Origin: Candidatus Gastranaerophilales bacterium | GTDB taxonomy: Bacteria > Cyanobacteriota > Vampirovibrionia > Gastranaerophilales > CAJFVJ01 | Assembly (NCBI GenBank): GCA_944323485.1 | Contig: CALUSR010000002.1 | Location: 194,048 to 258,047 of the forward strand | Length of the DNA stretch: 64,000 bases | Direction of reading: 5' to 3' | Part shown: one piece after another, positions 1 through 64,000 of the stretch | Position numbering within the stretch: the first letter of the stretch is position 1 | Layout of the letters: the number at the start of each line of letters is the position of its first letter | The notes under the pieces: model-generated | Databases searched by the model: none | Told to the model about the DNA's origin: nothing | What the model saw: only the letters and a program-made list of their open reading frames with translations | Translations under genes and position numbers: made by a program

Positions 1-596
1 ATATCTGCAACTGCCTTCATCATAGGCATAGGTCCAACGGCAATAACCTGATTTATTTTTTCTTCCTTAATCAATTCATCAAGAACCTGAGTAACAAATC
101 CTTCACGACCTAAAGAACCGTCATTTGTCGTAATAAATACCTTATCACAAGCGCTTTCCATCTTCTCTTCCCAGAAAATAAGATCCTTATTTCTTGCCCC
201 CATAATCATATAAACCTTATTTCCTGCTTCTTTATAGGCCTTCGCCATCAAATAACACGGAGCAGCGCCATATCCTCCGGCAACACAAACAACCGTACCG
301 AGTTTTTCAACATGAGTAGGTACTCCTAAAGGTCCTACAATATCTTCAATTTCATCACCGACATTCAATTTTTCAAGCTGCTTTGTGGTATAACCTACGG
401 CCATAAAAACAATCGTCAATTCATTTTTTTCTTTATTTACGTCTGCAATCGTCAGAGGAATTCTTTCCCCTTCCTGATTGACTCTCAATATAATAAACTG
501 CCCTGCCTTAGCATTTCTTGTAATATAAGGTGCATCAATTCTGATTTCAAACTGATTCGGACAAACTTCTTTTTTGTATAAAATCTTATAACCCAC
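1..596 (-). CDS. Ferredoxin-NADP reductase alpha subunit-like (NfnA/SudB family), cut by window edge
   Basis: Reading down from a GTG at 596, 198 codons are open before the left edge cuts the gene. The FAD-binding barrel shows GQFIILRV and RIPLTIAD, the usual flavin-contact motif RxPLT. The NAD(P)-binding half shows VCVAGGYGAAPCYLM, a GGxGxAP loop. The family forms heterodimers with a GltD-like subunit in NfnAB and GltAB-type enzymes, moving electrons between ferredoxin and NAD(P)H; which partner it has here lies outside the window. The start is supported by AGGAG at 605-609, eight bases before the GTG. The Cys cluster expected near the C terminus is beyond the edge, so the exact subfamily (NfnA, PyrK or SudB) stays open. 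Confidence 0.82.
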   Translation of the reverse strand, partial: MGYKILYKKEVCPNQFEIRIDAPYITRNAKAGQFIILRVNQEGERIPLTIADVNKEKNELTIVFMAVGYTTKQLEKLNVGDEIEDIVGPLGVPTHVEKLGTVVCVAGGYGAAPCYLMAKAYKEAGNKVYMIMGARNKDLIFWEEKMESACDKVFITTNDGSLGREGFVTQVLDELIKEEKINQVIAVGPMPMMKAVAD

Positions 597-738
597 GACT
601 GAAACTCCTGTCTTAAATTAACCATTTGTTTACTACTAATAGTATAACCGCTCAAGAGAAAAGAACAAGTTTTTAATATTGCTCTTTACTCTGAATTTGG
701 CTATCATAATAAAAAATAAAAGAAGAGAGGACGCTCTT

Positions 739-1785
739 TTGAATATCGCTCAAGTAACAAAAATTCATTCTGATTTCTACTATGTCAAATTTTCTGATAA
801 AGTATACGAATGTAAAATACGCGAAATTTTGAAAAAATCAAACAAAGAAATCTTTATCGGAGATTTTGTCAAATTTGAAATAACAGACGAAAAATCTCTT
901 ACCGGCATTATATTTGACATAGAAAAAAGAAAAAACTTCATTCCCCGTCCTGCAGTCGCAAATCTTGACCAGATAATCATAATTTCAGCAATAAAAGAAC
1001 CCGATTTTGACTACACCCAGCTCGATAGATACCTTGCGTTCGCAAACCTCAACAACATCAATGCAATAATCTGCATAAACAAAACTGACTTATCATCTGA
1101 CCATCAAAAACTATCAGATATCAAAAATCTCTACGAGTCGCTGAATTATAAAATTATTGATGTTTCAGCCAAAACAAAAGACAATCTTGACTCCCTCAAA
1201 AACATTCTCAAAAATAAATTTTCCGTATTCTGCGGACAATCAGGAGTAGGAAAATCAAGCCTGCTCAACGCAATATCACCCAATTTGCATCTGAGAGTAA
1301 AATCTGTCAGTACAAAAACAACAAGAGGCACTCACACAACACGCCACAGCGAAATTCTTGAAATAAATTTAGGGTCTGAAAAAGCTTCAATCGCCGATAC
1401 TCCGGGATTTAGTCTTCTAAAATTTGACTGCATTCTACCTCAAAATATAACAAATTTATTTCCTGATATACTTGAATTCAGTTCTTATTGCAGGTACAAT
1501 AATTGTCTGCACCTTGAAGAAGACGGATGTCATGTAAAAAACAATTTAGAAAAAATTGCTCCATCAAGATATAAAAGTTACAAAAACTTTGTCGAAGAAG
1601 CACTCAAATATAAAGAAAAACTCTCAAAAGAGGGAAATAAAAAAGAAACAACAACAAAAACCATTGATAAATCTCAGAAAAAAATAGAAATAGCCAAACT
1701 TGGCATAAAAAAACGGGAAAAATCAAGAAGATTCAATAAACAAAATCTGGTTTATGAGCATATGGAAGATGAAGAACATGAATAA
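739..1785 (+). CDS. rsgA: Ribosome small subunit-dependent GTPase A
   Basis: Circularly permuted GTPase that checks late maturation of the 30S subunit. Seen in order: N-terminal OB-fold (about residues 1-70), G4 motif NKTD (about 114), G5 SAK, P-loop GQSGVGKSS (about 166), G3 DTPG (about 220), then a zinc knuckle CxxxxCxH with a following Cys (about 250-265). The motif order G4-G5-G1-G3 is diagnostic of RsgA/YjeQ. The start is taken as TTG 739 because AGAGAGG lies eight bases upstream; an in-frame TTG at 679 would add 20 residues with no ribosome site. The C-terminal Lys/Arg-rich tail is longer than in E. coli. The stop overlaps the ispA start, so the two genes are probably translationally coupled. 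Confidence 0.93.
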   Translation: MNIAQVTKIHSDFYYVKFSDKVYECKIREILKKSNKEIFIGDFVKFEITDEKSLTGIIFDIEKRKNFIPRPAVANLDQIIIISAIKEPDFDYTQLDRYLAFANLNNINAIICINKTDLSSDHQKLSDIKNLYESLNYKIIDVSAKTKDNLDSLKNILKNKFSVFCGQSGVGKSSLLNAISPNLHLRVKSVSTKTTRGTHTTRHSEILEINLGSEKASIADTPGFSLLKFDCILPQNITNLFPDILEFSSYCRYNNCLHLEEDGCHVKNNLEKIAPSRYKSYKNFVEEALKYKEKLSKEGNKKETTTKTIDKSQKKIEIAKLGIKKREKSRRFNKQNLVYEHMEDEEHE

Positions 1786-2665
1786 AGAATTTGAACAAGT
1801 TTTTGAAAACTACAAACAGGATATCAGACAAAATCTCAAAAGATATTTGTCCGTAAGGAAACCTGAAAACCTCTGGAAATCAATGTATTACACGGTTTCA
1901 GCAAAAAGCAAGCTCCTCCGCCCGGTTATGGCGCTTGAGTGTTGCAGACTTTGTTCAGGATCTTATGAACCTGCCATGCCATCCGCCTGTGCAATAGAAA
2001 TGCTGCACTCTCAAAGCCTTATTCATGATGATCTTCCATGCATGGATAATGATGACTACAGACGAGGACAGCTTTCAAATCACAAAGTTTTTGGTGAAGC
2101 TGTCGCTGTACTGGCAGGTGATGCCCTTTTGAGCTACGGTCCTCAGATAATAATAGAACATACCCCTCAAGACATAGACCGTCTTGCCATTGTTCACAAA
2201 TATGTCCAAACAGCAGGTGCTTTCGGGCTGGTAGGCGGACAAGTAGCCGATATCGAGGCTGAAGAAACGGAAATAAACACAGATGAACTCAACTACATCC
2301 ATGAGCATAAAACAGCAAGACTCTTTGAGTTCGCTGTTTATGCAGGTGCTGTATGCGGAAAAGCAACACCTGAACAAACAAAAGCTTTCTTAGTTTATGC
2401 ACAAAAAATGGGTCTGGCGTTCCAGATATCTGATGATATTCTCGATATTATCGCAACAAAAGAAGAAATCGGAAAAACTCCTGGGAAAGACATTCTCAGC
2501 GGCAAAAAGACTTATCCGCATATCTATGGTATTGAAGAGTCAAAAAAACGAACTCTCGAGCTGTGTGAAGAAGCATCAAATATACTAAATGTAAACAATT
2601 TTGATAGTTTAATATTAGAAGGTATACTGAATATAATAAGAACAAGGATAGAGAAGAATAAATAA
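1778..2665 (+). CDS. ispA: Polyprenyl (farnesyl/geranylgeranyl) diphosphate synthase
   Basis: Trans-prenyltransferase that condenses IPP with allylic diphosphates to give C15-C20 chains for quinones and undecaprenol. Both aspartate-rich motifs are present: HDDLPCMDNDD (first, about residue 83, with two residues between Asp pairs, the short-chain bacterial FPP/GGPP pattern) and DDILD (second, about residue 219), followed by GKTPGKD. Length (about 295 residues) is normal. I use ATG 1778, which overlaps the rsgA stop; ATG 1754 and 1769 are in-frame alternatives. Chain length cannot be read safely from sequence. The next gene, a PAP2-like membrane protein, starts two bases after the stop, so an isoprenoid link is possible. 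Confidence 0.92.
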   Translation: MNKEFEQVFENYKQDIRQNLKRYLSVRKPENLWKSMYYTVSAKSKLLRPVMALECCRLCSGSYEPAMPSACAIEMLHSQSLIHDDLPCMDNDDYRRGQLSNHKVFGEAVAVLAGDALLSYGPQIIIEHTPQDIDRLAIVHKYVQTAGAFGLVGGQVADIEAEETEINTDELNYIHEHKTARLFEFAVYAGAVCGKATPEQTKAFLVYAQKMGLAFQISDDILDIIATKEEIGKTPGKDILSGKKTYPHIYGIEESKKRTLELCEEASNILNVNNFDSLILEGILNIIRTRIEKNK

Positions 2666-2667
2666 AA

Positions 2668-3123
2668 ATGATTTTGGATACGGGAGCAGAAATAGCATTA
2701 TCAGGTCTTTTTGGAGCACTTATCGCTCAAATTTTGAAATTTATTGTGTACTTAATCAAAAACAGACACATCAATTTTAAAATACTATCAACGACCGGTG
2801 GTATGCCAAGCAGTCACAGCGCAATGGTTTCAGCTTTAACCACATCCGTAGGACTTGTTGAAGGCTGGTGGAGTCCGCTTTTTTCGGTTTCACTTGCATT
2901 CTCTCTCGTTGTTATGTATGATGCTGCGGGAGTTCGTCTTGCTGCAGGCAGAATGGCAGCAACTCTCAACAAACTTGTTGAAGATATCTACGAAAATAAA
3001 GGACATACAATAACAAAACTGAAAGAACTCCTCGGACACACTCCAAAAGAAGTTTTCGCAGGAGCCATGCTCGGGATAGCAATAGGTTTATATTTCCACT
3101 ACTACCTCATCAAGCACATGTAA
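2668..3123 (+). CDS. Divergent PAP2 family membrane protein (DUF212/YuiD-like)
   Basis: A 151-residue membrane protein of the DUF212 family, distantly related to PAP2 phosphatases and haloperoxidases. It shows the family signature GGMPSSHSA (about residues 44-52) and YDAAGVRLAAGRMA (about 91-104), and hydrophobic segments at both ends. It begins two bases after the ispA stop, so it is in the same transcript. A lipid- or prenyl-phosphate phosphatase role is suggested by the family and by the neighbour but has not been established for this group. The 3' end overlaps the convergent glycosyltransferase gene by 14 bases. Confidence 0.85.
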   Translation: MILDTGAEIALSGLFGALIAQILKFIVYLIKNRHINFKILSTTGGMPSSHSAMVSALTTSVGLVEGWWSPLFSVSLAFSLVVMYDAAGVRLAAGRMAATLNKLVEDIYENKGHTITKLKELLGHTPKEVFAGAMLGIAIGLYFHYYLIKHM

Positions 3124-4132
3124 GTTTTTTCACTGTTTCAATTATTTTATCCGTATTGATATCAAGACATTTCAACTCTTCGCAAGAACAGCTTCGTTTA
3201 TCCCACAGGCATGGACGACAGTCAATTGAAGAATTAGTCACAACTTTGAAGTTTTCATCCTCTGCTATCAGCTTTTTCTCGTCTGTTCCAGCAAAAATGG
3301 CACATAATTTTGCCCTCACACAAACACCTATGTGCATCGGAGCAGAATCAACACAAACAACAGCATCAGAGAGTTTCATCAATGCAGCAAGTTCAATAAG
3401 ATTCTTTGTCTTCCCGAATAAGTTAAAACAGCTTACTTTAGAAGAAATATTATCAATAATCTCCTTATCATCAGGACCGCCTGCAAGATAAACATTAAAT
3501 CCGCAGTCTTTGAGTTTTTCTATAATCTCGCACCATTTTTCGGCTGAAAAACTCTTGATTATATTCTTTCTAATGCTCATCAAACTGACTCCAGGATGAA
3601 TCAGAACATTTTTTTTGCCATTTTCTTCAAAGAGATTTCCGACCGAGTACAAATCGGAGTGCGCAAGTTCAATAGTCGGAAGATTAAATTCTGCACCATC
3701 CTCCAAACCTCTGACAAGATCATGATACATTCTCGCTGCATATTGTTTTTTATTCAATTTTACCGCATTAGAAAGCAGCAGACGGCTCATAAAACCGCAT
3801 TCATATCCGATACGTTGTTTTATACCCATCAAAAACAAAATGACGGAAATAAATGGCGACGCCCCTGAAGATAAAGCTATATCAAAATGTTTTTTTCTAA
3901 CATCAAATATAAGTTTCAAAAGCTCGGTATACTTATTCTTGTTTTTTATATCACAAGGAATAACCTCATCAATAAAAGGCGTAAGATTTTTTATACCTGC
4001 ACTCCTCGGTTCAAGGACAAGAGAAATAGACGACTCAGGATAGAGAGTTTTTAGAGAATCAATAACAGGCAAAAAAAGTATTTCATCTCCCAAACCTCCG
4101 AAATTCATCAGCAAAATGTTTTTATGCGGCAT
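3110..4132 (-). CDS. Glycosyltransferase family 9 (heptosyltransferase-like)
   Basis: ADP-heptose:LPS heptosyltransferase family protein. N terminus shows ILLMNFGGLGDEILFLPVIDSL, in which GLGDEIL is the GT9 Rossmann loop, and the C-terminal donor domain shows VLIHPGVS, VYLAGGPDD and CVDSAPMHIGV, the nucleotide-sugar contact region. It likely adds a heptose or related sugar to a lipid-linked core on the cytoplasmic face. The last 45 residues are Cys-rich (CRPCLWDKRSCSCEELKC), as in many GT9 proteins. It is the last gene of a block reading heptose kinase, DUF4330, O-antigen ligase, GT9; it overlaps the upstream ligase gene by 11 bases. Confidence 0.87.
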   Translation of the reverse strand: MPHKNILLMNFGGLGDEILFLPVIDSLKTLYPESSISLVLEPRSAGIKNLTPFIDEVIPCDIKNKNKYTELLKLIFDVRKKHFDIALSSGASPFISVILFLMGIKQRIGYECGFMSRLLLSNAVKLNKKQYAARMYHDLVRGLEDGAEFNLPTIELAHSDLYSVGNLFEENGKKNVLIHPGVSLMSIRKNIIKSFSAEKWCEIIEKLKDCGFNVYLAGGPDDKEIIDNISSKVSCFNLFGKTKNLIELAALMKLSDAVVCVDSAPMHIGVCVRAKLCAIFAGTDEKKLIAEDENFKVVTNSSIDCRPCLWDKRSCSCEELKCLDINTDKIIETVKKLTCA

Positions 4133-5525
4133 CTTTTCCCTCTTTATTTTTATTCATAACAACAACAAATAACGCACTCATAAACCAGAACAAAACCTGA
4201 ATCTGAGGGCGAAACCAAATAGTATCAACAAAACCGTGTGTCATCATACCGACTATACCGACAAGAACCAGCACAAAAAGAATTTTATCGGAAAAAGATA
4301 CAATCTTTGCCCCCAAACTCTTCACAGCTGACACAATCATAAACAATATAAATGCTAACAGAGCACTTAAGCCGATAATCCCTGTTTCAACAGCTGTTTC
4401 CAAGAACACACTGTAAGCTCCTAGAGCATCAAAACCGCTGCGCATATACAATCCGTAAATCTCACGAAAAACCTTATTGCCAATGCCTATACCAACCCAG
4501 AAATTATCAAGGAACATCCGAAAACTCGACTGATAAACATTCATTCTGAAAGAATTGCTGCTATCTTCCCTCATTGCAAAAATTGACATAATACGAGCCT
4601 GCAGAGCCTCAGAAGAAGCAACAAGAAAGATAACACCTAAAATACTAATCAAAACAGAAGCAATCCAAATCTTCTTGAGATATTTTTTATCACGAAAATC
4701 ATTCCATACAAAATAAGAAAAAACTGAAAACAACACAACCAACTCCGCTAATAAAGCGACATAAGCCCCCCTGCACCCGCTGAATAATATACCTAAAGCA
4801 CAGCAAACAAGCATCAATAAAACAACAAAAGACATCCTGTATCTCTTATCTTTCAACAAACTAAACAAACCGCCTGCAAGAATCGGAAACCCGGAAAGAA
4901 GATACCCCGCCAATAAATTAGGATTAAACGGTTTCAATGTGCCATAAACTCTTGTCAGCACCTGCTCTGCATTCAGATGACTTGTATCCTGCCACCCTGA
5001 AATTTCTTCAACACCAACAAAGTTCTGTCGAATTACATACAACGACTCAAAAGAAATAACAGCACACAAAAGAAAAATAAAATAATACCCTCGCCTAAAA
5101 TCCTCCGATATTATATGCTTCATCACACAATAAAACATCAAATACGTAATCATCTTGCTCAGCCCCCACAAACTCTGCGGCAACAGAGAAGCAAACGCCG
5201 TAGACAAAAACATGGCAAAAAACCACGCCAAGATGAGAACATCAAGAAAATCAACTCTTATTCGATATTCTTCGAGCAAAATTTTGACTAAAAACAACGC
5301 AAAAGACAGCCAAATAAAAACACCTATAATTGTCGAAGAAGCAAACAAAGAAGATACAAAAACCAAAGAACATACAACTACAATTAAATAATCCAAATTT
5401 GATAAAATAAGACTGTTTTTCAATCCGCTTGGAATAATCTTCTGCAAAAAAAACAAACAGCTGTTCAAAAATTTCAGAATAAAACAGTTGTTAATATCTG
5501 ACTCGGTTTTTCGTATATCAAACAT
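4122..5525 (-). CDS. O-antigen ligase / Wzy-like polymerase membrane protein
   Basis: A 467-residue polytopic inner-membrane protein with about 11-12 hydrophobic segments and a larger periplasmic loop between residues about 300 and 375. The loop contains SFRMNVYQSSFRMFLDNFW followed by VGIGIGNKVFREIYG, matching the Wzy_C/RfaL signature. Cyanobacterial homologues were named IctB, but the family is one of glycan ligases and polymerases. It probably joins O-antigen or another glycan to lipid A core. It sits between DUF4330 (one base gap upstream) and GT9 (11-base overlap), consistent with an LPS operon. Confidence 0.82.
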   Translation of the reverse strand: MFDIRKTESDINNCFILKFLNSCLFFLQKIIPSGLKNSLILSNLDYLIVVVCSLVFVSSLFASSTIIGVFIWLSFALFLVKILLEEYRIRVDFLDVLILAWFFAMFLSTAFASLLPQSLWGLSKMITYLMFYCVMKHIISEDFRRGYYFIFLLCAVISFESLYVIRQNFVGVEEISGWQDTSHLNAEQVLTRVYGTLKPFNPNLLAGYLLSGFPILAGGLFSLLKDKRYRMSFVVLLMLVCCALGILFSGCRGAYVALLAELVVLFSVFSYFVWNDFRDKKYLKKIWIASVLISILGVIFLVASSEALQARIMSIFAMREDSSNSFRMNVYQSSFRMFLDNFWVGIGIGNKVFREIYGLYMRSGFDALGAYSVFLETAVETGIIGLSALLAFILFMIVSAVKSLGAKIVSFSDKILFVLVLVGIVGMMTHGFVDTIWFRPQIQVLFWFMSALFVVVMNKNKEGKDAA

Positions 5526-6017
5526 CTATTCTTTTACCCTAACATCAGATACAACACCGTTTATTCGATATTTAAATCCTTCCATTATAATCGGCAGCCC
5601 TATTTTTATTTTATTTCCGCCAATTACGGCACCATCATCAGTGATTATTGCATCATCTTTCACCGTAACAACATAGTTGTATAAATAAGGCATGGACGGG
5701 TCATCAACGGCAACAGCCTTCTTTGTTCCGTCAAATATCACAACTTTTGAATGAGTCTTCTTAACGTTTACTATCTCAAGTTTCTTATATGGAACATTCC
5801 TTATTGTCAAAAACGCTTCTTTTTCCGCAGAAATCGGATCTTCATCGCTCGTCAAACGCACCGATTGAAACGTTACATCAAATTCAACAGTTGATTCGCT
5901 CTTGATTGCTTTGTCTGATGTTTTATGCAAATTCATCTTTACAGACAAAACGCCAACAAGAAGCAAAAAGATTAAAACTAAAACAGTATAGTCAACCCAA
6001 TTAAATTTCTTGCTCAT
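5526..6017 (-). CDS. DUF4330 family membrane-anchored protein
   Basis: 163 residues: one N-terminal membrane anchor (YTVLVLIFLLLVGVLSV, about residues 10-26) followed by a soluble, probably periplasmic beta-rich domain. The C-terminal pattern GGNKIKIGLPIIMEGFKY followed by RINGVVSDV fits the DUF4330 consensus. The family occurs in Cyanobacteria and some Firmicutes and has no assigned function. Its position directly ahead of the O-antigen ligase suggests a role in export or assembly of surface glycan, which is inference from context only. Confidence 0.65.
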   Translation of the reverse strand: MSKKFNWVDYTVLVLIFLLLVGVLSVKMNLHKTSDKAIKSESTVEFDVTFQSVRLTSDEDPISAEKEAFLTIRNVPYKKLEIVNVKKTHSKVVIFDGTKKAVAVDDPSMPYLYNYVVTVKDDAIITDDGAVIGGNKIKIGLPIIMEGFKYRINGVVSDVRVKE

Positions 6018-6035
6018 CTTTTTTATAACCCTTTT

Positions 6036-7049
6036 CTAAAATTCTATTTCTTCAATCTGTTCTTTCAACTCTTCTCGAGATGTTGTAGCACATCCAAAGT
6101 GTCTGATTACAATACTTGCAGCCAAATTACCCAAAATCATCGCTTCTTCGGGGCGTGCTCCGGCTGCCAACGCAGCAGTGAAAGTAGCAACAACGGTATC
6201 ACCGGCACCTGTAACATCAAATACATCCGTCCTGTTAAATGCCGGTATCTTGTGAGTTTCACCATTTTTCAAAAACAGCATCATACCGTAAGACCCTCTT
6301 GTAATCAGTATCATATCTGCATTAGTCTGGGCAAGCAGGTCCGCACCGGCTTTATTCAGAGTTATATCATCAACAATCCTGTATCCGACAGCTTTCTCAG
6401 CATCAGGCTGATTTGGCGTCAACACGGTTGCATTTTTAAAACGGCGCATATCACTCTGAGCATCAACGGCAACAATAATCCCATGTTCTCTTGCCGTATC
6501 AATTGTTGCCTTGATTATACCATCTGTCATCATCCCTATTCCATAATCAGATAAAATAACAGCATCAAAATTAGGAATGGCTTTCTTTATCTGGGCGATA
6601 ACTTTTTCTTCCGTTTCTTTTGACACGGGGTCATTCATCTCACGGTCTATTCTGACAATCTGCTGGGTAACAGACTGCGTAGAAGAACCTGAAATTCTTG
6701 TTTTTGTCGTAGTTGGTCTGGTCTTATCCTGAACCATATATCTTGTATCAATATTCGCCTTCTTCAGTGCATCCAACAAAATCGGCGCATGATAATCATC
6801 CCCATAAACTCCTATTGCACCGCATTGCTCATCGCTAAGAGTCGCTGCATTGTGTATAGCATTTGCTCCGCCACCGAGAATAACTTTTGTTTCAGTATGT
6901 TTCAAAATCAAAACAGGAGCCTCTCTTGATATACGGGAGGCAACACCGTACATCATCTCATCAATTGCCAAATCACCAACAACAAGAGTCTTGACTCCTC
7001 TGAGAGAATCTATTCTTTTTTTTAATCCCGCTATATCTAAATTAGGCAT
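6036..7049 (-). CDS. PfkB-family sugar kinase, RfaE1/HldE kinase-domain type
   Basis: Ribokinase-like protein most similar in pattern to the D-glycero-beta-D-manno-heptose-7-phosphate kinase domain of HldE. The region after AIDEMMYGVASRISREAP has the RfaE-type 'RIS(P/R)EAP' substrate motif, followed by the glycine-rich GGGANAI; the C-terminal part has DVTGAGDTVVATF, with the catalytic Asp of GAGD. There is no fused nucleotidyltransferase domain, so ADP-heptose synthesis would need a separate RfaE2. Start at ATG 7049 has GGAG about seven bases upstream; a TTG at 7061 is a weaker choice. It is the first gene of the LPS block and fits the heptosyltransferase at its end. Confidence 0.78.
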   Translation of the reverse strand: MPNLDIAGLKKRIDSLRGVKTLVVGDLAIDEMMYGVASRISREAPVLILKHTETKVILGGGANAIHNAATLSDEQCGAIGVYGDDYHAPILLDALKKANIDTRYMVQDKTRPTTTKTRISGSSTQSVTQQIVRIDREMNDPVSKETEEKVIAQIKKAIPNFDAVILSDYGIGMMTDGIIKATIDTAREHGIIVAVDAQSDMRRFKNATVLTPNQPDAEKAVGYRIVDDITLNKAGADLLAQTNADMILITRGSYGMMLFLKNGETHKIPAFNRTDVFDVTGAGDTVVATFTAALAAGARPEEAMILGNLAASIVIRHFGCATTSREELKEQIEEIEF

Positions 7050-7110
7050 ATTTTTCTCCAATTATCAATCCAATATCAAATACCATAAATTATTAAACTA
7101 ATATAATATA

Positions 7111-7142
7111 TTGATGTATTCGCTTATATATTTTAATATAAT
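7111..7142 (+). promoter_or_regulatory. Sigma70-type promoter for the small membrane protein gene
   Basis: TTGATG at 7111-7116 and TAATAT at 7134-7139 are separated by 17 bases, about 50 bases upstream of the ATG at 7194. A TATAAT at 7137-7142 overlaps the -10. Sequence match only. Confidence 0.5.
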
Positions 7143-7193
7143 GATTATAAAACTAACATAGAGAATATAACAAGTTATTTGGAGCAAAATATA

Positions 7194-7547
7194 ATGCAGA
7201 TGACACCGGACTACGAAGTAGACAGTGAAACTCCTTTCAAATCTAAAAAATTTGTGTTCAAAATATATCCTGAATTTGTCGAATACATCGACCAGATGGA
7301 TGTATCTCAAAGAAACGAGTTCATTAATCAGGCAATCGAACAACATCTCGCCGCCTACTCAAGATGGCAAAAATACGATACTCTCATATCAAAACTCCGC
7401 CAAATAGCTGTATATTCCCTAATAATTGCCATCTGTATACCAATTTTGATTTTTTCCTTCAAACTTTTGGTTAACGAATCAAAAAATACAGACAGGAAAA
7501 TGCAATATAATTTTGAAAAAGTTATAGAAAGCTATCAAACAAGATAA
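7194..7547 (+). CDS. Small single-pass membrane protein, unknown function
   Basis: 117 residues. The N-terminal part (about residues 15-55) reads FVFKIYPEFVEYIDQM then RNEFINQAIEQHL, reminiscent of a ribbon-helix-helix fold in which a beta strand precedes two helices, but this is weak. A membrane segment follows (AVYSLIIAICIPILIFSFKLL, about residues 73-92) and a short charged tail. I do not recognise the family. Start at ATG 7194 is backed by TTGGAG at 7179-7184. The gene is monocistronic, bounded by its own promoter and a bidirectional terminator. Confidence 0.72.
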   Translation: MQMTPDYEVDSETPFKSKKFVFKIYPEFVEYIDQMDVSQRNEFINQAIEQHLAAYSRWQKYDTLISKLRQIAVYSLIIAICIPILIFSFKLLVNESKNTDRKMQYNFEKVIESYQTR

Positions 7548-7552
7548 ATAAA

Positions 7553-7577
7553 AAAGACGCATAAGCGTCTTTTTTAT
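7553..7577. terminator. Bidirectional rho-independent terminator
   Basis: Stem GACGC (7556-7560), loop ATAA, stem GCGTC (7565-7569), flanked by A-run on the left and T-run on the right, so it can end both the + gene stopping at 7547 and the - gene stopping at 7584. Confidence 0.85.
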
Positions 7578-7583
7578 TTTGCC

Positions 7584-8129
7584 CTAAAACTTTGATACCC
7601 ACTGATTATTTTTGATATAAAATCTCCATTTCAATTCAGTTCCAGAACTAATACCTATCCTTGTCGTACAAACAATTTCAGACTCAGGAACAGTTTTTCC
7701 CTCCTCTATTCTCAACGCTGATAAAGGAGAAGTCAAATCAACCTCATTCAACTCACGGGTAATCTCCATTGCGCGGCACAACTTTCCGGGGCCATTCGTT
7801 CCGCCAAAATCTCCGATAGGTTCAATCGCCCTGATTAAAACGGCACATCCCCTGCCTTCTTCCTCCGTAACAACATTCATACAGTTGTACATCCCGTAAA
7901 TTAAATAAACATAAGCAAGTCCAGGCGACTTGAACAGCGTTGCAGCCCTTTTCGTTTTACCTCGAAATGCATGACAAGCAGGATCTTCCTGAGTATATGC
8001 CTCAGTTTCAACAATCATTCCTTTCAAAACTTCTCCTGAGTCAAACTCCCTGCACAACACACACCCCAAGAGAGATTTTGCTACATCCAAGGTATTTTTT
8101 GAATAAAAACTCTTACAAATTATTGTCAT
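7584..8129 (-). CDS. mpg: 3-methyladenine DNA glycosylase (AAG/MPG family)
   Basis: Excises alkylated and deaminated purines to start base-excision repair. Seen: SKNTLDVAKSLLGCVLC at the N terminus, VETEAYTQEDPACHAFRG (general-base Glu of the family lies in VETEAY), the hairpin region AYVYLIYGMYNCMNVV that intercalates into DNA, and VLIRAIEP followed by GPGKLCRAM. Start ATG 8129 matches the usual N terminus of bacterial AAG proteins; a TTG at 8180 would add 17 basic residues without homology. No clear Shine-Dalgarno site. It appears to stand alone. Confidence 0.9.
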   Translation of the reverse strand: MTIICKSFYSKNTLDVAKSLLGCVLCREFDSGEVLKGMIVETEAYTQEDPACHAFRGKTKRAATLFKSPGLAYVYLIYGMYNCMNVVTEEEGRGCAVLIRAIEPIGDFGGTNGPGKLCRAMEITRELNEVDLTSPLSALRIEEGKTVPESEIVCTTRIGISSGTELKWRFYIKNNQWVSKF

Positions 8130-8338
8130 TTTTACACTTTTTCTTTTCTCTTTCTCATACCATAGTACTATTATCTTCAAAAATCTACTACTTTTTTAAT
8201 TTATTATTATGAAACAAAACCCGTTTTTTTAACCAAAAACCTCCCGAAAAAACTCCTTAATAAAAAAATAATATTCCTCTTAAATACTGAATTTTATTGG
8301 GCTTCTAAACTTTTTGTAATATTTGTTAATAATATCTA

Positions 8339-8367
8339 TTGACATTCGAAATTATATAGTGTATTAT
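8339..8367 (+). promoter_or_regulatory. Consensus sigma70 promoter of the NTRME-repeat microgene
   Basis: Perfect -35 TTGACA (8339-8344), 17-base spacer, and -10 TATTAT (8362-8367). This is the closest match to consensus that I saw in the window and predicts a transcript start near 8374, giving a leader of about 50 bases before ATG 8424. The preceding 200 bases (8130-8338) are A/T-rich with no other recognisable feature. Confidence 0.8.
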
Positions 8368-8423
8368 GTACACATAATCAAGAGTGTTTGAAATACACTA
8401 AATAGAAACGGAGATGATTCTAA

Positions 8424-8606
8424 ATGAATATCAATTCAATAAATACATACCTGAACACAAGGATAGAAAGAAATACAAGAATGGAAAGAAACACCAGAAT
8501 GGAAGGTTCTAGAAATACAAGAATGGAAGGATCTAGAAACACCAGAATGGAAAGAGAAGCAGTTATGAGCAATGGATGTGGCTCAAAGTTAAACATTCTA
8601 GCATAA
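8424..8606 (+). CDS. Repeat microprotein (five NTR(M/I)E units), unknown function
   Basis: 60-residue ORF with ATG 8424 and GGAG at 8410-8413. Residues 11-43 are five N-T-R-(I/M)-E units separated by R, R, GSR and GSR. The tail is distinct: EAVMSNGCGSKLNILA, with one Cys. There is no signal peptide or membrane segment. The gene is isolated between a near-consensus promoter (8339-8367) and a strong terminator (8651-8677), giving a discrete transcript of about 300 bases. I recognise no family. It could be a real basic/acidic repeat peptide, a secreted peptide precursor lacking a leader I can see, or a structured RNA whose repeats happen to be open. Synonymous third-position changes between units (AAT/AAC, ACA/ACC, GGT/GGA) favour coding. 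Confidence 0.6.
   Translation: MNINSINTYLNTRIERNTRMERNTRMEGSRNTRMEGSRNTRMEREAVMSNGCGSKLNILA
8454..8552 (+). repeat. 18/24-bp tandem repeat inside the microgene
   Basis: Units of the form AAYACMAGAATGGAA repeat five times with 3-base (AGA) or 9-base (GGWTCTAGA) spacers; the two longer spacers each carry TCTAGA. The spacing is a multiple of three throughout and the repeats lack the dyad and uniform spacers of CRISPR. Confidence 0.85.
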
Positions 8607-8650
8607 ATTTACTCCATACCTAATAATAAACTAAAACCAAAGAATAGAAT

Positions 8651-8678
8651 GCCGTCTGAACAAGACGGCTTTTTTTTA
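8651..8678 (+). terminator. Rho-independent terminator of the microgene
   Basis: Stem GCCGTCT (8651-8657), loop GAACA, stem AGACGGC (8663-8669), then eight T. It ends about 45 bases after the ORF stop. The same stem core recurs at 23759-23783. Confidence 0.92.
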
Positions 8679-9557
8679 TGAAAATGCCTGATGTTCAGCC
8701 AATCTTATCTTTTCATCACCGGCATAAAACGCTGTACCGCCTACACAAACACGGTTAATTTTACCATCGAAAAAGCCCAAACAAACTTTTATTTCAGAGG
8801 GTCTGTTCATTGAATACCCTTGTTCAAAAACAAGCTTATTAGCCTGTGCCCGAGTTATTTTATTATATCTGTAAAGATAACACGCAAGAGCTCCGTTTGA
8901 TGTTCCGGTCGCCGCCTCTTCATCTATATCATAAAGCGGCGCAAAATTTCTGCAATGAGCTGTTCCTCCGTACTTTGTCTGCTCGGTAAACACATGAACG
9001 CCTACCGTATCATATTTTTTGCTGACAGATGATATTTTTAAAAAATCAGGTCTAAGATTGAACAGAACATCTAAACTCCTGACAGGAAGCAATATATCTC
9101 TCAACCCCGTAGAAACTATTTGTACCGGCAAATTTTCAATCAAATCAGACTCTTTTAATCCAAAACACGGTAGAATTTCTTCTTTAGGAATCTCATCATA
9201 GAACTCTGGCAAATTCTGGGTCATAAAAACACTTTCGTTCTCTACATTTATATCTATTTCTCCTGCCTTTGTCGACAGAAAATAATTCCCATCCTCAAGA
9301 AGCTCCTGTTTTTTCAACAGAGAAAAAGCTGCAATCGTCGCATGACCGCACAAATCAACCTCTGCTGCCGGTGTAAAAAATCTGATTTCATAATGAGAAC
9401 CATCAACTCTGTTCAAAAATGCTGTTTCAGAAAAACCTGCAATTGATGCAATCTTTAGCATTTCTTTTTCCGAAAAATCAGACCTTAAAACAACACCGGC
9501 AGGATTACCTCCCTCCGGTGTTGTTGCAAAAGAATTCATAATAAATACTTGTATCAT
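8676..9557 (-). CDS. PhzF family isomerase/epimerase-like protein
   Basis: PhzF/YddE family, diaminopimelate epimerase fold. N terminus reads MIQVFIMNSFATTPEGGNPA; the catalytic Glu of the family lies in FSETAFL (about residue 45); DLCGHATIAAF (about 69-79) and ATGTSNGALACYL (about 218-230) are the conserved substrate-binding turns of the two half-domains. Length 293 is normal. No phenazine genes are near, as is usual for PhzF-like proteins of unknown substrate. The stop lies next to the T-run of the opposite-strand terminator. Confidence 0.88.
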   Translation of the reverse strand: MIQVFIMNSFATTPEGGNPAGVVLRSDFSEKEMLKIASIAGFSETAFLNRVDGSHYEIRFFTPAAEVDLCGHATIAAFSLLKKQELLEDGNYFLSTKAGEIDINVENESVFMTQNLPEFYDEIPKEEILPCFGLKESDLIENLPVQIVSTGLRDILLPVRSLDVLFNLRPDFLKISSVSKKYDTVGVHVFTEQTKYGGTAHCRNFAPLYDIDEEAATGTSNGALACYLYRYNKITRAQANKLVFEQGYSMNRPSEIKVCLGFFDGKINRVCVGGTAFYAGDEKIRLAEHQAFS

Positions 9558-9560
9558 AAC

Positions 9561-10586
9561 TTATCCGAGAATCAGCCTGCGAGCAAACTCTACAACACTG
9601 TAAATAACACAGGCAATCATCATACACACTGGAATTGTCAAAACCCAGGCAAAAACAATATTTTTGACTATACTCCATTTTACTGCCGAAGCTTTAATTG
9701 TAGAACCTACACCCATTATTGATGAAGAGATAACATGAGTCGTGCTGAGAGGGATACCAAAGTGCGATGCAGTAAGTATTATTGATGCTGCAGATGTTTC
9801 TGCGGCAAATCCATGGATTGGCTTCAGCTTAATAATCTTGCTTCCCATCGTTCTGATAATCTTCCATCCGCCGGACATAGTTCCTAAAGCAATTGTTGCC
9901 GCACAAACACAAATTACATAAATAGGTATCTCAAAATCACCGTCAGGACTCTTCTCAAGTACACCTCCGACAAGCAAAGCAAGAGAGATTATACCCATCG
10001 TCTTCTGAGCATCGTTTGACCCGTGAGATAAAGCCATCAAACCTGAAGACAACAACTGAAAGCGTCTGAACCTTCTGTTAACCTTATCGGGATTTTTCTT
10101 ATAAAACAATCTGAGCAAAAATAACATAAAGATAAAACCTACAACAAAACCGACAATCGGTGATGCAAACATAGGTATAATAACTTTATCTATAAGTGTT
10201 AAAAAACTCACACAGCCGATACCTGAGTGCATAACCCCGGCGCCGAGTAAACCGCCGATTAGGGCATGAGAAGAACTTGAAGGCAACCCCAAGAACCATG
10301 TGAACAAATTCCACACAACAGCAGCCAAAAGAGCACATAATATAACCTTCAGCGTAACGGCATCAGGATTAACAATCCCGGAACCTATTGTTTTTGCAAC
10401 GTGCGTTCCAAGCAAAGCGCCGACAAAATCAAGACTACCGCCGAATATTACCGCTGCCCTCGGAGAAAGAACTCTTGTCGATACGATTGTGGCAATAGCA
10501 TTCGCCGCATCATGAAAACCGTTAATATATTCAAATACCAACGCAGTCACGATGACCATTATCAAGAAAATTACCATTAAAGTCAT
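9561..10586 (-). CDS. pit: Inorganic phosphate transporter, PiT family
   Basis: Low-affinity phosphate (metal-phosphate) symporter in the inner membrane. Both inverted PiT signatures are present: GFHDAANAIATIVSTRVLSP near the N terminus and ALSHGSNDAQKTMGIISLAL near the middle, with about ten hydrophobic segments. It follows a DUF47 gene with a 14-base gap, the usual Pit-accessory pair, so the two are probably co-transcribed. Confidence 0.92.
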   Translation of the reverse strand: MTLMVIFLIMVIVTALVFEYINGFHDAANAIATIVSTRVLSPRAAVIFGGSLDFVGALLGTHVAKTIGSGIVNPDAVTLKVILCALLAAVVWNLFTWFLGLPSSSSHALIGGLLGAGVMHSGIGCVSFLTLIDKVIIPMFASPIVGFVVGFIFMLFLLRLFYKKNPDKVNRRFRRFQLLSSGLMALSHGSNDAQKTMGIISLALLVGGVLEKSPDGDFEIPIYVICVCAATIALGTMSGGWKIIRTMGSKIIKLKPIHGFAAETSAASIILTASHFGIPLSTTHVISSSIMGVGSTIKASAVKWSIVKNIVFAWVLTIPVCMMIACVIYSVVEFARRLILG

Positions 10587-10600
10587 AACCGTTTCTCTCT

Positions 10601-11242
10601 TTAGTTTTGTTTCAATACTACATTAACTACTTCATCAGACACTGAGAAGCACAAATCAAGCGCATTCTCTATATCTTTGTAAATATCTCTGATTTTGATT
10701 ACATCAAGAGCCTCATATTTACCTGAAAAGAGCTCATCCATCGCATGAAACAGAATTTCATCACCATGGGCTTCTATCTCTTTCATTCTGATATTGCTCT
10801 CCGTGATGTCTTTTATCGAGCTGACTTTTCTCAGATGCTGAACAATATAAATCAACTCTGAACAAGCTTTCACAAGAGTTTCGCCCTGACTTTTCATATT
10901 GCCTGTATAACGTTCAAGACGATAGACCCTCAAATTCATACAAGCTTTCACTATCTTCTTTGTTATTTTATTCAAATGAGTTGCTATGCTCTGAATGTCT
11001 TCTCTGTCTATGGGTGTAACAAAGGTATTGTTCAACTGGGTTAAAGTTTCTTTTGCAAGGTCATTACTTTTATGTTTCAACCCTTTAGCTTCAATAATAT
11101 GCTTCTCAACCAGACCATCCGTCATAATCGCATTGAATAAACGTGCTGCTTCTTCACAAACCTTTGCACTGTCTTCAAACAGAGCATAAAAAACCTTCTC
11201 TTCAGGAGGTAATATATAACTCAATAAATTAAATTTTGACAT
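10601..11242 (-). CDS. DUF47 (PhoU-like) phosphate transport accessory protein
   Basis: 213-residue all-helical protein of the DUF47/TIGR00153 family, structurally related to PhoU. Typical features are the N-terminal region with FYALFEDSAKVCEEAARLF, the conserved metal-binding-type helix KGLKHKSNDLAKETLTQLN, and FVTPIDREDIQSIATHLNKI (about residues 78-97). Genes of this family precede pit genes in many bacteria and are thought to regulate Pit activity. Here it lies directly upstream of pit. Confidence 0.9.
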   Translation of the reverse strand: MSKFNLLSYILPPEEKVFYALFEDSAKVCEEAARLFNAIMTDGLVEKHIIEAKGLKHKSNDLAKETLTQLNNTFVTPIDREDIQSIATHLNKITKKIVKACMNLRVYRLERYTGNMKSQGETLVKACSELIYIVQHLRKVSSIKDITESNIRMKEIEAHGDEILFHAMDELFSGKYEALDVIKIRDIYKDIENALDLCFSVSDEVVNVVLKQN

Positions 11243-11273
11243 ATTTTTCCCTTTCCATTTTTTCTTAAATTAC

Positions 11274-12554
11274 CTAACCAACAAGTATACCTGCTATCGC
11301 TGCAGATAAATATGACGCAAGCGTTCCGCATATCAATGCGCGAACACCGAGTACGGCCAAATCTTTTTTCCTGTTTGGAGCTATCTCTCCAATACCACCA
11401 ACCTGAATTGCTATCGAGCCCAAATTTGCAAACCCGCAAAGTGCAAAACTCGCAATAACAATCGACTTCTGCGACAACAAACCGCTGCTGTTCATCGCAA
11501 GCAAATCAATATAAGCAACAAACTCGTTCAATACAAGCTTTGTCCCCATCAACCCTCCGACAGAAGCTGCCTCTTTGAAGGGAACGCCCATCAAATATGC
11601 AAAAACGGAGAATATTGCACCAAGTATCTCCCTCAAACTCAAATGAGCAAAATCAAGCCCAAGGAATGAAGAAATATGAAACCAGTTCACAACCAGACGC
11701 CCTGCAAAACCGAGAATCCAATCAATCATCGCAATTAGAGCAATCAAACCGATTAACATGGCAATAATACTCAAAGATATTCTCATACCATCGCTTGCCC
11801 CATGAGAAATAGCATCAATCAGATTGACATAAGTCTTCTCAACTTTGAGTTTGACCTCTCCTTTTGTTTCTGACTTCTCTGTCTCAGGATAAACTATCTT
11901 CGATATAACCAATGCCCCCGGAGCAGCCATAATGCTCGCAGCAAGCAGATATTCGGCAGGCACGCCCATTGATATATAAATTGCCATAACTCCGCCCGCT
12001 ATACAGGCCATAGAACCTGACATGGAAGCAAGAAGTTCTGAGCGGGTCATCCCTGCCACATACGGCTTTATCATAATCTGAGCCTCAACCTGACCGACAA
12101 ACGCACTTGCCACATTCGACAACGCTTCTGCTCCGCTTACTCCCATAATCTTATACATCAACTTGGCAATCACTGCGATTACTCTTTGCATTATTCCGAG
12201 ATGATAGAAAATATTTACCAAAACAACAATAAAAATTATTGTCGGGATTATTTTTATTGCAAAAATAAAACTGCTTCCGAAAATTGATGTCAATAAATCA
12301 GGTTTATCAGCAAGAAAACCAAAAACAAAACGACCGCCGTCATCGGAAAAATCAAGCAATTTCTTTATAAAATACCCTATTCCTTCAAAAATCGCCTTTC
12401 CTAAAGATGTCTTTAAAATAAAAACGGCCAGGAATAACTGCAATCCAAGACCGACCAATACTGTTCTTAAATTAATAGCTTTTTTGTTATTTGACATCAA
12501 AAACGCTATACCGAGAATAAAAACTATCCCTATCAACCCAAAAAAACGATCCAC
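11274..12554 (-). CDS. nupC: Concentrative nucleoside transporter (CNT/NupC family)
   Basis: 426-residue inner-membrane nucleoside symporter. Seen: N-terminal membrane segments with GLGLQLFLAVFILKTSLGK, the gate-domain region SIFGSSFIFAIKIIPTIIFIV, the substrate motif GQVEAQIMIKPYVAGMTRSEL, and the C-terminal core ALCGFANLGSIAIQVGGIG. Start is GTG 12554 with GAGGAA about eight bases upstream. It is the first gene of a - strand run continuing into DUF47 and pit (31-base gap), so purine/pyrimidine and phosphate salvage may be co-expressed. Confidence 0.9.
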   Translation of the reverse strand: MDRFFGLIGIVFILGIAFLMSNNKKAINLRTVLVGLGLQLFLAVFILKTSLGKAIFEGIGYFIKKLLDFSDDGGRFVFGFLADKPDLLTSIFGSSFIFAIKIIPTIIFIVVLVNIFYHLGIMQRVIAVIAKLMYKIMGVSGAEALSNVASAFVGQVEAQIMIKPYVAGMTRSELLASMSGSMACIAGGVMAIYISMGVPAEYLLAASIMAAPGALVISKIVYPETEKSETKGEVKLKVEKTYVNLIDAISHGASDGMRISLSIIAMLIGLIALIAMIDWILGFAGRLVVNWFHISSFLGLDFAHLSLREILGAIFSVFAYLMGVPFKEAASVGGLMGTKLVLNEFVAYIDLLAMNSSGLLSQKSIVIASFALCGFANLGSIAIQVGGIGEIAPNRKKDLAVLGVRALICGTLASYLSAAIAGILVG

Positions 12555-12729
12555 TCGTAATTCCTCAAAAGTCTTTATTCTCTTATTCTACTAAAAAATA
12601 TTTTTTTCATGTGCGTTTGTTAAGTTAAGCAAAGAAATTTCAAATAAAATAAAGTGTCTGAATGAGTTCAAATATTGCTGAAAATTATATACTAAACAAA
12701 TAAATAGTATAATCACGGAGGATGTAACT

Positions 12730-13593
12730 GTGGCAAGGAAAGCACTTAAAATAAAAGAAGAGATACCTCAGTTATACGAAGTCAAACCGATAAAAACAAA
12801 ACCATATAACGATATAGACCTCAATCACTGGAAAGATTATGACCATATAGATACAGGCACTCTATGGATGTATCAATCTCGTGCAAAAGGAAACGGACAC
12901 TCCTTTGACTACCACGGCAACTACATTCCTCAAATTGCCCAGCAGCTCTACGAAAGATACACAAAAAAGGGAGATGTTATCCTCGATATGTTCCTCGGCT
13001 CAGGGACATCTGCCATCGAAGCTTTGAATATGCACAGAAGATGCATTGGTATAGAACTGAATCCGAATGTTGTAGAATATACTTCCTCAAAATTTTCTCA
13101 AAAAGATTTATGCACTGATATCAGAATAATAAACGGCGACAGCGCATCAGAAGAAATTAAAGAAAAAATTCAGACAAATCTTGAACTTATGACAGAAAAA
13201 AAGGCACAATTTGTCGTTTTGCACCCGCCTTATGATGACATAATCAAATTCAGCGACAACGAAAAAGACCTTTCAAACTGCAAATCAACTCAGGAATTTT
13301 ATGACCTCTTCGGAAAAGTTGCCAAAACAGCCTACGATTTCCTTGAGAAAAAAAGATTTGCAGCCCTCATCATCGGTGATAAATACGCAAACGGAGAACT
13401 CATTCCGCTTGGATTCAAATGCATGGAAGCAATGAATAACGCAGGTTTCACAACAAAATCAATTATTATAAAAAACATCGAAGGCAACGAAAAAGCAAAA
13501 GGAAAAACTGCAAACCTCTGGAGATACAGAGCTCTTGCAGGCGGTTTCAATATCTTCAAGCATGAATATATCATGGTATTCGAGAAAAGATAG
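12730..13593 (+). CDS. Orphan DNA methyltransferase (N6-A or N4-C type), motif I before motif IV
   Basis: SAM-dependent methyltransferase. Motif I and the following segment, DMFLGSGTSAIEALNMHRR then CIGIELNPN (about residues 79-110), are those of beta-class amino-methyltransferases (DPFxGSGTT...GIE). Motif IV appears later as HPPYDDIIKFS (about residue 171), so the order is I then IV, and the first residue is His instead of Asp/Asn/Ser. DLSNCKSTQEFYDLF after it is typical for this group. No restriction endonuclease or specificity gene is adjacent, so it is likely a solitary modification enzyme. Start is GTG 12730 with GGAGG at 12717-12721. The gene ends flush against the convergent permease. 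Confidence 0.82.
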   Translation: MARKALKIKEEIPQLYEVKPIKTKPYNDIDLNHWKDYDHIDTGTLWMYQSRAKGNGHSFDYHGNYIPQIAQQLYERYTKKGDVILDMFLGSGTSAIEALNMHRRCIGIELNPNVVEYTSSKFSQKDLCTDIRIINGDSASEEIKEKIQTNLELMTEKKAQFVVLHPPYDDIIKFSDNEKDLSNCKSTQEFYDLFGKVAKTAYDFLEKKRFAALIIGDKYANGELIPLGFKCMEAMNNAGFTTKSIIIKNIEGNEKAKGKTANLWRYRALAGGFNIFKHEYIMVFEKR

Positions 13594-14973
13594 CTATTTT
13601 TTCTCTCTTAACTTGAATCTGAACAAATAAACCAACGCCCCAATCCCGACAAGAACAAGCCCGGGGATTGTATACTGCGACTTGTGTATCAAAAGATTTA
13701 TGCAGATGAACGTTGCCATAAAACAATACGCAAGAGGCAAATAAGGATATAAAATCGCCTTGTACGGACGGTTTATATCAGGATATTTCTTTCTGAAATA
13801 AACTAATCCGCCTATTGTCAAAATATAGAACAATAAAGCAACAAAAATAACATAATCCAATAAATCAGAATAAGACCCCGTCAATACAAGGAATGATGCC
13901 CATATCCCCTGCAAAATCAAGGCATTTCCGGGAACATGATTTTTGTTTAATTCGGCAAGATAGTTGAAAAACAATCCGTCTTTTGCCATTGCATAATAAA
14001 TTCTTGCTCCCGAGAGAATCACGCCGTTTACACATCCGAGCGCAGCTATCACAATTATCACAGCGATAATCATTTTACCCCATACGCCGAATATCTCTCC
14101 CATAAAAGCAGCTCCGACAATATCTTCAGGAGCATGTTTTATTGCATCAAGAGGCAAAACACCGAGATATATGACATTCACAAGAACATAAATCAAAACA
14201 ACCCCGCCTATTCCAAAAAACAAAGACAAAGGAAGATTTCTCTCGGGATTTTTTATCTCAGAAGCAATCAGCGTAACATTATACCAGGAATCAGCCGAAA
14301 ATAACGCACCTACCATCGCAACAGCTATGGCTGAGGAGATGCTGATATTCTCTGGCATTGAGAAAGTCGTAATATTTTCTGTAAATACATGAGGATTGAA
14401 TCCGAGGAAAATACCGCATAAAATCATACCGACAAGAGCAAGAATCTTTGCTGAAGTAAATATATTCTGGATTATTACCCCGTCTTTTACTCCTCTGATA
14501 TTGAAATAAGTCAAAACAACTATCAACAAAATAGCCAGCGCCTGCAAAGAAGAAACTGATATCCCATGAAAAGAAATAAGCTTTATATTTGAGCTGATTT
14601 GAGGGAATAACACTCCGCTGAATTTTGCAAATGCAACAGCAACAGCAGCAATAGTTCCTGTTTGGATTACAAGAAAAGAAACCCATCCGTAAAGAAAACC
14701 CGCAAATTTTCCCCAAACTTTCTTCAAATAAACATACTGACCGCCTGCCTCAGGAATAGATGCGGAATACTCCGCATAACATAATCCCGCTATCAACGTC
14801 ATAACACCTGCAACAATCCAAACAAGCAAAAGCATCAAAGAAGAGTTGACCTGACGGGCTATATCCGCTGATACAATAAAAATCCCTGAACCAATCATAG
14901 AACCTGCAACAATAGCAATTGCATCAAACAAATTCAACGAACGTTCTAAAGCCACTTCCTTCTTTTCTTCCAT
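13594..14973 (-). CDS. APC-superfamily amino acid permease
   Basis: 459-residue permease with about 12 membrane segments. The first helix reads NLFDAIAIVAGSMIGSGIFIV; the GSGIF unwound segment binds the substrate backbone in LeuT-fold transporters. GLCYAEYSASIPEAGGQYVYL after TM2 and NPERNLPLSLFFG in the middle are characteristic of the amino acid/polyamine/LAT-like group. Substrate cannot be told. Start ATG 14973 is preceded by AAGGGGTGG; a further upstream start at 15018 lacks support. Confidence 0.9.
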   Translation of the reverse strand: MEEKKEVALERSLNLFDAIAIVAGSMIGSGIFIVSADIARQVNSSLMLLLVWIVAGVMTLIAGLCYAEYSASIPEAGGQYVYLKKVWGKFAGFLYGWVSFLVIQTGTIAAVAVAFAKFSGVLFPQISSNIKLISFHGISVSSLQALAILLIVVLTYFNIRGVKDGVIIQNIFTSAKILALVGMILCGIFLGFNPHVFTENITTFSMPENISISSAIAVAMVGALFSADSWYNVTLIASEIKNPERNLPLSLFFGIGGVVLIYVLVNVIYLGVLPLDAIKHAPEDIVGAAFMGEIFGVWGKMIIAVIIVIAALGCVNGVILSGARIYYAMAKDGLFFNYLAELNKNHVPGNALILQGIWASFLVLTGSYSDLLDYVIFVALLFYILTIGGLVYFRKKYPDINRPYKAILYPYLPLAYCFMATFICINLLIHKSQYTIPGLVLVGIGALVYLFRFKLREKK

Positions 14974-15061
14974 ATCCACCCCTTTTGCAGTGCTAAATAT
15001 TCTCAAAATATAACACAATCAAAAGTAATAAACAGGATTTGTTACATTATCTTGAAAAATA

Positions 15062-16105
15062 TTAAACAAAAAAACTTGAATACAGACGATAAACAGTATC
15101 TGAAAGCAAAATAATAAGAAACAGAATAGTTGAACCCTGAATCAAAAAACAACTCTTCCTCGCTGGCAGCATAATCGAGAAAAAGGCAGCAGCCGGCAAA
15201 AGAACAGATGCAAAATACCTTCCCTGTATGCCGTCTATCAAATCTGCTCCCACATGACTCCATACAATGTACATATTGGTGCTTACTACAAAAATAATCA
15301 ATAAACTCAAAGACAATATAATCAATTTCTGCTTCAACGAAAACATCTCTCTGCCCTTGCTTTCAACATCTATCGAAAAAAATACATTCAACACAAAAAA
15401 TATATAATATAAACCATATGCCCACCAATCGAGTCTTATGTTCAACCACCCGAGAACCCCTACCATCTCTCTCAGCATTCTCGAAAAAATCCTCGATGTT
15501 CTGAAAAAAGTCTGCAAATACTCAATCGGATGACTCAAAATATAAACCACCTGTTCAACAGGCTTTGCTCCGTTACCGGGAACAAGAACACTTGACGCTA
15601 TCTTCCCCCACACCAGAGATAAAACTACCGACGGCACAACAACTGTCGCCATTTTCACAAAATATCCGCCGCAAAATTTTTTCTTTGGAATAAGAAAAAC
15701 AAAAAATACTATCAAAAAATTCTGCTTTACCTGCCCTATAATAAACGCAAGAACAGCAAGCAACACAACCTGTTTCCATCCTATTTTTGAATCATCACCA
15801 ACACTGTATTGCAAAATTTTGGCAAAAAATAACATACTCGACGACAACAACACAGGATCTGTCGATAAAGACCCTGCAAGCGACAGATTAATTGGCGCAA
15901 GCAAAATCAAAACTCCGACCCACTTCAAAAAAGGGAGAGAGCGTATCGCAAAAAAGCCAAGGATTAAATAAAAAAGAAAATTAAAAATCTTTCCTCCGAA
16001 CATAATATACAAAAGAGATGGCGTAAACATCTCCATAAATTTCATCCCTGTTACCTGCGGCATATATGCAACAGGTGAATACAGAGCAGTTTCTCTTTTA
16101 AGCAA
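15062..16105 (-). CDS. DUF2142 membrane protein, 3' part (after a frameshift)
   Basis: The large C-terminal part of a polytopic DUF2142 protein, related to GT-C type glycosyltransferases. It opens in this frame at a TTG (16105) directly after an in-frame TAG, so it has no proper start of its own. ALYSPVAYMPQVTGMKF and LAPINLSLAGSLSTDPVLL match the family middle region ('P..Y.P', then 'S...D'). The 5' part is in the neighbouring frame at 16051-16359. Restoring one T at the T-run 16096-16099 would fuse the halves into one protein of about 432 residues. It could be a pseudogene, a sequencing error in a homopolymer, or a slippage site. Confidence 0.75.
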   Translation of the reverse strand: MLKRETALYSPVAYMPQVTGMKFMEMFTPSLLYIMFGGKIFNFLFYLILGFFAIRSLPFLKWVGVLILLAPINLSLAGSLSTDPVLLSSSMLFFAKILQYSVGDDSKIGWKQVVLLAVLAFIIGQVKQNFLIVFFVFLIPKKKFCGGYFVKMATVVVPSVVLSLVWGKIASSVLVPGNGAKPVEQVVYILSHPIEYLQTFFRTSRIFSRMLREMVGVLGWLNIRLDWWAYGLYYIFFVLNVFFSIDVESKGREMFSLKQKLIILSLSLLIIFVVSTNMYIVWSHVGADLIDGIQGRYFASVLLPAAAFFSIMLPARKSCFLIQGSTILFLIILLSDTVYRLYSSFFV

Positions 16106-16359
16106 TCTCTATCAGTCAAAAAATCATAAAATTTAGTAGCTTTTTCTAACTCATGAACAGATTTAGGCAAAAATGAACCCGAGTGCTCTTCATCAGGCTT
16201 TTGAACAACTATCTGCCCGTCAATAATCCCCAATGTCCTGTAAAAATGAGCATTCTCATCAGGATACAAAAACGGCGGCGTAAAAATCATTATCATCACA
16301 CCGAAAAATATCCCCAAAAAGAGAAATACCCGCTCAGGACAGAAAATTTTATTCATCAT
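16051..16359 (-). CDS. DUF2142 membrane protein, 5' part (before a frameshift)
   Basis: N-terminal 85 or so residues of the same gene: a membrane segment (VFLFLGIFFGVMIMIFTPPF) followed by PDENAHFYRTLGIIDGQIVV, the DUF2142 'PDE.aH' signature. After FYDFLTDRD the frame turns into an unrelated 18-residue tail. The gene overlaps the end of the DUF2339 gene by 11 bases and was probably co-translated with it. Length 102 is far below the family norm of 400-500. Confidence 0.75.
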   Translation of the reverse strand: MMNKIFCPERVFLFLGIFFGVMIMIFTPPFLYPDENAHFYRTLGIIDGQIVVQKPDEEHSGSFLPKSVHELEKATKFYDFLTDRDCLKEKLLCIHLLHICRR

Positions 16360-18553
16360 CAGAACGGCTCTCTTCGACCTGAGATTTGTTATAAAGATAG
16401 GATATCAACATCAATACGGCACCAAGAACAAGTAATACAAGAACTTTATATACAGACGCCAAACCTGCTATATCGTAGAAAATTATTTTGAAAATAGCAA
16501 GTATGCTTATATATATAGCAGAATTTTTTAGGCTCTTCACATTAAACGCAAGCCCGAACAAACTCAAAGCCGCAAGATAGAAAATCCACATAATCGTAAT
16601 AATAAAACCGGAACTATCATATAATCCGAATTTTATTAAATAGTCAGCTGTTTCATAGGAAATGAGAAAAAATCCGAGAGTTATCGCAAGATAATCAAAC
16701 AAATATTTTTTCTCCATCTTCGAATAAACAAGAGCACATGCTATCCCAACAGCAAAAGCAAAAAATCTCAAATTTAATATCGGCAAAAATTCTTCAACAG
16801 GAACATATCTTACTCCAAGAAGAACTAAAAATACAGCACTCACACTCCACATCAAATAACTCAACAACCGAAAAATATATGACCCTTTTATATCAGCCAA
16901 GAATTTCAAATGCAGCGCATAAATAAACCCGATACATACATTGACCATCGCCTTCAAAGTAACAAACATATCATCAACAGAGTTTGAAACAAGCGACGAA
17001 TGGGTCATCCATGCGTTAAACTCAAAAATTACATACAAATAAATCATAGTTGAATACAAAAAAGTCAAAAATAATGACACTTGAGAATCTCTGCTTTTTG
17101 GACACTTCGCCAAAATCGATGAACACCCGAACATAACTAACGCAGGAACACCAAACAACACAAGTCTTGAATTTAATAAAGGAACATAACCTTCAACAGG
17201 TACTATCGAAGTATTCAACCTCAATATTGACACAATACATGTCAACGAGAAAAACAACACCCATTTTGTTAAATACTTTAAATCAAGAAAATATCTCAAA
17301 GATGTTATGAACAAAGTTTCAAAGGTCCAGAGAAGAACTCTCGTCATTCCTGCAGAAACAAAAAACGTTCCCATATATACAACAGCTATCAACGCATAAA
17401 AATAAGGACGCAATATCTTTTTTTGATTTCTTGAAAGGAAATAACATACAACAGCCAAATAAATAAAAGCATAAGAAAATAAAACAAGCCCAAGCAGCAT
17501 CCTCTCTCCAGAGAAAACAAGCCAGGATAAAAACGCAAGAATACCAAGATTGATATAACTCGACATATAATGCTCTTTCTCATGCTGAATTTTGTTTGTA
17601 AGTATCCTCAACAAATCAAAACTCAAATACATAACCCACAAAATAATCGGGCATATTATGCTGAATTTATCATGTGCAAAAATAGAAGTTCCAAACAAAA
17701 GAACGGTTGTTAAAACCAGATTAACAAAATTCAACCACCGCTTGTCAGAATTAACATAGACATAAACTAAAGCTATTGCATTCATAAAAAGCAAATAGCA
17801 AAACAAAAAATTCTGAGATAAATTATCATTCAGAAAAAATGGAGTCAAATAACCGCCAAACAGCCCTATACCTAATGCTGAATAAGACTTGTATCGTCCC
17901 GCAAGAAAATACGTAGATAAAAGCAGAACGCAACCGATACCAAGCCCCAGATATGTCGAAAACAGATGAAACACCCCTGTTGCACAATAAGTTGATATGA
18001 ACAACACAGCAAGCCCTACTCCCAATAAAACTTCTGCATAAGGTTTCATATTATCACTCTTTTTATGCATATTTAAAGAAACAAAAACAAATGCCAAACC
18101 GGCGACAAAACCGGCTGCTATTCTCATCAGCGGAGTAAAAACAATAAATTGAGATACAACGGTGATAAATATACCAATAGCTATAACAAGAGCAAGCGCA
18201 CCTATTTTATTGAAAAGACTTCCAAAAAATATATTCTCAATACTTCTTTTTGACTTTTCATCTTTTTCGAAAACATTAACTGTATGCTGAACTTTTGCAG
18301 ATTGTTCATCTGCATTACCATGTTTTGCAGCATCATCTTCAAATAATGGTGTTTCTTTTGGCTTCTCCGCTGATAATTCTTCTTTATACATAGCAGATTC
18401 ATCAATTCCAATTTTTGATGAGTCAAGACTGTTTATTTGCTTCTCAAGCTGTTCATATTTTTTTGTTAAATTCTTTTTGAATTCATAAAAATCACAATGA
18501 ATCCATAATAACCAGAAAATCATTATTAAAATAAATAAAAAAAGAACTATCAT
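16349..18553 (-). CDS. DUF2339 large polytopic membrane protein
   Basis: About 734 residues. One N-terminal membrane helix, a coiled-coil stretch (about residues 22-45: EFKKNLTKKYEQLEKQINSL), an acidic/polar linker, then roughly 20 hydrophobic segments. The segment FFGSLFNKIGALALVIAIG and the following RIAAGFVAGLAF are typical for DUF2339 (predicted membrane protein family). Function is unknown. Start ATG 18553 has GGAG upstream; TTG 18556 adds one residue. It is followed by the overlapping DUF2142 gene, suggesting a shared envelope-related job, which is inference. Confidence 0.83.
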   Translation of the reverse strand: MIVLFLFILIMIFWLLWIHCDFYEFKKNLTKKYEQLEKQINSLDSSKIGIDESAMYKEELSAEKPKETPLFEDDAAKHGNADEQSAKVQHTVNVFEKDEKSKRSIENIFFGSLFNKIGALALVIAIGIFITVVSQFIVFTPLMRIAAGFVAGLAFVFVSLNMHKKSDNMKPYAEVLLGVGLAVLFISTYCATGVFHLFSTYLGLGIGCVLLLSTYFLAGRYKSYSALGIGLFGGYLTPFFLNDNLSQNFLFCYLLFMNAIALVYVYVNSDKRWLNFVNLVLTTVLLFGTSIFAHDKFSIICPIILWVMYLSFDLLRILTNKIQHEKEHYMSSYINLGILAFLSWLVFSGERMLLGLVLFSYAFIYLAVVCYFLSRNQKKILRPYFYALIAVVYMGTFFVSAGMTRVLLWTFETLFITSLRYFLDLKYLTKWVLFFSLTCIVSILRLNTSIVPVEGYVPLLNSRLVLFGVPALVMFGCSSILAKCPKSRDSQVSLFLTFLYSTMIYLYVIFEFNAWMTHSSLVSNSVDDMFVTLKAMVNVCIGFIYALHLKFLADIKGSYIFRLLSYLMWSVSAVFLVLLGVRYVPVEEFLPILNLRFFAFAVGIACALVYSKMEKKYLFDYLAITLGFFLISYETADYLIKFGLYDSSGFIITIMWIFYLAALSLFGLAFNVKSLKNSAIYISILAIFKIIFYDIAGLASVYKVLVLLVLGAVLMLISYLYNKSQVEESRSDDE

Positions 18554-18778
18554 CAAATATCTCCAAACACTAAAAAATCCGCTATAAAGAAATAATACAA
18601 ATATTTTTTACTAAATGCAAATTAAAAAAACTCTTCAATTTTTAATAAAAACTGTATATTCGAACTCAAAACCTGCTGGAATCAAATAAAAAACAAAATT
18701 TGAACTTTTTTCACTATTACTCGTTATTATAAGTAAGTGAATAGCTAAGAAAATTATTTTAGAGGAAAGGGAATTTTT

Positions 18779-19120
18779 ATGAAAAAGAAATTATTATCAA
18801 TCTTGCTTGCAGGTATTTTGCTGACAGGTTTGACGCTGAATGCAGAGAGTTTCGCAGGTCCTAGAGATCACCACGGACAAAAATACTCTCAACACAAAGA
18901 AATGAGACACAACCAACACAAACAACCTGTTAAATTTAACAAAAAAGGACCAGATAAACATCACAAAAATTTCAAAAAAGCTAATGACAAAAAGAAATTT
19001 GCTAACCACAAAAGCAACTCAAGATTTGAACACAAAAAAGACCACAAAAAATTTCATCAAACAAAAAAAGTAAACCATAAAAGACCTGTAAATCATCACC
19101 AAAAACATGGAAGAAGATAA
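18779..19120 (+). CDS. Secreted His/Lys-rich basic protein, unknown function
   Basis: 113 residues. Signal peptide KKKLLSILLAGILLTGLTLN with likely cleavage near AESFA-G (about residue 26). The mature part is almost entirely His, Lys, Asn, Gln and Arg with no hydrophobic core, so it is probably disordered. Histidine content suggests metal binding or an acid-response role, by analogy with other His-rich periplasmic proteins; it could also bind anionic glycans or LPS. AGAGGAAAGG lies just before the ATG. Monocistronic, with a strong terminator directly after. Confidence 0.8.
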   Translation: MKKKLLSILLAGILLTGLTLNAESFAGPRDHHGQKYSQHKEMRHNQHKQPVKFNKKGPDKHHKNFKKANDKKKFANHKSNSRFEHKKDHKKFHQTKKVNHKRPVNHHQKHGRR

Positions 19121-19134
19121 TCCTTTAACTTTTC

Positions 19135-19175
19135 AAAAAACAGAGCATATTTATAAAAATATGCTCTGTTTTTTT
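19135..19175 (+). terminator. Rho-independent terminator, bidirectional sequence
   Basis: 12-bp perfect stem CAGAGCATATTT (19141-19152) / AAATATGCTCTG (19157-19168), loop ATAA, extended by A-run and T-run. Confidence 0.95.
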
Positions 19176-19341
19176 GTTTTTTAATTTTAATTTCCCACAT
19201 CCTACCAACTCAAACTATTGCAGTTGTTTGTAATATTTTTTTTTGTTTAATTGTAAAAACTATTTTAAATTAAGAGTTTTTGCTATACTTTCCTCATATT
19301 GTATGATTACTATAAGTAATACAATAAAATGAGATCAACCT

Positions 19342-19860
19342 ATGTTTAATTTCTTTAATAAAAAGATAGAAAGTAAGTTCATTGACAATTTATTGGTCAA
19401 GTTTTACATTTTCATACTTTTTTTTATGCCTATTATTGTGTTGTTCTGTTTATTGCTAAATTGTCCTTATAAAGAAGTATTAATATGTAATTCAAGTAAA
19501 TGTAGTCTTGAACAGCATTTTTTATTTTCTAATTCAAATATAGCTGATATAAATAGGCCCATAAATGTAACAGTCCGTAGTGGAGGTGCTAACATTTTAA
19601 GGTCATATTGGTTAATGATGACTGAATATAATAGATTATTTCAGTCATCATACTATATTCCATATTTTGCATACAGTGATAAAGATTTAATAGAATCAAG
19701 TGATGAAAAATTAAAAATAACTAAATATAATCCTGATATTTTTATAGTACTAATCTTTAACATAATGCTTGTTATTCTGCTAATTTATGGAAGAATAAAC
19801 TATCTAAAGAAATATAAAAAAATATCGGACCAAATATCTGAGAATAAAAGTACCAAATAA
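19342..19860 (+). CDS. Two-TM membrane protein, unknown function
   Basis: 172 residues with two hydrophobic helices, FYIFILFFMPIIVLFCLLL (about 22-40) and IFIVLIFNIMLVILLIYG (about 133-150), separated by an extracytoplasmic loop of about 90 residues that contains two Cys. Codon use is more AT-rich (TTA, ATA, AAT) than in the surrounding housekeeping genes, a sign of recent gain or relaxed selection. I do not recognise a family. It is followed by a terminator and then by the DUF3137-like gene in the same orientation. Confidence 0.65.
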   Translation: MFNFFNKKIESKFIDNLLVKFYIFILFFMPIIVLFCLLLNCPYKEVLICNSSKCSLEQHFLFSNSNIADINRPINVTVRSGGANILRSYWLMMTEYNRLFQSSYYIPYFAYSDKDLIESSDEKLKITKYNPDIFIVLIFNIMLVILLIYGRINYLKKYKKISDQISENKSTK

Positions 19861-19889
19861 AGGGCTTAGCCCCCTCAAAAAAAGCAAGG

Positions 19890-19919
19890 GAGGTAAGTTA
19901 GTAAGAAACCTCTTTTTTA
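19890..19919 (+). terminator. Probable rho-independent terminator
   Basis: Stem GAGGT (19890-19894) / ACCTC (19908-19912) with a 13-base loop, then TTTTTT. Weak stem but well placed after the preceding stop; the region just before it (GGGCTTAGCCCC) is also self-complementary. Confidence 0.5.
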
Positions 19920-20014
19920 GAATGGCTTGTGAGTAATTTTATCTTTTGCACTTCCCTTATTATAATCATACCAACCTTGCTCTATTAAATATTATTGTTT
20001 GGATAATCATATGA

Positions 20015-20020
20015 TATAAT
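20015..20020 (+). promoter_or_regulatory. -10 box six bases before ATG (possible leaderless start)
   Basis: TATAAT at 20015-20020, followed by GACAGT and ATG 20027, with no ribosome-binding sequence. Transcription would begin at or next to the A of ATG. The -35 region (about 19992-19997) is poor. Confidence 0.5.
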
Positions 20021-20026
20021 GACAGT

Positions 20027-20935
20027 ATGAGGGTTCATGATTTTGAAAATGCGATTAGTGACGTTATAAAAAATAATCAAGCAACATTTAATTTTTGCGA
20101 AGAAATAAGAAAAAAGAAAATTAAAGAATATATAATAGATGTTTGTTTTATTATTTTGCTAGCAATTATTTCTCTTAAAGTTTTGTCTTTACCAATACTT
20201 TTAGCTTTATTTGTAATTCCAGTCGGTTCTATTTATTTTTTAATGTACAAAATACATGAATATCAAATAGAATATAAAAAGACCTGTTTCCCTTTAATAG
20301 CAGAAATACTTGGATTTAAAAGTATAGTATTTGACTTAGATAAAACTGAACATGATAAAATTTATTTTGACTCAAAACTGTTTGACAACTTTTCTTTTTA
20401 TACATTAAGTGATTTTTTTGAAGCAAAACACAATTCTACTTTGTATAAGTTAATAGAAATTACTTTATTTGCAGGGGAAAAATACTATAGTAAAATTTTT
20501 CAAGGAATTGTTGTAATATATCCGTTTAAATACTCTAAAGAACATATTATTATTACAACAAAGGGTAATAAAATAGCATCTAAAAGTAAAAAAATAAAAA
20601 TATCAAATCAAGAATTCAAAAAAAAATTTAATTTTTATTGTGTAAATAGAGAAATAACTGAAACAGAATTGTTCAGAAATGTTCCTACTTATATAACTAA
20701 ATGTCTAATTGATTTACAAAAAAGCTATTCCACTAAAAAAGTTAAATGTGCAATATTTCAAGATAAAATCATGGTAGCAATCAGTTTAAATACATATCTT
20801 TTTCTAACGGGAAATTTATTTAAGTCTTGCTTTGACATAAAAAGTCAACTAAATCTTCTTAAAAATATTCAACCTGTATCAAATTTTATTAAATATTTAG
20901 ATAATAAGTCTGTGGAACAAGGTGAAATTTTATAA
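20027..20935 (+). CDS. DUF3137-like membrane protein
   Basis: 302 residues with two adjacent N-terminal membrane helices (about 35-80: VCFIILLAIISLKVLSL and LLALFVIPVGSIYFLMY) and a soluble C-terminal domain. The run from FPLIAEILGF through LFDNFSFYTLSDFFEAKHN to KIFQGIVVIYPF follows the DUF3137 pattern. The family often pairs with LemA, but no lemA is seen here. Like the preceding gene it is AT-rich in codon use. Translation probably starts on a leaderless transcript. Confidence 0.6.
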   Translation: MRVHDFENAISDVIKNNQATFNFCEEIRKKKIKEYIIDVCFIILLAIISLKVLSLPILLALFVIPVGSIYFLMYKIHEYQIEYKKTCFPLIAEILGFKSIVFDLDKTEHDKIYFDSKLFDNFSFYTLSDFFEAKHNSTLYKLIEITLFAGEKYYSKIFQGIVVIYPFKYSKEHIIITTKGNKIASKSKKIKISNQEFKKKFNFYCVNREITETELFRNVPTYITKCLIDLQKSYSTKKVKCAIFQDKIMVAISLNTYLFLTGNLFKSCFDIKSQLNLLKNIQPVSNFIKYLDNKSVEQGEIL

Positions 20936-21217
20936 CAGTAGATTAGTAATCTATACATCAACATTATAATTTTGTGAAAAATAATATTTTATTGAAGTAA
21001 TAATTTTGGGATAATCTTTAATATTGCAAGGATTTAGTATTCTATGAATATGATTAAAAAGAACACATATTGATACAATTCTCGATTAAAATATTAATAT
21101 AACTTTTGTATCCTTCGTTAAGTATTGTTTTATGTTCAAATTTTATTTTTAATTTTGGATAGCTCTGACTAATTTGTATAAATACACTAAAATAAATACA
21201 TTTATAAAATTTTTCAC
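20936..21217. other. AT-rich intergenic stretch without a supported gene
   Basis: About 280 bases between the DUF3137-like gene and the tRNA-Ser terminator. I see a short inverted repeat TAGATTA/TAATCTA near 20940-20954 and otherwise only A/T-rich sequence. A 63-codon frame on the - strand has low-complexity composition, no ribosome site and no recognisable motif, so I do not call it. Confidence 0.5.
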
Positions 21218-21243
21218 AAAAAAAAGAGGCGTTCAGTAGCCTC
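21218..21243 (-). terminator. Rho-independent terminator of tRNA-Ser
   Basis: Read on the - strand: stem GAGGC / GCCTC (21239-21243 and 21226-21230) with an 8-base loop, followed by eight T (21218-21225). It lies about 25 bases downstream of the tRNA 3' end. Confidence 0.8.
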
Positions 21244-21265
21244 AAAGTTTCACTCTAGCAGAAAA

Positions 21266-21352
21266 AGGAGGAGGTGGGATTCGAACCCACGGTGCGCTCG
21301 CACGCACGACGGTTTTCAAGACCGCTCCGATAAACCGCTCTGGCACTCCTCC
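21266..21352 (-). tRNA. tRNA-Ser(TGA)
   Basis: Class II tRNA. Acceptor GGAGGAG/CTCCTCC, T8 G9, D arm with GCGGTTTA, anticodon loop CTTGAAA giving anticodon TGA, long variable arm GTGCG/CGCAC, T arm GTGGG-TTCGAAT-CCCAC. CCA is not encoded. The discriminator position reads T (21266), whereas bacterial tRNA-Ser usually has G. Confidence 0.95.
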
Positions 21353-21437
21353 GTGCCGATTTATTAATTTTATAATACTATATAAATTTTTTTATGCAAT
21401 CTTTTTTTAAATTATATATTTATAATATAATATTGTT

Positions 21438-22094
21438 ATGGACAATAAGATTATAAAAATAACCAAAAATAAATTGAATTTTGTCGGCATATCAGTCAAA
21501 CCCGACACAACCGAAGACTCGGGGATTGCTGTTCTTGATGAAGATTTGAATATCAAATACATAGATAAAGCTTACAGACTCAACGACATAAAATTCTTTG
21601 TAGAAAATCTCAGCAACAAAGACAGCCTGATTATCTCTATTGATATCCCGCTGAATAATATGTTTCTCATCGGAAAATGGAGGCAGGAGTCAAAACATTA
21701 TCATTGTTTTACTGTCGGAACATCTTACAGTTCAAAACAAATTTGGAGCACAAGGCAGAGCTCAAGAGGCTCAGAAATTGCTCAAACATTGAAAGAAGAA
21801 GGATATGACGTATTCAGATACAACTCATCCTATTCAAAATGTGCTCTCAGCCTGACATATCCGCTGAAATCTCGTTCACCTGCCGGATGTAAATATTTTC
21901 AGGAAATGCTCAAACAAAAACTTGGTATAAGCGGATTAACAAACAATATAATGTCTTTTTCTGCTCTCGATGCCATATTAGGTGCATATACAAGCTGGCA
22001 GATTTATTATGGTGAACAAAATAAAACATTCAAAATAGTCAACAACTACAAAGACATCCCCGTAATAAGCCCTATTGAAAAGATATCGTGTTGA
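21438..22094 (+). CDS. DUF429-like predicted nuclease
   Basis: 218 residues. The pattern FVGISVKPDTTEDSGIAVLD, then IISIDIPL, a Ser/Arg-rich region (RQSSRGSEIAQTLKEEGYDV) and SALDAILGAYTSW resembles DUF429, an RNase-H-like fold with acidic residues at the start, in the 'D.P' strand and in the C-terminal 'DA..cA' helix. Biochemical function is unknown. ATG 21438 follows a TATAAT by six bases, without a ribosome site, a likely leaderless start. The 3' end overlaps the convergent zincin-like gene by 23 bases. Confidence 0.55.
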   Translation: MDNKIIKITKNKLNFVGISVKPDTTEDSGIAVLDEDLNIKYIDKAYRLNDIKFFVENLSNKDSLIISIDIPLNNMFLIGKWRQESKHYHCFTVGTSYSSKQIWSTRQSSRGSEIAQTLKEEGYDVFRYNSSYSKCALSLTYPLKSRSPAGCKYFQEMLKQKLGISGLTNNIMSFSALDAILGAYTSWQIYYGEQNKTFKIVNNYKDIPVISPIEKISC

Positions 22095-22836
22095 ACTTAT
22101 ATCCCTTCAAAATAGAGTTCTCTTTCAAATTGTGATTGGGACTCTCCAGAGGTAAACTGCCGTATTTTTCATCAATTCTTTTCAACAAAGCTGTTTTTTT
22201 AGGGTCTTCATCAAAAAACAACTTTGAATATAAAACGACTCCGTCATTCACTATGTTTGAAGATGATGCTTCAAATACATACGGATATTTCCTCGAATGA
22301 TAACGATTAGCGAGCGCATTCATCGCCAGAGCGTCAAATTCTTCCTGAATTGACGCCTCAACATCATCATCCTTTGCATGCGTTGTTTCATGCAGTACCG
22401 CTTCTGATATTGCCAGTATATCAGCAAAATTACGGGTATTTGAGTATGCTTCATTAATCAATATATTTTTTTGTCCGTTATCTTCCTGAAACTGGGCATG
22501 GTGTCCGAGTGAGGGAAGCGGTGCGAATTTTATGGAAATATTTTCATCTCTTATATAATCTACAGCTTCCTTCCCTGAGTTGAAAGCAATATTAACTCCT
22601 ATATTTTCCATATGGGCCATATCTTCCTGAGAAAACTCAACTTCTGATAAAAAGTTTATAGCCTGTCCTAAAATAAAATTATCCATCCCGGGATTGAAAT
22701 AATTCATACTTACAGGAGGCATCTCTTTCATAGCAAAAGACTGCACGCCTGGTGAACTTACCTGCCTTTCCGGCTGATTTTTGGCGAAATATGGATTTGA
22801 ATTGTATGAAACGGGATATATTTTATTTATAAACAA
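22072..22836 (-). CDS. Zincin-like protein with HExxH motif, lineage-type N terminus
   Basis: 254 residues. The central VLHETTHAKDDDVEASIQEE contains HETTH, the HExxH zinc-binding and catalytic signature, followed 11-16 residues later by Glu residues that could be the third ligand. The N terminus (INKIYPVSYNSNPYFAK) is the short Asn-rich leader that also opens other small proteins here and shows no signal peptide. A metallopeptidase role is plausible but the family is not one I can name. Start is TTG 22836, weakly supported. Confidence 0.6.
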   Translation of the reverse strand: MFINKIYPVSYNSNPYFAKNQPERQVSSPGVQSFAMKEMPPVSMNYFNPGMDNFILGQAINFLSEVEFSQEDMAHMENIGVNIAFNSGKEAVDYIRDENISIKFAPLPSLGHHAQFQEDNGQKNILINEAYSNTRNFADILAISEAVLHETTHAKDDDVEASIQEEFDALAMNALANRYHSRKYPYVFEASSSNIVNDGVVLYSKLFFDEDPKKTALLKRIDEKYGSLPLESPNHNLKENSILKGYKFNTISFQ

Positions 22837-22908
22837 AACAGTTTCTCAAAAACTATACACAGTTTTTTTATTATATCCTTTTTTAAATATTTTTCAACAG
22901 CCTGCAAA

Positions 22909-23568
22909 CTAAACCAAGGAACTGCCGGCTGTCTTTATTTTATCTATGCATTTCTTCTGACCGGCAAACTCAATTGATAACTCTCGAACCATATCCAAAG
23001 CATCCACATCACGAGCTATTGCGTCTTTCAATGATAAAATTTCTGAAACAGAAAGTTTCTTAATCTCTTCTGACTTTTGCAGCTTCCAGATATTTCTGAA
23101 ATTACGCTGAGTCTGCTCATCGTATCCAGGAAGCGATGATTTATAAGCCATCCAGTGATAGAATTGATGAGCCAGAATATAAACATTCGGCGTATTTACG
23201 CCAAGCAAAAACATATCAGGCAGCTCTGAAGATATTTCAGCATTCTTATCAGAAAAGAGCCTTATCATAACTGACAAACAAAGTGTTTTAAATCCTTTTT
23301 GTTTAGGTAAAAAACCTGGCGCAATATTCAAAAGAAGACAAACTTTTTCAATATGCTTCATTCGAACAATAGTTGTTGAGTGGTTTTCAATGTATCTCAA
23401 TATGTTATCAGGTTCTTTGATGTGTTTTTTCAAAAACTCTTTCGCCTTATGATAAACATTCTTTGCACGCTGCTCATCATGCGCATTGAGTTTCACAACA
23501 CCTGATTGGCTCAAAAATACATTTGAACTCTTATTTTTCAACGACGAATATTTACGGTACTTAAACAT
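22909..23568 (-). CDS. Hypothetical soluble protein
   Basis: 219 residues from ATG 23568. Helix-rich, with HDEQRAKNVYHKAKEFLKK and a C-terminal section SVSEILSLKDAIARDVDALDMV; it also has QFYHWMAYKSSLPGYDEQTQR, whose His and Trp cluster may mark a functional site. No motif I can name. The frame stays open upstream to a TTG at 23712, but that part is a low-complexity hydrophobic run without a ribosome site, so I exclude it. No partner gene is evident. Confidence 0.6.
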   Translation of the reverse strand: MFKYRKYSSLKNKSSNVFLSQSGVVKLNAHDEQRAKNVYHKAKEFLKKHIKEPDNILRYIENHSTTIVRMKHIEKVCLLLNIAPGFLPKQKGFKTLCLSVMIRLFSDKNAEISSELPDMFLLGVNTPNVYILAHQFYHWMAYKSSLPGYDEQTQRNFRNIWKLQKSEEIKKLSVSEILSLKDAIARDVDALDMVRELSIEFAGQKKCIDKIKTAGSSLV

Positions 23569-23758
23569 ATAATACTTCTGAGAAACAATGCTATATATAA
23601 GTTTCAGAAAATTAATAACTTTAAACAATATAAAAATCCTCAAAATAATCCTTATATATAAAAAAACATACAATACAAAATAATTGCTATATCTCAAAAA
23701 CAAAGGGAACAAAAACGCAGAAAAAAGCGTCTAAAAATATGAAGTGCCGTATTTGTAC

Positions 23759-23790
23759 AGCCGTCTTAGAGTGTAAGACGGCTTTTTTTT
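23759..23790 (+). terminator. + oriented rho-independent terminator without an upstream + gene
   Basis: Stem AGCCGTCTTA (23759-23768) / TAAGACGGCT (23774-23783), loop GAGTG, followed by eight T on + only. It overlaps the stop codon of the - strand yqeK gene. Nothing on + in the preceding kilobase looks like a gene. Confidence 0.8.
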
Positions 23791-24359
23791 ACGTCCAAAA
23801 TCAAAGAATCATACACCTCAACAGTCTGAGGGTGTATTACCAAATCATTATCAATCAGCTTTTTTATCGTAGCCTTATAACACAAAATAATAGCATCATC
23901 CATATTTCCATGCTCACTCAGAGCATCCCACAAAAGTTTTGATATATCTGGTCTTCGAGTTCTTGATTCTATTTTATCAGCAAGAAACACTATCTTCTCA
24001 GTCTGAGTCATATTTATTCTGCCAATTGTATGAAATCTGATGGCATCCAAAATTTCTTTATCCTCAATGTCAAAAACTGTTTTTGCAACATAAGCTCCGA
24101 CCGGAGCATGAAGTGTTTTGAAGTTCTCAAGCTCCATCTTCGTAACATCAATATTATTCTGCGATATAAGCCGCAACAACTCATCATTTGGCAAACATTT
24201 CGCACAATCATGAATTAAAGAAGCTATCTCAGCTTTTTCATTTTCAACTCCCAAAAACTTACATATTTCACAAGAAGCTTCATATGCACCGAGAGAATGT
24301 TCATACCTCTCGTTTGTAAGATTCTGCCTCAAATAAGTTTTAAAAAAATCAATATTCAT
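23766..24359 (-). CDS. yqeK: YqeK-type HD-domain nucleotidase
   Basis: 197 residues of the YqeK family, which in Firmicutes hydrolyses diadenosine tetraphosphate symmetrically. HD-domain features in order: RYEHSLGAYEAS (first His, about 19), ASLIHDCAKCLP (HD pair, about 49-50), FKTLHAPVGAYVAK (His about 84), IRFHTIGR (His about 109) and VFLADKIE (Asp about 126). The stop codon lies inside a terminator-like hairpin. It starts seven bases after the HDOD gene stop and is likely co-transcribed with it. Confidence 0.85.
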   Translation of the reverse strand: MNIDFFKTYLRQNLTNERYEHSLGAYEASCEICKFLGVENEKAEIASLIHDCAKCLPNDELLRLISQNNIDVTKMELENFKTLHAPVGAYVAKTVFDIEDKEILDAIRFHTIGRINMTQTEKIVFLADKIESRTRRPDISKLLWDALSEHGNMDDAIILCYKATIKKLIDNDLVIHPQTVEVYDSLILDVKKSRLTL

Positions 24360-24365
24360 AACAAA

Positions 24366-25169
24366 CTATAATATACCAATAATCGAATCACTTCTTTTGA
24401 AGACCATCTCCCTGAATTCAAGAGGATTGCTGAGTTCAAAATCAATAACCGATGATACCTCAGAGTCGAATATTGAATCCTCAAATTTATCCTGCGTAAT
24501 TTTTTCAGCGACATAAACTATTCCGGTTACTGATGAAGCTGATGAGTTTTGCAGAGAATGATGATATCTTATTGAATCGCAAATAATCGCCGGCAACTGA
24601 TATTTCTTTGCAAAAGCATACCCCAGCTCGGCATGGTCAACCTTGTAGACACTCTGCTCGGCAGTAAGTTTGTCAGTTCCTTTGTTAATCAAAAACTCAA
24701 CATCTTTGTACTTGCTGAGGTTATAAATATAAAAAATTGCTCTTCCAACATCATGCAAAAGTCCTATGACAAAAGCTTCTTCAGGACTTGCTATTTTCAG
24801 ATTTTCGGATAAAATTTCACTTGCGACAGCACAGCGAATAGAATGCTTCCAGAGTTCATGTCCTCTTTTTGTCATGACCATGGGTTTCATAGCCATGCCC
24901 ATAATAACGCCTTTTACCGTCTTTATACCGAGAAGAGATATCGCATCATTAATCTTGGTAACAGGATTTGGTATACCAAAATATGCTGAATTTACCAAAT
25001 TCAGAATTCTTGCAGACAGAGCAATATCTTTTGAAATTGTTTTTGATAGTTTCGAATAGCTGAACTGGTCGTCTTTCATTATCTCCATTGCTTCAAGAAA
25101 AACTATCGGCATAGCTTCCAGTTCAACAACTATATCCAATATTCTTTTTGATACTTCCTCTGAATTCAT
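24366..25169 (-). CDS. HDOD domain signalling protein
   Basis: About 267 residues, essentially one HDOD domain (PF08668): MPIVFLEAMEIMKDDQFSYS, then SKDIALSARILNLVNSAYFG, INDAISLLGIKTVKGVIMG and GLLHDVGRAIFYIYN. HDOD proteins act in regulatory or c-di-GMP related signalling and usually lack HD catalytic activity. ATG 25169 has AAGGA ten bases upstream. It lies between ftsX and yqeK in the same direction. Confidence 0.88.
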   Translation of the reverse strand: MNSEEVSKRILDIVVELEAMPIVFLEAMEIMKDDQFSYSKLSKTISKDIALSARILNLVNSAYFGIPNPVTKINDAISLLGIKTVKGVIMGMAMKPMVMTKRGHELWKHSIRCAVASEILSENLKIASPEEAFVIGLLHDVGRAIFYIYNLSKYKDVEFLINKGTDKLTAEQSVYKVDHAELGYAFAKKYQLPAIICDSIRYHHSLQNSSASSVTGIVYVAEKITQDKFEDSIFDSEVSSVIDFELSNPLEFREMVFKRSDSIIGIL

Positions 25170-25204
25170 AAATACCAATCCTTCAAATAAGTTATATTTT
25201 TTAA

Positions 25205-26104
25205 TTATATATTAAGATGTTTCTTTATGGAAACAAAACTTCCGCATGCACAGAAAACAACCCCCATAAAAAGTATCGTCGCAATGACAACATTTATTGT
25301 CATAGGGTTCTGCGGCACGGCAAAAAATTCATACGTCTTATCAATATACCGCTGTAATATCAAAACGGGAATAATCGCAATCAATGTACCTGATAAACCG
25401 TAAAAAGCACCCTGCAAAACCAGAGGCATTCTTATATACCAGTCGCTGACCCCCATAAGACGCATTATCTCTATTTCTTTTCTTTTTGAGGCAATTACTA
25501 TCTGTATTGTATTGTTTATTATGAACATCGTCAGAAATCCTGAAACAATAAGGATTATAATAGTAGCTGTATGACTGATGTCACTGACTTCTCTCATTTT
25601 CTCGGCAAGCTCATGAGCATATTTGACATCCTCAACCTCTTTGAGTCCCTCGATGCTCTTAGCAACCTGTTTTATATCTTTCTGGCTTTTTACCCGCACA
25701 TGCAGCGTGTCAGGCAGAGGATTCTCGATGTTCGGCAAATCTACCGTTTTTCTAAAATTTGTCCACGCCTTCTGCTTCGGTATAACATTTATTCTGTCAA
25801 CAGAAGGAATATTTCTTACTTCATATACGGCATCTTTCAAATTGGCATCCGGTTTGAGATAAACAGATATCTCAAGCACCTTTCCGAGTTCTTTCACTAC
25901 AGAACCAAGCGCAATACTCGTTCTGAATATACAACCGAAAATAGTCAAAATAGCAGCCATAGTTCCGATGATAAATATATTCATCATGCCTGCCTGTGTA
26001 ATTCCTTTTATCGTTTCCATAAGGACTCGATAAAAGATTATTATATCCGTAACGATTATGGATGCTTTGCTTCTTCTGTTTGAATTAATACTATCGTTAT
26101 TCAT
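25205..26104 (-). CDS. ftsX: Cell division permease-like protein FtsX
   Basis: 299 residues: N-terminal cytoplasmic tail, TM1 (GMMNIFIIGTMAAILTIFG), a large extracytoplasmic loop of about 110 residues (from VYLKPDANLKDAVYEVR to AHELAEKMREV), and three C-terminal membrane helices. EIMRLMGVSDWYIRMPLVLQG is the coupling region of MacB/FtsX proteins. With FtsE it controls septal peptidoglycan hydrolases; the amidase at 38543 is a possible client, by analogy only. The start overlaps the ftsE stop by eight bases, so the pair is translationally coupled. Confidence 0.93.
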   Translation of the reverse strand: MNNDSINSNRRSKASIIVTDIIIFYRVLMETIKGITQAGMMNIFIIGTMAAILTIFGCIFRTSIALGSVVKELGKVLEISVYLKPDANLKDAVYEVRNIPSVDRINVIPKQKAWTNFRKTVDLPNIENPLPDTLHVRVKSQKDIKQVAKSIEGLKEVEDVKYAHELAEKMREVSDISHTATIIILIVSGFLTMFIINNTIQIVIASKRKEIEIMRLMGVSDWYIRMPLVLQGAFYGLSGTLIAIIPVLILQRYIDKTYEFFAVPQNPMTINVVIATILFMGVVFCACGSFVSIKKHLNI

Positions 26105-26771
26105 AAGTTCCCTGTTGAACGTCCTTAATTATTCTACCGTGCTCAAGAGTAATTACTCTTTTTCTGAAATGATTAACCATTGCATGGTCATGGGTTGATA
26201 TCAGTGTCGTAATACCACGTTGATTTATTTTTTCCAAAATCTCCATAATTTCAAGAGATGTCTGAGGGTCAAGATTTCCTGTCGGTTCATCAGCTATTAA
26301 TATCGAGGGACCGTTAACAAGTGCTCTTGCAATGCCGACTCTTTGCTGCTCTCCGCCTGATAACTCCGTCGGCTTTGATGTCATCTTATGGCTCAAACCG
26401 ACTATTTTCAGAGCACTCTTTACTCTGTTATCAATATCTCTCGAGCTCAACCCGAGCGTTCTGATTACAAAGGCAACGTTATCATACACATTCTGCTTTT
26501 CTAACAGCTTATAATCCTGAAAAATTATCCCCATGCAGCGTCTTAAAAGAGGCACCTTGTGTGCGGGCAATCTGACAACATCAATTCCGGCAACAAGCAC
26601 ATTTCCGACACTTGGTTTTTCTTCTCTGTAAAGAAGTTTCATCAAGGTGGATTTTCCTGCTCCGCTTGACCCTGTCAAGAAAACAAATTCACCCTGTTGA
26701 ATATCCAAATCAATGTTATTCAGGGCAAATGTTCCTTTATATTGTTTACAAACACCTCTTAAATTTATCAT
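26097..26771 (-). CDS. ftsE: Cell division ATP-binding protein FtsE
   Basis: ABC ATPase partner of FtsX. Walker A GSSGAGKSTLM (about 34-44), Q-loop FQDYKLL, signature LSGGEQQRVGIARAL (about 138-152), Walker B ILIADEPTGNLDP and H-loop STHDHAM are all intact. Length 224 is standard. Its start shares a base with the end of the transketolase C-terminal subunit gene. Confidence 0.95.
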   Translation of the reverse strand: MINLRGVCKQYKGTFALNNIDLDIQQGEFVFLTGSSGAGKSTLMKLLYREEKPSVGNVLVAGIDVVRLPAHKVPLLRRCMGIIFQDYKLLEKQNVYDNVAFVIRTLGLSSRDIDNRVKSALKIVGLSHKMTSKPTELSGGEQQRVGIARALVNGPSILIADEPTGNLDPQTSLEIMEILEKINQRGITTLISTHDHAMVNHFRKRVITLEHGRIIKDVQQGTYE

Positions 26772-27727
26772 TATTTTATCTCTATAAGTTTCAATGCTTC
26801 ACTAACAAATTCTTCAGCTACCAACCCATATTTTGACATCAACTCTGAGGATTGTCCACTTTGACCGAAAACATCATTGGTCCCTATTCTCTTCACCCAG
26901 GTCGGCATATTTTCGCTTAAACACTCGCATACAGCTGACCCTAATCCGCCGATAACGGAATGATTTTCAATTACCATAACTTTTTTTGTTTTTACCGCAC
27001 TCTTAAGAAGAATATCTTTATCAAACGGCTTCACAAAAGGATAGTTGATTATATCAGCCGTAATACCTTTATTTTTCAAAAGCTCTGCACACTTGAATGC
27101 TTCTATCAAGGTTTCTCCGTTTGAAACAAGGGTAATATTCCACCCTGTATTCAAAAGCTGAGCACGTCCGTATTCAAGGTGATAGTTCTCAGGATTAAAC
27201 AACGTAGGCAGAGAAGTTCTCGATATTCTTATATAAACAGGTCCATTATGTTCTATCGCAAATTTTACGGCAGCACGAACCTCAACCTCATCAGACGGAA
27301 CAAGAACGGTCATATTCGGAATAGTACGCATAAGGGCAACATCTTCAAGCGCCTGATGTGTTGCTCCATCTTCGCCTACTGTAATACCGCCGTGAGTTCC
27401 GACTATTTTTACATTAAAATTCGGATAACATATACCGTTTCTAATCTGATCCCATGCCCGCCCTGCAGCAAAAACAGAAAAAGTGGCAACAAAAGGAATT
27501 TTACCGCATGTGCTTAAACCTGCTGCGACCCCCATTGCATCCTGCTCTGCAATCCCTGCATTGAAAAATCTTTCAGGAAACTCTTTGGCAAAAAGTTTTG
27601 TTTGAGTTGAACATGATAAATCAGCATCGATTGCCACAATATTCTGATTTTCACGTCCGAATTCAACAAGGGCCTTTCCGAAGGCTTCTCTGGTTGATTT
27701 TATTTTTATATCCGATTCATTAACCAT
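26771..27727 (-). CDS. Transketolase, C-terminal (pyrimidine-binding) subunit
   Basis: Half-length transketolase holding the PYR and C-terminal domains: IVAIDADLSCST, FFNAGIAEQDAMGVAAGLS (catalytic Glu in AEQDA, about residue 60), GGITVGEDGATHQALEDVAL and the C-terminal SVIGGLGSAVCECL. It works with the N-terminal subunit encoded just upstream, transferring two-carbon ketol units in the pentose phosphate pathway. Start ATG 27727 has AGAGGTG at seven bases; GTG 27736 is less likely. Overlap of eight bases with the upstream subunit gene indicates coupled synthesis. Confidence 0.93.
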   Translation of the reverse strand: MVNESDIKIKSTREAFGKALVEFGRENQNIVAIDADLSCSTQTKLFAKEFPERFFNAGIAEQDAMGVAAGLSTCGKIPFVATFSVFAAGRAWDQIRNGICYPNFNVKIVGTHGGITVGEDGATHQALEDVALMRTIPNMTVLVPSDEVEVRAAVKFAIEHNGPVYIRISRTSLPTLFNPENYHLEYGRAQLLNTGWNITLVSNGETLIEAFKCAELLKNKGITADIINYPFVKPFDKDILLKSAVKTKKVMVIENHSVIGGLGSAVCECLSENMPTWVKRIGTNDVFGQSGQSSELMSKYGLVAEEFVSEALKLIEIK

Positions 27728-28589
27728 TGTAATCACCTCTCAGCTCTTGCAGCGCTCTTTCGGTTTCTTCTTCTTTAGGAGCCTTTCCATGCCAGTCAGG
27801 GTTATTTTCCATAAATGAAACCCCTTTACCTTTTACTGTGTCACAAATAATCGCTACGGGACATTTGTGTTTTTTGCCCAGTTTGTGAGCCTTTGACACT
27901 GCCTGAAAAATTTCCTGATATTTATGCCCGTCTATCTCCATCGCAGCCCAGTCAAATGCTTCAAACTTGGCTTTAAGATCTCCCAAGGATTTTATACTGT
28001 CAACCTGACCGTCTATTTGCAGATTGTTTCTGTCAACAAACAATATCAAATTATCAAGCTTATGCTGGGATGCCCCCATAATCGCTTCCCATATCTGCCC
28101 CTCCTGCATCTCTCCATCTCCGCAGTAACAGTAAACATAAGAATCTTTTTTATCAAGTTTTAACCCAAGAGCCATACCGCAGGCCATAGATAACCCCTGA
28201 CCGAGTGAGCCGCTTGAAACTTCAACACCCGGGAGATAACCATAAGAGGGATGCCCCTGCAATCTTGTTCCGAGCTTTCTGAATGTCATTAACTCTTCAA
28301 CGGGAAAATATTCAAATTCAGCCAGCACTGCATACAATGCTGCTGATGCATGTCCCTTTGATAAAACAAACCTGTCTCTATCCTCAAACTCCGGATGTTC
28401 ACTCCACTCCTTATAATGGCGCATACACTTTCCATACAGAGTAACAAGAATATCAACTGCCGATAAGGAACCTCCCGGGTGACCAGATTTTGCATTTGCA
28501 ATCATGTTTATAACATGCATTCTCACCATTGTGGCAATAAGCCCGAGTTCTTTTATTTCCGATTTTGAGAGTTTATCATGATTAAACAT
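27720..28589 (-). CDS. Transketolase, N-terminal (TPP pyrophosphate-binding) subunit
   Basis: N-terminal half of a split transketolase. Key elements: SGHPGGSLSAVDILVTLY, DRFVLSKGHASAALYAVL, GSLGQGLSMACGMALG and the TPP motif GDGEMQEGQIWEA (GDGx..E..). Split transketolases occur in archaea, many anaerobes and some cyanobacteria-related lineages. Its stop overlaps the partner subunit and its start overlaps the TagA/WecG-type transferase by eight bases, so the carbohydrate genes here form a tightly packed run. Confidence 0.94.
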   Translation of the reverse strand: MFNHDKLSKSEIKELGLIATMVRMHVINMIANAKSGHPGGSLSAVDILVTLYGKCMRHYKEWSEHPEFEDRDRFVLSKGHASAALYAVLAEFEYFPVEELMTFRKLGTRLQGHPSYGYLPGVEVSSGSLGQGLSMACGMALGLKLDKKDSYVYCYCGDGEMQEGQIWEAIMGASQHKLDNLILFVDRNNLQIDGQVDSIKSLGDLKAKFEAFDWAAMEIDGHKYQEIFQAVSKAHKLGKKHKCPVAIICDTVKGKGVSFMENNPDWHGKAPKEEETERALQELRGDYNG

Positions 28590-29349
28590 TTCTATTTTCT
28601 TTCTTTATCTTATTACTATTTAAAATAACTCTAAAAACAAATAATGGCAATGAGGGGAACATCCTCGAAAATCGTTTCGGTTCTTTGAGCAATCTGTATA
28701 ACCACTCACAGCCCAAACTCCTGAAAATTTTCGGAGCCCGCATCACTCGCCCCGACCAAACATCAAAACTGCCTCCTACACCTATCATCAAACATCCGAG
28801 ATTTTCTTTATACTTTCTAATAACAATCTCCTGTTTGGGAACGCCCATTGCGACAAACAAAATCTGCGTACCTGCTGTCTTTATATCGTCAACAATAGCA
28901 GGTTCTTCCTCTTCGTTGTAATATCCGCTTCTGACATATGATACTATAAGCTTTGGATATTTGTTTTTGAGATTTTCAACAGCTTTCAGGACCACATCCT
29001 CTTTGGCACCCCAGAAACCCACTTTCCATCCCTGTTCAGCAGCCATAGAAATCAAATCTTCGCTGAATTCAATCCCAGGAATACGATGAACATCAGCTCC
29101 GAATGACTTTACAGCCATAACAAGCCCTGCTCCGTCAGGAAGGACTATATCAGCTTTTTGAAGAGAAGTTTTTAAATCAGAGTTCTTCTCTCCCATCATT
29201 ATCATCTCTGGATTAAGAGTAACAACCTGAGCCGATTTCTTTTCTTCAATATAACTCTCTGCACATGACAAGCCTTCTTCTTTTGTTATCAAATCCAATT
29301 CATAATCAAATATCTTGAAACGCTTATTCACTTCTTCTTCTCTAATCAC
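28582..29349 (-). CDS. WecG/TagA/CpsF family glycosyltransferase
   Basis: GT26 enzyme, probably an N-acetylmannosaminyl- or similar transferase acting on an undecaprenyl-linked acceptor. Signature elements: TLNPEMIMMGEKN, LPDGAGLVMAVKSFG (catalytic Asp in PDGxG), RIPGIEFSEDL, and VAMGVPKQEIVI. The gene is coupled to csaB upstream (ATGA overlap) as in organisms that make a secondary cell-wall polysaccharide carrying pyruvylated ManNAc, the ligand of SLH domains. A role in that polymer is therefore inferred. Confidence 0.9.
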   Translation of the reverse strand: MIREEEVNKRFKIFDYELDLITKEEGLSCAESYIEEKKSAQVVTLNPEMIMMGEKNSDLKTSLQKADIVLPDGAGLVMAVKSFGADVHRIPGIEFSEDLISMAAEQGWKVGFWGAKEDVVLKAVENLKNKYPKLIVSYVRSGYYNEEEEPAIVDDIKTAGTQILFVAMGVPKQEIVIRKYKENLGCLMIGVGGSFDVWSGRVMRAPKIFRSLGCEWLYRLLKEPKRFSRMFPSLPLFVFRVILNSNKIKKENRNV

Positions 29350-30377
29350 TTGTCATCACTTAATATTTTACACAACAACTCATTATTTTGTCGAGATTTT
29401 GTAACTTCTTTTAAGCAAAAAAACGAACTGCCCTGTTGCGAATAAGCTTTCATATTCTCAACAGCATTTGAAAATCCCCTGTTAATTATCTCTACAGGTA
29501 TCAAAGGAATATTTGCCTGACTTGCAAGATTTTCAACTTTTATATCATAAGATACCGCCAACACTCTTGCACCGCTTTTTATTGCAACCAAACAGGCATG
29601 ATAGCGCATGGCAATCACAAATCTGCTCTCTGATATAACCCTGATAATATCATCGCATGAAAGATTGATGAACAACTCGGCATCGATATTTCGAAGCTTC
29701 AGTTCCTGCTGCATCTTTCTGCATACATTCATATCTGAACTAATCTGAAGAGGAAGAATCTTTATGTTATAACCGCGAAAATCCTCTGCAATAACATCAG
29801 CCATATTTTGAATTTTTTCTTTGTTCATACCGCTCCAGCTGCGGAGTTGTATAACAACCTGATTTTTCTTTTCTCTCTTGGGAAACTCGAGTCCCCAAAG
29901 AGCATCAGCTGTCAAAACAGCATCAATTCCCGCCTTTGAAAGCTCATTAAAACTTCTTTGATCTCTCACGGCTATTTTATTTACACGCTTAAGCAAAAAT
30001 TTTGTCCACCACCTCCCGATAGGAGTTCTAATTGGGCCAATTCCCTGCGAATAGAGCATAACTTTTTTTCGGAACAATAACCCCAGAAAAATTATCCCGA
30101 GATAATAAAAAAGACTCTTCACGCTTGTCACATCCTGCAGCAAGCTCCCGCCGCCGCTGACAAGGACATCACAGAACATTATCTTCTGCAGCAGGGCAAT
30201 CGGATTAAAAGAACCGACACTCTCAACTCCGTATAGAGCTGATGTTTTCTTTGGATTTCGGGATAAAACTGTAATATAAGCTCCCTGAGATTTCAGAGTA
30301 TCAACGATAATACTCAAAACTTTTTCATCGCCAAAATTATCAAACCCGAAATATCCCGATAAAACAACCTTCTTCAT
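29346..30377 (-). CDS. csaB: Polysaccharide pyruvyl transferase CsaB
   Basis: 343 residues. SGYFGFDNFGDEKVLSIIVDT at the N terminus, VSGGGSLLQDVTS near residue 90 and RYHACLVAIKSG in the C-terminal lobe are CsaB hallmarks (GT-B-like fold). CsaB adds ketal pyruvate to cell-wall polysaccharide, creating the anchor for SLH domains in Firmicutes; a similar arrangement is proposed for cyanobacterial outer-membrane anchoring. A three-SLH protein is encoded at 58145-59461, so both ends of the anchoring system are in this window. Confidence 0.93.
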   Translation of the reverse strand: MKKVVLSGYFGFDNFGDEKVLSIIVDTLKSQGAYITVLSRNPKKTSALYGVESVGSFNPIALLQKIMFCDVLVSGGGSLLQDVTSVKSLFYYLGIIFLGLLFRKKVMLYSQGIGPIRTPIGRWWTKFLLKRVNKIAVRDQRSFNELSKAGIDAVLTADALWGLEFPKREKKNQVVIQLRSWSGMNKEKIQNMADVIAEDFRGYNIKILPLQISSDMNVCRKMQQELKLRNIDAELFINLSCDDIIRVISESRFVIAMRYHACLVAIKSGARVLAVSYDIKVENLASQANIPLIPVEIINRGFSNAVENMKAYSQQGSSFFCLKEVTKSRQNNELLCKILSDDK

Positions 30378-30388
30378 ATTGTAACCAA

Positions 30389-31333
30389 CTAAATTTTATT
30401 TCTGAATTCTGAATAAATTTCATCTTTATACGGCAAAGATTTTATGGCGCCGATTTGCTTAGCCTGATATTTTGCTACAACAGATGCAAGCTGTGCAGCC
30501 TCAAACGGCGGATATCCCGAAGCTATACCATGCAAAAATCCTCCGTTAAAAGCATCGCCGTTATTTGTCGTATCTACGGGATTGGTTATAATACTCGGGA
30601 AGTGTTTTATCTCTCCGTTATAACCAACCGTATAACCTTCTTTTCCGTTTCTTACGACAACAACGGAAACACCTCTGTCATTCATATACCTGATAATTTT
30701 CTCGGGCGCAGGCAGCTCTATCAAACTCTGAGCATCATGCTCGGCATTCAAAAGCAATATATCTACATACTCAACTATACTGTCAAAATAATCTCTCGCA
30801 CCGTTTAAATCAACTGTTGATGAAGAATAATTCGGGTCATAAGCTGTCAGGATTCCGTTTTCTTTGGCATATTTGAAGGACTCCCTCAATGCCTCATCAT
30901 AAGACGGAGATAAAGATTGTATCATGCCCGAAGAATACAAAATTCTTGCCTTCTCAAGATAATCAAAAGAAATATCATCAACAGACAAATTTAAAACAGC
31001 CGTTTTCTTTCTGTAATACGCAAACTCTTTTGTTTTATCACAATCATTCGGTCTTGCAACAAAATACACACCGTTTACACCTTCAACTATTTTGATGTGG
31101 CTCGTATCAAGACCATCCATCTGCATTGACTCAAGTAAAAAATCTTTGAAATAATCATTTCCTATTCTTGATATAAAACCGACTCGAGAGCCCAATCTCG
31201 CAGCAGCAACAGCAGCGCACAGAGCATCCCCTCCGTAATATTTATTAAAACTCTGGGCATAAGTAAGACTATCTTGTGCCGATAACTCGACCAAACCTTC
31301 GCCTATGCATATAATATCAAAATTTTCGTTCAT
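30389..31333 (-). CDS. kdgK: PfkB-family carbohydrate kinase, probable 2-keto-3-deoxygluconate kinase
   Basis: 314-residue ribokinase-family protein: FDIICIGEGLVELSAQDS, YYGGDALCAAVAAARLG (substrate-side GG(D/A)), ILYSSGMIQS and the C-terminal DTTNNGDAFNGGFLHG, where NNGDAF takes the place of the usual GAGDAF anion hole and catalytic Asp. The neighbour downstream is KDPG aldolase, so KDG to KDPG phosphorylation is the most likely reaction, though fructokinase cannot be excluded from sequence. The NNGD variant is worth noting. Confidence 0.8.
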   Translation of the reverse strand: MNENFDIICIGEGLVELSAQDSLTYAQSFNKYYGGDALCAAVAAARLGSRVGFISRIGNDYFKDFLLESMQMDGLDTSHIKIVEGVNGVYFVARPNDCDKTKEFAYYRKKTAVLNLSVDDISFDYLEKARILYSSGMIQSLSPSYDEALRESFKYAKENGILTAYDPNYSSSTVDLNGARDYFDSIVEYVDILLLNAEHDAQSLIELPAPEKIIRYMNDRGVSVVVVRNGKEGYTVGYNGEIKHFPSIITNPVDTTNNGDAFNGGFLHGIASGYPPFEAAQLASVVAKYQAKQIGAIKSLPYKDEIYSEFRNKI

Positions 31334-31387
31334 AAATAAATTGCCTTATTCAAATACCGACAAATTAACATAAAAATCATGACACGG

Positions 31388-32026
31388 TCAAACATTGCCA
31401 TTTTCTTCCAAATAATCTTCAAGTTTTTTTACAATCTGCTCTGACCTGCTCTTTATCAACTTGTAGTCAGCTCCGTCATAAAGATTTTTGCCTATGCCGA
31501 CAGCTTTTGCCCCGGCTTTAATGTATTCTATGCAATCCTCTTCATCAACTCCGCCTGCGGGGATAAGACTCAAAAAAGGCATAGCTTTCAATAAATCAGC
31601 AATATAATCAACACCGCCTAAAGCTTTTACGGGGAAAAGTTTAATAAAATTAATTCCGTATTTCCAAGCCTGATATGCCTCATTTGCCGTTGATGCACTT
31701 GTTATCAGAGAAAATCCGTAATTTTTGCTCAGCTTCAACAAATTCAACTCCATAACAGGCGAACTGATTAACCTCGCACCTGCAAGAATCGATTTTTCAA
31801 CCTGCTGGCAGGAAATAACAGAACCTGCAGATACAACAATTTCTTTGTTCTTTGAGAGTTCTTCTATTGCAACAATCGATGCCGTATTTGAATAAACTAT
31901 CTCTATAATTTTTATTCCGCCGTCAATCATAGCATTGGCTATTTCTATAGCACGCTTTGAGTCATTTTCACGAATAACGCCGATTATTTTATTCTTCTCT
32001 ATGCATTCTCTGATATATTTTGACAT
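31388..32026 (-). CDS. eda: KDPG/KHG aldolase
   Basis: 212-residue class I aldolase. KIIGVIREND, GGIKIIEIVYSNTASI (catalytic Glu), SAGSVIS, and FIKLFPVKALGGVDYI with the Schiff-base Lys in KLFP are all present, then IPAGGVDEED. It splits KDPG into pyruvate and glyceraldehyde-3-phosphate. Start ATG 32026 has GGGGAG at six bases. Together with the KDG kinase downstream it gives the lower part of a sugar-acid (hexuronate/KDG) pathway; no edd or dehydratase is seen nearby. Confidence 0.92.
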   Translation of the reverse strand: MSKYIRECIEKNKIIGVIRENDSKRAIEIANAMIDGGIKIIEIVYSNTASIVAIEELSKNKEIVVSAGSVISCQQVEKSILAGARLISSPVMELNLLKLSKNYGFSLITSASTANEAYQAWKYGINFIKLFPVKALGGVDYIADLLKAMPFLSLIPAGGVDEEDCIEYIKAGAKAVGIGKNLYDGADYKLIKSRSEQIVKKLEDYLEENGNV

Positions 32027-32219
32027 TACATCTCCCCGATTAAATTTTTTCAAAATTATACCTCATTCTATATGCTAAACAAAAAATAGTAAACAAAACC
32101 CGTCTTTTTCATATTAAAAAATATTAAGCCGCCATCTTTTGAAATAGTACTCTAAGGCTTTTATTTTATTAAAATTTAGTGTATTTTAAAAAAGTATTAT
32201 CCTAATGAAATCAAATACC

Positions 32220-33802
<1,583 letters not shown>

Positions 33803-33812
33803 AAATTCATTC

Positions 33813-33842
33813 AAAAAGTCCCGAAGAAATTCGGGACTTTTT
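33813..33842 (+). terminator. Rho-independent terminator after enolase
   Basis: 13-bp stem AAAAAGTCCCGAA (33813-33825) / TTCGGGACTTTTT (33830-33842), loop GAAA. Confidence 0.95.
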
Positions 33843-33892
33843 GGTTTAGTGATTTCTTGGTGCTTGTTCCGACTTTATGCTATCATTGAAGA

Positions 33893-35341
33893 ATGAAAAT
33901 TGAGATAAAAACGAAAATAAAAACAGATTCGCCTGAAATTCTCTCAAGAGTTTATACTCCTGGAGTTGGAGAATGCTGTATCGAAATAAAAAAAGATTCC
34001 CAAAAGCTGATGGAGCTTACAAATTATGCAAACTCTATCGCTGTTCCGGGATTCGAAAGAGACAAAACGAATATAGAACAAACTGTTCTGAAATACATAA
34101 AAAAAGGATTTTCTGCTTATCCTCTGATTCTGAAAGAAAATTCAAAAATAACGCCTCAAAAGATTTTTGAAAGCCTGACACCGACTTTTTCAGCTTTCGA
34201 TACAACACATCTAAAAGCCGAAGGAAATTTCATACAAACGACTCCTGATGAAATTTCCTTACCGCAAAAAGAGGATGACTATAACCAAAATAAGCTCTCT
34301 CAAGATGTAAAAAAAGATTCAATAGAACTTCATTCAAAACTAAGAGGAGTTATAAAATCAGAAGAATCATCATACGATAGAAAACTAATAGGAGTAATCA
34401 GCGACGGCAGTGCGGTACTCGGTTTTGGCAACATTGGAGCCAAACCGGCCATGCCTGTAATGGAAGGAAAATCAGCTCTGTTCAAAGAACTCGGAGGAGT
34501 AGATGCATTTCCTATCTGTATAAACAGCAGCAATACAGAAGAACTCATAGACATCATCGATGCAATATCGCCTACATTCTCAGGAATAAACCTCGAAGAT
34601 ATATGCGCTCCGAAATGCTTTGAGGTGGAAGAAAGCTTAATCAAACGCACAAACATACCTATTTTTCATGATGACCAACATGGAACTGCCATAATAGTCT
34701 TAGCAGCAGTCATCAATTTTTTGCGTCTGACAAAAAAAGATAAACATAAAATAAAAATAGCAATGAGCGGAGCGGGGGCGGCTGCACAATCAGTGGCAAA
34801 ACTTCTGCTCGAATACGGAATCAACGACATATCCTTATCAGATATAAACGGAACGGTTTATGAAGGAAGAGAAAACAACGATAAATATCTTGAACAACTT
34901 GCACAAAAAACAAATCCCGAAAAAATAAAAGGAAATCTGACCGACATAATAAAAAATGCCGATATATTCATAGGACTCTCTGCTGCAAATATAGTCACAC
35001 CTGATATGATAAAATCAATGGCGCCTCAATCAGCAGTATTTGCTCTCGCAAATCCGACGCCTGAGATTATGCCGGATCTTGCAAAAAATGCAGGAGCTCT
35101 TGTAGTAGCAACAGGCCGTTCCGATTTCGAAAATCAGATAAATAACTCTCTTGCCTTCCCGGGGATATTTCGAGGAGTGCTTGAGTCAGGCATAAAAATT
35201 ATTGACAACAATATCAAAATCAATGCAGCAAAAGCAATAGCTTACCTTATCAAAGACAACGAGCTTGCTCCAGATTATATTCTTCCGAAAGCTCTCGATA
35301 AAAGAGTTCCTGATGCTGTAGCATCATCGGTAAGCAAATAA
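33893..35341 (+). CDS. NAD(P)-dependent malic enzyme with a duplicated/split N-terminal region
   Basis: Oxidative decarboxylation of malate to pyruvate. The Tyr motif VYTPGVGECCIEIKK is at residues 20-34, but the usual following element SDGSAVLGFGNIG only comes at 170-182; about 115 residues are inserted between them. Inside the insert, residues 70-106 (KGFSAYPLIL...LTPTFSAFDTTHL) mimic residues 200-237 (GGVDAFPICI...ISPTFSGINLEDI) with the same internal spacing, so the N-terminal domain looks partly duplicated. The catalytic core is otherwise intact: EGKSALFK, metal-ligand region INLEDI, FHDDQHGTAI and NAD motif GAGAAA. ATG 33893 lies six bases after TATCAT without a ribosome site. Confidence 0.87.
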   Translation: MKIEIKTKIKTDSPEILSRVYTPGVGECCIEIKKDSQKLMELTNYANSIAVPGFERDKTNIEQTVLKYIKKGFSAYPLILKENSKITPQKIFESLTPTFSAFDTTHLKAEGNFIQTTPDEISLPQKEDDYNQNKLSQDVKKDSIELHSKLRGVIKSEESSYDRKLIGVISDGSAVLGFGNIGAKPAMPVMEGKSALFKELGGVDAFPICINSSNTEELIDIIDAISPTFSGINLEDICAPKCFEVEESLIKRTNIPIFHDDQHGTAIIVLAAVINFLRLTKKDKHKIKIAMSGAGAAAQSVAKLLLEYGINDISLSDINGTVYEGRENNDKYLEQLAQKTNPEKIKGNLTDIIKNADIFIGLSAANIVTPDMIKSMAPQSAVFALANPTPEIMPDLAKNAGALVVATGRSDFENQINNSLAFPGIFRGVLESGIKIIDNNIKINAAKAIAYLIKDNELAPDYILPKALDKRVPDAVASSVSK

Positions 35342-35965
35342 TTACGCCTTTTTTTTCGATGATTTTGCACTACTCTTCTCTTCATAAGGAACAGTATCAG
35401 CATTTTCTGCTTCTTCTTCTGCAAGCTCTTCCTTCAGCGTCTCATCCGAATCATCTTCGGATGTATGGTCAATAACTTCAATAACATCCTCTTCCGACTC
35501 AACAAAAAAATCATCCCAATCATCATCTTCTTCTTCATCTGAAAAAGGCTCGTCTATAGAATCTTCTATAATCACATGTTCTTCATCAAACTCATCATCT
35601 TCATGGTCATACAAATTCGGATGATTTTCATCAGATGACACGGATGTTTGAGATTCAGGAAGCTGTTGTTTTGCTCTGATTACAGGAATGCTTGCAACAA
35701 GGGCAATCTCATTTCCTTCACTTGCCAAATCAATATTCAAGAGCTCCTTGTCTATTTCTACATATTTAGAAATAACCTCCACAAGCTCATCTCTCATACG
35801 TTCAAGCGTAGCAGGATCAAGTTTCGTTCTGTCATGCATAAGAACAAGCCTGAGACGATTACACGCAGAGTCTTTAGGATTTTCGGGACGGGTAAGCGTC
35901 GAGCTGATAAGTCTGTTACACCCTGATATAATATCTTTAAATATATCACTCAACATTTTTTTCAT
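35342..35965 (-). CDS. minE: Cell division topological factor MinE with long acidic C-terminal tail
   Basis: Residues 1-100 carry MinE: the amphipathic start KKMLSDIFKDI, the MinD-contact helix RLRLVLMHDRTKLDPATLER and VISKYVEIDKELLNIDL. Then, unlike the usual 80-100 residue MinE, about 105 residues follow that are dominated by Asp and Glu (for example DHEDDEFDEEHV and DEEEDDDWDDFF), ending in SSAKSSKKKA. Start ATG 35965 has AGGGAGTGG nine bases upstream; GTG 35977 is an alternative. It follows minC and minD and completes the pole-to-pole oscillator that restricts FtsZ to midcell. Confidence 0.88.
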   Translation of the reverse strand: MKKMLSDIFKDIISGCNRLISSTLTRPENPKDSACNRLRLVLMHDRTKLDPATLERMRDELVEVISKYVEIDKELLNIDLASEGNEIALVASIPVIRAKQQLPESQTSVSSDENHPNLYDHEDDEFDEEHVIIEDSIDEPFSDEEEDDDWDDFFVESEEDVIEVIDHTSEDDSDETLKEELAEEEAENADTVPYEEKSSAKSSKKKA

Positions 35966-35987
35966 TTTACAATCCACTCCCTACAGT

Positions 35988-36803
35988 TTATTTATTTTTC
36001 TTCGACAATCCGAAAAAACTTTTCAATTTATCTACCCAGGTTTCAGGTTCTTCAAGATCCATAAGAGGAACATCTTCGCCGGCTATACGTTTTGCAACAT
36101 TCATATAAGCCTGTGAAGCCTTTGCCTTATCATCATAAACTATAGGTTCACCTTTATTTGTACTTGTAATAATTCCTGTATCTTCAGGGATAACACCGAT
36201 TAGATTGACCGAGAGAATTTCTTTAACATCATCTACACTCATCATATCATTTGTTTTTATCATATTCGGACGAACTCTGTTCAACAAAAGTTTGTAACTT
36301 TTTATTTCTTCCTTAGCCTCAAGAAGTCCGATAATTCTATCCGCATCACGAACAGCCGACATCTCCGGCGTAGTAACGACTATAGCCTCTGATGCCCCTG
36401 CTGTTGCATTCAAAAAGCCCTGTTCAATACCGGCAGGAGAATCAACAATTATAAAATCAAATTTTTTCTTAAGTTTTTCACATATATCTTTCATCTGCTC
36501 TTCCGTAACAGCAGACTTATCTCTCGTTTGAGCTGCAGCAAGGAGGACAAGATTCGGATTTTTCTTGTCTTTAACAAGAGCCTGTTTCAGCTTACAGTTG
36601 CCTTCAACAACATCAACAATAGTGTATACAATTCTGTTTTCAAGCCCGAGCAACAAATCAAGATTTCTCAATCCGATATCGGTATCGATAAGAGCTACCT
36701 TGAAACCGTTTTTCGCAAGAGCTGTTCCGATGTTGGCACTTGACGTAGTTTTTCCTACTCCGCCTTTTCCTGATGTAACAACTATTACACGACCCTCTGT
36801 CAT
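35988..36803 (-). CDS. minD: Septum site-determining ATPase MinD
   Basis: 271 residues, ParA/MinD family. Deviant Walker A GKGGVGKTT (about 12-20), switch I DTDIGLRNLD, switch II DSPAGIEQGF, and the C-terminal amphipathic membrane-targeting helix LKSFFGLSKKNK. All features for ATP-dependent membrane cycling are present. It lies between minC (18-base gap) and minE (22-base gap). Confidence 0.96.
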   Translation of the reverse strand: MTEGRVIVVTSGKGGVGKTTSSANIGTALAKNGFKVALIDTDIGLRNLDLLLGLENRIVYTIVDVVEGNCKLKQALVKDKKNPNLVLLAAAQTRDKSAVTEEQMKDICEKLKKKFDFIIVDSPAGIEQGFLNATAGASEAIVVTTPEMSAVRDADRIIGLLEAKEEIKSYKLLLNRVRPNMIKTNDMMSVDDVKEILSVNLIGVIPEDTGIITSTNKGEPIVYDDKAKASQAYMNVAKRIAGEDVPLMDLEEPETWVDKLKSFFGLSKKNK

Positions 36804-36821
36804 TTATGCCTCCTCAAATTG

Positions 36822-37790
36822 TTATTTTATTTTATCGCTATTCATTGTGAAAACTATTATTTCACCATCGCAAATTCTTGCCTCTTCAGGTGTAAATGTG
36901 TCTGTCGGAGCACTCACAAATTCTATATTCGCTCTGTCCGGACGCCGTGCATAACACCCAGAAATACGAAGCTGTATAGCATCAAGTTTTAGTGCTCTGA
37001 TTACAGCACTTTCATTACCCTGCGCACCGGCATGGGCTATCCCTTTCAGCTCGCCCCAAACAGTAATATCTCCAGACGCTATAATCTCTGACCCCGGATT
37101 GCAATCACCGATAATAACTACATTTCCGTCATGAGAAACAATCTGACCTGAGCGAATTGTCTGTTTGACATAAACCGTTTCAAATTTCTTCGTATCTTCT
37201 GATAAAACAAATTCCTTTTCTTCTTCATCCTCTTCCTGAGCTTCTTCTGAGTGTTGTTCTGAAGACATTTCCGTATTTTCTTCTATTTTATCTTCTTCAG
37301 AAGGCTGCTCTTCTTCTGAGTTTTCCTCATCAGAAGGCGGTTCAAGAGGAATATATGACACCATCTGAGAATTGTTCGTTTCTTCGTTTTTTTCTGTTTG
37401 CATATTTTCGACAAAAGCAGGATTAGACGAAAATAATATATTAACAGCCTCTTCTTCGCTCATTGGAGTCTGTGTTCCAGATAAGTCAGGATTTTCAGAT
37501 TCGACTTCTTTCGGAACTTCTCTGAATACGCCGTTAGCAACAGAAATCCCCACACTCAATGCAGCGCCTCTGGTCAAATCAGACTCGGTGTATATAAAAT
37601 CTATTTCCGAATCAACACTGCTGATTAGAGATTTTAGACTCAGAAGCTGAGGATGATTTACCTCTATTTTTCCCATATTCAAAACAATTTTTTTTGAATT
37701 GAAATTACCGGTTTCTAACTCTTTGCTCAATAAAAATAACATCTCTGATGGCGATTGAGCCTGTGATATGTCAATATACCCCGTTGTCAT
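36822..37790 (-). CDS. minC: Septum site-determining protein MinC with acidic linker
   Basis: 322 residues. The N-terminal domain (about 1-105) is followed by a Glu/Asp-rich linker (about 130-205, e.g. EENSEEEQPSEEDKIEENTE), much longer than in E. coli MinC. The C-terminal beta-helix shows SGQIVSHDGNVVIIGDCNPG, the MinD-binding and dimerisation face, and GELKGIAHAGAQG. It inhibits FtsZ assembly with MinD. Both outer Min proteins of this operon carry acidic extensions. Confidence 0.92.
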   Translation of the reverse strand: MTTGYIDISQAQSPSEMLFLLSKELETGNFNSKKIVLNMGKIEVNHPQLLSLKSLISSVDSEIDFIYTESDLTRGAALSVGISVANGVFREVPKEVESENPDLSGTQTPMSEEEAVNILFSSNPAFVENMQTEKNEETNNSQMVSYIPLEPPSDEENSEEEQPSEEDKIEENTEMSSEQHSEEAQEEDEEEKEFVLSEDTKKFETVYVKQTIRSGQIVSHDGNVVIIGDCNPGSEIIASGDITVWGELKGIAHAGAQGNESAVIRALKLDAIQLRISGCYARRPDRANIEFVSAPTDTFTPEEARICDGEIIVFTMNSDKIK

Positions 37791-37886
37791 ATTTCTCCCG
37801 TCTATTCCTTCTTTAACATACGTTAATTATAAATCAAGAAAAAAACTTTTTTCAGTTAATATTAAGTTTTTCTAACATAACATAAA

Positions 37887-37915
37887 AAAAGCAGCTGTAA
37901 AATACAGCTGCTTTT
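37887..37915. terminator. Rho-independent terminator
   Basis: 13-bp stem AAAAGCAGCTGTA (37887-37899) / TACAGCTGCTTTT (37903-37915), loop AAA. On the - strand it is followed by seven T, so it ends the gene stopping at 37936 and insulates the min operon. Confidence 0.92.
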
Positions 37916-37935
37916 GATATTTTAATTAATTTTTA

Positions 37936-38364
37936 TCAGTCTTTTTTGTTCTTAATCCAGAAACCTTCTGTTCCCTTAGGAACAACTCTCGTAAATCCTA
38001 GGATATTATTCTTTACTTCATATCCTTCAGGCAGCTCTCTTGTTCCATTTGTAAGCTTAAAGATATTATTTTGAATTGTATAAGAATATCCTGCCTCTGC
38101 CATAGCATTTCTTCTGAATTTTGCATTCTTCGGAAGCATACCGGTTTCATTAATCTGCTTTACCTGCTCTTTTGTAAGACGGCGGAACGCCAGTCTGAAA
38201 AATCCAATTTTTGGAGGTTCTTTTTGAGTGGATAACTCAACACTATCCCCCTTGTTTTCTGCAGGTTTCGGAGCAGGAGCATTGAATGCATCAAACGGAG
38301 TTTTGGCAACTGCCTCTGTACCTTTGAACGAAGCTGAATTTACATTTATTCCATCTACATTCAT
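37936..38364 (-). CDS. Hypothetical protein with SFKG leader
   Basis: 142 residues. N terminus MNVDGINVNSASFKG is a short Asn/Ser-rich leader ending in FKG, followed by an Ala/Pro linker and a compact domain (about 55-142) with repeated NxF/NxI turns: IQNNIFKLTNG and VKNNILGFTRVV. KEQVKQINETGMLPKNAKF may be a helix-loop module. I see no signal peptide or membrane segment and no named family. Good AAGGGAGA ribosome site; monocistronic with its own terminator. Confidence 0.75.
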   Translation of the reverse strand: MNVDGINVNSASFKGTEAVAKTPFDAFNAPAPKPAENKGDSVELSTQKEPPKIGFFRLAFRRLTKEQVKQINETGMLPKNAKFRRNAMAEAGYSYTIQNNIFKLTNGTRELPEGYEVKNNILGFTRVVPKGTEGFWIKNKKD

Positions 38365-38542
38365 AATTTAATATCTCCCTTTTTATTAATATTATATACA
38401 ATTTTAACGTTTAAATATAAAAAAAATTGACACTTTTTCACAAAATTGTTTAAAAACTTTAAATTAAAACCAAAAGACTGTAAATATTCTTGTATTATAA
38501 TATAATTTTGATATCGTATCAATTAATACCTTTAAAAAATTT

Positions 38543-40324
38543 ATGTATAAATATCTCAAAATACTCTTCATAAGCATTCTACTTATTATATTGGGGCAAA
38601 GTTTTAATAAAACCTGTGCCCAGGATAACACTTCCAATAATTTTATAAATATAGTATACCCGGCGCAAAATGCATCAATAAAAGCATCTTCAACATTTTT
38701 TGTCGGAAGCACGCACCCGAAAGCCACGCTAAAAATCAACGGAAATACGGCAAAAGTACATCCTAACGGTGCTTTTGTCGAAATAGTTCCTCTTATGCAA
38801 GGAGAAAACTCTTTCACTTTTCACAGCACACTTGATGGAACAACAACCATAAAAAACTATAAACTCAAACGCCCAAATACGCTAAAAACACTTTCAACAA
38901 CAACTCTTGAGATAGATAACTCATCAATATACCCGAACAAATCACTCACGCTTACCCCTTCAGACACTCTTGAAGTAAAATTCAGAGGAACGGGCTCAAA
39001 AGACTTTATCAAAAAAACACCGATAACTGCCTATTTCAAAATAGGAAATACTACTGTCAATATGATTGAAGAGAAAAACGGATTTTTCAAAGGGACATAC
39101 AAAATCAAAAAAACTGACGATTTTGACAAAACGCCCATAAAAATCTTTTTTGAAACAGAAGGAATAAACATTCAAAAAACGACCCCGGGAACACTCTCAA
39201 CCATAGACGAAGACTTCTATGTCATCGGAAGGGTTATCTCGGATGATGCGGTAGTCAGATTGAATCCGGATACAAACGCAGCAAGATTATCACCCATGAA
39301 AAAAGGAACTCTTCTCCCACTCAACGGAGAATATGGCGACTACTTCAGAATAAAACTCTCTGACAGAAAAAAAGTCTGGATACTCAAAAAAGATATAGAA
39401 ATGGCTGAACTGACCGACTGCCCTCCTATAAGCGATTTATCAAAAATCAACATCTACTCTGATGACTCAAGTTTTTTCATAGTTATTCCCGTTGAATATC
39501 AAGCGCCAATACTTATTAATAACATCTCTCAAAATAAACTCATACTGGATATCTACGGTGTCAAAGAAAATATTCTTCCAAAAGAAACAACAACCATAAA
39601 AAACAACATAATCACTCTCAGCTACAGCCAGCCTGATCCAAAAGCGGCAAGAATCAAAATAGACACTGATTACAAACACCTATGGGGATATGACTATTTC
39701 TTCAAAGGGAAAAACCTGATTATCGAACTTAAGAAAGAACCTCAAATAGATACAAAAAAGCCTCTTGAAAACCTTATTATCGCCATTGACCCTGGTCATG
39801 GAGGAAGCGAAAAAGGTTCTCTCGGACCGACAGGCGTCCCTGAAAAAGACATAAACCTACAAATAGCAAAACATCTCAAAAAAGAACTCGAAACAGCAGG
39901 GGCAAAAGTTATTATGACACGTTCTCAGGATGTTGAAGCGGCACTTAGTTCAAGAGTAAATACAGCAAACGACAACAAAGCTCTTTTACTTATCAGCCTG
40001 CATAATAACGCACTTCCTGACGGACAAAACCCTTATATAACTCATGGAACATCAGCTTACTACTACCATCCGCAGTCCTTCGGACTCGCTCAAAAAATAC
40101 AAAAAAATCTGGTCGCTGATTTGGGTCTTATGAACAATGGGATTCATCGCCAGAGCTTTGCTCTAACAAGACCGACAAAACCAATCTCAGTGCTGGTTGA
40201 AATAGCTTATATGATAAACCCTGATGAATACTCAAAACTCCTTGACGACAACTTCCGCAAAGATGTGGCAAAGTCAATAAAGAAAAGTCTTGATCAGTAT
40301 ATGATTTATTCAAGAATAAATTAA
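38543..40324 (+). CDS. N-acetylmuramoyl-L-alanine amidase (Amidase_3) with SH3-like domain
   Basis: 593-residue exported wall hydrolase. Signal peptide (YLKILFISILLIILGQSF), two beta-rich domains (about 30-220), an SH3-like module (DFYVIGRVISDDAVVRLNPD to VWILKKDIE, about 227-290), an AMIN-like beta region, then Amidase_3 from about 410: IIAIDPGHGGSEKG (zinc His), the second ligand region EKDINLQIAKHLKKEL, LLISLHNNALPD (zinc His) and catalytic Glu in VLVEIAYMINP. Cleaves the amide between MurNAc and the stem peptide. Such amidases are commonly activated through FtsEX; both are in this window. Confidence 0.9.
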   Translation: MYKYLKILFISILLIILGQSFNKTCAQDNTSNNFINIVYPAQNASIKASSTFFVGSTHPKATLKINGNTAKVHPNGAFVEIVPLMQGENSFTFHSTLDGTTTIKNYKLKRPNTLKTLSTTTLEIDNSSIYPNKSLTLTPSDTLEVKFRGTGSKDFIKKTPITAYFKIGNTTVNMIEEKNGFFKGTYKIKKTDDFDKTPIKIFFETEGINIQKTTPGTLSTIDEDFYVIGRVISDDAVVRLNPDTNAARLSPMKKGTLLPLNGEYGDYFRIKLSDRKKVWILKKDIEMAELTDCPPISDLSKINIYSDDSSFFIVIPVEYQAPILINNISQNKLILDIYGVKENILPKETTTIKNNIITLSYSQPDPKAARIKIDTDYKHLWGYDYFFKGKNLIIELKKEPQIDTKKPLENLIIAIDPGHGGSEKGSLGPTGVPEKDINLQIAKHLKKELETAGAKVIMTRSQDVEAALSSRVNTANDNKALLLISLHNNALPDGQNPYITHGTSAYYYHPQSFGLAQKIQKNLVADLGLMNNGIHRQSFALTRPTKPISVLVEIAYMINPDEYSKLLDDNFRKDVAKSIKKSLDQYMIYSRIN

Positions 40325-40378
40325 TTTTAAGAAAGGTATTTATTTTAAAAATTTTCCATGTATAATGTTTCTATAATC

Positions 40379-40402
40379 AAACTTTGAGGATATTCAAAGT
40401 TT
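40379..40402 (+). other. Perfect hairpin just upstream of tRNA-Arg
   Basis: AAACTTTGA (40379-40387) / TCAAAGTTT (40394-40402), loop GGATAT, 17 bases before the mature tRNA 5' end. No T-run, so not a terminator. TATAAT at 40361-40366 or 40372-40377 could serve as -10; the hairpin may be in the tRNA leader or be a protein site. Confidence 0.5.
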
Positions 40403-40419
40403 CACATAAATCACTTTAT

Positions 40420-40493
<74 letters not shown>

Positions 40494-40504
40494 TTTTTTA
40501 TTTC

Positions 40505-40544
40505 AATGGTTTTCAGAAAATCTGAAAACCATTATTTATTTTCT
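40505..40544 (+). terminator. Hairpin terminator after tRNA-Arg
   Basis: 13-bp perfect stem AATGGTTTTCAGA (40505-40517) / TCTGAAAACCATT (40521-40533), loop AAA, followed by an A/T-rich stretch with interrupted T-run. Confidence 0.7.
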
Positions 40545-40575
40545 GCTCTTAATTTGCGATTTTGAACACGATTAA

Positions 40576-40908
40576 TACTGGTGCGACGGCGTCATCTGGG
40601 ATGAAACCGCACAAAACCTGATTACAAACAAAGGCTGGAGTGTTTCTTGCTCTTATGATGTAAAACTGGCAGACGACGCAGGCGGAACAGAAAATAATAT
40701 TCCGTATGATATTGAATTCTTGGATGGAATATTTACCCACCTTGCAATCGTTGACAATCCGCGCTATGAGCGGGCAAATATCGTTTTTAATTCAAAGACG
40801 GTAGTGAAGAACGAAAATCATAACGTACAGGTAATTGAACAACTGTTCCAAGAGGCGGTTGACGAGGTCTTGCGGGAGATAGAACAAAATGAAAAATTTA
40901 ACACCTGA
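40576..40908 (+). pseudogene. Phage DUF2213-type (prohead protease-like) remnant
   Basis: A 110-codon open stretch with no proper start, directly after an in-frame TAA at 40573. It reads YWCDGVIWDETAQNL, then NKGWSVSCSYDVKLAD and FLDGIFTHLAIVDNPRYERA, which fits the C-terminal part of phage DUF2213 proteins ('g.SvgY.v...f......hlAiv..pR...A'). The N-terminal two thirds are missing. Base composition is visibly richer in G+C than the rest of the accessory region. The tail after NENHN differs from what the family usually has; a fitting tail is instead found at the end of the 41335-43497 gene. Confidence 0.7.
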
Positions 40909-41044
40909 AAGGCAAAAAGAGTTTAGAGAATTGCATTACAAATTATTAGAGCAAGCATTATTAGAATTTAAAAAACATAATTTCGCACCTGCTCCATTGA
41001 GCTTGACATTTAAAGAAGTTATAGATTTATCTATGCAGGAATAA
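40889..41044 (+). CDS. Small phage-type ORF, 51 residues
   Basis: Begins at ATG 40889 with GGGAG at 40875-40879 and overlaps the end of the DUF2213 remnant by 20 bases, so it was probably translated by coupling. Sequence MKNLTPERQKEFRELHYK, then LLEQALLEFKKHNFAPAPL and TFKEVIDLSMQE: helical, charged, no signal or membrane segment. No family recognised. Its 3' end overlaps the opposite-strand small ORF by 14 bases. Confidence 0.5.
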   Translation: MKNLTPERQKEFRELHYKLLEQALLEFKKHNFAPAPLSLTFKEVIDLSMQE

Positions 41045-41240
41045 TATCTTTTATTGAAGGATATAAAAACATTTTTTTATCATATTCAAATATTGCATCA
41101 ACAAAGATATATTCTTGTTCTTTATTATTTATCACTTGTTTATAAGGAACTTTAAAATAAAAACCTTCCAGTGTTGTGATTGCAATATTTTCACAATTCT
41201 TCAGCTCGTTTAATTTGTTTTCAATTTCACTAGTCTTCAT
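41031..41240 (-). CDS. Small hypothetical protein, 69 residues
   Basis: From ATG 41240 with GGTGGTGAG just upstream. KTSEIENKLNELKNCENIA, then an alternating strand-like region VPYKQVINNKEQEYIFVDAI and MFLYPSIKDIIPA. It is the only - strand gene between the phage remnant and the polyvalent protein. No family recognised; a cognate antitoxin for the neighbouring nuclease-like domain would be conceivable but there is no direct evidence. Confidence 0.5.
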   Translation of the reverse strand: MKTSEIENKLNELKNCENIAITTLEGFYFKVPYKQVINNKEQEYIFVDAIFEYDKKMFLYPSIKDIIPA

Positions 41241-41334
41241 GTTCTCACCACCTTTCATTGCAATTGCGGTTAATTACATGAAACATTACGGATGAGGGCA
41301 TGGGAGATTATTTAATAAAATTTTAAGGTTTGGT

Positions 41335-43497
41335 ATGAATACAATAAAAGAATATATTAAAACACTGTTAAAACTTGCTATAAACAACAACCCCGAAGTT
41401 TTGAAGGTTATAAGAAACTCTAAGGCGGTTATAGCGAACTATAGACCAGATCAAAAAAGAATTAAAGGTCGTTTTGCGTATGAAGGGGGAAATGATTTAA
41501 AGGTTTTGTATCGTAAGGATAATACTCCTATAGATGTTACTTATTATAAAAATGATATAGAAGAAATCCCTGCTTTCAATATAAGAGATTTAAGATTTAT
41601 AGGAAGAAGCCCTGAAAGTGTACGCAAAGACGAAATTAAAGACGCTGTTCTTTTAGGAATGGAAAAAATTTATGCTACGAATAAAATTTCTAATATTGAA
41701 GCGGCCATAACAAATAACGGCTTAAAAGAAATGGTCGGAGAGATTTTCAAGAATAAGGATGAAAAAGAATACTCTTTATTAAAAAAAGAAATTATTGCCA
41801 AAGTCCAAAATATATTTGAAGAATCAATCCCAATTTTAAAACATAATGAACTTAAAAATCCGAATTTATTTGATAACCAAATTATTCATAGATTCGCTTT
41901 ACCTATTCAAATAGGACAAAACGAGTTTTTAACAATGCTCACAGTAAAAGAAAGGGCTGATTTTGAAGAATTAAATATAGATGAGTTCTCTATTTATGAT
42001 TTGAATTCAAAAAAACAGACATCTGACCGTTACTCCTCGCTTGATGATTCAACCGATGGCCGTAGTCAAATGTCTATCTATAGTGTAGACGATTTGAAAC
42101 AATTTGTCAATACTGAATTACATAATAAATATGGAGAAAATCGCAATATAAATATAGATAACGACAAATGGATAACTATTCACCCGAACGGGGAAGACAG
42201 CAAAGGACGCCCGCTTTTGCTTAAAGACGGTGAAAATGTCTACGAAGCAATGCAACGGCAATGGGGAATTTCTTCCCCCGGTCAACTGCATTTATTTTCC
42301 GTAAGCAAATATAAATCCGACAAAAATTATAAAAAAGAACTGGATACAAAAATTGCCGAACTTAACAAAAACATAGAAACATCAAAGAGGGATGAAGCAT
42401 ATAAAGAAGCAAAAAAAATAAATGATGAATGGGAATCTTCCGATATGCCCGTATCCGAATATTCAGCAAAGGCAAAACGATTTGAAGAAAGATTCGGACG
42501 CTCTTTAGCCGAAGTTACAAGAGAATTAAGGAGCAAAGAGGCTTCAATAAAAAACTATAACAAAGATCAACCGAGAGTGCCTAAAGGGAATCCCAATGGC
42601 GGGCAGTTTGTACGGCAAAATGGTACGAATAGCCCTAAACCCAAAATAAGAGATTATAAAACATATTTAAATAAGCATAAATCAATGGGGTTAGTTGAAA
42701 AATATCCACCTGATTTTATGGGCATTACCGATGATGATATAGCAAATTTTCTTGGGATAAAAGAGAATAAGCCGGCGGTCTTTCATACACCGGTTGAAAC
42801 TGTAAAGATTTATAGAAATAATTTCAAACATATAAGACACGAAACAGATAAAAGCAGGCTTTTAGGACTAGGAAGAGCCATAAGAACATTACAAGAACCA
42901 AATCTTATTATCCAAGACGGGAAAGAAAATTATTATATAAAATTCTTTGATAAAAGCAGTAATAATAAAATTCATTTACAAGTTATAAAAACTACCCAAA
43001 ATGGGGGCTTTTACAAAACTAATTTCCCAATGAGCATAAACAAATTTGAGAAATTAGAAGGACAAGTCATTTATGACTTGTCCAGCAAAAGAGGTTTAAC
43101 CTCTATACCCACTATAACAAAAGTTAAAAGCAATTTCAACCCTGATATGAAGAAAAATGTACATAACAATAAGGAGCAGGACATGGCACTACTGGACGAA
43201 CTTAAAAAACTGATTACTAAGGTCGAAAACGACAAAGGAGAAGATATGGACAAAGAAAAAGCAAAAAATGAAAAAGTCGACAAGCGTAAGCTTATTGACG
43301 AAGTAGCAGGCATTATGAAGTCTGCCGGAGCTGACGACGAACTTATCAGAACAGCAATCGGAAAAATGGAAAAACTCGCTTACGATAAATCCGAAGCAGG
43401 CACAGCCGACAATGCCTGCGAAGAAGTAAAGAACAAGATAACCAAGTCCCTCACACTCAATCAAGAACAGTTAAAAAAATATTCAAATATAATCTAA
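41335..43497 (+). CDS. Phage-derived polyvalent protein with PBECR-like nuclease-toxin domain
   Basis: 720 residues without signal or membrane segment. Recognisable blocks: about 170-230 an LPD3-like region (HRFALPIQIGQNEFLTMLTV then IYDLNSKKQ); about 330-400 a helical/coiled part; about 415-432 the phage head-protein motif QPRVPKGNPNGGQF; about 500-590 a small domain FKHIRHETDKSRLLGLGRAI to IHLQVIKTTQNGGFYKTNFP, which matches the pattern of phage Barnase-EndoU-ColicinE5/D-RelE-like (PBECR) nucleases. The last 100 residues (ALLDELKKLITKVENDKGED onward) look like a DUF2213 tail. Such proteins are injected or packaged by phages. Start ATG 41335 has no good ribosome site. Confidence 0.65.
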   Translation: MNTIKEYIKTLLKLAINNNPEVLKVIRNSKAVIANYRPDQKRIKGRFAYEGGNDLKVLYRKDNTPIDVTYYKNDIEEIPAFNIRDLRFIGRSPESVRKDEIKDAVLLGMEKIYATNKISNIEAAITNNGLKEMVGEIFKNKDEKEYSLLKKEIIAKVQNIFEESIPILKHNELKNPNLFDNQIIHRFALPIQIGQNEFLTMLTVKERADFEELNIDEFSIYDLNSKKQTSDRYSSLDDSTDGRSQMSIYSVDDLKQFVNTELHNKYGENRNINIDNDKWITIHPNGEDSKGRPLLLKDGENVYEAMQRQWGISSPGQLHLFSVSKYKSDKNYKKELDTKIAELNKNIETSKRDEAYKEAKKINDEWESSDMPVSEYSAKAKRFEERFGRSLAEVTRELRSKEASIKNYNKDQPRVPKGNPNGGQFVRQNGTNSPKPKIRDYKTYLNKHKSMGLVEKYPPDFMGITDDDIANFLGIKENKPAVFHTPVETVKIYRNNFKHIRHETDKSRLLGLGRAIRTLQEPNLIIQDGKENYYIKFFDKSSNNKIHLQVIKTTQNGGFYKTNFPMSINKFEKLEGQVIYDLSSKRGLTSIPTITKVKSNFNPDMKKNVHNNKEQDMALLDELKKLITKVENDKGEDMDKEKAKNEKVDKRKLIDEVAGIMKSAGADDELIRTAIGKMEKLAYDKSEAGTADNACEEVKNKITKSLTLNQEQLKKYSNII

Positions 43498-43516
43498 GAT
43501 AAGATATTATACTCTT

Positions 43517-45442
43517 ATGCCAATTCTGAAAAATATATTGCTAACTTCTTTGTTACTTTCTTCGCTGATCTGTTTTGCCTCTACAGACAAGACATATCGT
43601 GTTATCAAGGTTATAGACGGAGATACGGTTTATATTGACTTCAACAAAGACGATTTTCCTCAAAAAGAAGAAAAAGTCAGACTTAACGGCATTGATACAT
43701 TTGAAGTTAAACCATCAAAATTTCTTGAATATCAAATGAAATCAATGAACCTCTCTCAAGAGGAAGCTCTCGGACTGGGATATCTCGGGAAAGAATTTGC
43801 GAAAAAACACCTCCTCAACAAATATGTACGGGTTGAGTATTCAGGAGATAAAAAATTTTGCGATATGGGCAGACACCTCATATCCATCAGGTATGACAGA
43901 GGGAAAAGCTATGAGCAGGAAGTGCTGAAAGCAGGGCTAGGTGTCGTATATAGAGATTCAAATATAGCTGATGAGCTTTATCAATATGAAGATATGAACA
44001 AAATAAAAAAGAATGCCCAAAAAGCCAGCTCACTCAATCTTGTACTGCTCAATAAAAAGAACGGAAAGTATCATAAACCGACTTGTGAATATGGTCTGAT
44101 GTCCTCGGATGTAGAATTGATAAAAAAGCCCTTCTTGAAATACCATGGAGCAGGGTGTTGTTTTGATGTTAAGAAAAAAAGGAAAATACAATCAACTGCT
44201 TCATTCTCTAGTGATAGCATTGAGATTTATTTTTTAGACCCTACTGTTGACTATGATAATATTGAGAATGCCGCTCTAAATAGGCTATTAAATCTAATTT
44301 ACAGTGCAAAAAGAAGAATATATTTTGCCATCTATGGAATATCTGAAAATAATGTCATAGATGCACTAATAAAAAGATATATTGAAAAAATTGATATAAA
44401 ATGGATTACTGATGTCAATAAATATGGAAACAATAACTACAGCAGAACTGCTTTTTTGCAAAATAAAATTCCTGTATTCAAAACAGATATTACAAATGAG
44501 GAGTTAAAATTCAGAAGCAAACAGAATGTTACATTTTATATCAAAAATCAAGAAATTAATGCAACATTCAATGATTCAGAAATTCAATATTTTACTGACC
44601 AACTTATGCACAATAAATTTTTTATCTTTGATGAAGATATAGTTACGACAGGAAGTGCAAATATTTCCACCTCTGGTATTGGAGGGAGTCTAAATACAAA
44701 TGCAAATGATTTTATTGTAATAAATTCGTCAGAAATAAACAAAATATATTCACAAGAATTTATACAAATGTATCGTGGACAGTTTCATCGTTCTAAATCA
44801 AAAATAGAAGGCAAAAAGAATTTAAGGTTATTTGATGGCTCACTCATTTCTATTTATTTTGCACCTATTGATAAAGACTTTATGGCTGATGTATCAAATA
44901 TAATTAATTCAAGCCAAAAATTTGTATATGTGCCAATGTTTTATCTTACAAATGAAAGTTTAGCTCAATCGCTTATAAATGCAAAAGAAAGAGGCGTAGA
45001 TGTTAGAGTTATTCTTGATGCATCTTCAGCAATGAGTAAATATTCCAAACATAAAATTTTAAGAATAGCCAATATTCCTGTTAAAATTGAAAACTGGCGA
45101 GGAAAAATGCATATGAAATGCTTAATTACCGAACGTTATGTTGTCACCGGCAGTTTAAATTGGACAAGTAGAGGACAATATTTTAATGATGAAAATTCTT
45201 TAATAATAGAAAATCCACAAATATCAGAGGTTTATAAAAATCACTTTCTTTCCTTATATAATCAAATACCTGATAAATGGTTGTGGAAAGACCCTAAACC
45301 AGAAGGAAAAGATACCCCGGGTTCTTGCTCTGATGGTATAGATAATGACCATGACGGATTCACAGATATGGGGGATTATGATTGTAATCCACATGCGCTG
45401 CAAGGTAAACCATATGAAGACTATTATGAGAAACAAAAATAG
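43517..45442 (+). CDS. Secreted SNase-PLD fusion nuclease (pair 1)
   Basis: 641 residues, exported (signal ILLTSLLLSSLICFAS). Residues about 25-155 are a staphylococcal-nuclease domain (YRVIKVIDGDTVYIDF, EKVRLNGIDTFEV). A Cys/His element follows (GKYHKPTCEYG to YHGAGCCFD, about 185-215). From about 230 the rest is a phospholipase-D-fold nuclease with two HKD motifs, HNKFFIFDEDIVTTGSANIS (about 365) and HMKCLITERYVVTGSLNW (about 531). It ends with CSDGIDNDHDGFTDMGDYDC, a Cys-capped Asp-rich calcium-loop type motif. Codon use shifts to much more A/T after about 44200, between the two nucleases. Convergent with the PP-loop gene 28 bases downstream. Confidence 0.85.
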   Translation: MPILKNILLTSLLLSSLICFASTDKTYRVIKVIDGDTVYIDFNKDDFPQKEEKVRLNGIDTFEVKPSKFLEYQMKSMNLSQEEALGLGYLGKEFAKKHLLNKYVRVEYSGDKKFCDMGRHLISIRYDRGKSYEQEVLKAGLGVVYRDSNIADELYQYEDMNKIKKNAQKASSLNLVLLNKKNGKYHKPTCEYGLMSSDVELIKKPFLKYHGAGCCFDVKKKRKIQSTASFSSDSIEIYFLDPTVDYDNIENAALNRLLNLIYSAKRRIYFAIYGISENNVIDALIKRYIEKIDIKWITDVNKYGNNNYSRTAFLQNKIPVFKTDITNEELKFRSKQNVTFYIKNQEINATFNDSEIQYFTDQLMHNKFFIFDEDIVTTGSANISTSGIGGSLNTNANDFIVINSSEINKIYSQEFIQMYRGQFHRSKSKIEGKKNLRLFDGSLISIYFAPIDKDFMADVSNIINSSQKFVYVPMFYLTNESLAQSLINAKERGVDVRVILDASSAMSKYSKHKILRIANIPVKIENWRGKMHMKCLITERYVVTGSLNWTSRGQYFNDENSLIIENPQISEVYKNHFLSLYNQIPDKWLWKDPKPEGKDTPGSCSDGIDNDHDGFTDMGDYDCNPHALQGKPYEDYYEKQK

Positions 45443-45470
45443 TTTAAAGATGACAAAAATTGCATTTGTT

Positions 45471-46289
45471 TTATTCAAAACTATCTATATCTAAAATTCC
45501 AAAAAAATTTTTATCTTTCTTTTCTTTAAGTAATTTTTGTGCTTTTTTTTCAACTAAATTTTTGTAATCATTTCTTATTTTCTGCATATTCTCAGGTTTT
45601 ATCATATCCTCTAATGCCATATCACAGTTCCATCCAAAACGACTTTTTCTCTCTGTATTTTCTACCTTCTTTTCATATTCCATCGCTTTAAAAAATAAGT
45701 CTTTATGATTTTCATAAAGATTTAGCCAATCATTTTTAGACTGATACATACAGAAATAGCACCCAGAACGTTTTCTCCATTTATAATAATCAGGATAGCC
45801 TATTCCAAATTTTTCAAGAATATTTTCAATATCTTTTCTTCTCTGCTGATTTTCGACAAAAGGATAAATTGCTTTAATTATACTATCATTATTCTTACTG
45901 CTTAATGTTCGTTCTTCTTCATCAGCTCTTATTCCAATATACATATTTACAACCCCTTCCCAATTTTTTTGAAATAGGTCATAGACATATTTTCTAAATA
46001 CTTTTGTTTTCATCTCAACAGTACACCATCGCTGATGAACAGAAGGAAGATAGCCATAAATTGTCATCAAATGCTCAAAACTTTTTTCAGGCTTTATTCT
46101 TGTTATCTTTTTCCCTAAAAATACTTCAATTTTGTTCAAATAATCATATGTCTCAGGCAACTCGCATTCTGTATCACAAAAAACAAGCTCCGTATTCTCA
46201 AAAATTTCAGGCATATTCTCTTTCATGAAAAATGCTAACGCCGTAGAATCCTTCCCTCCTGATAAACTTAGTATATGATACTCTTTCAT
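45471..46289 (-). CDS. PP-loop ATPase of PAPS-reductase/DndC-like family (pair 1)
   Basis: 272 residues. ATP-pyrophosphatase loop SLSGGKDSTALAFF (SGGKDS at 10-15); RWCT with Cys 89; GIRADE at 119-124; RSGCYFCMYQ with Cys 177 and 180; YPDYYKWR before it. The group is found in phages and mobile elements and in DNA phosphorothioation (DndC). The C-terminal ECGIH motif of true assimilatory PAPS reductases is absent. It faces the SNase-PLD gene. ATG 46289 has AGGAGCAGGAG upstream. The first 29 residues are identical to those of its paralogue at 47673-48458; the rest is about half identical by eye. Confidence 0.83.
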   Translation of the reverse strand: MKEYHILSLSGGKDSTALAFFMKENMPEIFENTELVFCDTECELPETYDYLNKIEVFLGKKITRIKPEKSFEHLMTIYGYLPSVHQRWCTVEMKTKVFRKYVYDLFQKNWEGVVNMYIGIRADEEERTLSSKNNDSIIKAIYPFVENQQRRKDIENILEKFGIGYPDYYKWRKRSGCYFCMYQSKNDWLNLYENHKDLFFKAMEYEKKVENTERKSRFGWNCDMALEDMIKPENMQKIRNDYKNLVEKKAQKLLKEKKDKNFFGILDIDSFE

Positions 46290-46367
46290 CTCCTGCTCCT
46301 TTATACAAAAAAGTTCTGTAGAAATTCTACAGAACTTTTTCTTTCAAAATAAGAAGCTAAAAACTTA
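46204..46367. repeat. 164-bp direct repeat, copy 1
   Basis: Matches 48373-48536 with only two mismatches (near 46344-46345). It covers the first codons of the PP-loop gene, its ribosome site, a 33-base palindrome and 27 further bases ending exactly where copy 2 meets the stop codon of the 48534 gene. Both edges are abrupt. Period between copies is 2169 bases. Confidence 0.95.
46308..46340. terminator. Palindromic terminator-like hairpin, copy 1
   Basis: AAAAAGTTCTGTAGAA / TTCTACAGAACTTTTT around a central A. On the - strand it is upstream of the PP-loop start and followed by six T, so it may act as an attenuator here; no - strand gene ends in front of it in this copy. Confidence 0.7.
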
Positions 46368-46418
46368 CTAATCAAAAACTATCCATTGAATAATATTTAA
46401 TATAAGATATGATATGTC

Positions 46419-47693
46419 ATGATTTCAAAAAAAACATTACTCTTATCAATAATACTTCTATCATCTCTGACATGCTCTGCTCAGGCCACAGTCATTAACT
46501 CTAAAAAATATACATCAGCTAACTTTTTACAAAATAAAGATTATAGCATAGACCTGATGTTTAACTATCCTTATTACAAAACCCCATCAACAAAAGCCAG
46601 AACTAAATCAGCTAAGGTTTTGCTTTATGAACTGAAAAATGAAACAAAATCTCTTGATTTTATGATGTATGGAATATACGATCAACCAGACATTTTTAAT
46701 GAAATTGTTTACTTATGTCATAAACCAAATATAAAATTAAGAGGAATTGTTGATGTAAATACAAAAGGACAAAATGATTATGCAGATACGCATAAACTAA
46801 AATCTTTGTGTTGCAAGATTAAAACAGATTTTTCCCAAAAAGATGAAATGAAAAATTACTATGATAAACAAAAGAAACTTGGTTACCTAATGCATAATAA
46901 AGTTTTTGTCTTTTCAAATAACCATGTATGGACCGGCTCTACAAATATAAGTTCAACATGTTCTGGAGGCTATAACGCAAATGTTGCTTATCTTATAAAA
47001 GATAGACAAGTTGCTGATTTATATAGACAGGAAATCGAGCAAATGTATGAAAGAGAAAAATTTCATACCGATAAAGAAAAAATTGCAAAAAGAAATATTT
47101 CATTATCAGATGGAACTCTTTTGAGCGTATACTTTTCTCCTAATGAAAAAATTATGAATGAATCAATTCTACCAAGCTTTAGAAATGCTAAAAAATATAT
47201 TTATATAGGGATGTTTTACTTTACCAACCAAAAACTTGTTAAAGAACTCATTAGCGCTCATAAAAGAGGTGTTGATGTAAAAGTCATAGTCGATGCATCT
47301 TTTGCCAATAACTATAGATACAATATAGATATTATGAGGCAAGAAGGGATAAAAGTTAAAGTAGAAAATTGGGGAGGAAAAATGCATTGCAAAATTGCTG
47401 TAATAGATGATGAAAAAGTCCTTACAGGTTCGTTAAACTGGACAAAATCGGCAGTTAATTTTAATGATGAAAACTTTCTTGAAATAAAAAGTAAAAGGAT
47501 AGCAAATGAATCAAAGAATTATCTTGAAAATCTTTGGATGTCCATTCCAGATAAATGGCTAAAAGAAATACCTTATGCAGAGGGACTTGATTCAAAAAAT
47601 TCTTGCAATGACGGAATTGATAACGACCATAATAACTTAACAGATAAAGAAGACCCTAAATGCATTAAAAGCTCAAAAATATTCAATAAGTAA
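46419..47693 (+). CDS. Secreted PLD-family nuclease (pair 2)
   Basis: 424 residues, exported (KTLLLSIILLSSLTCSAQA). It carries the phospholipase-D fold without an SNase domain: first HKD in MHNKVFVFSNNHVWTGSTN (about 157), second in MHCKIAVIDDEKVLTGSLNW (about 321), then IPDKWLKEIP and the Cys-capped CNDGIDNDHNNLTDKEDPKC at the end. The same order and end motif as the C-terminal part of the pair 1 nuclease shows they are paralogues. A TATGAT lies five bases before ATG, no ribosome site. It overlaps the convergent PP-loop gene by 21 bases. Confidence 0.83.
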   Translation: MISKKTLLLSIILLSSLTCSAQATVINSKKYTSANFLQNKDYSIDLMFNYPYYKTPSTKARTKSAKVLLYELKNETKSLDFMMYGIYDQPDIFNEIVYLCHKPNIKLRGIVDVNTKGQNDYADTHKLKSLCCKIKTDFSQKDEMKNYYDKQKKLGYLMHNKVFVFSNNHVWTGSTNISSTCSGGYNANVAYLIKDRQVADLYRQEIEQMYEREKFHTDKEKIAKRNISLSDGTLLSVYFSPNEKIMNESILPSFRNAKKYIYIGMFYFTNQKLVKELISAHKRGVDVKVIVDASFANNYRYNIDIMRQEGIKVKVENWGGKMHCKIAVIDDEKVLTGSLNWTKSAVNFNDENFLEIKSKRIANESKNYLENLWMSIPDKWLKEIPYAEGLDSKNSCNDGIDNDHNNLTDKEDPKCIKSSKIFNK

Positions 47694-48458
47694 ATTATTT
47701 TGCATTTCTTTTGAAGAATTATTCAGATATTTTTCTTTAATTTTTTTTATATTATAAGGCTTTATCATCTCTCTTAATGGAGCAAAAGAACACCATGTAA
47801 AAAGTTTTTCCTTTGACTTCCTTCCTTTCTCTTCGTAGTACATTGCTTTTTCATATAGCTCAGGATGATGTTCATAAAGATTTATCCAATCAATCGGCTT
47901 TTGATAAAAGCAAAAATAACAACCGTTTCGCTCTCTCCACTTGTAATAATCAGGATAAAAAATACCATTATCTATAAGAATCTTTTCAACATCTTTTTTA
48001 CAAATATAATTCTCTACAAAAGGATAGATTCCTTTTGATATTTTCTTCTCCTCTTCCGTTTTTGGAGAAAGCCCTTTCCTCCAGCTTTCATCAGCTCTTA
48101 TAGCTATATAAAAGTTAAAAATACCATTTCCTTGTTCTTGTATTCTTTTAAAGATATAATTCCAAGATGTTTTTACTTTTAATTCTATAGTGCAATATCG
48201 TCTATGTGGAGCAGGAATTAAAAAACTTGTGTGAAAAATATGGTCAAAGCTTTTTTCAGGTTTTATCCTGATAATTTTTTTATTTAGGAATACTTCTATT
48301 TTATTCAAATAGTCATAAGTTTCAGGCAAATCGCAACCAGTATCATAGAACCAATATTCTATTTTTTTATGTATTTCAGGCATATTCTCTTTCATGAAAA
48401 ATGCTAACGCCGTAGAATCCTTCCCTCCTGATAAACTTAGTATATGATACTCTTTCAT
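47673..48458 (-). CDS. PP-loop ATPase of PAPS-reductase/DndC-like family (pair 2)
   Basis: About 261 residues from ATG 48458. Same layout as the pair 1 protein: SLSGGKDSTALAFF, YDTGCDLPETYDYLN, RYCTIELK, AIRADE and RNGCYFCFYQ with YPDYYKWRER before it. All residues expected for ATP binding and both Cys groups are retained, so both copies look active. Its 3' end overlaps the convergent PLD gene by 21 bases. Upstream sits a terminator hairpin that ends the preceding - gene; the expression of this gene must therefore start between the hairpin and the ATG or read through. Confidence 0.83.
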   Translation of the reverse strand: MKEYHILSLSGGKDSTALAFFMKENMPEIHKKIEYWFYDTGCDLPETYDYLNKIEVFLNKKIIRIKPEKSFDHIFHTSFLIPAPHRRYCTIELKVKTSWNYIFKRIQEQGNGIFNFYIAIRADESWRKGLSPKTEEEKKISKGIYPFVENYICKKDVEKILIDNGIFYPDYYKWRERNGCYFCFYQKPIDWINLYEHHPELYEKAMYYEEKGRKSKEKLFTWCSFAPLREMIKPYNIKKIKEKYLNNSSKEMQNNLLIEYF

Positions 48459-48536
48459 CTCCTGCTCCTTTATACAAAAAAGTTCTGTAGAAATTCTACA
48501 GAACTTTTTCTTCAAAAATAAGAAGCTAAAAACTTA
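48373..48536. repeat. 164-bp direct repeat, copy 2
   Basis: Counterpart of 46204-46367. The right edge coincides with the TAA of the 48534-48956 gene, showing that this copy is in the ancestral position and that the terminator belongs to that gene. Confidence 0.95.
48477..48509. terminator. Rho-independent terminator, copy 2
   Basis: Same 16-bp palindrome as at 46308-46340; here it directly follows, on the - strand, the gene that stops at 48534, with a T-run after it. Confidence 0.9.
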
Positions 48537-48956
48537 GTATCTCATCATCCTGTTCATATAATCAGCGGCATCACGTCTTCTCTGCTGGTCAAGATACTGC
48601 TGTTGTCTGCGTTCCATCTCAAGTTTTTTCTCTTCCTGCTCTTTTTCCCATTTTTCGTTCTTTTTCTTTTCTTCTTCTTTCAGTTTTGTATAACACTCAT
48701 TCAGCTCATCATCTTTATATTTTGTCTGGCAGAGGTCAACAGCTTCTCTGAACTGTTTTTTTCGTTCGAACCAGTAATCATTATCTGGACCGAGTTTTTT
48801 TGCATCCCAAAATCCTGTGCTTTCTCTTGCATCAAGATATTTATCAGGACAAAATTCACTCCATTGAGGTACAAGCACAATATCAGCATTAGCATACCCC
48901 GAAAATAAAACAACACTGCAAAGAGTGCAAAATAATATAACAAAAATCTTTTTCAT
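48534..48956 (-). CDS. Exported coiled-coil protein, unknown function
   Basis: 140 residues. Signal peptide KKIFVILFCTLCSVVLFSGY with likely cleavage after NA (ANA-D). The mature part has four Cys (in FCPDKYLD, DLCQTKYKD and NECYTKLK, one in the signal) and then a charged helix of about 60 residues rich in Glu, Lys, Gln and Arg (EEEKKKNEKWEKEQEEKK), probably a coiled coil. ATG 48956 has AGGAG. It borders the PLD/PP-loop array, and its terminator is duplicated with the array; a functional link is uncertain. Confidence 0.75.
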   Translation of the reverse strand: MKKIFVILFCTLCSVVLFSGYANADIVLVPQWSEFCPDKYLDARESTGFWDAKKLGPDNDYWFERKKQFREAVDLCQTKYKDDELNECYTKLKEEEKKKNEKWEKEQEEKKLEMERRQQQYLDQQRRRDAADYMNRMMRY

Positions 48957-49080
48957 ATAAAACTCCTCATAATATTGTGTAATCATTTTATATTTTTAGA
49001 AAAATACTGTCAATGAACATACACCAAGACGCAATAAAAATTATTCATAAACTTAAATATTATTAAAGGAGATTAAAACA

Positions 49081-49239
49081 ATGAACGTGTCAAATATTTC
49101 TTTCGGAAAAGTCTTATACTCATATAAAGCAAAAAAGGACAAATTAGAAGCAGAGAGAACAGAAATAGAACGACTCTGCAAAGATAAAAATATCAGCCTG
49201 AAAACAAGTACCTGCAAAATCTACGATGATATTTACTAA
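49081..49239 (+). CDS. Small SFGK-leader protein, 52 residues
   Basis: ATG 49081 with AAAGGAGA nine bases upstream. N terminus MNVSNISFGKVLYSYKAKK follows the same Asn/Ser-rich leader plus SFGK pattern as other small proteins here; the rest is a charged helix (KLEAERTEIERLCKDK) and a short Cys-containing end. No signal or membrane segment. It stops one base before the end of the convergent MlaA fusion gene. I cannot assign a function. Confidence 0.65.
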   Translation: MNVSNISFGKVLYSYKAKKDKLEAERTEIERLCKDKNISLKTSTCKIYDDIY

Positions 49240-49240
49240 T

Positions 49241-51430
49241 TCAAACAGAATCATCAAGCATATCTGTATTTTTTAATTTCACTGACTTTATATCTTCAAG
49301 AAGCGCCTCCATAAACTCTCTTCGATAAAGAAAACCGAGATGTGACCCATGATCAAACATAATTGTTTTTTCTCCCGTGTATTCTTTCAATTTCTTAAGC
49401 TGTTCCTCAGTTACAAAATAATCATCAAGCGCATGATAAATTTTATAATTGCTGCAATGTGTAAGATAATGTGATATATAGTGAAGACTGGACTTAAAAT
49501 TAAGACTGTCATGAGAATACCCCAATTCTTCAACAAGATATTTTTCGGCATAATCCTGATAAGACATACGATTTATTGTTTCATAGATATCTGTTTTCTT
49601 TGTTGTAGGCGTTTCTTCAAGAGTAAAAATCAAATCAGACAGCTTCTGCCTCATAATAAAACCTGATATTAACTTAGCCTCATCTTCAGAAAACAATTGA
49701 AACTTATCTGCAGATATACCCTCAGACTGAAGAATACCAAACACTTTTGCCGCAGTCAGTGCAACTGTTTCTTTTATATTACTTTTGATAAAGCCTTCGT
49801 TGTTTTTATCCGCCTGCTTCATCGAATATGTCAGCTCGATAGGTGGACAGACAGCTATAAACTTTGATATCCCGAGAATGTTCTCTTCATCTTCCATATT
49901 TGCAACAAACAATGCCGCCATCGCTCCGAAAGAGGTTCCTAAAAGTATCTTGTTTTTAAACTTGCAGTTGTATTTCTTCTCCAGAACTTCAATTATTTTC
50001 GCCGTGGTCATTCTGAGATAATACGCATCTTGAGGAAGTATCCCCGGTTTATAACTCTTTGGCATACTTTTGACAAAAGCCCAGTGAAAATGACTTCCCT
50101 GTATTATGACAGAATAGCCCAAATCATAAAAAATTTTTGCAAAAATACCGGAATGATGAGACATAGCACCCTCGCCTATTGAGGGATAAATTATTGCAAC
50201 AGGAGAGTTTTTGTCCTTTTGCATAATATATCTGAAAGAATAGTCTTCTCTCGGGGGGATAATATTAACCGAAGATGTTTTTATGCGTTTGAAAAAACTC
50301 CTGTTCCACAAAGACAGCTCATTCCACATCGAATTATCCACTTCAGGAATATTAAAAAGAACGGTTCTTAATGAGTCTGATACAGGTCCCTGCGGATTAT
50401 AATCATTGAGAATCAAATCAGCCTCAAGGCTGTCTTCTTCCTCATTTTGAGATAATATCTCACTGTTATCAGATACAGGAATTTCAGGTTGAATAATTTC
50501 CCTCTGTTTTTGTTCTCTGAATAAATCCTCAAAAGAGCAGTTTATCTCATCAGAAATTGTTTGCGCTATTTGATTATCAGAAATATTTTGAATACTAAAA
50601 AGTTCCGTTTTTTCATAATTTTCAAGGGCTTTTTCTTCTTCATAAAAAGCAAGCGAAGTATCATCAGCATTTTGAACTGTTTTTATAATATTTTCTTTTC
50701 TATCAAGATTGTTGTTTTTAATATATCGTTCTACAGCATAAAGTTTTTTCATTACCTCATAGGGATCTGCGTATGTCGAACCCATAAGGATATTCATCGG
50801 CTGGCTAAGAGTCAGCCTGTTAACAACCAAACCGGCTTTAACCATACCGAGAACGGGAGTTGCAATATATGACGACGGATCAAGTGCAGCATCAAATGCT
50901 CTGCCAGCTGCACCCCTCGGAGTTGTAGAAGAAAGAACAGGAAGAACAAGATAAGACCCCTGTTTTACCTTGCACTTTGAAAGGGCCTGCTCCATATCTT
51001 CGTCACGTGGTTCTATTTTAAAAATTTTTTGAGCAGGGTCATACAATCCGCCGAGCCCGATTGTTGAATTAGCTAAAAATCTTACCGACTCACTCTTCGT
51101 TGTCTTAAAATCACGCTGTATCAAAGAGCTGACAAGACGCCTCGGATATTCGATATTTTTATGTGCGGAATAAATCCGGTTCATTACATACTTTGGAAAA
51201 ATCGAAGACCACACAACATTTATCGGACAAATAACAAATTTATTAAGCTTCGAGTTGAAGGCAAACATCTTCCTGTTAAAATTCTCATACTTGTCTTCTC
51301 CGATAAACTCATATGAAAAATCAGGATATTTGCAATCTTTAGAATTTTGAGCATACGACGGATTTAAAAAATTTATATACAAAAAGGCAAAAAGAGCAAT
51401 TAGAGCCAGTACCCTGTTTATTTTCGACAT
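49241..51430 (-). CDS. MlaA (VacJ)-alpha/beta hydrolase fusion
   Basis: 729 residues with an N-terminal export signal (VLALIALFAFLYINFLNPSYA) but no lipobox. Residues about 40-255 are MlaA: YEFIGEDKYENFNRKMFAFN, a central SVRFLANSTIGLGGLYDPAQ and GSYLVLPVLSSTTPRGAAGR. After an acidic linker of about 130 residues a second half (about 390-720) has an alpha/beta-hydrolase pattern: VAIIYPSIGEGAMSHHSG, nucleophile elbow ILLGTSFGAMAALFVA (Ser near 500) and a C-terminal HGSHLGFLY with the candidate catalytic His. MlaA removes misplaced phospholipids from the outer leaflet of the outer membrane; fused to a possible lipase it might also degrade them. Normal MlaA is 230-260 residues. Confidence 0.83.
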   Translation of the reverse strand: MSKINRVLALIALFAFLYINFLNPSYAQNSKDCKYPDFSYEFIGEDKYENFNRKMFAFNSKLNKFVICPINVVWSSIFPKYVMNRIYSAHKNIEYPRRLVSSLIQRDFKTTKSESVRFLANSTIGLGGLYDPAQKIFKIEPRDEDMEQALSKCKVKQGSYLVLPVLSSTTPRGAAGRAFDAALDPSSYIATPVLGMVKAGLVVNRLTLSQPMNILMGSTYADPYEVMKKLYAVERYIKNNNLDRKENIIKTVQNADDTSLAFYEEEKALENYEKTELFSIQNISDNQIAQTISDEINCSFEDLFREQKQREIIQPEIPVSDNSEILSQNEEEDSLEADLILNDYNPQGPVSDSLRTVLFNIPEVDNSMWNELSLWNRSFFKRIKTSSVNIIPPREDYSFRYIMQKDKNSPVAIIYPSIGEGAMSHHSGIFAKIFYDLGYSVIIQGSHFHWAFVKSMPKSYKPGILPQDAYYLRMTTAKIIEVLEKKYNCKFKNKILLGTSFGAMAALFVANMEDEENILGISKFIAVCPPIELTYSMKQADKNNEGFIKSNIKETVALTAAKVFGILQSEGISADKFQLFSEDEAKLISGFIMRQKLSDLIFTLEETPTTKKTDIYETINRMSYQDYAEKYLVEELGYSHDSLNFKSSLHYISHYLTHCSNYKIYHALDDYFVTEEQLKKLKEYTGEKTIMFDHGSHLGFLYRREFMEALLEDIKSVKLKNTDMLDDSV

Positions 51431-51469
51431 ATTTAAATCATCTCATTCTTATGTGCTTCATATTGTATT

Positions 51470-52549
51470 TTGGAAAATCAAAAAAACGCATTCCTCATCA
51501 GGGTATTAAACCGGATTATTCACCTCATCAAATCCCTTTCTTCACAAAAACTTGTTTTTTTCTCCAAAATCTCCGATAATTTTCAGATGGAAAATCTTAC
51601 TCAAAAATTCAAATTTCTGATAAGCAACAGAAACAACTCATCTTATAAATACGTCCTTGCGCTGTCATTTATCTTCTGTTTCAAAAAAGGAAAGAAGAAA
51701 TACCGTTTTGAAGAGATTATGAGGTTTGTCATTCCTTTTTATTTCAATATGACGAGATATAAAATTACGGAAAAATCCTCAGGCAAACCTCCGAAAGTGC
51801 TCCAAAATATCAGCGATTACTCGGAGAAAAAACATTTAAGATATCTCTGTGAAGATGACTTCAAATATCTTCTAAAACAAAATGAAAAACTGTTTTTCGC
51901 ATGCCCCTTAAACTGCTTTAATAATACAGCCCTTTCAAGCTTTGAAGGAAGGAATGAATTTTTTTCTTACTCAATGAAAGAAAAATACATTGTCCTATCA
52001 GAAAAATTTTTCTCTCTACTCTCTGAACGACATGCCCGTGAGCTGCTCAAGGACACCGTATTTCTTTCTCTTTTGAAGTTTCTTGAAAAATACAATTCAA
52101 TCCCGAATCTCTACACAAAACTCTCAGGAAGCTTGTGCAAGAAAGATCTGAAGAAATACAAAGAACTCTTCACCAACGAAAAATCTCCTCTGTTTTCTGA
52201 TGCCTGCGGAATATGCGGTGAAAAAATCGGCAAGAATTTGAGCATAGACCACTTTATTCCCTTCAATTACGTTGCATGCGACGAAATCTGGAACCTTATT
52301 GCAGTACATAAATTCTGCAACTCTTATAAAAATGACCGGCTGGGAGATGAAAGAACCTACAAAAAACTCTGCAAGAGAAATAAAAAGCTCTATGAAATCA
52401 CCGAAGATAACCCTTATTTTAATTTTCTGAAACAGGAATTGTTCGATAAATTTCCGACCTATCAATCACTCAAAAAAGAGATGGATGACATCTACGCATC
52501 ATGCCGGTCTGTCGGATACAGAGAGTTCTCCTTCAGGATACAAAAATAG
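51470..52549 (+). CDS. HNH endonuclease-like protein
   Basis: 359 residues. C-terminal HNH domain about 245-290: CGICGEKIGKNLSIDHFIPF, then NLIAVHKFCNSYKNDRL, with the CxxC pairs, the DH and the N/H residues of HNH nucleases. The N-terminal 230 residues are helical, with SSYKYVLALSFIFCF and RFEEIMRFVIPFYF, similar to the recognition part of HNH proteins found in restriction loci. No methyltransferase is adjacent. Start is TTG 51470 by open frame; ATG 51590 (residue 41) is an alternative. Divergent from the MlaA fusion. Confidence 0.78.
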   Translation: MENQKNAFLIRVLNRIIHLIKSLSSQKLVFFSKISDNFQMENLTQKFKFLISNRNNSSYKYVLALSFIFCFKKGKKKYRFEEIMRFVIPFYFNMTRYKITEKSSGKPPKVLQNISDYSEKKHLRYLCEDDFKYLLKQNEKLFFACPLNCFNNTALSSFEGRNEFFSYSMKEKYIVLSEKFFSLLSERHARELLKDTVFLSLLKFLEKYNSIPNLYTKLSGSLCKKDLKKYKELFTNEKSPLFSDACGICGEKIGKNLSIDHFIPFNYVACDEIWNLIAVHKFCNSYKNDRLGDERTYKKLCKRNKKLYEITEDNPYFNFLKQELFDKFPTYQSLKKEMDDIYASCRSVGYREFSFRIQK

Positions 52550-52635
52550 CCCCCATCAATCAGCCTGTTAGGCAGTTTTATTTCTTCAATCCCCTGCATA
52601 AACTTTTCATGCAACACATGGTTTTGGAGGTTTTG

Positions 52636-53649
52636 ATGACAAAAGCAGTATTTTTTGATGTAGAAGACTACGAAAAAAACTTCCTGCAAAAAAAATGCAA
52701 CGGAAAATATGACTACTACCTGCTTCCAAACCCTCTCAACGATATCTCAAAACTTGACGATGACATAAAAGACGCTGACATCATATCATGTTTTACAACC
52801 TCAAGAGTAAGCGGAGATATCCTCAAAAATTTCTCAAACCTCAAACTCATAGCGCTCAGATCGGTCGGGTTTAATCACATCGACCTTGACTACTGCAAAG
52901 AACATAACATCACTGTTGTAAATACACCGAATTATGGCAACAAAAGCGTAGCGGAGTTTGCGTTCGGACTTATGCTTGATGTTTGCAGAAAAATAACAAA
53001 AGCCTGCATTGATTTTAGGGATATGAATATCAATCCTCTTGAAACAATAGGTATAGAACTTGGAGGAAAAACAGTAGGAATAATCGGACTCGGTGCTATC
53101 GGCGCTGAATTTGCGAGGATATCCTACGGATTTGATATGAATATCCTCGGATATGACATAAATCAAAGGGATGAACTTGTCGATAAATATGAAGTTGAAT
53201 ACACAGACTTTGACACCCTGCTTTCAAAATCAGACTTTATATCCCTGCACTCGCCTCTGACAAAAGACAACTTTCACATGTTTTCAGAAGACAGCTTCAA
53301 GAAAATGAAACCCTCATCAATCATCATAAATACGGCAAGAGGAGAGCTTATTAACACACAGGCACTGTATAATGCGCTCATAAACAAAGAAATATCAGGC
53401 GCAGGACTTGATGTCCTCGAGTCAGAAGAAACAATCTCAGACACAGACTATCTCTCTGATATAAGTATGCTAAACTCTGAAAAACTAAAAGACACCGTAC
53501 TCAACACAAGACTCTTCCAGATGGAAAACGTTATAATCACTCCTCATATTGCTTACAACACAAAAGAGGCAATCAACAGAATACTTTCGACAACAATAGA
53601 AAACATCGATGCCTTTATCTCAGGAAAAATAAAGAATAAAGTCAGCTAA
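52636..53649 (+). CDS. D-2-hydroxyacid dehydrogenase (D-lactate dehydrogenase-like)
   Basis: 337 residues. NAD-binding [10 protein letters not shown] (about 150-160), [25 protein letters not shown], the catalytic region [16 protein letters not shown] (Arg) and ITPHIAYNT (His). D-lactate formation from pyruvate is the likeliest reaction, given a D-LDH-like arrangement, but other 2-ketoacids are possible. Start ATG 52636 has a perfect GGAGG five bases upstream; the frame is open further upstream through the end of the HNH gene but without homology. Confidence 0.88.
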
Positions 53650-54740
53650 CACCCGCACCAACCATTCAAAACATCAACGACATAACCCGCCTCATCATCC
53701 TCAAGTACCTGCGACATCGGAAGACTCAACACTTCGTTGTGAATTCTCTCGCTGATAGGGAAACTTTCTTTTTTCATCTCTTCATACGCAAGCTGTCTAT
53801 GAGGAGGTATCGGATAGTGTATAAGCGTTTCAACTCCTTTTTCTTTGAGATATTTTTGAAGTTCATCTCTTTTTTGACATCTTATAACAAACAAATGCCA
53901 CACATGCGCCGTTTCTTCATAAATTTCAGGAAGAATCAATGCGGGATTTTTTATGTTCTTACGATAAAATGCCGCTATCTGCCTTCTTCTTTGATTATCT
54001 TCATCAAGCTTTTTGAGTTTAACATCAAGAACAGCAGCCTGAATCTCATCAAGACGAGAATTAAACCCTTTTGCAATGTGGTGGTATTTTCTATCAGAAC
54101 CATAGTTTCTCAAAATTCTTATTCTTGATGCGAGCTGCTCATCATCAGTCGTCACACAACCGCCGTCACCAAGGCATCCGAGATTTTTCCCGGGATAAAA
54201 GCTAAATCCGGCAGCGTCCCCCATCTTCCCTGTTTTCATTCCGTTGAAAGAAGCTCCATGAGCCTGAGCGGCATCTTCTATTATTTTCAAATTATATTTT
54301 TTTGCCAATTCATAAATCTTTCCCATCTCAACAGCCTGCCCGTAGAGATGTACGGGCATTATAGCTTTTGTTTTTTCTGTAATCTTGCTTTCTATAAGCT
54401 CAAAATTTATATTGTAAGTTTTCTCATCAGGCTCAACAAGAACAGGAACGCATCCGTTTTGGGATATTGCAAGAATAGAGGCGATATAAGTATTTGCAGG
54501 AACGATTATTTCATCTCCCGAGCAAAAGCCGTATGCAGCTATGATTAACCTCAGTGCATCAAGCCCGTTTGCACACGAAACAGCAAATTTTGTTCCGCAA
54601 TATGCGGCAAAATTTTTTTCAAAATTTTCAACCTCTTCCCCAAGGATATACCACCCGCTTTTGATAACTTTATTTACTCTTGAGGTTATCTCAGGTTCGT
54701 ATCTTTCATTAATTTTTTTCAGATTCAGAAACCGTATCAT
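53646..54740 (-). CDS. DegT/DnrJ/EryC1/StrS-family sugar aminotransferase
   Basis: 364-residue PLP enzyme that aminates a nucleotide-linked keto-sugar. [35 protein letters not shown], the PLP-phosphate and Asp region [15 protein letters not shown], and [16 protein letters not shown] with the Schiff-base Lys (about 185) are present. It probably makes an amino sugar for surface glycan. No other nucleotide-sugar genes are adjacent. Four-base overlap with the convergent dehydrogenase and 32-base overlap with the upstream exported-protein gene. Confidence 0.92.
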
Positions 54741-55779
54741 CCGTCTTTGTTATTTCCTCTTTTTCTTCATTGTCTGTATCTTTCACTTCTTCTTCATAAA
54801 CCAGAGTATATCCCTTGTTTGCTTTCAATGTTGCTGGACCGCCGGGAGAATACATAATAAACGTGCTCGCCCCGAAAGTAAACGGAATGCCTGCATAGCT
54901 GATAATATGCTGAAAGAAAGACGTGTTCATCCCTTTGACAACAATTTTCCCGTTGAGCTTTATTTCATTTCCAAAGACATCCTGAGTCTTAAAATTCTCT
55001 AACACAAGTTCAGCCCCTCCGCCTCCAGATACAGGGGGTGTAACATTGCCTATAATCCCTACAACTTCAGTCCCTTCTTTGATAAAAACTTTTCCGTCTT
55101 TTTTGACGTCTTCCTCTGTTTTGAAAATTATTTTATCTCCAATATCAGTTGCATTCAGATAAAACTTCGGTGCTCTCCCTTCTTTTTTCTTCGCTTCATC
55201 TTTTGCAAGAATACTGACGACATAAGAACTCGGAGCAGACACCCTCACTTTTATTTCTTTTGAGTTTTCATCAATTATTCTAGGAGTGTATGTAACTTTA
55301 TCAAGACTCCTGTCCTTTGGAACAAGGAGGTAGTTGTCTTCTATAGGTGGAAGGTCAACATGTCTTTGTTTATAAACTCTGCGCCCTGCAAATTTTTCTT
55401 TTACTACTTCATCTTCTATAATATCCTCTTCGGGATTATAAGTTCTCTCAGGCTCAACAGGTTCAAATTTTATGTCTCTAAGCTGTTCAATCAGTTCATC
55501 ATCATAAACAAGAGGAGTATAAGACTTTTTGGTAGTCGAAAAATCTTTCTCATCAAGCAAAAGAATCAACTCATCCTCTATAACTGATGATTCATCGACC
55601 TCCGGAGCCTGGTCTTTTGGCTTTTCATTTTCCGGCTCTGCAGGTTGTTCCTCTTGATTTTTTGGAATCTCGGGCAATATTATATTTCCGTACAGACGGG
55701 TTTGAGAAGCAAAAGCCTGATGATGAAAAAATACGGAGAAAAAAATTATCAAAGAAATATAAAAAGTCTTCTTATTCAT
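54709..55779 (-). CDS. Acidic exported protein with a beta-domain shared with the SLH protein
   Basis: 356 residues, signal peptide [20 protein letters not shown]. Residues about 30-150 are Glu/Asp/Pro-rich and probably extended. From about 210 a beta-rich domain: [20 protein letters not shown] then [19 protein letters not shown] and [20 protein letters not shown]. This order (value with 'GTxV', lysine-rich turn, 'G..i.l.G') is repeated in the C-terminal region of the SLH protein at 58145, so they seem to share a domain. No enzyme motif. It lies between an M48 peptidase and the sugar aminotransferase, tightly spaced. Confidence 0.7.
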
Positions 55780-55782
55780 TTT

Positions 55783-56484
55783 TTAGACAGCTTCTTTTTT
55801 TTCGTTCTTTTTTATGTTTTTTTCTATTTTTTTTAGCTCTCTCTCTCTGATTTTTTCACGGTCATCCTTTGATATCAAAAGGAAATTCTGATAGTACAAA
55901 TTTCTCCTGTAATCGTTGTCAACAAGATATCCAGGGTATTTTTTGTATATATATTCATAAATTAGGACAAGTCTTCTTGAACCTGCAGGATGAGTCGAAA
56001 ACCATGAAGATATTCCCTTTTTCTCCCCTGATATTTTATTAAGTACAATAATCAATGCAACCGGATTATAACCGGCTGTCACCATATAGTCGACAGCTTG
56101 TTTGTCCGCTTTTTCTTCATATTTTTTCGGTGCAAAGCCCATAGCCACCGATTTGAAAAAACCGTCATGATAATCCATTCCATGGGCAATTTCATGACTC
56201 AATATTGCAGCCAATTCATTATCATCATCAAAATAAGGCAGCAGACCTTTGCAAATAACGATGTTTTTTGCCCCGCCGTAAGTATAAGCGTTCACATCCT
56301 TATTTGTATCATAGCTGAAGGTCATTCTTTTATCTATTCTGTTTGCATTAAGAATGCGAAAGCCCATCTCCATGATTTTTTTCTGATATTTTGTTTCCTT
56401 ATCCAAAAATAAATAATCAGAACCGGCATAAGCACAGGAAGTCGTAAAAAACAACAAAAACAATAAAACTAATAATTTCTTCAT
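55783..56484 (-). CDS. Exported M48-family metallopeptidase
   Basis: 233 residues with a signal peptide (KLLVLLFLLFFTTSCAYA). Zinc-binding HEIAHGMDYHDG (about 98-103 for the HExxH), the third ligand region KYEEKADKQAVDYMVTAG (Glu about 137) and WFSTHPAGSRRLVLIYEYIY after it are typical of BepA/LoiP-like M48 proteases, which act on outer-membrane assembly. The C terminus is a Lys/Glu-rich helix. The stop is three bases before the start of the acidic exported protein, so the two genes are coupled. Confidence 0.9.
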   Translation of the reverse strand: MKKLLVLLFLLFFTTSCAYAGSDYLFLDKETKYQKKIMEMGFRILNANRIDKRMTFSYDTNKDVNAYTYGGAKNIVICKGLLPYFDDDNELAAILSHEIAHGMDYHDGFFKSVAMGFAPKKYEEKADKQAVDYMVTAGYNPVALIIVLNKISGEKKGISSWFSTHPAGSRRLVLIYEYIYKKYPGYLVDNDYRRNLYYQNFLLISKDDREKIRERELKKIEKNIKKNEKKEAV

Positions 56485-56635
56485 ACCAAACCCATCTTTC
56501 TTTAACTCATTTCTAGATTATATTTAAATCAATCTTTTTTTGTCAATTTAAACGCACTCTCTCAGAAATAATTTTAAATTTACAATTGTTTGTGATATAA
56601 TTGACCCCGCGAAAAATGCTAAGGAGTGAGAATAA

Positions 56636-57991
<1,356 letters not shown>

Positions 57992-58009
57992 TTTCAACAA
58001 CTCCAAAGC

Positions 58010-58042
58010 AAAAAACATCCTGTTTTTTACAGGATGTTTTTT
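58010..58042 (+). terminator. Rho-independent terminator after gdhA
   Basis: 14-bp stem AAAAAACATCCTGT (58010-58023) / ACAGGATGTTTTTT (58029-58042), loop of five T. Confidence 0.95.
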
Positions 58043-58083
58043 GTTATAAAAAGGCGGACGTTCCTGCTAAATATGCGGAAGAT

Positions 58084-58123
58084 AAAAAAGAATGACTTCT
58101 TTTGATGAAGTCATTCTTTTTTT
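58084..58123. terminator. Bidirectional terminator between gdhA and the SLH gene
   Basis: 16-bp stem AAAAAAGAATGACTTC (58084-58099) / GAAGTCATTCTTTTTT (58107-58122), loop TTTTGAT. T-runs on both strands; it ends the SLH gene on -. Confidence 0.93.
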
Positions 58124-58144
58124 ATAAGATTTGAATTTCAAGAA

Positions 58145-59461
58145 CTACAGAGCGATATCAAGACTCAAATCTTGTGTAAGTTCTACCATAATTTCATCGC
58201 CCTGATTAGCTTTGTAAGGAACACCAGGTGTAATCAACCCCAGCAGCAGACCTGTACCGGCACCGATACAAAGACCTATGATAGCGCCTTTACCGGTGTT
58301 ATTATCATTAGTGCTCATTCTTCCGATAGCAAGACCGCCTACAGTACCAACTGCTGTTCCGATGGCGGTAAACTTAGCAACTTTTGCAGCGCTTGCCCAT
58401 CCGCCTCTTTTGAGGATATCAACATCTTTTGTTTCAACAGCTCTTCCTTCAAAAGGAACAACCTGACCGGAAGGAAGAACCATATCTTTGAAGATAAGTC
58501 CTACAGCACCGCTTTTGTTCAGCATCTTCGGTTTTTCAAGATAATTAACCTCCGCAACAAGAACAGTTCCTGCCGGGAATGTAAGAGTTCCTTCATCAGT
58601 GTAGATATTTTTAGGAATATCAAATTCAACAAGGTCACCCATTTTCACTTCATTTGAGTTGAATTTTTGTTTGAAGTTAGCCTTGATAATATTTTTTGCA
58701 AGAACAATCTGTCTCAGGTTTGTAATCTGAACAATATGTTCATCAGCTTCAGGAACCTGATTCAAGTGCTCTGTTCTGATGAGGTATTCCTTTTGTTCAA
58801 CTGGAGCAGCATCTCCTTTGTATTGATCTTCAACAAGGTTCATTGCTTTTCTTATTTTGTATAGCAAAACAGCTATCTCTGCTCTTGTTGCATCTCTATT
58901 CGGAGTCAACATATTCTCATCAGGATAGTTTACATACAAATTATTTTCTACACACTTTGTATATGCTTCAAATGCCCAATTCGGTACATCATTTTTATCA
59001 AAGAATCTATCAAGAGTTGCAGGATCCTGAGCTTCACCTTTTGTGATGTGGCTGAGAATTGAAGACACTTCGGCTTTTGTAATATTCTGAGACGGTTTAA
59101 ATTTCTTATCCGGATAACCATAAACCAAACCGAGTTGTTTTGTTCTCATGATATCTTCATAACCGTAGTTACCTGAAGCCAAATCCTGGAAAATATTGTT
59201 TGTTTCAATATCTATATCATCATGCCCGATTGCCTTAAGGAGCATTTTGGTAAAGTCAACCCTCTTAACAGTTCCTTCAGGTTTGAAGGTGTTGTCTTTA
59301 TAACCGTTCATAACCTGATCATTAGAAACGGACTCAATTGCTTCATAAGCCCAATAATCTGTCGGTACGTCATCAAACGCAACCGCAAGTGCCGGCGTTA
59401 TGTTTATCATAAGCATAAAGAACGCCAGAACCATTGAAATACACTTTTTCTTGAAATTCAT
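58145..59461 (-). CDS. SLH-domain surface protein
   Basis: 438 residues. Signal peptide VLAFFMLMINITPALAVA, then three S-layer-homology repeats (about 28-205): FDDVPTDYWAYEAIESVSND with GYKDNTFKPEGTVKRVDFTKM, then a second with YPDKKFKPSQNITKAEV and a third with NYPDENMLTPNRDATRAEI. A beta domain follows (about 275-370: GTLTFPAGTVLVAEVNYLEK), and a glycine-zipper hydrophobic end GTAVGTVGGLAIGRM and IIGLCIGAGTGLLLGLI. SLH repeats bind pyruvylated wall polysaccharide, matching csaB at 29346. It could tie the outer membrane to the wall, the role known for SLH proteins of Cyanobacteria and Deinococcus. Confidence 0.92.
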   Translation of the reverse strand: MNFKKKCISMVLAFFMLMINITPALAVAFDDVPTDYWAYEAIESVSNDQVMNGYKDNTFKPEGTVKRVDFTKMLLKAIGHDDIDIETNNIFQDLASGNYGYEDIMRTKQLGLVYGYPDKKFKPSQNITKAEVSSILSHITKGEAQDPATLDRFFDKNDVPNWAFEAYTKCVENNLYVNYPDENMLTPNRDATRAEIAVLLYKIRKAMNLVEDQYKGDAAPVEQKEYLIRTEHLNQVPEADEHIVQITNLRQIVLAKNIIKANFKQKFNSNEVKMGDLVEFDIPKNIYTDEGTLTFPAGTVLVAEVNYLEKPKMLNKSGAVGLIFKDMVLPSGQVVPFEGRAVETKDVDILKRGGWASAAKVAKFTAIGTAVGTVGGLAIGRMSTNDNNTGKGAIIGLCIGAGTGLLLGLITPGVPYKANQGDEIMVELTQDLSLDIAL

Positions 59462-59710
59462 TTTTGTTCCCTCTTATCCAAACTTTGGTTAATTTTATAT
59501 TCTGATACGTAACATATTACTATATTTTATTAAATAGGCATATTTTTTTTTCATAAATACATATAATGCTGTAAATATTTAAACTTGTGTAAAGATTTGT
59601 TACAATTATCGGCAAATAAAATTTTCTCTGATTATAGTAGTATTTTTATGAATATTTTAATGTTAAAATTATGAAAAATCCGAATAATTAAGAAGAAGGG
59701 ACATGAAATA

Positions 59711-61054
59711 ATGAGCGTAAATCAAGAAATTAAACCTATAACAACAGAAATAAACGAAAAAGGTCATCTCTGCATAGGAGGATGTGATCTTGTTGAACTG
59801 GCTGAAAAATATGACACACCTCTTTATATCTATGACGAAGATACAATCAGAAGTATGTGTCAAGAATACAAAAAAGCTTTTGCAAAATACGAAAAGTCTA
59901 ATTTCATGTTCGCATCAAAAGCTTTCATGACAAAAGCTTTATGTGCAATTCTCAAAGAGGAAGGTTTCGGTCTTGATACAGTTTCAGGAGGAGAAATGTA
60001 TACAGCTTACAGCGCAGGCTTTGATATGTCTCATGTTCTTCTCAACGGCAACAACAAATCAATAGATGAACTAGAGATGGCGCTTGACTACAATATAGGG
60101 AGATACTCCGTCGACAACTTCCTTGAGCTTGCGCTTCTTGATAACCTTGCAAAATCAAAAAATAAAATTGTTGATATATTTCTGAGGATTACGCCTGGGA
60201 TTGAATGCCACACGCATGAATACATTCAGACAGGACACCTTGACTCAAAATTCGGTTTTGACTTAACACAGCTTGATGAGGCAATCGACCTGATAAAAGA
60301 ACAATATACAAACCTGAATCTTGTCGGTTTGCATGCTCATATCGGCTCTCAAATTTTTGAAACGCAGGTTTATTATGATGAAGTCGGTGTAATCCTGAAA
60401 GAAATCAGGAGAATAAAAGAAGTTCACAACATAGACCTTAAAGAAATAAATCTTGGAGGAGGCCTCGGTATAACTTATACCGAAGCGGATGTGCCGCCGT
60501 CCGTTGAAACAATAGCCGATGTAATAATCCGCTCAATAGAAGTACACTGTAAAGAATATAATCTCGAATACCCTGCAATATATCTCGAACCCGGAAGAAG
60601 CATCGTAGGAACTTCAGGAGTAACAATATATACGATAGGCAGCTCAAAACAAGTTCCCAAAGGCAGAAGATATGTGGCAGTGGATGGAGGAATGGCTGAT
60701 AACCCGCGTCCCTCTATGTATCAGGCAAAATATACGGCAGTAATTGCGAATAAAGCAAACGAAGAAAGCAATGAAGAAGTAACAATTGCAGGCAGATACT
60801 GCGAATCAGGAGATATTTTGATACGTGATATCAAACTTCCTCATCCAGAAGAAGGAGATATTTTGTGTGTTTTCAACACCGGAGCATACGGATATTCTAT
60901 GTCCAGCAACTATAACAGAACACTTCGTCCGGCTGCAGTACTTGTAAAAAATGCGCAATCTGATATCATTATAAAAAGAGAAACTTATGAAGATCTTGTT
61001 TCGGATGATGAAATTCCGCAACGTCTTTCAAGTAAAATTATGATAGAAAATTAA
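59711..61054 (+). CDS. lysA: Diaminopimelate decarboxylase
   Basis: 447 residues, final step of lysine synthesis. PLP lysine in FMFASKAFMTKAL, GFGLDTVSGGEMYTAYSAGF, HAHIGSQIF, INLGGGLGITY, EPGRSIVGTSG and the active-site Cys/Glu region GRYCESGDIL are present. The first gene of a run lysA-cdaA-AI-2E-radical SAM with gaps of about 12-21 bases. AAGAAGGGAC precedes the ATG. The 250 bases upstream are A/T-rich and show no lysine riboswitch elements. Confidence 0.95.
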   Translation: MSVNQEIKPITTEINEKGHLCIGGCDLVELAEKYDTPLYIYDEDTIRSMCQEYKKAFAKYEKSNFMFASKAFMTKALCAILKEEGFGLDTVSGGEMYTAYSAGFDMSHVLLNGNNKSIDELEMALDYNIGRYSVDNFLELALLDNLAKSKNKIVDIFLRITPGIECHTHEYIQTGHLDSKFGFDLTQLDEAIDLIKEQYTNLNLVGLHAHIGSQIFETQVYYDEVGVILKEIRRIKEVHNIDLKEINLGGGLGITYTEADVPPSVETIADVIIRSIEVHCKEYNLEYPAIYLEPGRSIVGTSGVTIYTIGSSKQVPKGRRYVAVDGGMADNPRPSMYQAKYTAVIANKANEESNEEVTIAGRYCESGDILIRDIKLPHPEEGDILCVFNTGAYGYSMSSNYNRTLRPAAVLVKNAQSDIIIKRETYEDLVSDDEIPQRLSSKIMIEN

Positions 61055-61073
61055 TTAAGAAGGGATTTTTAAG

Positions 61074-62033
61074 TTGTTTGAGAAACTTATTACTGTTACA
61101 GATATTTCAAACATAGATTTCTCAACACTTGCTAGCGGCTTACAGCTCAAAAGTATTCTGGAAGTCGGTGTTATAATCCTGATTCTTTATTTGATTTACA
61201 GGACATATATCAGAGGAACTCAATCAGAACGTCTTGTCAAAGGGATTGTCAGTGTTCTGATTATGCTCCTTTTGAGCAAACTTCTCATTTTGATGGATTT
61301 TCAAATCATTGGAAAATTTTTTGAAACAATCGTCAACATAATCCTCATCGGTCTGGTAGTCGTATTCCAGCCAGAATTGAGAAGATTTCTCGGGTATCTC
61401 GGCCAGCAGGGATTTTTGACAAAAAATATATTTGCAAACAACCACAATGACGACCATAAAAATCAAACAGACGTTGTAAACGAACTTACCGATGCCGTAA
61501 AATATCTTTCAAAATCACGAACAGGCGCATTGATAGTTATGCAGGATCACAACGACAGCTCAGGGTATATTGATGTCGGAACAAAAATCAACGGCATATT
61601 ATCAACAGAATTATTACTAACAATATTCCATACAAACACGGCACTTCACGACGGAGCCGTGATTATAAGCGGAAACAGAATTTTATCTGCAGGTGTTCTT
61701 CTCCCTCTGACGGAAGACCCGAAACTCAGCTGGCAGTATGGAACAAGACACCGTGCCGCAATAGGTATGAGTGAAGTGTCAAATGCTTTGTGTATAGTTG
61801 TTTCCGAAGAAACAGGCAACATCTCGACTGCCCAACTCGGCGTATTGACAAAATGCGAAGATTTGGCGCATTTTAGACAAATAGTCAAAGATTATCTCGG
61901 TCTGGATGAAAAAGAAGAAGTTAAACAAAAAAGCGGCGATAAATATTTGAATATGCTGAAATTCTTTAAGCACACGCCAAAGAAAGACTCAACAACAGCC
62001 GTATCAAAAACTCAACAAACTCCGACAGAATAA
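61074..62033 (+). CDS. cdaA: Diadenylate cyclase CdaA
   Basis: 319 residues. Two to three N-terminal membrane helices (about 28-100: ILEVGVIILILYLIY, LVKGIVSVLIMLLL), then the DAC domain: RTGALIVMQDH, LHDGAVII (DGA, about 199) and YGTRHRAAIGMSE (RHR, about 224). Makes cyclic di-AMP from two ATP; the second messenger controls potassium and turgor. Starts at TTG 61074 with AAGGGA upstream. The C-terminal tail (about 280-319) is polar and long compared with Bacillus CdaA. No CdaR or GlmM gene is next to it. Confidence 0.94.
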   Translation: MFEKLITVTDISNIDFSTLASGLQLKSILEVGVIILILYLIYRTYIRGTQSERLVKGIVSVLIMLLLSKLLILMDFQIIGKFFETIVNIILIGLVVVFQPELRRFLGYLGQQGFLTKNIFANNHNDDHKNQTDVVNELTDAVKYLSKSRTGALIVMQDHNDSSGYIDVGTKINGILSTELLLTIFHTNTALHDGAVIISGNRILSAGVLLPLTEDPKLSWQYGTRHRAAIGMSEVSNALCIVVSEETGNISTAQLGVLTKCEDLAHFRQIVKDYLGLDEKEEVKQKSGDKYLNMLKFFKHTPKKDSTTAVSKTQQTPTE

Positions 62034-62054
62034 TCATTTGCAGAGGAGGCATTC

Positions 62055-63077
62055 ATGGATATTTCTAATTTTAAAAATTATAAAATGATAATATTCTTCA
62101 TTTTAGTAGTTATCACGTTATTCGGGATGTATTATTTCAAAGATGTGTTTATGCTGTTTTTTGCTTCTTATGTAATAGCAGCCTCTCTTATGCCTCTTGT
62201 TGATAAATTATCAAAAAAAATTCCGCGCTCAATAGTTGTTTCATTAATTTATCTTGTTGGTTTCGGATTGTTCACGCTCATCCTGATTCCTCTTATATCT
62301 TTGTTATACAAAGAAACAGTACTCTTCATAAAAAATATTCCCGAATATTTTCAGATGATTATGAACTATCTTTCCACAACGGATTTTATGGGTAAAAAGT
62401 TGATAGAAGTTATCAACACAGAAAATGCTCTTATGTCCTCAGCGAGCTTCGGGTCAACAATAATCGACAAATCAATAAACTTCACTGTAAGCTTGATATA
62501 TGGTTTTACAATAGCATTTACACTTGCAATTATTGTATTGTATATGCTTCTTGACAAATCAGAAATAAAAGATTATTTTCTTGCTTTATTTCCAAAAAAT
62601 ATGAGAAATAAGGTAAAAGAACTATCATCAAATATATCAACAAAAGTCGGCGGATATGTTGTCGGACAGCTTTTGATGATGTTTGCTGTAGGGCTGATTA
62701 CTTTCATCGGGCTTGCTATTTTCAAACTTCCGTTCTCTTTATTGATTGGATTTATTGCAGGGGTTCTTGATATTATACCGATAGTAGGACCTATTATAGC
62801 TTTTGGACTGGCAATAATAGTAGTATTCCCTAAAGGAATCGCTGCAATCATTGCTGTATGTGCAGTATTTGCTTTTGCGCAGTGGTCAACAAATACTTTT
62901 CTAAAGCCCATAGTATTGGGTAAGATGCTTGATTTACATCCGCTTATTATCATATTTGCAATTTTTGCCTTTGAAAAATTCCTCGGAGTATCAGGTGTTA
63001 TCTTAGCCCCGGCTATTGCGGCAACTCTTTGTGTCCTGTTTGATGAACTCTATGTAAAAACAATTAATAAAGAATAA
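62055..63077 (+). CDS. AI-2E (PerM/YhhT) family transporter
   Basis: 340-residue polytopic membrane protein. N-terminal helices, a large helical loop, and the conserved C-terminal sequence around FIAGVLDIIPIVGPIIAFG and NTFLKPIVLGKMLDLHPLI typical for the family. Members move small molecules or, in some cases, sodium/protons; the substrate here cannot be read. Good GAGGAGG site before ATG 62055. Follows cdaA by 21 bases. Confidence 0.92.
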   Translation: MDISNFKNYKMIIFFILVVITLFGMYYFKDVFMLFFASYVIAASLMPLVDKLSKKIPRSIVVSLIYLVGFGLFTLILIPLISLLYKETVLFIKNIPEYFQMIMNYLSTTDFMGKKLIEVINTENALMSSASFGSTIIDKSINFTVSLIYGFTIAFTLAIIVLYMLLDKSEIKDYFLALFPKNMRNKVKELSSNISTKVGGYVVGQLLMMFAVGLITFIGLAIFKLPFSLLIGFIAGVLDIIPIVGPIIAFGLAIIVVFPKGIAAIIAVCAVFAFAQWSTNTFLKPIVLGKMLDLHPLIIIFAIFAFEKFLGVSGVILAPAIAATLCVLFDELYVKTINKE

Positions 63078-63089
63078 CAGGTTGCTCTG

Positions 63090-64000
63090 ATGAATAATAA
63101 AGAAATATTTCTATATAAACCTCAAAAAAAAGATGACGATGCAATAAAAGTGTGGTTTTCTTTTCCTTGCAACTACAACATAGGAATGTCAGCACTTGGT
63201 TATCTGCATCTGTTTCGTCTTATGGATGAGAATCCCAAAACCGACGTTGAAAGAATATTCACAGATACAGAACGTTCAAGACATAATCTGAAAGATGTTG
63301 ATGTTTTCGGATTTTCTTTTTCTTTCGAACTGGATTTTTTGAATATATTCAAAATTCTGCAAAAATATAATATCCCGCTCAAAGCAAAAGACAGAGATGA
63401 CTCATATCCGCTAATCTTTGCCGGGGGGCCCGTGCTCTCAGTAAACCCTGAACCGTTCAGCGACTTCTTTGACTTTATTCTGGTCGGGGATGGAGAAGTT
63501 ATGATGAATGAAGCTATGAACTTTATTCAGGATTCAAAAGGAAATAAAACAAAAGCAGAAATTCTTGAAGGACTTGCCTCAATAGAAGGCGTTTATGTTC
63601 CATCTTTATATAACTTTAAATATGATAAAGACGGCGCAGTTTCTTCTGTATTTCCGAATATCCCCGTTAAAAAACGTGTAATGACAAATATGAGCTGTGT
63701 ATTCACTCCGATTATCACAGAAAATACAATGTTTTCAAATAACTGCCTTATAGAACTCTATAGAGGATGCCCAAACAGATGCGCTTTTTGCCTTTCGTCT
63801 TACCTGAATCTTCCTCCGAGATATCCATCTTTTGAAGAGATAAAAGACATAATCGATATGGCTCTTGCTAATACAAATAAAATAGGTCTTCTCGGTGCAC
63901 TTGTCAGTGCACATCCAAAATTTGACCAAATTTGTGATTATATCCTCGAAAAGAAAAAAGAAAAAGACTTCGAAGTTTCAATATCATCGCTGAGAGCAGA
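63090..64000 (+). CDS. Radical SAM protein with N-terminal B12-binding-like domain, cut by window edge
   Basis: 303 codons up to the right edge. About residues 1-190 hold a cobalamin-binding-like region with LIFAGGPVLSVNPEPFSDF then FILVGDGEVM, the pattern of B12-radical-SAM proteins of the TIGR03960-like group. The cluster motif RGCPNRCAFCLSS (CxxxCxxC, about 230-238) binds the 4Fe-4S centre. Exact substrate is unknown; some relatives are fused to a DUF2344 domain, which would lie beyond the edge. ATG 63090 is preceded by only a weak ribosome site. The gene is 12 bases after the AI-2E gene. Confidence 0.87.
   Translation, partial: MNNKEIFLYKPQKKDDDAIKVWFSFPCNYNIGMSALGYLHLFRLMDENPKTDVERIFTDTERSRHNLKDVDVFGFSFSFELDFLNIFKILQKYNIPLKAKDRDDSYPLIFAGGPVLSVNPEPFSDFFDFILVGDGEVMMNEAMNFIQDSKGNKTKAEILEGLASIEGVYVPSLYNFKYDKDGAVSSVFPNIPVKKRVMTNMSCVFTPIITENTMFSNNCLIELYRGCPNRCAFCLSSYLNLPPRYPSFEEIKDIIDMALANTNKIGLLGALVSAHPKFDQICDYILEKKKEKDFEVSISSLRA

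What the first reader, a model, noticed from the sequence alone, without database searches (positions are those of the whole stretch)
43517..48536. Tandem convergent pairs of secreted PLD nuclease and PP-loop ATPase
Seen: two units in a row, each with a + strand exported HKD (phospholipase-D fold) nuclease and a - strand PP-loop protein meeting tail to tail (28-base gap; 21-base overlap). Known: PP-loop proteins of this group include DndC, which acts in DNA phosphorothioation; PLD-fold enzymes include nucleases used in defence and in secretion. Inference: a two-gene module in which an exported nuclease is paired with a cytoplasmic nucleic-acid or nucleotide modifying enzyme, perhaps conferring self-protection, as in toxin-immunity or modification-nuclease systems. 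I know of no described system with this pairing.
Basis: partly seen in the sequence, partly recalled or inferred. Interest (0 to 1): 0.85.

Follow-up and report, generated by a model that had tools for sequence, protein, structure and literature searches.

The report
Exchangeable SspD-like enzyme and exported nuclease
Gut bacteria related to cyanobacteria carry interchangeable gene pairs, one an exported DNA- or RNA-cutting enzyme and the other a relative of a DNA sulfur-marking enzyme, which move between species as matched sets, so this looks like an undescribed marking-and-cutting or toxin-and-protection system.

Summary
In detail: two tail-to-tail pairs, 28-base gap and 21-base overlap. The pairing is not accidental. 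In 383 genomes of the order (Candidatus Gastranaerophilales) the same convergent pair recurs in 52 characterised cases; 44 overlap at their stops. The PP-loop protein is not DndC-like but belongs to the SspD family: its closest relatives elsewhere lie in real sspABCD operons. A third part lies outside the window: a single-copy gene for a winged-helix plus C-terminal SspC fragment, co-occurring with the SspD-like gene (29 genomes with both, 10 with one, 344 with neither; p = 2e-33) and in many genomes sharing its leader. SspB is missing. The variable parts of SspD-like protein and PLD are strictly matched (Mantel r = 0.85) and spread between genera as one block, while the SspC fragment stays behind; one prophage contig carries all three genes. 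Orphan SspD-like genes exist; full-length paired-clade PLDs without one were not seen. Best reading: an Ssp-derived, multi-allelic modification/nuclease module in which the SspD-like enzyme protects against its matched exported nuclease. Chemistry, target and place of action are inferred, untested.

The parts
43517..45442 (+). PLD1: exported SNase + double-HKD PLD nuclease, C-terminal acidic disulfide repeat
   Evidence: (PF13091 1.6e-41, PF00565 3.2e-6); catalytic H/K of both HKD motifs at least 90% conserved in 34 homologues; signal peptide by eye
45471..46289 (-). PP1: SspD-like PP-loop enzyme, convergent with PLD1
   Evidence: PADLOC SspD 3.9e-84; AlphaFold pLDDT 90, best PDB matches PAPS reductases and tRNA sulfur transferases
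46290..46345 (-). PP1 leader: RBS and terminator-like hairpin AAAAAGTTCTGTAGAATTTCTACAGAACTTTTT
   Evidence: near-identical in PP1, PP2 and the sister species
46419..47693 (+). PLD2: exported double-HKD PLD nuclease without SNase domain
   Evidence: PF13091 5.9e-44; type shared with six PLDs of another family
47673..48458 (-). PP2: SspD-like PP-loop enzyme, 3' end overlaps PLD2 by 21 bases; ATG at 48458
   Evidence: PADLOC SspD 8.1e-79
48459..48514 (-). PP2 leader: same hairpin as PP1
46071..46370 (-). copy 1 of the 300-base repeat (PP1 5' end plus leader), probable recombination segment
   Evidence: 86% identical to 48240-48539; about 90% identical to sister species while the interiors are not alignable as DNA
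48240..48539 (-). copy 2 of the 300-base repeat (PP2 5' end plus leader)
40419..40494 (+). tRNA-Arg (TCT) at the edge of the island
41335..43497 (+). phage-derived LPD3 / PBECR2-like gene next to PLD1 (prophage remnant; context, not a core part)
   Evidence: PF18798 1.6e-7; PF18810 1.1e-5, just below cut-off

Best explanation
A multi-allelic, horizontally exchanged modification/nuclease module derived from the Ssp DNA-phosphorothioation machinery. SHOWN by sequence: (a) each cassette is an SspD-like PP-loop gene tail-to-tail with an exported double-HKD (often SNase-fused) nuclease gene; (b) one further gene per genome encodes a winged-helix + C-terminal SspC fragment without the ATPase, often unlinked, and in many genomes sharing the SspD leader; (c) the variable part of the SspD-like protein and the PLD domains are inherited as one matched block, exchanged between genera through the conserved SspD 5' end and PLD 5' end. 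INFERRED: the SspD-like enzyme, brought to nucleic acid by the SspC fragment and supplied with sulfur by a housekeeping cysteine desulfurase, places a type-specific mark (phosphorothioate or another PP-loop product) on the cell's own nucleic acid; the matched exported nuclease cuts nucleic acid lacking that mark, either DNA entering through the periplasm (phage, transformation) or that of neighbours. The SspD-like protein is thus the protective half. The tail-to-tail layout puts both variable 3' regions side by side, so one recombination swaps both specificities together.
For: 52 convergent pairs, 44 overlapping at the stops. SspD membership by profile and by the operon context of the nearest outside homologues. 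SspC-fragment co-occurrence, Fisher 2e-33. Shared leader: 43 hits in 18 of 383 genomes, all carrying a PP gene, PP fragment or the SspC-fragment gene; the hits whose flanks I read lie just upstream of one of these; reversed control 0. Matched inheritance: Mantel r 0.85 against a null maximum of 0.11; all 68 unit pairs with at least 70% identical SspD variable parts have at least 68% identical PLD; SspD N-terminus uncoupled, r 0.15. Homology blocks run from about the PP ATG to the PLD signal region with unrelated flanks. 13 of 14 multi-member types span genera, up to 96-99% aa identity, while SspC fragments of the genomes compared are 71-81% identical. Paired PLDs are separate from lone core PLDs apart from a few basal sequences. 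Orphan or tandem PP genes and disrupted PLDs beside intact PP occur; in 31 PP genomes no full-length paired-clade PLD lacks a PP. Complete module in a phage contig between portal/neck genes and an XRE gene. Catalytic PP-loop, R[WY]CT and GCxxC motifs kept in 64 of 64.
Against: SspB is absent (28 of 29 genomes) and SspC lacks its ATPase, so phosphorothioation as in Ssp may not occur. The C-terminal CxxC of true SspD is lost in PP1, PP2 and 58 of 64 cassettes. A nuclease outside the cytoplasm does not obviously need self-DNA protection. Matched inheritance could follow from linkage in block transfer alone. The PLD-loss asymmetry is modest statistically, the loci were mostly found through the PP gene, and some frameshifts may be assembly errors in metagenome-assembled genomes.
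Confidence: 0.42

Rival explanations
1. Toxin-immunity pair without nucleic-acid marking: the PLD is an exported effector against competitors (or toxic before export) and the SspD-like protein has been recruited as a specific cytoplasmic antagonist that binds or chemically inactivates its cognate PLD, or modifies an RNA target such as tRNA.
For: Matched variable regions, orphan and tandem PP genes, PLD disruption with intact PP, phage carriage; loss of SspB, of the SspC ATPase and of the C-terminal CxxC argues against the original chemistry; PP-loop folds near tRNA sulfur transferases.
Against: All PP-loop catalytic motifs are kept in 64 of 64, unlike a pure binding protein; the SspC fragment with a DNA-binding-like winged helix co-occurs; convergent rather than co-directional order is unusual for toxin-immunity genes.
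Confidence: 0.27
2. Envelope-level superinfection or transformation barrier carried by prophages: the exported nuclease degrades any incoming DNA, and the PP/SspC-fragment pair is a regulator or marks prophage DNA only.
For: Complete module in an IMG/VR phage contig with two DNA methyltransferase genes; cassette after capsid and terminase genes in L253; tRNA-Arg and phage remnant in the window.
Against: Does not explain why PP and PLD variable regions are matched, nor orphan PP genes kept without PLD.
Confidence: 0.15
3. Two useful genes hitch-hiking together: an extracellular nutrient or biofilm nuclease and a sulfur-metabolism PP-loop enzyme linked only because they travel on the same phages.
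For: A lone SNase-PLD gene of the same family is near-universal in the order (347 of 383 genomes hold a homologue), so a housekeeping secreted nuclease exists.
Against: Strict orientation and overlap in 52 units, genome-level co-occurrence with an unlinked SspC fragment (p 2e-33), separate clade of paired PLDs, no paired-clade PLD without PP.
Confidence: 0.1

Closest known systems
Ssp DNA phosphorothioation systems (SspABCD with SspE or SspFGH)
   Same: SspD-family PP-loop enzyme (PADLOC 4e-84); a protein homologous to the C-terminal third of SspC; nearest outside homologues of the PP lie in sspABCD operons
   Different: No SspB, no SspC ATPase, no dedicated SspA, no SspE/FGH in the loci read; SspD paired tail-to-tail with an exported nuclease, present in 1-7 matched allelic types per genome; SspC fragment single-copy and often unlinked
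Type-4 (phosphorothioation) BREX (BrxC/SspC, BrxP, DUF4007; PMC12839542)
   Same: Shares the SspC-like and PAPS-reductase-like components
   Different: No PglZ, BrxL or DUF4007 seen in the loci read; BrxP profile only 2.7e-12 against PP1
Dnd systems and PbeABCD (HKD-helicase effector; PMC10853773)
   Same: PP-loop enzyme of the DndC/SspD superfamily together with an HKD nuclease
   Different: DndC profile only 5e-5; in Dnd/Pbe the HKD nuclease is cytoplasmic and helicase-fused, here it is exported
Polymorphic toxin-immunity systems, including phage MuF toxins (PMC5576092)
   Same: Conserved 5' ends with exchangeable matched 3' parts, orphan protective genes, phage carriage
   Different: Convergent genes, catalytic PP-loop enzyme instead of an immunity protein, Sec signal instead of a specialised trafficking domain
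Secreted PLD-family nucleases (NucT/Nuc type) and SNase nucleases
   Same: HKD catalytic motifs, signal peptide, SNase domain
   Different: Clade always found with an SspD-like partner

Membership tests
Ssp system (SspABCD) | SspD: PP-loop ATP pyrophosphatase of the SspD family | tested here: met
   PADLOC SspD 3.9e-84 and 8.1e-79; 47% identity to a Sinorhizobium SspD in an sspABCD operon
Ssp system (SspABCD) | SspC with N-terminal AAA+ ATPase | tested here: not met
   Only positions about 748-1052 of the 1054-residue profile matched, with an added N-terminal winged helix
Ssp system (SspABCD) | SspB nickase (DUF4007) | tested here: not met
   PF13182 absent from G000 and from 28 of 29 PP-carrying genomes
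Ssp system (SspABCD) | SspA cysteine desulfurase | tested here: inconclusive
   None seen at the loci read; two strong aminotransferase-V/desulfurase-type genes elsewhere in G000, which could serve in trans as IscS does for Dnd (PMC7464106)
Ssp system (SspABCD) | C-terminal CxxC of SspD in addition to GCxxC | tested here: not met
   Lost in PP1, PP2 and 58 of 64 cassettes, kept in six
Ssp system (SspABCD) | Phosphorothioate in genomic DNA | not testable with these tools
   needs LC-MS/MS
Ssp system (SspABCD) | SspE or SspFGH effector | not tested
   No dedicated genome-wide search; none recognised in the neighbourhoods read
Dnd system | DndC-type PP-loop enzyme with DndB/D/E | tested here: not met
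   DndC 5.4e-5 and 7.3e-4 against SspD 4e-84 and 8e-79; TIGR03183 16 bits against cut-off 290
Assimilatory PAPS/APS reductase (CysH) | Above family cut-off and in a sulfur-assimilation operon | tested here: not met
   phosphoadenylyl-sulfate reductase model 16 bits against cut-off 154; 52 of 64 units lie beside a PLD, no assimilation genes in the neighbourhoods listed
Exported PLD-family nuclease | Two HKD motifs and export signal | tested here: met
   signal peptide by eye only
Polymorphic toxin-immunity | Adjacent, specificity-matched partner | tested here: met
Polymorphic toxin-immunity | Orphan protective genes, no unprotected toxin | tested here: met
   (loci mostly ascertained through the PP gene; asymmetry small in number)
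Polymorphic toxin-immunity | Toxicity and specific neutralisation | not testable with these tools
   needs expression assays

The most novel reading that the evidence does not exclude
A restriction-modification-like system whose nuclease works outside the cytoplasm: a type-specific sulfur mark placed by an SspD-like enzyme with an SspC-derived adaptor, read by a matched secreted nuclease, so that DNA is sorted into self and non-self at the cell envelope or in the surroundings, with about 28 exchangeable specificities shared by phage-borne cassettes.
Probability: 0.3. Interest if true: 0.93.

Novelty: new variant of a known kind. Interest (0 to 1): 0.8.

Why it matters
The known phosphorothioation systems act inside the cell. 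Here the SspD enzyme has been separated from its nickase and ATPase, tied to an exported nuclease, and turned into a set of interchangeable matched cassettes that move between genera. If the inferred function is right, it would be a kind of self/non-self recognition of nucleic acid in the envelope or outside the cell, and the allelic cassettes would be a natural experiment on what decides SspD specificity, which PMC7464106 leaves open (no target recognition domain shown). It also gives a function to test for genes now annotated as PAPS reductase and PLD-domain protein in animal-gut Gastranaerophilales.

Tried and rejected
Tandem duplication as the origin of the two units: rejected, different types. 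General dispersed repeat or integron site for the upstream element: rejected, it occurs only in genomes with PP or SspC-fragment genes. Known riboswitch for the leader: no Rfam match; covariation modest, one pair with changes on both sides. A complete Ssp set elsewhere in the genome: SspB not found; SspC fragment stands alone in G000. Viral contigs with the window PLD sequence: none by the pattern search. PDB fold match for the SspC fragment beyond its winged helix: none. A solved SspD structure as template: the only sequence hit in the PDB was PptA 21fy (8e-6); I found no paper on it. A prior description of the pairing: not found in the open-access library; subscription papers and preprints were not searched. 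DNA third-position conservation of the PP 5' end: amino-acid conservation is high there but fourfold sites are not unusually conserved, so the 5' end is protein-conserved across the order and DNA-identical only within recent exchanges. A first regular-expression count of HKD motifs in Python was wrongly written ('PLD motif <2' lines) and is not used; the alignment is.
Full report
CHECK. The two pairs are present exactly as described: PLD1 43517-45442 (+) / PP1 45471-46289 (-), 28-base gap; PLD2 46419-47693 (+) / PP2 48458-47673 (-), 21-base overlap. PP2 is better started at the ATG at 48458. The PP proteins score PADLOC SspD at 4e-84 and 8e-79, DndC only marginally.

RECURRENCE. Among 383 genomes of the order, strong PP matches are in about 34 genomes and PLD homologues in 347. 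I fetched the PP loci with flanks and mapped both genes: of 64 distinct full-length PP genes, 52 have a PLD within 200 bases in convergent order, 44 of them overlapping at the stops by 4-33 bases. The rest are at contig ends, are extra PPs in tandem in front of a pair (L080, L081, L101), have only a PLD remnant (L088) or a disrupted PLD (L013), or lack a PLD (L072, L083, L100, L136).

A MATCHED, MOBILE BLOCK. Across unit pairs, identity of the PP variable part (after residue 60) and of the PLD domains is coupled: Mantel r 0.85, highest of 999 permutations 0.11; no mismatched pair; the conserved PP N-terminus is not coupled (r 0.15). DNA homology between units of the same type starts at about the PP start codon (or its leader) and ends at the PLD signal-peptide region, with unrelated flanks. 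There are 28 types at 68% identity; 13 of 14 multi-member types span two to six genera, some at 96-99% amino-acid identity. In the sister species at the same site, the SNase end of PLD1 (window 43471-44166) and the PP 5' ends (46003-46370; 48240-49136) are about 90% identical but the interiors show no DNA alignment: the adjacent variable halves of both genes were replaced together. The tail-to-tail order makes that possible in one event; this last point is inference.

A THIRD COMPONENT. In about 16 loci the gene before PP encodes a 455-residue protein that is a winged helix plus the C-terminal part of SspC (PADLOC SspC 2e-41, profile 748-1052 of 1054; no ATPase). In nearly all carrier genomes it is present in a single copy, often unlinked: 29 genomes have both, 5 PP only, 5 this gene only, 344 neither (Fisher 2e-33); the exceptions are mostly incomplete genomes or hold PP fragments. 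In G000 it stands alone at C2:33904-35277, about 160 kb before the window. Its N-terminal fold resembles winged-helix DNA-binding domains (Sso10a, CggR) in a confident model. PP and this gene share a leader in many genomes (ACCTCYTG-N26-46-TGCARGGAGTARC followed by a terminator): 43 hits in 18 of 383 genomes, all carrying a PP gene, PP fragment or the SspC-fragment gene; the hits whose flanks I read lie upstream of one of these; reversed control 0. The window units have a different leader with the same plan, a hairpin just before the RBS.

ORIGIN. The nearest homologues outside the order lie in genuine Ssp or Ssp/BREX loci (Sinorhizobium, Thermomicrobium, a cyanobacterial plasmid, an Acidobacterium). 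The module lacks SspB (28 of 29 genomes) and the SspC ATPase; most cassettes, the window's included, lost the SspD C-terminal CxxC but kept the PP-loop, R[WY]CT and GCxxC in 64 of 64. The predicted PP structure matches PAPS reductases and tRNA sulfur transferases. An IMG/VR contig carries the full module after portal, minor head, neck and two DNA methyltransferase genes; another cassette follows capsid, tail and terminase genes. In the window a tRNA-Arg and phage remnants adjoin, so carriage by temperate phages is likely.

WHICH HALF PROTECTS. Intact PP genes occur without an intact PLD: none present (L072, L083, L100, L136), remnant (L088), in-frame stops (L013 in the sister species, L076), frameshift (L074, L130, L138), and extra PPs in tandem. 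In 31 PP genomes every full-length PLD of the paired clade lies beside a PP; the PLDs without one are, with few exceptions, the single core PLD of each genome, which falls outside the main paired clade, plus SNase-only fragments. In L125 PLD is internally deleted and the PP-loop is mutated (SGGKDY), as if both decayed. This points to PP as the protective half, though numbers are small and loci were mostly found through PP.

MECHANISM AND DOUBT. I judge a matched modification/nuclease module most likely (0.42), against a non-marking toxin-immunity pair (0.27), a prophage envelope barrier without matched marking (0.15) and hitch-hiking (0.10). Shown: anatomy, recurrence, coupling, co-occurrence, shared leader, mobility, homology. 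Inferred: enzymatic product, target, place of action, protection. The main objection is that an exported nuclease does not obviously need self-protection in the cytoplasm; entry of foreign DNA through the periplasm, kin-derived DNA, or leakage before export would answer it, but none was tested.

KNOWN OR NEW. I found no description of this pairing in the open-access library. It should not be filed as an Ssp system, because SspB and the SspC ATPase were tested and are missing; it is an Ssp-derived variant that may work in a new way.

Noticed in passing
L112:5830-5985, L158-L171 upstream of the SspC fragment; 43 places in 18 genomes: A conserved, probably structured leader (helix CUCYUG/CARGGAG with one compensatory pair, terminator before the RBS) in front of sspD-like and sspC-fragment genes; not in Rfam. 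Candidate novel cis-regulatory RNA or operator.
   Followed up: partly
L139-L143, L057-L071 and most genomes of the order: A single-copy PLD gene (often with an SNase-like N-terminus) without any PP partner is close to universal in Gastranaerophilales; a likely core extracellular nuclease of unknown role.
   Followed up: partly
window 40419-43497: tRNA-Arg followed by remnants of phage head genes and an LPD3/PBECR2 gene (possible phage MuF-type toxin); decayed prophage insertion site.
   Followed up: partly
L083:5950-11588: An orphan SspD-like gene directly beside a CBASS-like operon (patatin, nucleotidyltransferase, ThiF/E2-like and JAB-like proteins, by eye).
   Followed up: no
L151 (MT835926.1): A human faecal phage contig encodes DUF4007-like, SspC-like and SspD-like genes followed by a protein with a PLD/helicase-like start (by eye); looks like a phage-borne Ssp system.
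   Followed up: no
window 37936-38364, 22072-22836; L185, L187: Many small hypothetical proteins of this lineage begin with a similar peptide ending in FKG/FQG/FGK (e.g. MNVDGINVNSASFKG); possibly a shared N-terminal signal.
   Followed up: no
L195 (G040:C9:45439-46101 beside 46127-47482) and G247:C8:43098-43667: SNase-only fragments of the PLD gene remain next to the SspC-fragment gene, apparent scars of a deleted cassette.
   Followed up: no
PLD C-termini, e.g. window 45324-45383: Acidic repeat CxDGxDNDxDGxxDxxDxxC (NF033662, below cut-off) ends many of the PLDs; may bind calcium or anchor the enzyme.
   Followed up: no
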